DNA from: Gammaproteobacteria bacterium
GTDB taxonomy: Bacteria; Pseudomonadota; Gammaproteobacteria; SZUA-152
Length of the DNA: 34,409 nucleotides
NCBI GenBank assembly: GCA_011051685.1
Contig: DRKQ01000199.1
Coordinates: 1-34,409, forward strand
Direction: 5' to 3'
Below are positions 1 to 34,409 of this stretch, piece by piece. The position numbers and the translations under genes are program-made. The first letter of the stretch is position 1; each line of letters starts with the position of its first letter. A model generated the notes under the pieces. It did not search any database and was not told the origin of the DNA. It worked only from the letters and a program-made list of their open reading frames with translations.

Positions 1-2
1 AA

Positions 3-245
3 GGCTCAGGGGGCAACGACAGCCTCGACGGTGGTGAGGGCAACGACCTCCTCAACGGCAACTACGGAGACGACACCCTCATTGGCGGCGCCGGTAGCGA
101 CACCCTCAACGGCTACTACGGCAACGACACCCTGGACGGCGGCAGTGGCGACGACATACTCGACGGGTACCGTGGCAACGACATCTTCATTGGCGGGCAG
201 GGCAACGACACCCTGAAAGGCGGCTACGGCCACGACACCTACCGC
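3..245 (+). repeat. Nine 27-bp coding repeats (RTX nonapeptides)
   Basis: Tandem 27-base units encode the GGxGxDxLx nonapeptides. Units share the core GGCAACGACACCCT with synonymous and neighbouring-codon drift. They are coding repeats, not an independent element. Confidence 0.85.
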
Positions 246-605
246 TTCAACCTGGGTGATGGTCAGGACATCATTGACGAGCTCAGTGGCAACGACACCC
301 TGACCTTTGGCGCCGGCATTGCCTACGATCAATTATGGTTTAGTCAACAAGGTAATAATCTTGAGATTTCTGTCATTGGCACGGGGGACAAGACAACCAT
401 TGCAAACTGGTACTCAAATGCTAATGAGCAGGTTGAGACGTTTCAAACCAATGCAGGAATGACCCTTCTGAACACACAGGTACAGCAACTGGTCGATGCC
501 ATGGCGGCCTTTTCATCACCAGCGGCCGGGCAACTGACGTTGCCGGATGATGTAAGGGCTGGGCTGGCGCCCACATTGGCGGTGAATTGGCAAACCACTG
601 CGTAG
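3..605 (+). CDS. RTX (haemolysin-type calcium-binding) protein, C-terminal fragment
   Basis: Open at the left edge, in frame from base 3; 200 residues remain. The first ~80 residues are nine tandem glycine/aspartate-rich nonapeptides of the form GGxGNDxLx, the calcium-binding parallel beta-roll of RTX proteins. They are followed by a capping segment (YRFNLGDGQDIIDE) and a C-terminal region with the IGTGDKTTIANWY block often seen at the end of large RTX proteins. Proteins of this class leave the cell through type I secretion using an uncleaved C-terminal signal, and the beta-roll folds outside in Ca2+. No transporter genes are visible here, and the catalytic or adhesive part lies upstream of the window, so the specific activity cannot be named. 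It is followed directly by a strong intrinsic terminator. Confidence 0.9.
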   Translation, partial: GSGGNDSLDGGEGNDLLNGNYGDDTLIGGAGSDTLNGYYGNDTLDGGSGDDILDGYRGNDIFIGGQGNDTLKGGYGHDTYRFNLGDGQDIIDELSGNDTLTFGAGIAYDQLWFSQQGNNLEISVIGTGDKTTIANWYSNANEQVETFQTNAGMTLLNTQVQQLVDAMAAFSSPAAGQLTLPDDVRAGLAPTLAVNWQTTA

Positions 606-630
606 CCGCTACAGTGAGTGCGCGAAAGCG

Positions 631-666
631 GGGGAGGATGTGATGACGCATCCTCCCCGTATTTTT
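631..666 (+). terminator. Intrinsic terminator after the RTX gene
   Basis: Perfect 10-bp arms GGGGAGGATG (631-640) and CATCCTCCCC (649-658) with an 8-base loop, followed by GTATTTTT. It sits 26 bases past the RTX stop codon and separates that gene from the LysR gene. Confidence 0.85.
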
Positions 667-753
667 ATAGGGGGGAATTTTTTGTTTTCTTGTGTTATAA
701 GGGGGAGGGAGGGTCCCAATTAACGGAATAACGCATTGTAACAGGTGGATATT

Positions 754-1674
754 ATGAACTGGGATGATTTGCGCTTATTTATGCTTATCGCGCAAGAATG
801 CAGTATCCGTAAAGCAGCTAATCGACTTGAAATCAGCCATTCAACCCTGTCAAGACGCCTTGAGTCGCTGGAAACCCATCTTTCCACAAAGCTTTTTTAT
901 CGGCACAGTTCAGGCCTTGTATTGACCGAGTCTGGTGTCGAGTTATTCAGTGAAATTAAGCCCGTTTTCACGAAAATTGAGCGTGTTTTACGCAATCTTT
1001 CTGGAAGAGACCAAAGCCAGCGGGGTGAAATAAAAGTAACGCTGCCCTGCATGTTTGCCAAACACTTATTGTTTGATGACTTGATTGATTTTCAGGAGTC
1101 CTGGCCCGAGATCAGTATGCAAATTCACGCCAGCGACGATATTGTTGACCTGGAAAAAGGTATGGCTGATGTGGCTATTCGGCTTACGGAAAACCCTGAT
1201 GAATCTCTCATTGGCCGTAAACTTGGAGATCTTTACCAGGCTGCTTATGCAACAGAAGAGTATATACAATCCTCTAATAGTGACGTCGAACGCGAGATAA
1301 AATGGCTAAAGCCAGGCCCAACAACAAAAGTTGAGTCGATTAACCTGAATTTCATTCAACGAAGAATGAATGAATGCAGTCTGGTGATTAATAATATCGA
1401 TTTACAGTTACAGGCAGCGGAAATGCACAAGGGAATAGCCTTGCTGCCCTGCTTCATGGGAGACCGTAACAAGAAACTGATTCGCGTTAGCGAGCCCTAC
1501 AAGCATTTCAGCATTTGGATGTTATATCCGAAAGAATCAAGAGATAACAAACGCATGCTGTTATTCCGGCAATACATTGTTAAGTGTATCGAAAATCATG
1601 CAGAGCTTCTGCAAGGAAAAAACCCATCGGCAGCTTACGCCAGTAGCTTCAGACCACTTCTTGATACTGGTTAG
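754..1674 (+). CDS. LysR-family transcriptional regulator
   Basis: 306 residues, the usual length for the family. The N-terminal winged helix-turn-helix covers about residues 3-62 (FMLIAQECSIRKAANRLE, then STLSRRLESLE and a wing ending in LVLTESG); an effector-binding domain follows from about residue 90. An in-frame GTG lies at 745, but AGGTGG at 743-748 is better read as the ribosome-binding site of the ATG at 754. Its 3' end overlaps the convergent SRPBCC gene by 26 bp. LysR proteins usually control a nearby or divergent gene in response to a small ligand, so the operon starting at 2474 and the SRPBCC gene are the natural candidate targets. That is inference: no clear T-N11-A operator was picked out. 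Base composition is AT-rich like the operon and unlike the RTX gene. Confidence 0.9.
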   Translation: MNWDDLRLFMLIAQECSIRKAANRLEISHSTLSRRLESLETHLSTKLFYRHSSGLVLTESGVELFSEIKPVFTKIERVLRNLSGRDQSQRGEIKVTLPCMFAKHLLFDDLIDFQESWPEISMQIHASDDIVDLEKGMADVAIRLTENPDESLIGRKLGDLYQAAYATEEYIQSSNSDVEREIKWLKPGPTTKVESINLNFIQRRMNECSLVINNIDLQLQAAEMHKGIALLPCFMGDRNKKLIRVSEPYKHFSIWMLYPKESRDNKRMLLFRQYIVKCIENHAELLQGKNPSAAYASSFRPLLDTG

Positions 1675-2179
1675 TATTCTTAATGTTGAGATCCTTGTCT
1701 CTTTCTTGCAGAGAGCCATTTTTACCGACTAATCTCCCGCTTTTCAAGTAGTTGTCGAGACCATCGAGAACTCCAGCTAACATAGTTGCCAAGCTTTTTT
1801 TCATGGCGAGCCTGTACATGAAATCGCCGAATATTCCGAATTTTGGTGTAAGGAACATTTTTATAGTGACTTTGCTGGTGTCCTTATCGATAGCATCAAA
1901 ATAAAACTCACCATAGGCCTTTTTGAAGGGCATTGGTGATTTTGTGATGTCAATACGTAGAAATTCCGGCTCTCTTATTGCCGTGATTTCTTCGTACGCC
2001 TTCATTCCATTGTACATAGTACACACACGCTTTGCGCCCTTTCCAGTGTGCATGTCCCCCACTAGTGGTGATGTTCTGACCATGGGGTGAAATTTGTGAA
2101 CCAGATCAAATTCAGAAAACATATTCCAAACGATTTGCTGATTTGCGCGTATTTCTTTTGAAACGACTATTTCGTGCAT
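1649..2179 (-). CDS. SRPBCC / START-like (polyketide cyclase-type) protein
   Basis: 176 residues. The N-terminal pattern (MHEIVVSKEIRANQQIVWNM, then FSEFDLVHKFHP) and alternating strands ending in a long C-terminal helix are typical of the SRPBCC ligand-binding fold (polyketide cyclase/dehydrase, SRPBCC2-like). Members bind hydrophobic ligands; some cyclise or aromatise polyketide chains, others only carry or sense lipids. A GTG exists at 2188, but AGGTGA just upstream supports the ATG at 2179. There is no signal peptide, so it should be cytoplasmic. It is transcribed divergently from the E1-E2-MBL-ketosynthase operon across a ~290-bp AT-rich gap, which suggests a shared pathway and possibly a shared LysR operator. 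The fold assignment is reasonable; the specific activity is unknown. Confidence 0.7.
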   Translation of the reverse strand: MHEIVVSKEIRANQQIVWNMFSEFDLVHKFHPMVRTSPLVGDMHTGKGAKRVCTMYNGMKAYEEITAIREPEFLRIDITKSPMPFKKAYGEFYFDAIDKDTSKVTIKMFLTPKFGIFGDFMYRLAMKKSLATMLAGVLDGLDNYLKSGRLVGKNGSLQERDKDLNIKNTNQYQEVV

Positions 2180-2473
2180 GACTATCACCTAATTGATGTT
2201 GGCCAGTTTTTTAAACGCTAGCTTTTTAGAGTATGCAAAATATGAATTCGATTAATATGATTGTAAACAGTCATAGAGCCTAAAGTACCGCAACAGGGTG
2301 TTTCATATTTGAGACGCTAAAAATTAATGATAGCTTTCACGTAAAATCAATAAGTTAATAGTCAAATCATTGATGTTTCTTATTTCAATTCTAAAAAGGG
2401 AAAATTTCATATTTTTTTAAAAATAATTAGATGATAGTTTCATGCCCTCATCAACACACGGAGAGTGACGTAC
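2180..2473. other. AT-rich divergent intergenic region
   Basis: Gap between the divergent SRPBCC gene and the E1 operon. It is strongly AT-rich and must hold both promoters, but I cannot fix a convincing -35/-10 pair or LysR box. The only firm element is the GGAGAG ribosome-binding site at 2460-2465 of the E1 gene. No small gene is evident. Confidence 0.5.
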
Positions 2474-4657
2474 ATGAGCATATTTACTGATTGCGATGAA
2501 AGAACTCTTGGTTTATCCACGATAAATGAAGTACAAAATGATATTGTCAGTCTTAGAGGCCACGAGGATATCCAAGTAATTTCACCCGGCGATGTGCACG
2601 TAAATGCTCGCGACAATATTGTAAACGTAAATGATACCGTAATTGAGGATATTGACTGGCGTAAAGTCGCATACGATGTTCTGGCCTCACGACTGATTGA
2701 TGAAATAGAAGAGAGGGATCTTGCGCCGGACAAGAAAATTTATAACCAGTTCTCTGCCCGAGGGCACGAATTAAGCCAGGTTATACTTGGAAAATACTTG
2801 ACTCATAAACACGATGCTGTGCTGGGGTATTATCGTTCAAGGCCACTGCTGATCTCCCTGGGTTTATCTTTAGATGACGCGTTTGCCGGTCCACTTGCTA
2901 AGGAAGGCGGCTTGACAAATGGCCGTGATATCGGCGTCGTTTTCAATTTTAAGAATCCTCATGGTGCAGACGTACTTCCAATGCATGGTGGTGTAGGTGG
3001 ACAATATACGCCAGCATGTGGTTGGGCGCAGGGAATCGTTTATTACAGGGATCATCTTCATAAAAATTCCTTCAAAGGTGCGATTTCCGTATCTCACGGT
3101 GGTGATGCATCTGTGGTTACAAATGGATTTTGGGCAGCGCTTACCAATGCAACGACACTAGGGCTTCCACAGCTATTCTTCATTGAAGATAATGGATATG
3201 GCATATCGGTGCCATCAGATATGCAAGTGCCGGGTGGGGATATTACGCAGAACTTGGCCTCATTTGGCAATTTGAAAACGATATCTGCAAGTGGCACAGA
3301 TCCAGTTGAGACTAATGATGCCATTGGTCGGGCAATCAAATACTTGCGTTCAGCCAGCCAAGGCCCTGTCTTGCTAAGGCTGAAAGTGCCAAGGTTGAAT
3401 GGTCACTCCTTTCAAGATAACCAGTCATATAAAAGCCCAGAATTACTCTCCATGGAGTGGGAGCAGGATCCTCTGAAAAGACTAAAGGAATTTTTTACAG
3501 ATAAAATTTCATCAGAAGAAGAGTGGGGTGAAATAGAAGATGTCGTAAATAAAGATGTATACACAGCATTAGATAAAGCACTTTCCCGTAATGAGCCAAA
3601 CATCAGTGATGTGAGTAAATATGTTTTCTGCGATGAGGAAAAAAGGAGATCAGTAGATGAGGCTCTCCATAATGACCACTCAGGAAAAAAAGTCAATATG
3701 GTGACATCTATAAGAAAAACACTGGAATCTGAATTAAAGAATAATGAAAAGTTACTGGTGTTTGGTGAAGATGTGGGCGCAAAAGGGGGAGTACATACGG
3801 CAACAGTTGGCCTTCAGCAAAGATACGGTTCAGAGAGAGTATTTGATACAAATTTATCAGAAGAAGGAATTATTGGCCGGGCTGTGGGATTGGCGTATGC
3901 GGGATTGAGTGTTGTTCCTGAGATTCAATTTAGAAAGTATGCTGATTCCGCTGCAGAGCAAATCCATGATTGTGGAATGGTTAGATGGAGAACCAATAAT
4001 AAGTTCAGTGCGCCAATTACGATCAGGATTCCTGTTGGTTTTTCAAAGAGAGGTGATCCCTGGCATGCGGAGTGCAAAGAAGTGGAATGGGCCCACAGCA
4101 TTGGTTGGCAGGTTTTATTTCCATCCAACGCCGCAGATGCAGCAGGATTGCTAAGGGCAGCAATACGATCCAACAACCCAACGATATTTCTGGAACATCG
4201 TTCACTGCTCGATTCGATTTGGGCTAAACGACCTTGGCAAGGCGATGATTTCATCGTGCCAATCGGTAAGGCAAAAATTATAAAAAATGGGTCTCAACTC
4301 ACTGTAATAAGCTGGGGTGCCATGCTTGAGCGATGCCATCTGCTAATAGAAGAGGAGGGGTTTGACGTAGACCTAGTTGATTTAAGAAGTATCAGTCCCT
4401 GGGATCAGAAAACAATTATTGATTCTGTGAAAAAAACCGGCAAGGTGCTGATTGTCCATGAAGATAATATCACCGCAGGATTTGGCGCTGAGATCGCAGC
4501 AACTATAGCTGACGAATGTTTCTTTGATTTAAAGTCTCCCGTGCGACGTCTTGCGCCGCCTGATATACCTTGCCCTCACAATATCAATTTAATGAATGCC
4601 GTTATCCCGAGTTCGAGTGATATTCGACGGATGATCAGCGAGCTGATTATAACCTGA
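2474..4657 (+). CDS. Fused 2-oxoacid dehydrogenase E1 (alpha+beta), thiamine-diphosphate dependent
   Basis: 727 residues joining an E1-alpha-like half (about 1-400) to an E1-beta-like half (about 410-727). This enzyme class decarboxylates a 2-oxoacid on ThDP and reductively acylates the lipoyl arm of E2. The alpha half carries YYRSRP and the ThDP/Mg motif, here GGDAS at about residues 209-213 with EDNGYGIS at 238-245; many E1 enzymes have GDG and NN at these points. The beta half has FGEDVG, NLSEEGIIG (the Glu that normally activates ThDP) and the usual C-terminal transketolase-like domain. ATG 2474 is preferred over GTG 2465 because GGAGAG lies 8 bases upstream of it. It leads an operon with E2 7 bp downstream. 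Substrate is not readable from sequence; a branched-chain or other 2-oxoacid is plausible. Confidence 0.88.
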   Translation: MSIFTDCDERTLGLSTINEVQNDIVSLRGHEDIQVISPGDVHVNARDNIVNVNDTVIEDIDWRKVAYDVLASRLIDEIEERDLAPDKKIYNQFSARGHELSQVILGKYLTHKHDAVLGYYRSRPLLISLGLSLDDAFAGPLAKEGGLTNGRDIGVVFNFKNPHGADVLPMHGGVGGQYTPACGWAQGIVYYRDHLHKNSFKGAISVSHGGDASVVTNGFWAALTNATTLGLPQLFFIEDNGYGISVPSDMQVPGGDITQNLASFGNLKTISASGTDPVETNDAIGRAIKYLRSASQGPVLLRLKVPRLNGHSFQDNQSYKSPELLSMEWEQDPLKRLKEFFTDKISSEEEWGEIEDVVNKDVYTALDKALSRNEPNISDVSKYVFCDEEKRRSVDEALHNDHSGKKVNMVTSIRKTLESELKNNEKLLVFGEDVGAKGGVHTATVGLQQRYGSERVFDTNLSEEGIIGRAVGLAYAGLSVVPEIQFRKYADSAAEQIHDCGMVRWRTNNKFSAPITIRIPVGFSKRGDPWHAECKEVEWAHSIGWQVLFPSNAADAAGLLRAAIRSNNPTIFLEHRSLLDSIWAKRPWQGDDFIVPIGKAKIIKNGSQLTVISWGAMLERCHLLIEEEGFDVDLVDLRSISPWDQKTIIDSVKKTGKVLIVHEDNITAGFGAEIAATIADECFFDLKSPVRRLAPPDIPCPHNINLMNAVIPSSSDIRRMISELIIT

Positions 4658-4664
4658 TAAGGAT

Positions 4665-5816
4665 ATGAAAGTGGAATACGTAGATCTTGTTGTAAATAGT
4701 GATGAGCACGATGGAAGTGACGGAATTCTTGTGGAATGGATAAAGGGTGAGAATCAATTCGTAGAAATGAATGATTCAGTAGCGATTGTTGAGACAAGTA
4801 AAGTAACACTTGAGGTAATCTCACCAGTTTCGGGATACATATCCTCCATTGAAAAACAGGCTGGCGAAGAGGTAACTCTAGATGAGGTTATTGCAAGAAT
4901 AAAAAAAGTAAAAGTAAACCCCATTACAGGGCACAAAACACATAACCATTTAGAGGTTTCGGATGATGAGGGTATCTCTCCGACTCTTTCATCCAGTCGA
5001 GTTTCTGAGTCCCCTCCAAAGGATTATTTATTTTCCTCCAATTATTTTCCGCCAGGGGAAGGGGTTGAAGTGAGTAATATTTCGTCAGTAAAGCCTATGG
5101 ATCGTGAAAATGTACTAGAGGAAAAGTATATTGATGATAGTAGAGTGGTTCATAAGCTTAGCAAAAGGCAGGCTGCTACGGCGGAAAATGTACACAGAAG
5201 CCTTTCGAATACACCTCATGTGTCAACATTTTTTGAAGCAAGTGTTGAAAATATTCTCTGGCATAAGGATACCTGCGAAAAAAAGGCATCATTTACTGCA
5301 TATTATGTGTATTGCCTTGCGCAATCACTTCTTAAGTTTCCCCAGATTAACTCGCACCTGGTGGGTGATAAGCTATCAATCCACAAAAGGATCAATGTAG
5401 GTATCGTGGTGGCGCTTGAAAATGATGAGCTCATTGTACCAGTAATAAAGGATGTCAATAATAAAAGCCTCTCGGAAATATCAGCTGATTTATCTGTTCT
5501 GATAGATAAATGTAATACTGGTGCTCTTAGAAGAGAAGATACACAGGACGGAACCATTACCGTATCAAATTATGGAGTAACCGGATCACTCTTTGCTACA
5601 CCTATTGTTCTTGTGGAGCCTCAAGTTGCCATTTTGGGCGTAGGGGCAATAAATTACCGGCCAAAATCCATTAAATCGAAATCCGGATATCAGATTGATA
5701 CCTGCCCCATGATATACACAAGCCTGACCATAAATCACCGTGCGGTTAATGGCAGCCTTGCCAATAAATTTATGTCTTATCTTGTGAAGAATATTGAGGA
5801 ATTTTCCGCGCAATGA
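4665..5816 (+). CDS. Dihydrolipoyl acyltransferase (E2) with altered catalytic motif
   Basis: 383 residues. The N-terminal lipoyl domain (about 1-77) has ETSK with the lipoylatable Lys46. A polar linker (about 80-165) follows, then a 2-oxoacid dehydrogenase acyltransferase catalytic domain (about 165-383) with GIVVALENDELIVPVI and TITVSNYGVTGS. E2 takes the acyl group from E1 on its lipoyl arm and passes it to CoA or another acceptor. Two oddities: I see no recognisable peripheral subunit-binding domain in the linker, and the active-site motif reads NHRAVNG (His358) where the family normally has DHRxxDG, so both acidic positions are Asn. No E3 (lipoamide dehydrogenase) gene is in the window. 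The gene follows E1 by 7 bp, so co-transcription is almost certain. The acyl acceptor may not be CoA; that is inference. Confidence 0.88.
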   Translation: MKVEYVDLVVNSDEHDGSDGILVEWIKGENQFVEMNDSVAIVETSKVTLEVISPVSGYISSIEKQAGEEVTLDEVIARIKKVKVNPITGHKTHNHLEVSDDEGISPTLSSSRVSESPPKDYLFSSNYFPPGEGVEVSNISSVKPMDRENVLEEKYIDDSRVVHKLSKRQAATAENVHRSLSNTPHVSTFFEASVENILWHKDTCEKKASFTAYYVYCLAQSLLKFPQINSHLVGDKLSIHKRINVGIVVALENDELIVPVIKDVNNKSLSEISADLSVLIDKCNTGALRREDTQDGTITVSNYGVTGSLFATPIVLVEPQVAILGVGAINYRPKSIKSKSGYQIDTCPMIYTSLTINHRAVNGSLANKFMSYLVKNIEEFSAQ

Positions 5817-5838
5817 AAAGTGTTGGACCAGAAAAGAA

Positions 5839-6753
5839 ATGAAGCCTTTTGTCCCAAGTCTGGATCCCGAAAACAGTAAGCTTGATGTGGTTCAAGTGGA
5901 CGATAGAGTATTTGCCTTGTGTGCAGATAAAATCCCATTAAACAACAGTGGGTTTATTGTGGGAGATGATGCCGTTTTGGTCGTCGACTCATTGATCACC
6001 CAGAAACGAGCAATTGAGATACAAGAGATAATTTCATCTGCTACCAATATACCAATCCGTTACCTCGTTAATACTAACTATCATGGTGATCATACATTCG
6101 GTAACTTCTGGTTTCCAAGAGATTGTAAAATCATTGCTCATCACTACACTCGGCAGTCAATGTGTGATCTGGATAGAGAAAAAAGTCATATCAAGAAGGC
6201 AATGGGCAGGGCTGGAGACGATATCAGTAATATCATTTGGCGAACACCTGATATCACTTTTGATACTTCATTGGATATTGATCTAGGTAATATTATCGTT
6301 CAATTGAAGCATTATGGGCGGGGCAATACCCGTGGAGACATCATTATATATATACCCGGATCAAAAATAGCTTTTACTGGAAATATGGTGATAGGCAGTG
6401 GTCTCATTCCAAGTGTACTTGAAGGAAACGCAGATAGTTATTTGTCGACGTTAGTTGCATTCAAGAGCGATATTCCAGTTAATAAAATCATTTCAGGTCA
6501 TGGAGAAATCAATGACTCAAGTCAGCTAGACAGGCATATTGATTATCTTTTTTATCTAAATGAAGAACTGTCAAACGATATTTCACCAACGGCAAAAATA
6601 CATGAAAGATTCATCAATGGCCGTGAATACAGTGGGAATATCGGTATGGAAATACACCCCTATCATCAATTAATACAAAGCATCCATGAGGGAAATGTAA
6701 AGATGTGTCTGGAAATGCGAGAATCAAACAGAAGAGCTATGTCAAATGAATAG
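5839..6753 (+). CDS. MBL-fold (metallo-beta-lactamase superfamily) protein
   Basis: 304 residues from ATG 5839; a TTG at 5794 would extend it into the E2 gene and is less likely. The MBL fold shows in NNSGFIVGDDAVLVVDSL, the loop NYHGDHTFGN (80-89), GRGNTRGD (160-167), FTGN (179-182) and SGHGE (219-223). The first, third and bridging metal ligands (usually His, His, Asp) are Asn80, Asn163 and Asn182, while His82, Asp84, His85 and His221 remain. A reduced or different metal site is therefore likely, although an MBL subfamily sharing this GNT/TGN pattern may exist. MBL proteins in biosynthetic operons often hydrolyse thioesters or act as lyases or cyclases. It lies 22 bp after E2 and overlaps the ketosynthase by 8 bp. 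It resembles PqsE only in fold and company. Confidence 0.85.
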   Translation: MKPFVPSLDPENSKLDVVQVDDRVFALCADKIPLNNSGFIVGDDAVLVVDSLITQKRAIEIQEIISSATNIPIRYLVNTNYHGDHTFGNFWFPRDCKIIAHHYTRQSMCDLDREKSHIKKAMGRAGDDISNIIWRTPDITFDTSLDIDLGNIIVQLKHYGRGNTRGDIIIYIPGSKIAFTGNMVIGSGLIPSVLEGNADSYLSTLVAFKSDIPVNKIISGHGEINDSSQLDRHIDYLFYLNEELSNDISPTAKIHERFINGREYSGNIGMEIHPYHQLIQSIHEGNVKMCLEMRESNRRAMSNE

Positions 6754-7957
6754 TATCACCCAGATAAGAAACGCTTCACTAATTGGTTTGGCTGGATATC
6801 TCCCGGCTAAGAATATTGACTCGAAAACCGCTTCCAGCTTATCAGATTATTTATACACCCATTCCGCTCTACCAAAAGCATATATTTCATATATTGAGCA
6901 GCACCAGATTCTACCTGGTTCAATAGAGACTAACTATGACGGATGGGAATCCAAGCCATGGTTTCAAGCGTGGCTGGATCGCCTGCCAGAAAAGAAAAGA
7001 ACTGATCCTTTTCAGGGAGCCGAAGAGCGCAGGCGTGTGCCTTATGACCCAGAATCACTAACACGCTCAATTCATCCACATCCAATGAAGCCATCCGATG
7101 CGGAGGTCATTGCTGGAGCACTGGCACTTGTTAAGGCAGGGGTGGGGGCTGATGATATCGATCTCGTTATTGTCTCATCACAGGTACCAGACAGGAGCCT
7201 TCCATCCAATGCCTCTCTTGTACAATACAAGTTGGGGTTAAAAAATGCTGGCGCATATTCAGCGGAAACATGTTGTTCATCTTTTGTTACTTTGACGCAA
7301 TTGGCATTTAGCCTGGTAATGAGTGGGATGAAGAATAAGGTGCTCATTATCAGTAGTTATATCGATTCTCATGTGACAGACAGATCCGATTATTTTAGTG
7401 TAAATACGGGTGATGCTGCATTCGCCGCGATCATATCCAATGAAGCAGAGTCAAATGATTATATATCGTCCAGCTCAATAAGCGACGGTTCTCGTCATGA
7501 GGGAATTATCTTCACACGACGTCAACCGGGGCTGCATAGAGATATCGATGTCGGAGCCGATAATAAGCAAACCTTTACAACTTTTTACAACCAGGAAATT
7601 TGTAAGAGAATCGCCGCTCACGCAGAAGATGATCTTTCCCGTGTTGTGGAAAAAACGCTTTCGAAATCCAGAACCACTGTTGATGATATTGATTTGCTAG
7701 TCACTCATCAACCCGTGTCTTGGGCCGCTCATGCCTGGCGAAAGGCCGTAGGTGTTCCTGAAGATCGCTTTGTTGAAACATTCAAGAAGTACGGCAATAT
7801 CGCAAACTGCAGTGTGCCCGCAAATTTATTGGAAGCCATCGAGCGTAATCAAGTTAAAGCCGGTAACAATGTAATGATGGCCTCATCGGGTGCGGGGGAG
7901 AATCATATCGCCGTTTTCTTTAAAGTGTCAGAAAAATTGTTGAATAATTGTTTGTGA
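6746..7957 (+). CDS. KAS III-type 3-oxoacyl synthase (thiolase superfamily)
   Basis: 403 residues. The catalytic triad of KAS III-like condensing enzymes is intact: Cys177 in ETCCSSF, His321 in VTHQPVSW and Asn351 in YGNIANCSVP. The C-terminal motif SSGAGENHIAVFF matches the glycine loop of the family. Such enzymes prime or extend acyl chains by Claisen condensation, using acyl-CoA or acyl-ACP. It is longer than a fatty-acid FabH (about 320 residues) because of an extra stretch at about 30-95, between the first strand and the ERRRVP segment. The start overlaps the MBL stop by 8 bp and GAAGAG lies just upstream, so it is translationally linked. I infer that it condenses the acyl group made by E1-E2 with a second thioester. 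No acyl carrier protein gene is seen. It is not assigned to FabH because of length and context. Confidence 0.85.
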   Translation: MNSITQIRNASLIGLAGYLPAKNIDSKTASSLSDYLYTHSALPKAYISYIEQHQILPGSIETNYDGWESKPWFQAWLDRLPEKKRTDPFQGAEERRRVPYDPESLTRSIHPHPMKPSDAEVIAGALALVKAGVGADDIDLVIVSSQVPDRSLPSNASLVQYKLGLKNAGAYSAETCCSSFVTLTQLAFSLVMSGMKNKVLIISSYIDSHVTDRSDYFSVNTGDAAFAAIISNEAESNDYISSSSISDGSRHEGIIFTRRQPGLHRDIDVGADNKQTFTTFYNQEICKRIAAHAEDDLSRVVEKTLSKSRTTVDDIDLLVTHQPVSWAAHAWRKAVGVPEDRFVETFKKYGNIANCSVPANLLEAIERNQVKAGNNVMMASSGAGENHIAVFFKVSEKLLNNCL

Positions 7958-8027
7958 TTAAGTTTGCTTCTTTAAGCGCGAGGAACTTCAAAGGGAGGGT
8001 TTGGACATGTGATTACTATTAACCTAG

Positions 8028-8183
8028 CCATTAAATAGATCATCCTGATCTATGTTAATGGGTGTCCGTGAAATACGGGCGCAACTGTGAGAAGTTGCTT
8101 ATATTTCACGGTCTTGCATTGGCTTGCGCCAATGGCGGCACATCCGTGTGCCGCACTATTAACCCGGCAATCTTAATTGCCGG
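8028..8183 (+). other. Array of five consecutive hairpins (possible structured RNA or mRNA element)
   Basis: Five strong inverted repeats follow one another with almost no spacing. H1: 15-bp arms 8028-8042/8046-8061 with one bulged base and a 3-base loop. H2: perfect 10-bp outer stem 8066-8075/8102-8111 enclosing a 6-bp stem 8081-8086/8093-8098. H3: CATTGGC/GCCAATG 8117-8134 with loop TTGC. H4: GCGGCACA/TGTGCCGC 8135-8154 with loop TCCG. H5: CCGGCAAT/ATTGCCGG 8164-8183 with loop CTTA, followed by TTTAATAA. The last three all have 4-base loops. It lies between the ketosynthase stop and the exported-protein gene. It could be an attenuator or 5' leader, a 3' stabiliser of the operon mRNA, or an independent small RNA. 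H5 lacks a proper T-run, so simple termination is doubtful. Confidence 0.75.
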
Positions 8184-8188
8184 TTTAA

Positions 8189-8207
8189 TAACATTAAATA
8201 ACATTAA
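8189..8207. repeat. Short direct repeat TAACATTAA x2
   Basis: TAACATTAA occurs at 8189-8197 and 8199-8207, just past the hairpin array. ACTATTAACC is also repeated at 8015-8024 and 8155-8164, flanking most of the array. Function unknown. Confidence 0.6.
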
Positions 8208-8256
8208 CCCATATTTATAACAGTGACGTTACTTATTGTATAACAGGAGGTTGGCC

Positions 8257-9048
8257 ATGAAGCATCATATAAAAAGTTATTCTTTTATTATATTGTCGTT
8301 AATTGCTGTCTTGTTTCTTTCCCATGGGGCAGTGGTTTATGCGAATGATAAACCCAAAAAGATGGGTAAGACTGCGGACTTTGATAAAATGCTTACCTAT
8401 GTCAGTTCTGCACCCTTTTATTCTGTTGATGGCTCATTCCTTGTTGACGGAATGATTGCTGGTGATGGTCTTCACTTTCAAAGAGAAGTACTTGGGCGGA
8501 GCGATGAAGAAATCGCTGAATATGAGCAGCAAGCCAAGGATTTCTTTTTGCAGAGATTTGGTGTCGATACACAATCCGGCGACGTTTATTTTACGGGCTT
8601 CGAGGTTATGCCGGAAATTGAGTATCATGTGGTTTTCGAAACGGGGGCACGTACTCCCAAAAAGGGCTGGCCAGTCCACGACGGAGGCTGGATTACGGTT
8701 GTGACAAACCCTGAAGGAATTACTCTCGGAGGGGAGTTCTCTGGTGTGCACGTTCCGCCTAACACGATGTTCGTTAAAGGCAATTACAAAATCGTCAAAA
8801 CAAAGAAGACTGGCGATGGCGAGATTGTCAAATCCATCATCATCGATTACCAGTCCAGCAAACCTATTCTGATGGAGTCAGATGGCTCCTTTGCGGTGAG
8901 TTGCGAGTTATTCAATGCAAAGTGGGGTGAAGGTCAGGCTATTGGCGCTACCTTGCCGATCGTTTTAAGCGATGGCCGCATGGTTTATAACACGCGCAAT
9001 GTTCTGACTTTCCCGCCTTTTGGAAAAACTGCTGAGCCTCTTCGTTAA
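8257..9048 (+). CDS. Exported protein of unknown function
   Basis: 263 residues; I do not recognise a family. The start is ATG 8257, placed by a perfect AGGAGG at 8245-8250. A signal peptide is clear: MKHHIK, a hydrophobic core at about 9-22, and a probable cleavage after VYA (residue 29). The mature part is about 234 residues, with alternating charged and beta-prone segments, one Cys (SCELFN) and no CxxC, lipobox or obvious transmembrane segment, so a soluble periplasmic or secreted protein is expected. A helix-rich stretch (GRSDEEIAEYEQQAKDFFLQ) precedes a mostly beta C-terminal half. It stands alone behind the hairpin array and has its own terminator. Its AT-rich composition matches the upstream operon, so it may belong to the same acquired block. 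Relation to the pathway is speculative. Confidence 0.8.
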   Translation: MKHHIKSYSFIILSLIAVLFLSHGAVVYANDKPKKMGKTADFDKMLTYVSSAPFYSVDGSFLVDGMIAGDGLHFQREVLGRSDEEIAEYEQQAKDFFLQRFGVDTQSGDVYFTGFEVMPEIEYHVVFETGARTPKKGWPVHDGGWITVVTNPEGITLGGEFSGVHVPPNTMFVKGNYKIVKTKKTGDGEIVKSIIIDYQSSKPILMESDGSFAVSCELFNAKWGEGQAIGATLPIVLSDGRMVYNTRNVLTFPPFGKTAEPLR

Positions 9049-9057
9049 ATGCTTTAC

Positions 9058-9091
9058 TCCACTTGGTGTTTTATACACCAAGTGGATTTTT
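9058..9091 (+). terminator. Intrinsic terminator after the exported protein
   Basis: A 12-bp perfect stem (9058-9069 with 9075-9086, core CCACTTGGTGT) with loop TTTAT, followed by TTTTT. It starts 10 bases after the stop codon. Confidence 0.9.
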
Positions 9092-9521
9092 CAGATGCGC
9101 GCATTAAACAGCCCTATTCCACTGCTGTCCCACTAACTTCAGATTCGTCATCCCGGTCCCCACCTTCGCCGGGACAGGCTGCGGCAGGAATCCAGAGGTG
9201 TCGTGTGTTACTGGATCCTGGCTTCGGCAACTGTTCCTGAGACGCCTATAAGCACCTTCTTTTGGTGCTCTAGCTCCTGCTCTCCTCGATCTTGGTTTTG
9301 TGTCTCTGGCTGATTTTTACCTGACCCGGAGTGTGGCCCACGTTCTTCGAGCTAGGGGTAGGTTCATGCATAATATCTGCACGAGGAGACTAACGCTGTT
9401 GCTCGAACGTTATTGACCATTGACTAAAAGTCGCCAAATATTTCCTTGCATTGGTTTATATTTCGCCTAATATTACGATTATAGTTAAATATTGGTTATA
9501 AGTCGTAATAGGTGACGCTTT
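9092..9521. other. Gene-free region with a degenerate palindromic repeat and the hipB upstream region
   Basis: No credible gene. At about 9146-9230 there is a GC-rich stretch of the CGTCATCCCGG...CTTCGCCGGGA...GGAATCCAG type, which resembles the dispersed intergenic repeats common in proteobacteria; here it looks decayed. The right half turns AT-rich and holds the repeats upstream of hipB. Confidence 0.55.
9431..9510. promoter_or_regulatory. Putative HipB operator region
   Basis: An imperfect inverted repeat, TATTACGATTATA (9471-9483) against TTATAAGTCGTAATA (9496-9510), ends just before the AGGTGA ribosome-binding site of hipB. Direct repeats lie around it: TCGCC(A/T)AATATT at 9431-9442 and 9463-9474, and ATTGGT(T)TATA at 9450-9460 and 9491-9500. 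HipB-like antitoxins repress their own operon by binding palindromes in the promoter, so this is a likely operator. It does not match the E. coli HipB site. Inferred from position and symmetry only. Confidence 0.5.
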
Positions 9522-9878
9522 ATGAACATCTCCGATCTCCTCTCGGACGAGGCCATCCTGGCTGAAATCGGTGTCCGCATGGCCCGCCGGAGGTTGGATA
9601 TGGGGCTGACCCAGGCGGAATTGGCTGAGCAGGCTGGGGTGGCCAAGCGTACGGTGGAGCGCATCGAGGCGGGATCTTCGGCCCAGCTGTCCAGCCTGAT
9701 CCGGCTTTTCCGGGTTTTGGAACTCTTGCCGAGGCTGGATCTGTTGTTGCCTGAACCTGCACCCAGCCCCATGGAGTTGCTCAGGCACAAGGGCAAGCAA
9801 CGCAAACGGGCGCCAGGTCGTCGCAAGGCGGGAGGGATGGCAGAGGACAAGCCCTGGACGTGGGGAGATGACGAGTGA
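9522..9878 (+). CDS. hipB: HipB-like XRE-family antitoxin
   Basis: 118 residues. A Cro/C1-type helix-turn-helix spans about 16-70 (MARRRLDMGLTQAELAEQAG, VAKRTVERIEAG, LSSLIRLFRVLELL). The C-terminal ~40 residues are basic and proline-rich (KGKQRKRAPGRRKAGG) and probably disordered, as in antitoxin tails. AGGTGA at 9510-9515 supports ATG 9522. The stop overlaps the GTG start of hipA by 4 bp, so the two are translationally coupled. It should neutralise HipA and repress the operon at the palindrome just upstream. The strong match in arrangement and length to HipBA pairs makes this a confident call, although a few solitary XRE regulators look alike. Confidence 0.87.
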   Translation: MNISDLLSDEAILAEIGVRMARRRLDMGLTQAELAEQAGVAKRTVERIEAGSSAQLSSLIRLFRVLELLPRLDLLLPEPAPSPMELLRHKGKQRKRAPGRRKAGGMAEDKPWTWGDDE

Positions 9879-11182
9879 GCAGCGTGGCCGAGGTGCGTCT
9901 GTGGGGGCGCACCATTGGTGCGGTATCCCTGGCCGATGGCGAGGACGTGGCCAGCTTTGAATATGAACCGGCCTTCGTCAATAGTGGTATCGAGGTGTCG
10001 CCTCTGGTGATGCCGCTGGCCCGGCAGGTGTACCGTTTCCCCGAGTTGTCACGGGAGACTTTTCATGGTTTGCCGGGGCTGCTGGCGGATTCCCTGCCGG
10101 ACACTTTCGGCAATACCCTGATCAATGCCTGGCTGGCTACCCAGGGCCGCACACCGGACAGCTTTAATGCCGTGGAGCGCTTGTGTTACACGGGATCACG
10201 GGGCATGGGGGCGCTGGAGTTCACGCCGGCCATCGGTCCCGGGGCGCAGCAGGCCAGGCAAATCCAGATCGATCGTTTGGTGGCGCTGGCGTCCGAGGTG
10301 CTGACCCAGCGCAATCATTTACGTGCTTCTTTTGCCGATACGGAAAAGGAGCAGGCCCTGGCAGATATCCTGCGCGTGGGCACGTCCGCCGGTGGGGCGC
10401 GGGCAAAGGCGGTCATTGCCTGGAATCCCTCCACCAACGAGGTGTGCTCCGGGCAGGTGGCAGCGGCGGAGGGCTTTGAGTACTGGTTGTTGAAATTCGA
10501 CGGTGTGGCGGGCAACCGTGACAAGGAGTTGGAAGATCCGCAGGGGTACGGGGTTATTGAGTACGCCTACTATCTCATGGCGAAAGACTGTGGCATCGAG
10601 ATCAATGAATGCCGCTTGTTCGAGGAACATGGCCGTCAGCATTTCATGACCCGGCGCTTCGATCGTACCGCCAGCGGCGAAAAGTTGCACATGCAGTCCC
10701 TCTGCGCCCTGGCGCATTTTGACTATAACCTAGCCGGGGCCTACAGCTACGAGCAGGCCTTGTTGGTGATGCGTCAGCTGGGTTTGCCCATGGCGGATAT
10801 CGAGCAACAGTTCCGGCGTATGGTATTCAATATCATGGCCCGCAATCAGGACGATCACGTCAAAAACATTGCCTTTCTCATGGATAAGACGGGGCGCTGG
10901 TGGCTGTCGCCGGCCTTTGATCTGACCTACAGCTACAACCCGGCAGGCCGTTGGACCGCGCAGCATCAAATGAGTCTGAACGGGAAACGTGATCACTTCA
11001 CCCTTGATGATTTGCGGATTGCTGCACGAACGGCCCTGCTGAAACGCGGCCGCATGGAAACCATTGTCGGCGAGGTGCGGGAGGGGGTTTCTCACTGGCC
11101 CGGGCATGCACAGACGGCTGGGGTGCCAAAAGCCTGGCGCCAACAAATTCAACGAAACCTGCGATTATCGGTGTTTGACTGA
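9875..11182 (+). CDS. hipA: HipA-like Ser/Thr kinase toxin
   Basis: 435 residues, close to the E. coli HipA length. The N-terminal subdomain (about 1-115) contains the HGLPGLLADSLPDTFGN block typical of HipA. The kinase core has the glycine-rich GTSAGGARAKA (169-179), the strand YWLLKFDG (203-210) with a candidate ATP-binding Lys207, the catalytic NQDDHVKN (324-331) and the metal-binding SPAFDL (345-350). HipA toxins phosphorylate a translation factor such as a glutamyl-tRNA synthetase and stop growth until HipB binds them. The start is GTG 9875, overlapping hipB. All kinase motifs look intact, so the toxin is probably functional. The target is not predictable from sequence. Confidence 0.92.
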   Translation: MSSVAEVRLWGRTIGAVSLADGEDVASFEYEPAFVNSGIEVSPLVMPLARQVYRFPELSRETFHGLPGLLADSLPDTFGNTLINAWLATQGRTPDSFNAVERLCYTGSRGMGALEFTPAIGPGAQQARQIQIDRLVALASEVLTQRNHLRASFADTEKEQALADILRVGTSAGGARAKAVIAWNPSTNEVCSGQVAAAEGFEYWLLKFDGVAGNRDKELEDPQGYGVIEYAYYLMAKDCGIEINECRLFEEHGRQHFMTRRFDRTASGEKLHMQSLCALAHFDYNLAGAYSYEQALLVMRQLGLPMADIEQQFRRMVFNIMARNQDDHVKNIAFLMDKTGRWWLSPAFDLTYSYNPAGRWTAQHQMSLNGKRDHFTLDDLRIAARTALLKRGRMETIVGEVREGVSHWPGHAQTAGVPKAWRQQIQRNLRLSVFD

Positions 11183-11507
11183 AAATAGGCACGAACCGTT
11201 GAAATAAAGTGAAAGATATCAGACCGGAAACCAATGGTTTGTCCTGGATGGTCAGTCATAAAAAGGGAGATCACAAGCTCACAACAATAATGTAATAGTT
11301 TCAGCCTGTTGCCAATTTACGATATTGTCCCTGCCCTGTGCGTGCCCGGTCTGAAAACCTCTAGTTTGATAATATGCCCAATAGTTATCTCATTTTATGA
11401 AATACTGATTATGTAAATTTGAATCTTCGTGATAAGTTGATTTTCGGGATTAACGAAATTATTTCATTCAACGCAGTTGTTTGTTTGCATAAAAAGGGAG
11501 ATTGCAG
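11183..11507. other. Gene-free region with a 15-bp direct repeat
   Basis: No coding region. CATAAAAAGGGAGAT occurs exactly twice, at 11257-11271 and 11488-11502; the second copy supplies the GGGAG ribosome-binding site of the 11508 gene. A 9-bp inverted repeat TCAGACCGG/CCGGTCTGA (11219-11227/11346-11354) brackets the first copy. The right half is AT-rich and presumably holds the promoter of the 11508 gene, which I cannot pinpoint. Confidence 0.6.
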
Positions 11508-14480
11508 ATGTTTAGGCGTCGATTCAGGTTTCTGTCATTGTTCGTGACAATTCAATGCTTGGTGGTTTCATCCGTGTTTGCCAGCAGTTCGTACACACTG
11601 TTCGAGACCGGCCAGGTACGGCCCATGGCCATGTCGCCGGACGGTCATCGTTTGTATGTACTCAATACCCCGGACAATCGGCTTGAGGTGTACAAGATCA
11701 AGGCAGATGGCAGCCTGAAGCACAAACGCTCCATTCCTGTGGGGATGGAGCCGGTAGCGCTGGCGGTGCGCAACAACAAGGAAGTCTGGGTAGTGAACAG
11801 TGTCTCCGACAGTGTGAGCATTGTTGACGTGGATGAGACCCACCAGGTGGTGAAAACCCTGTTAGTGGGTGACGAACCCATGGACATCGTGTTTGCCGGC
11901 AATGGCCATCGCCGCGCCTTTATTACCACGGCTCACCGTGGTCAGAATTCACCGGTGGATCCGCAGCTCACCACCCCGGGTGTGGGGCGTGCCGATGTTT
12001 GGGTGTTCGATGTCAATGCGGTGAAAAAGGATAAGACACTTGGTGGTACACCGGAGACCATTATTACGCTGTTTACGGACTCCCCCCGTGCGTTGACCGT
12101 GTCACCCGATGGCAGCAAGGTTTACGCCGCCGGTTTCAAGACCGGCAACCGCACCACTACGGTGGCGGAAACCGTGGTTACTGACAACGGTGGCGTGCCG
12201 CTGGCCAGTCTGTACGTGGACACCGATGGCAACGGCGTGCCGGAGGCGCACATGACCGACACCGCCGGCAACATGCAACCTCTGACGGGCCTGATCATCA
12301 AATACAACGGCACACACTGGGTGGATGAGTCCGGCAAGATCTGGGACGACCAGGTCAAGTTCAATCTGCCCGACAAGGACGTGTTTGTGATCGATGCCAA
12401 TGCCGCTGTGCCGACGGAGATCGAGGCCATTTCCGGTGTGGGCACGGTGATCTTCAACATGATCGCCAACCCGGTGACGGGCACGGTGTATGTGAGCAAT
12501 ACCGAGGCCCTGAACCAGAACCGCTTTACCGGCTTCCCCGGCACACTGCCGGCCACCGCCGATGCGCCGGCCCAGGATTACACCACCATCAACGGGCACT
12601 TTGTGGAAAGTCATATCACCGTGCTGGATGGCGGCGTGACGCCCATCCATTTGAACAAGCACATCGATTACAGCGTGTGTTGTGCGCCCATTCCCAATGA
12701 CGAGAATGCCAAGTCCCTGGCCCAGCCCATGGACATGGCCATCAGCAGTGACGGAAAAACACTGTACGTGGCGGCATTCGGTTCCGGCAAGGTAGGGGTG
12801 TTTGATACCGCCAAGCTGGAGAATGATACCTTCGTGCCCGATGCCTCCAAACAGATTCATCTCAGCGCCGGCGGTCCTTCCGGTGTGGTGCTGAACGAGG
12901 CGAAAGGCCGTCTGTATGTGCTGACGCGTTTCGACAATGCCGTCTCCGTGGTGGACACAACCACAAATAGTGAGATTGATCACCTGGCCATGTACAACCC
13001 TGAACCGGCGCACATCATCAACGGGCGCCGCTACCAGTACGACGCCGCATTCACCTCCAGCCACGGCGACAGTTCCTGCGCCCTGTGCCATGTGTTTGGC
13101 GATATGGATCAGCTGTCCTGGGATCTGGGCGATCCCAGTGGCCAGCAGGTAACCAATCCCAGTGCGCCCAAGTATCCCGGCGGGCCCAGTGATCTGGCCA
13201 TCAATCACGAGGATTTTGGTCTGCCGGTGAATCCGCATTTTGCCCCGGTGAAAGGCCCCATGGCGACTCAAAGCCTGCGTGGCATGGCCAACCACGGCCC
13301 CATGCACTGGCGGGGTGATCAGACCGGCGGCAACCTGGAGCCTGATGGTTCTCAGGAAGATAACATCCAGCCGGACATGGGTATCTACAACGAGCGTCTG
13401 GGTTTTTCCAAGTTCAACGGAACATTCATCAACTTGCAGGGGCGCAGTGAAAAGATATCCCCCGAGGCCATGGATGAGTTCACGGATTTTGCCCTGGAAC
13501 TGATGTATCCGCCAAACCCTATTCGTCATCTGGATGATTCACTGACATCTGCGCAGCAGGCGGGCAAGGATTTCTTCTTTGACGAGACCAAGGTGGTGGA
13601 CACCGCATTTCACTGTAATGGCTGCCACGTGGTGGATCGCGACTTCAATCGTGGTTTGACCGATAAGCCGGGTGTGTTCGGCACCGTGGGCAAGAACACC
13701 TTTGCCTTCATTCAGCAGTTCCTGAAGATTCCGCACCTGCGCAACATGTACAACAAGGTAGGAATGTTCGGCATGCCCAATAACCGCAAGTATCTGGCGG
13801 ACGATCCCTTCACGGGCATGGATCCCACCTGGGATCCCAATGATCCGGAGGATTTCCAGAAGATTGCCAACGTGCTGTTCTTCGCCAATGAGAACCAGCA
13901 CATGGGCGATCAGATCAAGGGCTTCGGTTATACCCAGGACGGCAGCACCGACACCGTGTTCCGCTTCCACAACACCAACGGCTTCCTGCCCCGTGCGCCG
14001 GGAACGGTCACACCGCTGGATCCGGGCAACGGCGACAACCTGCCCATCTCACCGGAGGGCATGGAAATCCGCCGCAACCTGGAACAGTACCTGATGGTGT
14101 TCCCCACCAATTTCTTCCCCATCGTGGGCCAGCAGGTCACCCTCACGGAGAAGAATGGGGATGCGGTCAACCCGCGCATCGACCTGATGATTGCCCGTGC
14201 CGATCTCGGTGAGTGCGATCTGGTGGCGCGCAAGAAAAAGAAGGGCTTTTTGTATCAGGGTGACGGCACTTTTGCCCGGGACACAGTGACCAAAGGCCCG
14301 ATCAGTGATGCCAAGCTGCGCGCCAAGGCGAATGATGACGTGAGTATCACCTACACCTGTGTGCCACCAGGCTCCGGTACCCGCATTGCACTGGATCGTG
14401 ACGAAGACGGCGCCCTGGATGGCGACGAGAGACTGGCCGGTACGGATCCCGCGGACCCCACCAGTGTGCCGTTGATCTGA
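11508..14480 (+). CDS. Exported beta-propeller / di-haem cytochrome c / Ca-binding protein
   Basis: 990 residues. ATG 11508 follows GGGAG at 11496-11500. A signal peptide ends near VFA (residue 25). From about 30 to 500 there are YVTN/YncE-like beta-propeller blades, such as AMSPDGHRLYVLN, VSPDGSKVYAAGF, AISSDGKTLYVAAFGSGKV and EAKGRLYVLTRFDNAVSVVD. Two c-type haem sites follow, CALCH at 524-528 and CNGCH at 703-707, with ATQSLRGMANHGPMHWRGD between them, as in di-haem cytochrome/peroxidase-like domains. The C-terminus has a DRDEDGALDGDE Ca-binding loop. It should be a periplasmic or surface electron-transfer protein. Related architectures are known in sulfur- and C1-oxidising proteobacteria, but the substrate is unknown. 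It is monocistronic, with its own terminator, and its GC-rich codon use matches the core genome. Confidence 0.85.
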   Translation: MFRRRFRFLSLFVTIQCLVVSSVFASSSYTLFETGQVRPMAMSPDGHRLYVLNTPDNRLEVYKIKADGSLKHKRSIPVGMEPVALAVRNNKEVWVVNSVSDSVSIVDVDETHQVVKTLLVGDEPMDIVFAGNGHRRAFITTAHRGQNSPVDPQLTTPGVGRADVWVFDVNAVKKDKTLGGTPETIITLFTDSPRALTVSPDGSKVYAAGFKTGNRTTTVAETVVTDNGGVPLASLYVDTDGNGVPEAHMTDTAGNMQPLTGLIIKYNGTHWVDESGKIWDDQVKFNLPDKDVFVIDANAAVPTEIEAISGVGTVIFNMIANPVTGTVYVSNTEALNQNRFTGFPGTLPATADAPAQDYTTINGHFVESHITVLDGGVTPIHLNKHIDYSVCCAPIPNDENAKSLAQPMDMAISSDGKTLYVAAFGSGKVGVFDTAKLENDTFVPDASKQIHLSAGGPSGVVLNEAKGRLYVLTRFDNAVSVVDTTTNSEIDHLAMYNPEPAHIINGRRYQYDAAFTSSHGDSSCALCHVFGDMDQLSWDLGDPSGQQVTNPSAPKYPGGPSDLAINHEDFGLPVNPHFAPVKGPMATQSLRGMANHGPMHWRGDQTGGNLEPDGSQEDNIQPDMGIYNERLGFSKFNGTFINLQGRSEKISPEAMDEFTDFALELMYPPNPIRHLDDSLTSAQQAGKDFFFDETKVVDTAFHCNGCHVVDRDFNRGLTDKPGVFGTVGKNTFAFIQQFLKIPHLRNMYNKVGMFGMPNNRKYLADDPFTGMDPTWDPNDPEDFQKIANVLFFANENQHMGDQIKGFGYTQDGSTDTVFRFHNTNGFLPRAPGTVTPLDPGNGDNLPISPEGMEIRRNLEQYLMVFPTNFFPIVGQQVTLTEKNGDAVNPRIDLMIARADLGECDLVARKKKKGFLYQGDGTFARDTVTKGPISDAKLRAKANDDVSITYTCVPPGSGTRIALDRDEDGALDGDERLAGTDPADPTSVPLI

Positions 14481-14532
14481 CCGACGGTCTCGGACCGTCC
14501 CGGGATTTGCCGGGACAGTGGATGACTTCACA

Positions 14533-14564
14533 CCCGCTCGACATCCTGTCGAGCGGGTTTTTTT
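14533..14564 (+). terminator. Intrinsic terminator of the cytochrome gene
   Basis: Perfect 10-bp arms CCCGCTCGAC (14533-14542) and GTCGAGCGGG (14548-14557), loop ATCCT, then seven T. A second, weaker hairpin, GTCCCGG/CCGGGAC, lies just upstream at about 14497-14516. Confidence 0.93.
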
Positions 14565-14700
14565 ATGACTTGAAGCTATCCAGTATCAGCGGGCAGTGGC
14601 CACAAAAAGGCTTCATGCTGACGGGCCGACAAGCCGATACAGTGTTTGACCTGTTTTCAGGTAAACTCCCCTGGGCGAGCAGAAAGACGGTGAACATTCC

Positions 14701-15192
14701 ATGACGTCACGCAGCTTTATCCTTTTCCTGTTTATTTCATTATTGCTGGGTGGCTGCGCCTCGCAACCCTCCGCACCTGCCGGTGCGCCGCGCAGACCCG
14801 TTTCCGTAGGCGAGCCTGCCTATAAGGGTAATCTCAAGGCTCGCCTGCAGACCCATCTCAAGGCCTGGCGGGGAACGCCTTATGTATACGGGGGACTGAG
14901 CAAGCGGGGCATCGACTGCTCCGGTTTTGTTTACGTCACCTACCGGGATGTCTTCGGTCAACGGGTGGCGCGTTCCACCGTCAGCCTGGCGGCCATGGGC
15001 CATGATGTTCCCCAAAACAAACTGCGCACCGGTGATCTGGTATTTTTCAAGACCGGTCGGCGCCAACGTCATGTGGGTGTCTACGTGGGCGGGGGACGGT
15101 TTATCCATGCCTCCACGTCCAAGGGAGTGATGGTCTCGCAACTGAACAGCCCCTACTGGCGTAGTCACTACTGGAAAAGCGTGCGTCCGTGA
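14701..15192 (+). CDS. NlpC/P60-family peptidoglycan endopeptidase lipoprotein
   Basis: 163 residues. A lipoprotein signal ends at LLLGGC (Cys19). After a proline-rich linker, the NlpC/P60 domain (about 45-163) has the catalytic Cys73 in DCSGF, His124 in RHVGVYVG and a third polar residue, His136, in FIHAS. Spacing and length match the E. coli Spr/MepS and NlpC lipoproteins, which cut D-Glu-mDAP or D-Ala-mDAP peptide bonds and allow envelope growth. It should be anchored to the outer membrane, facing the periplasm. It stands alone between the terminator at 14533 and a short gap. The family is certain; which paralogue it is cannot be told. Confidence 0.93.
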   Translation: MTSRSFILFLFISLLLGGCASQPSAPAGAPRRPVSVGEPAYKGNLKARLQTHLKAWRGTPYVYGGLSKRGIDCSGFVYVTYRDVFGQRVARSTVSLAAMGHDVPQNKLRTGDLVFFKTGRRQRHVGVYVGGGRFIHASTSKGVMVSQLNSPYWRSHYWKSVRP

Positions 15193-15336
15193 AATGCCTC
15201 GTTCTTTAATTGTGAGGCGTTCGAGAGTCATTAATCCATCTGTCCTATCACTCCCATGCCTCGGTGAAAACGGGCTTGCAAATGCCGTCTGTGATCCCAA
15301 TGTAGAGTGTGAACTCTGAGGGAAGGAGGCATGGTC

Positions 15337-15585
15337 ATGAGCACTTTACATCACATCAGACAGGTAGGCGCGCCGGATCCCGAGCTAAAGACATCCCCTA
15401 TTGTAGAAGATACAGACGAGGAATATGACGTGCTGGCTCAGGAGATTGAAGCTTTACCGGTCTGCTATTTCAATAATGTCCAATTTTCCAATGGCCAGTA
15501 CGCTTGCAGCGGTAGTGGTGAATTGCTGCATTGCAAACAAGGCCTATGGGTGCGTGAGGGAAGCTGTGACCCCGACAACCCGTAG
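15337..15585 (+). CDS. Small hypothetical protein with a conserved-looking Cys domain
   Basis: 82 residues from ATG 15337. An ATG at 15331 is also in frame, but AAGGAGG at 15323-15329 is correctly spaced only for the second. The N-terminal ~40 residues are acidic and probably flexible. The C-terminal part contains VCYFNNVQFSNGQYACSGSG and then LLHCKQGLWVREGSC, giving four Cys in a compact beta-like pattern that could bind a metal or form two disulfides. No signal peptide is seen. I do not recognise it; a loose resemblance to small Cys-rich DUF1496-type domains is possible but unproven. It stands alone between the NlpC/P60 gene and the host-attachment gene. Confidence 0.65.
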   Translation: MSTLHHIRQVGAPDPELKTSPIVEDTDEEYDVLAQEIEALPVCYFNNVQFSNGQYACSGSGELLHCKQGLWVREGSCDPDNP

Positions 15586-15663
15586 ACAGCATCTGGCTTC
15601 AGGGGCCAAGTGTGGATTGAAAGTACCTATCAACCAACATCAATTTCAGGGGAGGACGAGGCA

Positions 15664-16119
15664 ATGGACAATAAATGGGTTCTAGTGGCAAATGCCAGTG
15701 AAGCATATCTTTATGAGACCGAACGCCTGGGAAAGGAAATGCATCTTATCAAGACATTTTCTCATCCGGAAAGTCGTGCCAAGGGTGCCGAGCTGGTCAG
15801 TGATCGACCCGGCAGGACCAAGGCCGACAGTGGCTATGGCATGGCCACGCGAGGTGATCCCGATGAGGCCAAGGCCCTCGAAGCAGACCGCTTTGCCCGT
15901 GAACTCGCCGATGTGCTGAACAAAGGCCGCACCAACAACGCTTATCGTTACCTGGCCCTGGCGGCGGCGCCACATTTTCAAGGTTTGCTCAAGTCTCACC
16001 TTAATGAGCACACCCTTGAAAAGGTAACGCATATCATTAGCAAGGATTTCACCACCTGTGACCTGCGGGAACTTCCAAAGCGTCTGAAGGAAAATGCCCA
16101 GGAATTTGCCCTGAATTAG
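15664..16119 (+). CDS. Host-attachment family protein (Host_attach domain)
   Basis: 151 residues, the usual size. It begins WVLVANASEAYLYETE and carries the family blocks HPESRAKGAELVSDRPGR, then EADRFARELADVLNKG, LALAAAPHFQGLLKSHL and ISKDFTTCDLRELPKRL. The family was named after a Rhizobiaceae gene linked to plant attachment. Its fold resembles eRF1 domain 1-like proteins and its biochemical role is unknown. AGGGGAGG at 15648-15655 supports ATG 15664. There is no signal peptide, so an adhesin role is unlikely here. It converges on the Mut7-C gene with a 16-bp gap. Confidence 0.85.
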   Translation: MDNKWVLVANASEAYLYETERLGKEMHLIKTFSHPESRAKGAELVSDRPGRTKADSGYGMATRGDPDEAKALEADRFARELADVLNKGRTNNAYRYLALAAAPHFQGLLKSHLNEHTLEKVTHIISKDFTTCDLRELPKRLKENAQEFALN

Positions 16120-16135
16120 ACCTTGGAGGCTGCTG

Positions 16136-16621
16136 TCAGCCATCCATCCATTGCCGGAACATTTTCGACAAGCGCCGCACATGGCTGCCTTGCCAATAGA
16201 GCTTCTCACAGTGCGGGCAACAAAACAGGGTGGTGATTGTTGCCCGGCTTTGGCGTGGCACCTGTTCGATGCAGACGGGATCGGCGGGGATCAGTTCCGT
16301 GTTACACAACAGGCAGCGGCTGAAGGGCTTGTAAAACCAATCGATGTTCAGGATGTGTCGTAATTCCCGGGCACAGTCGTGAATGTCATTGCTGTGCAAG
16401 AGCAACACCACGCCCGGCGCCTCACGGTACTCGGTGAGTTTTTGATCGCGGGTAATCAGCAGGCGATCCTCGGCGATGGCCTGCTGTAACAAGTCCCGGT
16501 CACGGGTGCCTTGCACGGCAATCACCGTGTCATAGCCCGCGGCGCGCAACCAGTGCCCCAGTTTGCGGAGCATCTCGTCACACAGGAAGCGTTGCTTGCG
16601 GCGCTGGGGAATGATTGTCAT
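16136..16621 (-). CDS. Mut7-C RNase (PIN-like) domain protein with zinc ribbon
   Basis: 161 residues. The N-terminal PIN-like Mut7-C domain (about 11-95) contains FLCDEMLRKLGHWLRAAGYD with the acidic Asp15, RDRDLL and LLITRDQ with Asp59, as expected of a metal-dependent RNase active site. The C-terminal part is a zinc ribbon with CLLC (103-106) and CPHC (135-138). Bacterial Mut7-C proteins are predicted RNases, but few have been tested. The upstream ribosome-binding site is weak. It lies just downstream of the tmRNA terminator on the same strand, so it has its own promoter or depends on read-through. Confidence 0.87.
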   Translation of the reverse strand: MTIIPQRRKQRFLCDEMLRKLGHWLRAAGYDTVIAVQGTRDRDLLQQAIAEDRLLITRDQKLTEYREAPGVVLLLHSNDIHDCARELRHILNIDWFYKPFSRCLLCNTELIPADPVCIEQVPRQSRATITTLFCCPHCEKLYWQGSHVRRLSKMFRQWMDG

Positions 16622-16693
16622 GGATCAAGTATTCCGTAAAAGCAAAGGAATGTCCTGCCGACAACACAAAGAGTATTAAGCGAGTATGAAAAG

Positions 16694-16726
16694 AAAAAAG
16701 CCGACTGATGATCTCAGTCGGCTTTT
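16694..16726 (-). terminator. Intrinsic terminator of tmRNA
   Basis: On the minus strand a 13-bp perfect stem (16714-16726 with 16696-16708, core GCCGACTGA) with a 5-base loop is followed by TTTTTTCTTTT. It starts 6 bases past the CCA end of ssrA. Confidence 0.9.
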
Positions 16727-16731
16727 GTGTA

Positions 16732-17093
16732 TGGTGGAGCTGGCGGGAGTCGAACCCGCGTCCGCGAATACTCCGCCTTTGGATCTACATGCTTAGCCGA
16801 GTCTTTTGATTTAACCGCACGCTACCCGACTGGCAGGGAAGACGTACGACGAGTTCAGTCAGGTTTTAACGACTTGGCCCTGAACATGCCTCATCGCGAT
16901 CTTGTGAGAGTCGACCCCGGTGATCTGAGTGCACAAGCACACGTCAGGCCGAGGGCTTTACGCAGGTTTTTAAGCTGCTAAAGCGTAGTTGTCGTCGTTG
17001 GCAACTATAAAGTTTGCAATTGGATTTACGAGGTAATTGCTCCTCGGCATGCACCTCAGGTTTCGTGACCCACGTCGAAGCCAGGTCAGCCCC
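16732..17093 (-). ncRNA. ssrA: tmRNA (transfer-messenger RNA)
   Basis: 362 nt. The tRNA-like ends pair as an acceptor stem: 5' GGGGCTG (17093-17087) with 3' CAGCTCC, then A and an encoded CCA (16734-16732). The 5' part has the usual GGTTTCGACGTGGGTCACG-like block (here GGCTTCGACG). The 3' part has the T-arm GGGTTCGACTCCC. The internal reading frame at 17002-16970 encodes ANDDNYALAA and a TAA stop. With SmpB it rescues stalled ribosomes and tags the nascent peptide for proteolysis. A probable -10 box TACAAT lies at 17120-17115 on the minus strand, about 22 bases before the mature 5' end, in keeping with processing by RNase P. The smpB gene lies just upstream on the same strand. Confidence 0.97.
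16970..17002 (-). other. tmRNA tag-peptide reading frame (ANDDNYALAA)
   Basis: Resume codon GCC at 17002-17000, then AAC GAC GAC AAC TAC GCT TTA GCA GCT and TAA. The tag ends in the protease signal YALAA. It differs from the E. coli tag by Asp for Glu at the fourth position. Confidence 0.93.
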
Positions 17094-17198
17094 TTGGTTG
17101 TTTCTACGACTCCTATTGTAGCGGAAAGTTTCGGGGTTTTGACAGGTATTTCGGTACCCCAAGGAAGAGAAAAGGGGAAAGAGGAAAGATAAAAAAGT

Positions 17199-17672
17199 TT
17201 AGCGACCTTTCATGATGCGCTGCTTGTCCCGCTGCCAATCGCGGTCCTTCTCGGCGGCGCGCTTGTCGTGCTTTTGCTTGCCCTTGGCCAGGCCGATCTC
17301 CAGCTTGGCGCGGCCGCGCACCCAGTACAAGGCCAGGGGCACAAGGGTATACCCCTTGCGGTCCACTGCCCCCATGAGTTTGTCTATCTCCTTGCGGTGT
17401 AACAACAGTTTGCGCACCCGGGTGGGCTCAGGGTGGATGTGGGTGGAGGCGGTGCTCAGCGGGGTGATGTGCAGATTGGAGATGAAGGCCTCGCCGTTTT
17501 TCACGAATACGTAGGCGTCGGTGAGCTGCACCCGGCCTGCGCGCAGACTTTTCACTTCCCAGCCCTGCAGGGCCAGGCCGGCCTCGTATTTGTCCTCGAT
17601 GAAATACTCGTGACGGGCCTTTTTGTTCAGGGCGATGGTATTGCCGCCGCTGGATTTTTTCTTTTTTGCCAT
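17199..17672 (-). CDS. smpB: SsrA-binding protein SmpB
   Basis: 157 residues, standard length. It has the basic N-terminus [10 protein letters not shown], the OB-fold core with [36 protein letters not shown] and [11 protein letters not shown], and the basic C-terminal tail ([20 protein letters not shown]) that reaches into the empty mRNA channel. It binds the tRNA-like part of tmRNA and delivers it to stalled ribosomes. It lies upstream of ssrA on the same strand, a common linkage. It is divergent from the transporter gene at 17786. Confidence 0.97.
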
Positions 17673-17785
17673 GGGTGGTGATTATACCGGAAGCCCGGGC
17701 CTGCGCGGGGTTTATGGTTGTGATGGTTGAGACCCTGCGTCAATTCGTCGACAATGCGGCTCATATTTGTTTTTCGGGAGTGGGG

Positions 17786-19150
17786 ATGTCGACACAACGT
17801 GAATCCATTCATGGCCAGTGGTCCAACCGCTGGGTCTTTGTCCTGGCCGCCACGGGCTCGGCGGTGGGGCTGGGTAATATCTGGAAGTTTCCGTACATCA
17901 CGGGTGAAAACGGCGGCGGCGCCTTTGTCCTGGTGTATTTGATGTGTATCGCCGCCATCGGTATTCCCATCATGATGGCGGAAGTGCTGCTGGGTCGGCG
18001 CGGGCGACAGAGCCCCATCAACACCATGCACGAACTGGCGGTGGAGGAGGGGCGCTCGATACGCTGGTCGCTGCTGGGCTGGAGCGGCGTGGTGGCGGGT
18101 TTTCTCATCCTCTCCTATTACAGCGTGATCGCCGGCTGGGCACTGGCCTATGTGTATGATGCCAGCTCTGGCGCCTTCAGAGGTCTGCCGGCGGAGGAGG
18201 TGAAGAATCTGTTTTCCGCCATGGTGGCCAACCCGGGGGCGCTGATTTTCTGGCATAGCCTGTTCATGCTCATGACCATGCTGGTGGTGGCCCGCGGCGT
18301 GAGGCGGGGCCTGGAGGCGGCGGTGCGCTTTTTGATGCCGGCCCTGTTCGTGCTGTTGTTAGTCATGGTGGGCTATGCCATCAACACGGGTGCCTTTTCC
18401 CAAGGATTGGCATTTTTGTTCACCCCGGATTTCAGCAAGATTACGCCGGAAGGGGTGCTGATCGCCATGGGCCATGCCTTTTTCACCCTCAGCCTGGGCA
18501 TGGGCGCCATTATGATTTATGGCTCGTACATGCCTAAGCAGGCCTCCATTGCCAAAACCTCCATCATCGTGGCGATGGCGGATACCGTGGTAGCTCTGTT
18601 GGCAGGGATGGCCATCTTTCCCATCGTCTTCGCCAATGGCCTGGAACCGGGGGCGGGGCCGGGGCTGATTTTCCAGACCCTGCCCATTGCCTTTGGACAA
18701 ATGCCCGGCGGCAGTTTTTTTGGCACAGTGTTTTTTGTATTGCTGGTGTTTGCTGCCTGGTCTTCCGCCATCTCGCTGATCGAGCCGGCCGTGGCCTGGC
18801 TGGTGGAAAACCGGGGCTGGTCGCGCAACAAGGCCAGCCTGTTGTGCGGATTGGCCACCTGGCTGATGGGCTTGGGCACGGTGTTCTCGTTCAATCTGTG
18901 GAGCAGCTATACCCTGTGGGGCAAGACCTTTTTCGATCTGCTGGATTTCCTCACTTCGAACATCATGTTGCCCCTGGGCGGATTGTTTATCGCCATCTTT
19001 GCCGCTTGGGTGATGAAGCCCTCATCCACCGCTGACGAACTGGCGCTGGCGCAAGAAGGCATAGCCTACAAGGCCTGGTGGTTCCTCGTGCGCTTCATCA
19101 CCCCGTTGGCGGTGACTATCGTCTTTCTCAACGCCATCGGTCTGTTGTAG
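17786..19150 (+). CDS. SNF-family sodium-dependent transporter
   Basis: 454 residues, about 11-12 hydrophobic segments. The neurotransmitter:sodium symporter signature is present at the start of TM1: ATGSAVGLGNIWKFPYITGE followed by NGGGAFVLVYL, the unwound Na+/substrate region also seen in LeuT. TM6-like SLGMGAIMIYGSYM and TM8-like FVLLVFAAWSSAISLIEP follow. It should import an amino acid or similar solute with Na+ across the inner membrane. An upstream in-frame extension to 17666 exists, but ATG 17786 has GGGAG five bases upstream and gives the family's usual N-terminus. The substrate cannot be told from sequence. ratA follows after 14 bp, so co-transcription is possible. Confidence 0.92.
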   Translation: MSTQRESIHGQWSNRWVFVLAATGSAVGLGNIWKFPYITGENGGGAFVLVYLMCIAAIGIPIMMAEVLLGRRGRQSPINTMHELAVEEGRSIRWSLLGWSGVVAGFLILSYYSVIAGWALAYVYDASSGAFRGLPAEEVKNLFSAMVANPGALIFWHSLFMLMTMLVVARGVRRGLEAAVRFLMPALFVLLLVMVGYAINTGAFSQGLAFLFTPDFSKITPEGVLIAMGHAFFTLSLGMGAIMIYGSYMPKQASIAKTSIIVAMADTVVALLAGMAIFPIVFANGLEPGAGPGLIFQTLPIAFGQMPGGSFFGTVFFVLLVFAAWSSAISLIEPAVAWLVENRGWSRNKASLLCGLATWLMGLGTVFSFNLWSSYTLWGKTFFDLLDFLTSNIMLPLGGLFIAIFAAWVMKPSSTADELALAQEGIAYKAWWFLVRFITPLAVTIVFLNAIGLL

Positions 19151-19164
19151 GGAGCGCAGCTCAG

Positions 19165-19599
19165 ATGCCCACAATCGCCAAGAGTGCGCTGGTGACGCAC
19201 AGCCCGGAAGACATGTTTGCCCTGGTTGACAACGTGGCGGCCTATGAGGAATTCCTGCCCTGGTGTGGTGGCTCCAAAGAACTGGAACGCAACGAGGATG
19301 AGGTGAAAGCCTCGGTGATGATTGCCTATGGCGGCCTGAACAAGACCTTTACCACCCTCAATCGCCTGCAAAAGAACAAATTGATCGAGATGAACCTGGT
19401 GGACGGTCCCTTCAAGCACCTGCATGGCTTTTGGCGCTTTGAACCCTTGGGGGAGAATGCCTGCAAGGTGTCCCTGGATCTGGAATACGAATTTTCCAAT
19501 CGGCTGATTGGCATGGCCCTGGGGCCGGTATTCAGCCAGATTGCCAATACCTTGCTGGATTCGTTCGTCCAGCGCGCGGAGGATGTGTATGGAAACTAA
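19165..19599 (+). CDS. ratA: RatA-like START/COQ10-domain protein
   Basis: 144 residues. It has the SRPBCC/COQ10 pattern: VTHSPEDMFALVDNVAAYEE, FLPWCGGS, and a C-terminal helix IGMALGPVFSQIANTLLDSF. In E. coli RatA was reported to block 70S assembly, and COQ10-type homologues bind ubiquinone, so the natural role is debated. It overlaps the next gene (RnfH family) by 11 bp. The ratA-rnfH pair beside smpB and bamE is conserved in gammaproteobacteria and supports the name. It is not closely similar to the SRPBCC protein at 1649-2179. Confidence 0.9.
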   Translation: MPTIAKSALVTHSPEDMFALVDNVAAYEEFLPWCGGSKELERNEDEVKASVMIAYGGLNKTFTTLNRLQKNKLIEMNLVDGPFKHLHGFWRFEPLGENACKVSLDLEYEFSNRLIGMALGPVFSQIANTLLDSFVQRAEDVYGN

Positions 19600-19936
19600 G
19601 GCAACAACTGAGGATGTCACGAATAACGAGGATGGCAAGATTCCCGTGGAAGTGGCCTACGCCGAGCCGGACAGGCAGGTCATCATTCCCTTGAGGGTGG
19701 CGCCGGGCACCACCATTGAACAGGCCATCAAACAGTCGGGCGTCCTGGATATGTTCCCGGCCATCGATCTCAAGGTCAACAAGGTGGGCATTTTCAGCAA
19801 GCTGAAAAAACTGGATCAGCCTCTGCGGGAACGGGACAGGGTGGAAATCTACCGGCCGCTGATTGCCGATCCCAAGGAAGTGCGCAAGAAGCGGGCGGCG
19901 CAGGGCAAGAAAATGCGCAAGGGTGTTACAGCCTAA
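19589..19936 (+). CDS. rnfH: RnfH/RatB-family ubiquitin-like protein (UPF0125)
   Basis: 115 residues. The beta-grasp core (about 17-90) has VEVAYAEPDRQVIIPLRV, PGTTIEQAIKQSG, VGIFSKLKKLDQPLRERDRV and EIYRPLIADPKEVRKKRA, the block diagnostic of the RnfH family. The C-terminus is basic. Function is not settled; family members are named after association with rnf clusters in some genomes, but none is seen here. The start at ATG 19589 is set by GGAGGA at 19578-19583 inside ratA. The stop overlaps the convergent bamE stop by a few bases. Confidence 0.92.
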   Translation: METKATTEDVTNNEDGKIPVEVAYAEPDRQVIIPLRVAPGTTIEQAIKQSGVLDMFPAIDLKVNKVGIFSKLKKLDQPLRERDRVEIYRPLIADPKEVRKKRAAQGKKMRKGVTA

Positions 19937-20319
19937 CGACGAATGGCCTGCGCCGGTTTTTTCACCTCTGCCTCTTTGGGCAAGGGGGAGAGCACGTCGA
20001 TCTTGCTCAGACGCTGATCGGTGAAAAACAGGGTGAGGCGGGCGGATTGCTCGTCGTCACTGTTACCGGCATGATAAATGTACACGTAGTCCCAGCGATC
20101 GCGATGAAAGGGATCCACGATCAGAGGTGTGCCAAGGATGCCCAAGACCCGTTTTTTATCCATACCAACTTTGAGTTTTTCAAACATTTCCTGGGTGATA
20201 ACATTGCCCTGTTGCACATCGATCTTGTGTACAGAACAGGCGGATAACAGCAACACCTGAGGGAGCAGTAAGAAGGTCAAGAGAAGAAAGGTCCGGCTGA
20301 GGTTCGCTAAATCAGTCAT
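19933..20319 (-). CDS. bamE: Outer-membrane assembly lipoprotein BamE (SmpA/OmlA)
   Basis: 128 residues from ATG 20319; a TTG 30 bases upstream is also in frame but would spoil the signal peptide. The lipobox LLLSAC follows a leucine-rich core. The mature part has the BamE core: GNVITQEMFEKLKVGMDKKR, then VLGILGTPLIVDPFHRDRWD and LTLFFTDQRLSKID. BamE is a small lipoprotein of the BAM complex that inserts beta-barrel proteins into the outer membrane. Its divergent placement against fur is a typical gammaproteobacterial arrangement. Confidence 0.95.
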   Translation of the reverse strand: MTDLANLSRTFLLLTFLLLPQVLLLSACSVHKIDVQQGNVITQEMFEKLKVGMDKKRVLGILGTPLIVDPFHRDRWDYVYIYHAGNSDDEQSARLTLFFTDQRLSKIDVLSPLPKEAEVKKPAQAIRR

Positions 20320-20404
20320 TTGTGATCTGGGGCTCGGGTAGTTCGTCAATTGCGCAGCATCTTAACCGATTCTTCCCCAAGAAGGGGCAGGCAGAGAAAA
20401 AATC

Positions 20405-20836
20405 ATGGGCATATCCAGTAATGAATTACGGGCCGTAGGGCTCAAGTCCACGCTGCCGCGGCGCAAGATCCTTGAGGTGATGGAATCCAATGGAACCCGG
20501 CATCTCAGTGCGGAGGACATCTACCGCAGTCTGCTGGAGGCGGATGAGGACGTGGGCCTGGCCACGGTCTATCGGGTGCTTACTCAGTTTGAATCGGCGG
20601 GGCTGGTATCCAAGCATAATTTTGAAGGTGGCCACTCGGTGTACGAACTCAATCAGGGTGAGCATCACGACCACATTCTTTGCGTGAAATGCGGCAAGGT
20701 GGAGGAGTTCGTGGATGAGCTCATCGAGCAGCGTCAGCGTGATATCGCCGAAAAAGCCGGATTTTCCATGACCGACCACTGTCTGTACATCTATGGCATC
20801 TGTGCCGATTGCCAGGGGGAAGACGCCTCTGTGTGA
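20405..20836 (+). CDS. fur: Ferric uptake regulator Fur
   Basis: 143 residues. The winged-helix domain carries LPRRKILEVM and the recognition helix GLATVYRVL (51-59). The metal sites are present: HHDH at 87-90, CVKC at 93-96 and CADC at 133-136. Fur with Fe2+ represses iron-uptake genes. It is divergent from bamE across 85 bp, where both promoters must lie; I cannot assign a clear Fur box there. The downstream region is a repeat-rich gap before recN. Confidence 0.97.
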   Translation: MGISSNELRAVGLKSTLPRRKILEVMESNGTRHLSAEDIYRSLLEADEDVGLATVYRVLTQFESAGLVSKHNFEGGHSVYELNQGEHHDHILCVKCGKVEEFVDELIEQRQRDIAEKAGFSMTDHCLYIYGICADCQGEDASV

Positions 20837-21192
20837 GTTGTGCTCAGAGTTGTAAACGCAGAGTGCGCAGAGGCGCAGAGGACGCAAAGAAAAGAATTCA
20901 ATCAGGGTGCGTGGGTAACAGGGTGCGTGGGTAAAGAGAAACCTTGCGACCCTTTTAACACCGGTGTTTTTTTAATGTCCTTGATAGGGGATCTGTAAAT
21001 CCCACGCCTTTAGGCGGCATCATTGCTTTTACACCCTCTCCCCTTGAGGGGAGAGGGGACAATCGGCCGTACGGCCGATCAATCCGGCTTTTAGCCGGTG
21101 GAGTATATTCACAATAACTCTGCGCCTCTGCGATCTCTGCGTTAGTTACGCCGCGCTCAAAACATCCACTACACACCGCGCAGGTGGGCAGT
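20837..21192. repeat. Gene-free region bounded by an inverted repeat and filled with palindromes
   Basis: A 26-base sequence at 20855-20880 (core CGCAGAGGCGCAGAG) recurs inverted at 21118-21143 with 2 mismatches. Between them lie a 10-bp stem CCCTCTCCCC/GGGGAGAGGG (21034-21057), the 18-bp perfect palindrome ATCGGCCGT/ACGGCCGAT (21062-21079) and CCGGCT/AGCCGG (21084-21098), plus a duplicated GGTGCGTGGGTAA near 20905-20935. There is no gene. It looks like accumulated intergenic repeats or a MITE-like unit. Confidence 0.7.
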
Positions 21193-22884
21193 TCAACTCA
21201 GTGCCTGCTGGCCCCGTTCGATCATCTCTCGGGCGTGGGAACGTGTCTGCTCGGTGATCTCCAGACCGCCCAGCATGCGGGCAATCTCCTCCACCCGGGC
21301 CTGATCCTGGATGGGCGCTACATCCGTGGTGGTGGACTGTTTGTCCGCCTGTTTGCTCACCTGTAGATGCTGATGGGCCAGGGATGCCACCTGGGGCTGA
21401 TGTGTGACACACAATACCTGCCGCTGGTCACTGAGGTTGCGCAACAGTCGGCCCACCACCTCGGCGATGCCGCCACCGATACCCACGTCCACTTCATCGA
21501 AAATCAGCGTTGGAATGGTGCCGCTGCCGGCGGTGATCACCTGAATGGCCAGACTGATACGCGCCAGCTCACCGCCCGAGGCCACTTTCGCCATGGGTTG
21601 CAGGGGCTGACCGGGGTTGGTGGTGACGCAGAATTCCGCCCGTTCCATGCCATTGGCGCTGAACTCGTCCAGTGCTTCCAGGCGGATCTCGAAGATGCCG
21701 TGGGGCATGCCCAGCTGTTGCAGGTTGTCGCTGACCGCCCGTCCCAGTTTTTTTGCTGCATGCCGGCGGCTGGCGCTGAGTTTGGCAGCCGTGGCGCGGT
21801 AATCCGCCTCGGCTTGTCCCAGCTCGGCGGCCACTTCATCCAGTTGCACGCTGGCGTTCTGCAGGGTGTCGAGTTCCGTTTCCAGTTCCACCAATAAGGC
21901 GGGTAATTCCGCGGGGCGCAGGTGATGCTTGCGCGCCAGGTCGTGGATCAACGCCAGGCGCTCATCCACGGTCTGCAGGCGCTCGGGATCCAGGGAGAGG
22001 CCATCGAGATAATCGCGCAACTCAGCCGCCGCCTCACGGGCCTGGATGGCAGCCCCCTGCAGGGCCTCGCTGGCATTGCCCAGGGCGGGGTCGGTGGCCT
22101 GCAATTGCTCGAGCTCGGCGCTGAGGTGATCCAGGCCGTCCAGCAGGCTGCCGGCCTGCTCGCCGCTCAGCCCGGCGAGGATGCGCTCGCCACCTTCGCG
22201 CAACTGGTTGAGATTGGCCAGGCGGGCGTGTTCCGCCTCCAGCGCGGCCAGTTCGTCGGCGGCCAGTTCCAGGGCGTGCAGTTCCTCCACCTGATAGTGC
22301 AGCAGCTCCAGGCGGTCATCCCGTTGTTCTCGGCTGGCCTGCAGCAGCGCGAGTTCTTCGCGTAAGCGCTGCCAGCGTTGAAATTGCCCGGCGGTGTCCG
22401 TCAGCAGGGTGGCGTGTTTGGCATCGTGGCTGGCGGCATAGGCATCCAGGGCCTGACGCTGGATGTCGCGCCTGAGCAGGGACTGGTGGGCATGCTGGCC
22501 GTGGATGTCCACCAGTTGCTCGCCCAGTTCACGCAGCATGTGCATGGGCACGGGGCGGCCGTTGATGTAGCCCTTGGAGCGGCCTTCACGGCTCACGGTG
22601 CGGCGGATCAGACACTGGCCATCGTCGTCCAGCTCATGCTCGGCGAGCCAGGCCTGCACGGCGGGCAGTTGGTCGATGTCGAATTCGGCGCTCACTTCGG
22701 CGCGCCCGGCGTTGGTACGAATGGTGCCGGCTTCGGCCCGGTCACCCAGGGCAAGACCCAGGGCGTCGAGGAGAATGGATTTGCCGGCACCGGTCTCGCC
22801 GGTGAGTACCGTCATCCCGGGCTGGAACGTTAGGGCCAGTTTGTCGACGATGGCAAAATGACGAATATCAATATGTTGCAGCAT
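21193..22884 (-). CDS. recN: DNA repair protein RecN
   Basis: 563 residues, normal length. Walker A GETGAGKS is at 29-36 and Walker B TLIFDEVDVGIGG at about 459-471, separated by a long alanine/leucine/glutamate-rich coiled coil (about 150-370), the SMC-like layout of RecN. SRISL-type ABC signature residues appear in VASGGELARISLA and the H-loop in LCVTHQPQVA. RecN holds DNA ends or sister chromatids together during double-strand-break repair. The gene starts 27 bp after nadK on the same strand, so the two form an operon. In many gammaproteobacteria it is LexA-controlled, but I see no clear SOS box here. Confidence 0.96.
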   Translation of the reverse strand: MLQHIDIRHFAIVDKLALTFQPGMTVLTGETGAGKSILLDALGLALGDRAEAGTIRTNAGRAEVSAEFDIDQLPAVQAWLAEHELDDDGQCLIRRTVSREGRSKGYINGRPVPMHMLRELGEQLVDIHGQHAHQSLLRRDIQRQALDAYAASHDAKHATLLTDTAGQFQRWQRLREELALLQASREQRDDRLELLHYQVEELHALELAADELAALEAEHARLANLNQLREGGERILAGLSGEQAGSLLDGLDHLSAELEQLQATDPALGNASEALQGAAIQAREAAAELRDYLDGLSLDPERLQTVDERLALIHDLARKHHLRPAELPALLVELETELDTLQNASVQLDEVAAELGQAEADYRATAAKLSASRRHAAKKLGRAVSDNLQQLGMPHGIFEIRLEALDEFSANGMERAEFCVTTNPGQPLQPMAKVASGGELARISLAIQVITAGSGTIPTLIFDEVDVGIGGGIAEVVGRLLRNLSDQRQVLCVTHQPQVASLAHQHLQVSKQADKQSTTTDVAPIQDQARVEEIARMLGGLEITEQTRSHAREMIERGQQALS

Positions 22885-22911
22885 ATTTTTCGCGTAACTT
22901 AATAAGTCTGC

Positions 22912-23787
22912 CTAAAGCCGTTTGCCCCAGTGCAGCTTGGCGCGGAGGATACCGTAATAATTGTAATTGGTGGGGTGGATCAGGTGAACGCCCTGGGGTT
23001 GTTTTTCGATCACCACCTTGTCGCCGTTTAGCAGGCCCAGGTCGATTTGCCCGTCGCAGGTGCATTGGGCGGTGGCCTGGTTGTCCTCCCCCACGAGGAT
23101 TTCCACCCGGCTGTCGGCGTCCACCACGATGGGCCGGTAGCTCATGGTGTGAGGACAGATGGGTACCAGCACCAAAGCGCTGAGGGAAGGGTGGACAATG
23201 GGGCCGCCACCGGACAGGGCGTAGGCGGTGGAACCCGTCGGGGTGGCGACGATGAGTCCGTCGGAGCGGGTGACGTTAATGAACTGGCCATTGATGTAGG
23301 TCTCGAACTCGATCATCCGCGCCACCCGGCCGGTGTGCACCACCACATCGTTGAAGGCCACGCTCTCGCTGACCTGCTGGTGATCACGGATCACCCGGGC
23401 GTGGAGCAGGGCGCGCTGTTCTTCGCGATAATCGCCCTCGAGGATTTCGTCCAGGGTCTGCTGGATGTCTGCAGGGGCCACATCGGTGAGAAAGCCCAGG
23501 CGGCCAAGATTGATGCCCAGCAGGGGCACCTCGTAGTCCACCAGGCTGCGCGCGGCGCTGAGCAGGGTGCCGTCGCCACCGATGATGATGATCAGATCCG
23601 AGTTTTTACCCAGCTCATCGCGTTCAAGGTAGTCCTGGGACAGGTTTTCCGTGCCCAGCGAACGTTTGTCCAGTAACACGCGTACCTGTCGTTTTTGCAG
23701 GTATTGCAGGAGTTCCTTGAGCACGCCACCGGTATTGGGCGCGCCATGCTTACCAATGACGCCGATGGTTCTGAAGGGGTTAGTCAT
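22912..23787 (-). CDS. nadK: NAD kinase
   Basis: 291 residues. The family motif GGDGT is at 70-74 and is followed by LGINLGRLGFLTDV, the NE/D-containing segment and TPTGSTAYALSGGGPI. The enzyme phosphorylates NAD to NADP in the cytosol with ATP or polyphosphate. It is transcribed with recN downstream and is divergent from hrcA, an arrangement common in this part of gammaproteobacterial chromosomes. Confidence 0.97.
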   Translation of the reverse strand: MTNPFRTIGVIGKHGAPNTGGVLKELLQYLQKRQVRVLLDKRSLGTENLSQDYLERDELGKNSDLIIIIGGDGTLLSAARSLVDYEVPLLGINLGRLGFLTDVAPADIQQTLDEILEGDYREEQRALLHARVIRDHQQVSESVAFNDVVVHTGRVARMIEFETYINGQFINVTRSDGLIVATPTGSTAYALSGGGPIVHPSLSALVLVPICPHTMSYRPIVVDADSRVEILVGEDNQATAQCTCDGQIDLGLLNGDKVVIEKQPQGVHLIHPTNYNYYGILRAKLHWGKRL

Positions 23788-24020
23788 GTTTTTTCTTGGC
23801 GCTCGTTGTGGTTTTCATGCGTATTTTGATGATTCATATTGCTGGTACAGAACCGACGCATCACGGTAGCATGATGGCGGTAGTGGGCCAACATTCTGCC
23901 GTCAAAATCTGTCCGCCCAGTTATTGCTGCGTTGGCAAAAGAAAACCGCCCGACCGCTAGTCCCTAGATTCCCGGGCGGGTAAAATGAAGGTTTGCGAAT
24001 ACAGCTTCACGGAGACACGG

Positions 24021-25100
24021 GTGAGCAATAAGGCCGATCAACAGACCATCAGCGAGGAGCGGCTCAACGAGCGCGCTCAGCTGTTGCTCAAGACGCTCAT
24101 CGAACGCTACATCCGCGAAGGGCAGCCCGTGGGGTCCAAGGTTCTGGTGCAGGATGCGGGGCTGGATATATCCCCGGCCACGGTGCGTAACGTGGTGGCG
24201 GATCTGGAACGCCTGGGGTTGGTGCATTCACCGCACACCTCGGCGGGCAGGGTGCCAACAGAGCTGGGATATCGCATGTTTATCGATCATCTGGTGACCA
24301 TCAAGCCCCTGGCCTCCAACGAAGTCCAGTCCCTGGCCAGCAATCTCACACCCCAGGCCGATGTTTCGCAATTGGTGGAGTCGGCCTCCGCGGTGCTCTC
24401 GGGTTTCACTCAGATGGCCGGGGTGGTGATGCTGCCCAGCCAGGCCCCGGCGGCCCTGCGTCAGATCGAGTTTTTGCCGTTGTCGGAAAACCGCGTGCTG
24501 GCCATCCTGGTGTTCAATGAACAGGATGTGCAAAACCGGGTGATCCGCACCTCACGGCCCTACACGCTGGCAGAGCTGGAACGTATCGCCCGTTATCTCA
24601 ATGCCCAATTCATGGGCAGGGATGTGCAGGCGGTGCGCCGGGATCTGCTGCAGGAAATGGAAAACGCTCAGGCCAACATGGACCGGCTCATGCGCTCGGC
24701 CATCGAGATGGCTCACAAGGTCTTTGTGGAAGAGGGTACTGAAGGTGAAGCCGGGCAGGATTTCGTGATTGCCGGCGAGACCAATCTCATGGACTACGAG
24801 GAAATGGCCGACGTGCCCCGCCTGCGCCAACTGTTTGATGCCTTCAACGAAAAACAGGGCATCCTTGATCTGCTGGACAAGTCCCTGCACGCCCAGGGTG
24901 TGCAGATATTCATTGGCCATGAATCCGGCTACGAGGCTCTGGAGAATTGCAGCGTGGTCACAACTCCTTATTCCGCCAATGGGGAGGTGCTGGGGGTGCT
25001 GGGGATCATCGGCCCCACGCGCATGGCTTACGACCGCATCATTCCCGTGGTAGACGTTACCGCAAAATTATTGGGTACGGTCTTGAATCAGCGTCCCTGA
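24021..25100 (+). CDS. hrcA: Heat-inducible transcription repressor HrcA
   Basis: 359 residues from GTG 24021, which has GGAG at 24011-24014; an in-frame ATG at 23985 would add 12 residues. The N-terminal winged helix has LNERAQLLLKTLIERYI, GQPVGSKVL and ISPATVRNVVADLERLGLV followed by the characteristic SPHTSAGRVPTELGYR. The GAF-like body and C-terminal VLGVLGIIGPTRMAYDRIIP are typical. HrcA represses chaperone operons by binding CIRCE; I see no CIRCE repeat upstream of hrcA or dnaK, so its targets may lie elsewhere. It heads the hrcA-grpE-dnaK-dnaJ cluster. Confidence 0.95.
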   Translation: MSNKADQQTISEERLNERAQLLLKTLIERYIREGQPVGSKVLVQDAGLDISPATVRNVVADLERLGLVHSPHTSAGRVPTELGYRMFIDHLVTIKPLASNEVQSLASNLTPQADVSQLVESASAVLSGFTQMAGVVMLPSQAPAALRQIEFLPLSENRVLAILVFNEQDVQNRVIRTSRPYTLAELERIARYLNAQFMGRDVQAVRRDLLQEMENAQANMDRLMRSAIEMAHKVFVEEGTEGEAGQDFVIAGETNLMDYEEMADVPRLRQLFDAFNEKQGILDLLDKSLHAQGVQIFIGHESGYEALENCSVVTTPYSANGEVLGVLGIIGPTRMAYDRIIPVVDVTAKLLGTVLNQRP

Positions 25101-25171
25101 GCCCACATGTCCTGCGTGGGCATGTCCCAATGTATTTCAACAACAACTTGTAACCCCTGGAGAGTGTAGGC

Positions 25172-25768
25172 ATGGCAAAAGAGGAAGACGCGGTTTCGGA
25201 GGAACATGCGGCGCAAGGCAGCGAGGCCGAGGCTGGCGCTGGAGGCGCCACGGAGGATCTCCTGCCACTGCTGGAAGATGCCCGGGCCAAGGCGGACGAA
25301 CACTGGAATCAACTGCTGCGGGTACAGGCCGATCTGGAAAACACCCGCCGCCGCGCGCGCCAGGACGTGGAGAACGCCCACAAATTCGGCCTGGAGAAAT
25401 TCGCTCTGGAATTGCTGCCGGTAAAAGACAGCTTGGAGATGGGCCTGGCGGCCATCAGCGAGGGCAATGAATCCGTGGAGCAGTTCAAGGAAGGAGTGGC
25501 GCTGACCCTGAAGATGCTGGAGAGTGCCCTGGAAAAGTTCGGCATCGAGGCCATCAATCCCCTGGGTGAAACCTTTGATCCGGAAAAGCACCAGGCCATG
25601 TCCATGCAGGAGAGCGCCGAGCACAAGCCCAACACCGTTATGGCGGTGATGCAGAAGGGGTATCAGCTCAATGATCGACTGTTGCGTCCGGCCATGGTGG
25701 TGGTGGCCAAGGCCACCAGCGGGGCCGGGGAAAACGAATCCGCGAGCGCCGTGGATGAACAGGCTTGA
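25172..25768 (+). CDS. grpE: Nucleotide exchange factor GrpE
   Basis: 198 residues. A poor-complexity acidic N-terminus is followed by the long helix WNQLLRVQADLENTRRRARQ and the C-terminal beta-wing NPLGETFDPEKHQAMSMQES and QKGYQLNDRLLRPAMVVVAK. GrpE drives ADP release from DnaK and acts as a thermosensor. The start codon follows GGAGAG. The 3' end holds a probable heat-shock promoter for dnaK. Confidence 0.96.
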   Translation: MAKEEDAVSEEHAAQGSEAEAGAGGATEDLLPLLEDARAKADEHWNQLLRVQADLENTRRRARQDVENAHKFGLEKFALELLPVKDSLEMGLAAISEGNESVEQFKEGVALTLKMLESALEKFGIEAINPLGETFDPEKHQAMSMQESAEHKPNTVMAVMQKGYQLNDRLLRPAMVVVAKATSGAGENESASAVDEQA

Positions 25769-25788
25769 AATAAGGTTTTCCGCCCATA
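25764..25788 (+). promoter_or_regulatory. Possible sigma-32 promoter for dnaK
   Basis: CTTGAAA (25764-25770) overlaps the grpE stop, and GCCCATA (25782-25788) follows after 11 bases. This resembles the sigma-32 consensus CTTGAAA...CCCCATnT, but the spacer is slightly short. It would give dnaK its own heat-shock start about 85 bases upstream. Pattern match only. Confidence 0.45.
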
Positions 25789-25874
25789 CCTAGCTGTACA
25801 AGCAGGAAACCAAACACATTTTTAACCCTTTTTTAACGAATTAACGAAACAGAGATAAGCGGAGAACTGGAGCC

Positions 25875-27809
25875 ATGGGAAAGATTATCGGCATTGATTT
25901 AGGAACCACAAACTCATGCGTGGCGGTGATGGAGGGCGGTGAGCCCCGGGTCATCGAAAACGCTGAGGGTGAGCGCACCACCCCCTCGGTGGTGGCCTTT
26001 ACTGACGACGGCGAGGTGATCGTCGGCGCACCGGCCAAACGCCAGGCCGTCACCAATCCTCACAACACATTATTTGCCATTAAGCGCCTCATCGGCCGCA
26101 AGTTTACCGATGAGGAGGTGCAGAAAGACATCGACCTGGTGCCTTACAAGATCATCAAGGCCGACAACGGCGATGCCTGGGTGGAAGTCAATGGCAAGAA
26201 GATGGCTCCCCAGGAGGTCTCTGCGCGCATCCTGCAAAAGATGAAGAAGACCGCCGAGGACTACCTGGGTGAGGAAGTCACCGAGGCGGTGATTACCGTG
26301 CCGGCCTACTTCAATGACTCCCAGCGTCAGGCCACCAAGGATGCCGGCAAGATTGCCGGTCTGGATGTGAAACGCATCATCAACGAGCCCACTGCCGCGG
26401 CCCTGGCCTTCGGTATGGACAAGAAGGAGGGCGACCGCAAGGTGGCCGTCTATGACCTGGGTGGTGGTACCTTTGATATTTCCATCATCGAGCTGGCCGA
26501 GATCGACGGTGAGCATCAGGTGGAAGTACTGTCCACCAACGGTGATACCTTCCTCGGTGGTGAGGACTTCGATCAGCGTCTGATCGACTATCTGGTGGAT
26601 GAATTCAAGAAGGATCAGGGTGTGGATCTGCGCAACGATCCCTTGGCCCTGCAACGCCTGAAAGAAGGTGCGGAGAAGGCCAAGATCGAGCTGTCGTCCA
26701 CCTCACAGACTGACGTGAACCTGCCGTACATCACGGCGGACGCCAGTGGTCCCAAACACATGAACATCAAACTGACCCGCGCCAAGCTGGAGTCCCTGGT
26801 GGAAGAACTCATCGAGCGCTCCATCGCCCCCTGCCGCACCGCACTGAGCGATGCCGGCCTGGGTGCCCAGGACATCGATGACGTGATTCTGGTGGGTGGC
26901 CAGACCCGCATGCCCAAGGTGCAGGAGAAAGTGAAGGAATTCTTCGGCAAGGAGCCGCGCCGTGACGTCAACCCGGATGAGGCCGTGGCCATTGGCGCCG
27001 CCATCCAGGCAGGCGTGTTGGGCGGCGACGTGAAAGACGTATTGCTGCTGGACGTGACCCCGCTGAGCCTGGGTATCGAGACCATGGGTGGCGTGATGAC
27101 CAAGCTCATCGAGAAGAACACTACCATCCCTACCAAGGCGACGCAGGTGTTCTCCACTGCGGAAGATAATCAGACGGCGGTGACCGTGCATGTGTTGCAG
27201 GGTGAGCGTGAGATGGCCTCGGCCAACAAGTCCCTGGGACGTTTCGATCTCAGTGACATCCCACCGGCGCCCCGTGGCGTGCCACAGATTGAGGTGACCT
27301 TCGACATCGACGCCAATGGTATTCTCAATGTGTCCGCCAAGGACAAGGCCACCGGCAAGGAACAGTCAATCGTCATAAAGGCCTCCAGCGGCCTGTCCGA
27401 TGAAGAAATCGAGAAGATGGTGAAGGACGCCGAGGCCCACGCCGCGGAAGATGCCAAATTCCACGAGCTGGTGGATGCCCGCAATCAGGCGGACGCCATG
27501 ATCCATGCCACCAAGAAGGCCATGGAGGAGATGGGCGAAGACAAACTGGAAGCCGGCGAGAAAGAGGCCATCGAAAAGGCCATCAGCGAACTGGAAGAAG
27601 CCATGAAGGGCGAAGACAAGGATGCCATCGAGGCCAAGACCAAGGCCCTGGCCGATGCCTCGGGTAAGATGGCGGAACGCGCCTATGCACAAAAGGCCGA
27701 GTCTGGTCAGCCCGAAGGGGCGGCGGATACCGGTGGCGCCGAGTCCAAGGCAACGGACGACGACGTGGTGGATGCCGAGTTCGAGGAAGTCAAGGACGAT
27801 AACAAATAG
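25875..27809 (+). CDS. dnaK: Chaperone DnaK (Hsp70)
   Basis: 644 residues, standard length. The ATPase domain shows [10 protein letters not shown] (5-14), [13 protein letters not shown] and [13 protein letters not shown]. The hydrophobic interdomain linker is [13 protein letters not shown], the substrate-binding domain has [20 protein letters not shown], and the C-terminus ends in the conserved acidic [15 protein letters not shown]. It folds proteins with DnaJ and GrpE. An upstream sigma-32-like site overlaps the end of grpE, and a hairpin separates it from dnaJ. Confidence 0.98.
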
Positions 27810-27871
27810 GGCAACATGCTTGCCGCCATACTGCACGGCTTGGTCGGGCAGGATTTAGCGGACATCGCAAC

Positions 27872-27913
27872 AGACGCGGCAGCGGGGTATCCCACTGTCG
27901 CGTTTCCGCGTCT
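27872..27913 (+). other. Hairpin between dnaK and dnaJ
   Basis: AGACGCGG (27872-27879) pairs with CCGCGTCT (27906-27913). Inside, CAGCGGG and CCCACTG (27880-27897) form a second stem with one mismatch. No T-run follows, so it is not an ordinary terminator; it may slow read-through or protect the dnaK mRNA 3' end. Confidence 0.5.
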
Positions 27914-27966
27914 TGCAAATGTTAAACTAAATTATTAAAAGTTCATTTAAGTGGCTGAATATAAAG

Positions 27967-29094
27967 ATGTCTAAACGCGATTATTACGAAGTGCTGGGGG
28001 TCCAACGCAACGCCAGCGAGGCAGAACTGAAAAAGGCCTTCAAACGCTTGGCCATGAAACATCACCCGGATCGCAATCCGGATGACACCGCATCAGAAGA
28101 GAAATTCAAGGAAGCCAAGGAGGCATACGACGTGCTGGGTGATCCCCAAAAACGCGCGGCCTACGACCAGTTTGGCCATGCCGGCGTGGAGGGCGGCATG
28201 GGTGGGGGGCATCCCGGTGGCGCCAGCTTCAGCGATATTTTTGGAGACGTGTTTGGCGACATATTTGGTGGTGGCGGAGGCGGCGGCCGGCAACAGAGCC
28301 GGCGCGGAGCAGACCTGCGTTACAACCTGGAACTGAGCTTAGAGGATGCTGTACGCGGCACCACGGTGAAGATCCGCGTACCTACCTCGGTGGTCTGCTC
28401 CACCTGTGGCGGCAGCGGGGCCAAGAAGGGTTCCAAGCCTGAACAATGCACCACCTGCGGCGGCGTAGGTCAGGTGCGCATGCAACAAGGCTTCTTTTCC
28501 CTGCAACAGACCTGTCCTCACTGCCATGGCTCAGGACAGATCATCAAGGATCCCTGCCACACCTGTCATGGCCAGGGCCGAGTACAGGAACACAAGACCC
28601 TGTCGGTGAAGGTGCCGGCGGGTGTTGATAATGGCGACCGTATCCGTCTCAGCGGCGAGGGCGAGGCCGGTGAGCGGGGTGCCCCCAGTGGTGACCTGTA
28701 CGTGCAGATTTCGGTGAAGGAGCATCCGCTGTTCGTGCGGGATGAAAACAATCTCTATTGCGAGGTGCCCATCAGCTTTGTCACCGCGGCCCTTGGCGGT
28801 AGCCTGGAGGTGCCCACACTGGATGGCAAGGTCAACCTGAAGATCCCCCCGGAGACCCAGACCGGCAAGATGTTCAAGCTGCGCGGCAAGGGAGTGAAAT
28901 CCGTACGCGGTGGCCCGGTGGGTGACTTGTTGTGTCGGGTCCAGGTGGAGACCCCGGTAAACCTCAACAGCAAGCAAAAAGCCCTGTTGAGGCAGTTCGA
29001 GGAATCCATGGGAGGGTCTGTCACCAAGCACAGCCCGAAAGAACATTCCTGGCTCGATGGTGTAAAAAAATTCATTGATGACATAAAGTTATAG
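27967..29094 (+). CDS. dnaJ: Chaperone DnaJ (Hsp40)
   Basis: 375 residues. The J domain (1-70) has the HPD tripeptide at 33-35, and the Gly/Phe-rich region is at about 71-110. Four CxxCxGxG zinc motifs are complete (Cys 144/147, 161/164, 183/186, 197/200). The C-terminal substrate-binding domains follow. It stimulates DnaK ATPase and delivers clients. The gene is 157 bp after dnaK. Confidence 0.98.
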
Positions 29095-29157
29095 CCTTTA
29101 TTTAAAGTAAATTGGCATAGCTGGACGGCGGGGGGGAGCGACAGTGGAGGGGAAATC

Positions 29158-29625
29158 ATGACAAGCCGTATACGAGAGCATTTGCGATGGGTCGTGGCCC
29201 TCGGCCTGTTGGCCTGGGGAGGGCTTGCCCAGGCCGAGGAAGAGCTGCGTTTTCCGGGGGATGAGCCGGATCACAAGCTAGTGTACCAATTCAACAAGGG
29301 CGATGAAGCCACTCAGAAGGCCATCCTGTTTTCCGTGGGCGCCATGCTGCGCAAGTGGGGCGACAATGTGAAAATCGTCGTGGTGGCCATTGGTCCCGGC
29401 CTGCATATCCTGGCCAAACAACCCAAACGGCCGGTCAGCGAAGAGACCAAACAGCGAGTCTCAAGCCTGGCCCAGTACGGAGTGGAATTTCACGCCTGTG
29501 GTAACACCATGAAATCCCTGCACTGGCAAGACAAGGACATGCTGCCCTTTGCCAAGATTGTTGAAGTGGGTGCCTCGGATCTCATGGAGTTGCAGGAACA
29601 GGGTTATGCCTACATCAGTTGGTGA
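29158..29625 (+). CDS. Exported DsrE-like protein
   Basis: 155 residues with a signal peptide (hydrophobic core at about 12-22, cleavage after AQA at 26). The mature part resembles the DsrE/F sulfurtransferase-like fold: KLVYQFNKGDEATQKAILFS, then VKIVVVAIGPGLHILAK and GVEFHACGNTM with Cys114 in the usual cysteine position, ending in a short helix. Cytoplasmic DsrE proteins carry persulfide sulfur; periplasmic single-Cys relatives occur in sulfur-metabolising proteobacteria and their role is unclear. GGAGGGG upstream supports ATG 29158. It is alone between dnaJ and dapB; linkage to heat shock is not implied. Confidence 0.8.
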   Translation: MTSRIREHLRWVVALGLLAWGGLAQAEEELRFPGDEPDHKLVYQFNKGDEATQKAILFSVGAMLRKWGDNVKIVVVAIGPGLHILAKQPKRPVSEETKQRVSSLAQYGVEFHACGNTMKSLHWQDKDMLPFAKIVEVGASDLMELQEQGYAYISW

Positions 29626-29721
29626 AGGAAGGGCAGGGGAAAGAGAAAAGATAATAAAGAGCAAAGGGGACTGAAATCCCGGTTTTGGGGAGCAGCTTCC
29701 CGTGTTTGTTAATTACCGTGA

Positions 29722-30573
<852 letters not shown>

Positions 30574-30578
30574 CGGAC

Positions 30579-32027
30579 GTGCTTTTCGACCAGCGGTTTC
30601 GAAAAGGACTTTTTCAGCCGGTCGATGCCTCCTCGCTGGTGGTGTTTCGCATCGGCTTCGGCCTGGTGATGCTCTGGGAAGTGATCCGCTACTGGCGTCA
30701 CGACTGGATACGCGAATATTATATCGAGCCGGTTTTCCAATTTAAGTATTACGGCTTCGCCTGGGTGCAACCCTGGCCCGGCGATTGGATGTATGCGCAT
30801 TTCGCTGTGCTGGGGATTTGCGCATTTTTCATTGCCCTTGGACTGTTTTACCGCATCAGCACAATCCTGTTTCTACTGGGCTTCAGTTATGTATTTTTGC
30901 TGGAGCAGGCCAACTATCTCAATCACCTTTATCTGGTAATCGTCTGCGCGGCCTTGCTTTGCGTGCTACCAGCCAATCGCTATTTTTCACTGGATGCCAA
31001 GCTGCGGCCGTATATCGCTGCGGACACCGTACCGGCTTGGAGCGTGTGGATACTACGCGCCCAGTTCGAGATTGTGCTGCTGTACGCGGGTATCGTGAAG
31101 CTCAATGGCGACTGGTTGCAGTTAGAACCCTTAAGCATGTGGCTGGCCAAGCGCGCGGATTTTCCCGTGCTGGGGCCTCTGTTCATGCAGGACTGGTCCG
31201 TGGCGGTGGCCGCCTATGGGGTCATCCTGCTGCATTTGCTGGGGGCGCCACTGCTGCTTTACCGGCGTACCCGTCTTTATGTGTTTTTCGCCTACGCGGC
31301 TTTTCATACCCTGAATCATTTTGTTTTCAGCATCGGCATCTTTCCCTGGTTCACCTTGCTGGGTTCGCTGATGTTTTTCGATCCCGATTGGCCCAAGCAA
31401 CTCAAGTCGCGTGTGTTGGGCTGGCTGGGACGTTCAGAATCTTCGGCCATGTTGTCGGTGCCGGAAAAAACAACGACGCCGGTCTCTCTGCCGCCTCCGG
31501 TACAGCAGCGGGCCGTTATCGGTTTTGCCATGGTGTGGCTGGGAGTGCAGATTCTGCTACCGTTACGTCATGTGTTGTATCCGGGCAATGTGAGCTGGAC
31601 GGAAGAAGGCCATAAATATGCCTGGCAGATGAAACTGCGCGACAAAAAGGGGGAAACCCGTTTTTTTGTCACGGACCCTGCCACGGGCAGGCAGTGGGAG
31701 GCTGATCCACTGGATTACCTTTCCCCCCGCCAGGCCCGGAAGATGCAAGTGCGGCCGGACATGATCCTGCAATTCGCCCACCTGCTGGCACAGCGCTGGG
31801 AACAACGCTGGAAGATTCCCGGCGTGGAGGTGCGGGTGGATTCCTGGGTGTCTCTCAATGGCCGGGAGCGGGCGCAGATGATTGATCCGAATGTGGATCT
31901 GGCCAAACGACAGATGAGCCTGCTTCCAGCGGACTGGATTCTGCCTTTGCGCATACCGTTGAATCGTAGGCCGGAAAACTATCGTGCGCGTTACAGAGAT
32001 CTTGTGCAGGCGGAAACCAATGAGTGA
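30579..32027 (+). CDS. HTTM / vitamin K-dependent gamma-carboxylase-like membrane protein
   Basis: 482 residues from GTG 30579; an in-frame start at 30516 exists but lies inside dapB. It has several transmembrane segments in the N-terminal ~300 residues: VVFRIGFGLVMLWEVIRYW, FAVLGICAFFIALGLFY, FLLGFSYVFLLEQANYLNH and others. The conserved HTTM block LLYAGIVKLNGDWL contains a Lys at the place of the carboxylase lysine, and FHTLNHFVFSIGIFPWF follows. The C-terminal ~150 residues are soluble. The family carboxylates Glu in animals, but bacterial members are mostly uncharacterised. It overlaps a DCC-family gene by 8 bp, a recurrent pairing. Probably co-transcribed with dapB. Confidence 0.82.
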   Translation: MLFDQRFRKGLFQPVDASSLVVFRIGFGLVMLWEVIRYWRHDWIREYYIEPVFQFKYYGFAWVQPWPGDWMYAHFAVLGICAFFIALGLFYRISTILFLLGFSYVFLLEQANYLNHLYLVIVCAALLCVLPANRYFSLDAKLRPYIAADTVPAWSVWILRAQFEIVLLYAGIVKLNGDWLQLEPLSMWLAKRADFPVLGPLFMQDWSVAVAAYGVILLHLLGAPLLLYRRTRLYVFFAYAAFHTLNHFVFSIGIFPWFTLLGSLMFFDPDWPKQLKSRVLGWLGRSESSAMLSVPEKTTTPVSLPPPVQQRAVIGFAMVWLGVQILLPLRHVLYPGNVSWTEEGHKYAWQMKLRDKKGETRFFVTDPATGRQWEADPLDYLSPRQARKMQVRPDMILQFAHLLAQRWEQRWKIPGVEVRVDSWVSLNGRERAQMIDPNVDLAKRQMSLLPADWILPLRIPLNRRPENYRARYRDLVQAETNE

Positions 32028-32418
32028 ACCCATTGTATTGTTCGATGGTGTCTGCAATTTTTGCAGCGATGCCGTGAAATTTGTCATTGACAGAAATACG
32101 GCGAAGAATGTGCGCTTTTGCCAGTTACAAACGGCAACGGGAAAGGCCTTGCTGGCGGAGCACGGCAGGGTGGATCCCGGGTTGACCTCCATGGCCCTCA
32201 TTGCGGACGGTCGGCTGTATGTGAAATCAAGCGCGGCCCTGCGGGTGTGTCGTTATCTGCGCGCCCCCTGGCCCTTGATGGGTGTCTTTCTGCTGGTGCC
32301 TACACCGCTGCGTAATCTGGTGTACGATTGGTTCGGCCGCAATCGTTATCGCTGGTTTGGCAAAAAGGCGGTGTGCTGGATACCCGAGGCCGATATTCGC
32401 CAGCGTTTTCTGGAATGA
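32020..32418 (+). CDS. DCC-family (DUF393) thiol-disulfide oxidoreductase-like protein
   Basis: 132 residues. It begins IVLFDGVCNFCSD, the DxxCxxC signature of the family (Asp9, Cys12, Cys15), and has the conserved later block RYLRAPWPLMGVFLLVPTPL and NLVYDWFGRNRYRWFGK. The fold is predicted to be thioredoxin-like, with the CxxC as a possible redox pair; the cellular role is unknown. It overlaps the HTTM gene by 8 bp, suggesting they work together. Confidence 0.88.
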   Translation: MSEPIVLFDGVCNFCSDAVKFVIDRNTAKNVRFCQLQTATGKALLAEHGRVDPGLTSMALIADGRLYVKSSAALRVCRYLRAPWPLMGVFLLVPTPLRNLVYDWFGRNRYRWFGKKAVCWIPEADIRQRFLE

Positions 32419-32754
32419 CTGGGCGGAGGATATGTCCGGTCATCAAATGCAAGCCCGCTGTCGGAACTTTTTTTGCGACGATGGGTCTTTTTGCACAGAC
32501 CTGCTTGCCCAGCAAGCGGGACATCGAATCTTGCACGAGAAGAGAACAATAACAGTGTTGAAGATGATTCCATATCTGTGGCGCTTGCCGCCGCCTTGTT
32601 GATGCCTGCGGCGCGGTTGATGTGTGCGGTGCGGCGCCGCCGTTTTCCAATGAATGTGTACAGTGTCGCGAGGCGGGCCTTTTTGTGGGCGTGCCATTGA
32701 TCGTGATTCCAGCCTATTTCGTCAGAGCAATTTGTTAGCGCAAGGAGTAACTAC
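32419..32754. other. Gene-free region before the ABC transporter
   Basis: 336 bases without a credible gene on either strand and without a clear terminator or promoter. The last part holds the AAGGAG ribosome-binding site of the ABC gene. It is GC-rich near 32580-32690 and AT-richer at the start. Confidence 0.5.
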
Positions 32755-33675
32755 ATGATTCGGGTAGAACACCTGACCCGCCGTTACGGCGATTTTACCG
32801 CGGTGGATGATGTCTCCTTCGAGATCAGCCGTGGAGAAGTGGTGGGGCTGCTGGGCCACAATGGCGCCGGCAAGACCACCATCATGAAAATGCTCACCGG
32901 CTTTCTCGAACCTACGGCCGGCACCATTCACATCGATGGCCTTGAGGTGGGGCGGGATACAACCGCCATTCAGGCACGCATCGGCTACCTACCGGAAAAC
33001 TGCCCGGTGTGGCCGGAAATGACGGTGGTCGACTATCTGGATTATGAGGCTGCCCTGCACGGGGTGGCGGAAGACAAGCGCCCGGCTGCGGTGGCCGCAG
33101 CCATCCGCCGCACGGCGCTCAAGGAAAAGGCGGCCCAGCCCATTCAGACCTTGTCCCGTGGCTATCGCCAGCGGGTGGGTGTGGCCCAGGCCCTGTTGCA
33201 CGACCCGGACATCATCATCCTCGATGAGCCCACCAACGGCCTCGATCCCACCCAGATCCGTCACATGCGCGAACTGATTCGCGAACTGGCCCAGCACGCC
33301 ACGGTGATCGTCTCCACTCACATCCTGCAGGAGGTGCAGGCGGTGTGCGAACGAGTGCTGATCATGCGCAGTGGACAACTGGTGGTGGACGCCCGCATGG
33401 ATGCGTTGCAAAAAGGTCGTCGGCTACTGCTGAGTGTGGACGGTGAGGCCCGTGACACCCTGGCGCAGGTCTCCGGAGTGGTGGCGGTGACGGATCGTGG
33501 TGAAGACCACGGCCATCGGCAATACCTGCTGGAGGCCGGGGAGGATGCGGCGCCCGGTGTGGTACAGGCCCTCTGTGCGGCGGGGCTGAAGGTCTACGCC
33601 CTGCAACCGGAACGGCGTGACCTGGAGGCGGTGTTTGCCGAGGTCAATGAAGGCCGGGAGGTGGCCCATGGCTGA
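32755..33675 (+). CDS. ABC-2 type exporter ATP-binding protein
   Basis: 306 residues. Walker A GHNGAGKTT is at 34-42, the signature LSRGYRQRVG at 133-142, Walker B IIILDE at 153-158 and the H-loop His at 189 (STHI). A C-terminal ~80-residue accessory region is typical of GldA/CcmA-type ATPases. It powers export with the permease encoded next, which overlaps it by 8 bp. The cargo cannot be told; in many proteobacteria such a unit is followed by a GldG-like auxiliary protein. Confidence 0.94.
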   Translation: MIRVEHLTRRYGDFTAVDDVSFEISRGEVVGLLGHNGAGKTTIMKMLTGFLEPTAGTIHIDGLEVGRDTTAIQARIGYLPENCPVWPEMTVVDYLDYEAALHGVAEDKRPAAVAAAIRRTALKEKAAQPIQTLSRGYRQRVGVAQALLHDPDIIILDEPTNGLDPTQIRHMRELIRELAQHATVIVSTHILQEVQAVCERVLIMRSGQLVVDARMDALQKGRRLLLSVDGEARDTLAQVSGVVAVTDRGEDHGHRQYLLEAGEDAAPGVVQALCAAGLKVYALQPERRDLEAVFAEVNEGREVAHG

Positions 33676-34409
33676 GGCATTCAATCATGTACGCCGCATT
33701 GCGCGCAAGGAATTCCGTGGTTTCTTCGCCTCGCCGGCGGCCTTTCTGTTTCTGGGCGCCTTCCTGGCCGTGACCTTGTTCGTGTTTTTCTGGGTGGAGA
33801 CCTTCTTTGCCCGCAATCTGGCGGATCTGCGACCTCTGTTTCAGTGGATGCCCGTGTTGCTGATCTTCCTGGTGGCGGCGCTCACCATGCGCAGCTGGTC
33901 CGAGGAGCGCCGCGCCGGCACCCTGGAATCCCTGCTCACCAGTCCGGTGAGCCCGCTGCAACTCATCCTGGGCAAGTTCCTCGCTGCCCTGGGGCTGGTG
34001 GCGATGGCCCTGCTGCTCACCCTGCCGCTGCCCATCACCGTGTCCCTGCTGGGACCCCTGGACTGGGGGCCGGTGATCGGCGGTTACGTGGCCACGCTGT
34101 TCCTGGCCGCGGCCTATGTGGCCATCGGCCTGTACATGAGTGCGCGTACCGACAATCCTATCGTGGCCTTGATTCTCACTTCGGTGGTGTGCGGATTTTT
34201 CTACCTGCTGGGCTCGCCCTTGTTCGCCAATCTTTTTGGCCACCAGGTGTCCGAGGTGCTGAGTCTGCTGGGCAGCGGCTCGCGCTTCGAGTCCATCACC
34301 CGTGGGGTGCTGGATCTGCGTGATCTCTATTATTATCTGGCCATCGTCGGCGTGTTTCTCAGCCTCAACCTGTACACCCTGGAACGTCTGCGCTGGGCCG
34401 GTAATCCGC
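33668..34409 (+). CDS. ABC-2 type permease (open at the right edge)
   Basis: 247 codons are visible, with no stop before the window ends. MAEAFNHVRRIARKEFRGFF, then several hydrophobic segments (AAFLFLGAFLAVTLFVFFW, LGKFLAALGLVAMALLLTL and others) and the cytoplasmic EERRAGTLESLLTSPVSP block typical of ABC-2 membrane proteins. It overlaps the ATPase by 8 bp. The 3' end, which may carry extra domains such as GldG-like ones, is not in the window. Confidence 0.92.
   Translation, partial: MAEAFNHVRRIARKEFRGFFASPAAFLFLGAFLAVTLFVFFWVETFFARNLADLRPLFQWMPVLLIFLVAALTMRSWSEERRAGTLESLLTSPVSPLQLILGKFLAALGLVAMALLLTLPLPITVSLLGPLDWGPVIGGYVATLFLAAAYVAIGLYMSARTDNPIVALILTSVVCGFFYLLGSPLFANLFGHQVSEVLSLLGSGSRFESITRGVLDLRDLYYYLAIVGVFLSLNLYTLERLRWAGNP

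Follow-up and report, generated by a model that had tools for sequence, protein, structure and literature searches.

Five hairpins between two coding regions

The window, that is, the whole stretch of 34,409 nucleotides analysed here, carries a ketosynthase operon and, at 8257, a gene for an exported protein; five hairpins stand end to end between them (8028-8190). Further along lie an HTH_3 gene and then a HipA-like gene, a toxin-antitoxin pair of the HipBA type located on the downstream side of the element (9522-11182, + strand), and a tmRNA gene (16732-17093, - strand; Rfam RF00023, E 5.9e-94). The contig belongs to a gammaproteobacterial draft genome of 3.36 Mb in 308 contigs.

A sequence-only reading of the window had described five tandem hairpins that chance could not easily produce. 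All stems were located where that reading placed them, and the region folds more strongly than expected: the folding energy of 7980-8256 is -95 kcal/mol, against -68.2 ± 5.1 kcal/mol in shuffled sequences (z = -5.27, 0 of 200 shuffles as low). The ten-base repeat that it reported, ACTATTAACC, is indeed present at 8015 and 8155. What it overlooked is that the stretch is a repeat with inverted ends, that the last hairpin extends to 8190, and what the ten-base repeat means, since its first occurrence marks the element's 5' end and its second forms the left arm of the 3' palindrome. It knew of no matching RNA family; likewise, Rfam returned no family over the hairpin stretch, the best matches on the element lying far below the gathering score, and a search at and below threshold in the window and its relatives yielded nothing convincing. 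The element and its parts are as follows.

8019-8188, + strand (the strand with the TCC loops): whole element, 170 nt, with limits common to copies in unrelated flanks; 192.9 bits with covariance model R1
8017-8018, no strand: left TA target-site duplication, from the sequence and by analogy with occupied and empty Halomonas sites; TA here in 44 of 57 copies
8019-8028, + strand: 5' terminal inverted repeat TTAACCTAGC; family consensus TTAACCYGGC
8028-8061, + strand: hairpin H1, 15 bp, bulged G at 8054, loop ATCC/TCC
8066-8111, + strand: hairpin H2, 10-bp outer and 6-bp inner stem, loop GTGAGA
8117-8134, + strand: hairpin H3, 7 bp, 4-base loop TTGC
8135-8154, + strand: hairpin H4, 8 bp, 4-base loop TCCG, its TCC kept in nearly all copies
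8164-8183: core of hairpin H5, 8 bp, 4-base loop
8157-8190, no strand: full terminal palindrome of H5, TATTAACCCGGCAAT-CTTA-ATTGCCGGTTTAATA, 15 positions with one mismatch
8189-8190, no strand: right TA target-site duplication, from the sequence and the empty Halomonas site; TA here in 42 of 57 copies

The right arm of H5 is the 3' terminal inverted repeat, and its left arm repeats the 5' end. The window copy has the inverted ends TTAACC...GGTTTAA, the latter being GGTTAA in most copies; the family ends TTAACCYGG and CCRGGTTAA stand at the termini of most copies, with TTAACC in 29 and GGTTAA in 31 of the 57, and TA flanks both sides in 33. The element measures about 170-176 nt, and no conserved reading frame was noticed in it.

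Dispersed copies and insertion at TA

The outcome that the sequence-only reading had itself held to speak against its proposal, a palindromic repeat dispersed over the genome, is what we found. A DNA search detected copies in the same genome that are up to 88% alike and have unrelated flanks, and a covariance model built from ten copies (R1) identified 14 there at E ≤ 1e-10; it also detected complete copies in congeneric genomes and in a second genus belonging to the same family. A scan with the H1 core added matches in Halomonas elongata 153B, Gilvimarinus xylanilyticus, G. chinensis, the Ectothiorhodospiraceae MAG NORP100 and one further MAG. The number of matches is 16 in H. elongata 153B and about 40 in G. 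xylanilyticus. About 11 of 61 genomes of the genus Halomonas carry the element. In a sample of the class, matches at E ≤ 1e-8 occur in at least 29 of 274 genomes and in at least 24 of 221 genera, a lower bound, given that ten candidates per genome were scored, and one that takes in sub-families. Searches of plasmids, phages and IMG/VR gave no match to the element, and a literature search by sequence words and host genera, in which subscription journals were thinly covered, returned nothing relevant. Inspected copies lie between genes or at gene edges, in both orientations relative to their neighbours. Median pairwise identity is 0.82 among the copies of the window's genome and 0.92 among those of Halomonas; the former are old and the latter younger.

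One H. elongata copy, between sppA-like and HAD-like genes (names read from the flanks), could be compared with its empty counterpart. The occupied site reads ...AACTTGCCTA[TTAACC...GGTTAA]TAACCGTG, and the empty site of G114, a genome of the genus Halomonas, reads ...AACGTGCTTA|ACCGTG; seen closely, CTTA|ACCG without the element stands against CCTA[TTAACC...GGTTAA]TAACCG with it. The single TA in G114, the one fully clean empty site that was read, indicates that insertion took place at a TA, which was duplicated in the process. A second relative, G118, is also empty at this site, in diverged form (CTCA|GCC). In the window's genome another copy separates hscB from hscA, with a spacer of 255 nt, where several congeners have 77 nt; here the evidence is confined to length, as the spacers are too diverged for a base-exact empty site. 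An empty site for the orthologous copies of a further genus (g3, below) was sought and not found. We conclude that the element inserted with duplication of TA, in the manner of IS630-type MITEs.

In sub-families whose ends differ, the hairpins still follow one another from H1 to H5 and have similar loops. One of them ends in (A/G)GGAAGCTCTGA, likewise adjoining TA, and another contains GGCTGTTGAAAAA. Among nine hand-read sub-family examples, which we chose ourselves and use descriptively, the TCC loop is found in H1 of eight and in H4 of all nine. H1-H4 units repeat head to tail in G. xylanilyticus (G097) and in genome G042. In the former, a tandem array on contig C1 (554218-554944) consists of about five near-identical units spaced by about 140 nt, which is the distance between the two ACTATTAACC in the window. 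The latter has tandem arrays of H1-H4-like hairpins with other sequences at four loci, one of them immediately following a tRNA gene. Three diverged copies in the window's genome hold about 50 extra nucleotides (CGGTTCTGGCTCCCTGCTTCACCCTACCTCC...) in the H2 region, and this longer form is perhaps the ancestral one. Parts of the element also occur singly in that genome: the 34-bp palindrome H5 alone at five loci and H1 alone at three. Inspection of these solitary copies, on the idea that they might bound an autonomous element, revealed no IS pair.

Constraint on the fold

Covariation, which the sequence-only reading had proposed as a check of its hairpins, is strong across copies. In an alignment of 57 copies, two-sided changes affect 54 of 63 pairs and 479 cells, compared with 84-107 cells in slid controls; 87.5% of cells pair, against 34-42% in the controls, and the covariation score is 0.369, against 0.06-0.09. 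Because the model guided this alignment, the pair counts are inflated, yet the excess over the slid controls is still large. The first ten copies, aligned without structure, show two-sided changes in 15 of 63 pairs, compared with 4-6 in slid controls. By hairpin, such changes touch all 14 modelled pairs of H1, 7 of 7 in H3 and 8 of 8 in H4 (57 copies). Unpaired positions are among the best-kept ones, namely the TCC of the H4 loop and the C of the H1 loop, and across sub-families the loop letters persist where stems and ends change. The cluster is thus a dispersed repeat with a conserved fold.

A copy that has stayed in place appears to behave differently. In another genus (g3), a copy occupies the same site in three species, where the query with its flanks is 81-89% alike. 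Of the 22 pairs that have changed at this site, 14 are broken; the pairs retained there number 51-53 of 63, versus 57-60 in five dispersed copies, the sample of decay being one locus. It seems, then, that the fold erodes in a copy that stays where it is and is preserved in the family at large. From this loss of pairs we infer selection on spreading, not on a host function, which suggests that the folded shape matters for the spread of the element.

Mobilisation and relation to known repeats

The element is short and non-coding, has many dispersed copies and terminal inverted repeats, and shows a target duplication by comparison with an empty site, all of which are general traits of MITEs; TA as target and its duplication are those of MITEs derived from IS630/Tc1-mariner elements, such as RUP. 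Taken together, the TA duplication and the inverted ends suggest mobilisation in trans by a transposase of the IS630/Tc1-mariner kind, a mode proposed for RUP (PMC2229807); most likely a TA-targeting DDE enzyme of this type moved the element. No DDE_3 (IS630) gene was found in the window's genome, H. elongata 153B, G. xylanilyticus or genome G123, so that no present-day mobiliser is seen there. MAG assembly may conceal insertion sequences. A genome of the same genus (G002, contig C44, 1027-2135) contains an intact-looking IS630-family insertion sequence with an open frame of 345 aa and the ends TA|TTAACCGTCTCA, which have only the TTAACC hexamer in common with the element (TA|TTAACC). Strings similar to these ends, TCGTCTCAAAATAATTGC, come immediately after some copies (three loci) in the window's genome.

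Other readings of the hairpin row were weighed against this one. A REP/BIME-like array mobilised by RAYTs (REP-associated tyrosine transposases), which recognise single-stranded hairpins, would account for rows of hairpins and for the tandem H1-H4 arrays of Gilvimarinus and G042, which look BIME-like. The window's genome has five Y1-transposase genes, one of them about 730 bp from a copy; a reading frame lies between the two, the remaining four have no adjoining copy, and so none of the five is directly adjoined by one. By eye, the feet of the hairpins in the window bear no GTAG/CGTC tag. TA is duplicated at insertion, whereas target duplication is not known for single-strand transposition by RAYT-type enzymes. 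We consider this reading unlikely.

Still harder to credit is that the minus strand would act as an RNA decoy for CsrA/RsmA through the GGA in the apical loops of H1 and H4. On the minus strand H4 reads ACA-CGGA-UGU, which comes near the CsrA consensus. The loop letters TCC, whose complement is GGA, belong to the best conserved ones and reappear in sub-families that have unrelated stems, and an array in G042 weakly resembles RsmW, below threshold (E 0.09). However, the orientation of copies relative to adjacent genes varies, and the loops of H2, H3 and H5 lack GGA. TwoAYGGAY, sought for its likeness to AYGGAY-type loops on the minus strand, is absent from the Rfam results at and below threshold, and the consulted passages of an Alcanivorax sRNA paper on CsrA decoys (PMC9788540) describe no such elements. 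What the sequence-only reading had implied, a discrete structured RNA acting on a neighbour, here the ketosynthase operon or the exported-protein gene at 8257, stands as far as the structure goes, which is real and constrained, and fails in that this structure is part of a mobile element found at unrelated loci. The strong fold, the covariation and the two neighbours on the + strand would suit such an RNA; the dispersed copies in both orientations, the pair loss at the resident g3 site and the lack of an Rfam match leave local regulation unsupported and, in our view, highly improbable.

We therefore regard the cluster as probably one old copy of a short, non-autonomous, MITE-like element with inverted ends that duplicates TA, is moved in trans and has its fold kept by selection. 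This kind of element is already known, and it is the constrained five-hairpin interior that sets the present one apart from ordinary MITEs. Ends suffice for an ordinary MITE, so that the IS630 model by itself gives no reason to expect a covarying interior. As a model based on the ends leaves the interior unexplained, we suggest that propagation involves a reading of the folded strand: some protein would probably recognise a folded single strand, either lagging-strand DNA or a transcript, presumably through the conserved loop letters, and the four internal hairpins and terminal palindrome would be kept by selection on the copies that spread. More tentatively, the families may form a superfamily of gene-less mobile elements of gammaproteobacteria, with a four-hairpin core (loops RTCC, GTGNGA, TTGC-like and TCC), varied inverted ends and tandem repeats, spreading via folded single-stranded DNA or RNA read by a protein; we hold this to be possible rather than probable.

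Bacterial MITEs are commonly pictured as a pair of ends around an interior of no consequence. In this family the interior is well conserved: it shows covariation between genera, retains its loop letters through changes of stem and ends, and seems to decay when a copy remains in place. This points to a spreading step in which folded DNA or RNA is read, an idea that can be tested in H. elongata and G. xylanilyticus, where copies are plentiful. In annotation, elements of this type need to be masked before hairpins between genes are assigned to regulatory RNAs.

Among known repeats, BOX of Streptococcus pneumoniae is modular and its middle part can be tandem. The tandem H1-H4 units of G097 and G042 recall this trait; BOX differs in its unrelated host phylum and in the arrangement of its modules. 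RUP (IS630-Spn1), Correia/NEMIS and ERIC, like the present element, are 100-200 nt long and mostly intergenic, with inverted ends, TA termini and duplication, and are trans-mobilised or presumed to be so (PMC2229807); they are described as long stem-loops formed by end-to-end pairing, whereas here five separate hairpins stand in a row, with conserved loops, covarying interior stems and other ends. The CIR repeats of Caulobacter share independent arms and the absence of a single end-to-end stem (PMC2229807), but have two arms instead of five, a GANTC motif in one loop and an alphaproteobacterial host. REP, BIME and REPIN sequences are also rows of short palindromes between genes of gammaproteobacteria (PMC3733652, PMC3116915); unlike them, the window copy shows no GTAG/CGTC tag, copies in its genome directly flank no RAYT, and the element duplicates TA. 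On contig C142 of the window's genome, the repeats neighbouring a Y1/RAYT-like gene resemble GTGGGAGCGCCTTTCCAGGCGC, and such repeats also occur near some copies of the element.
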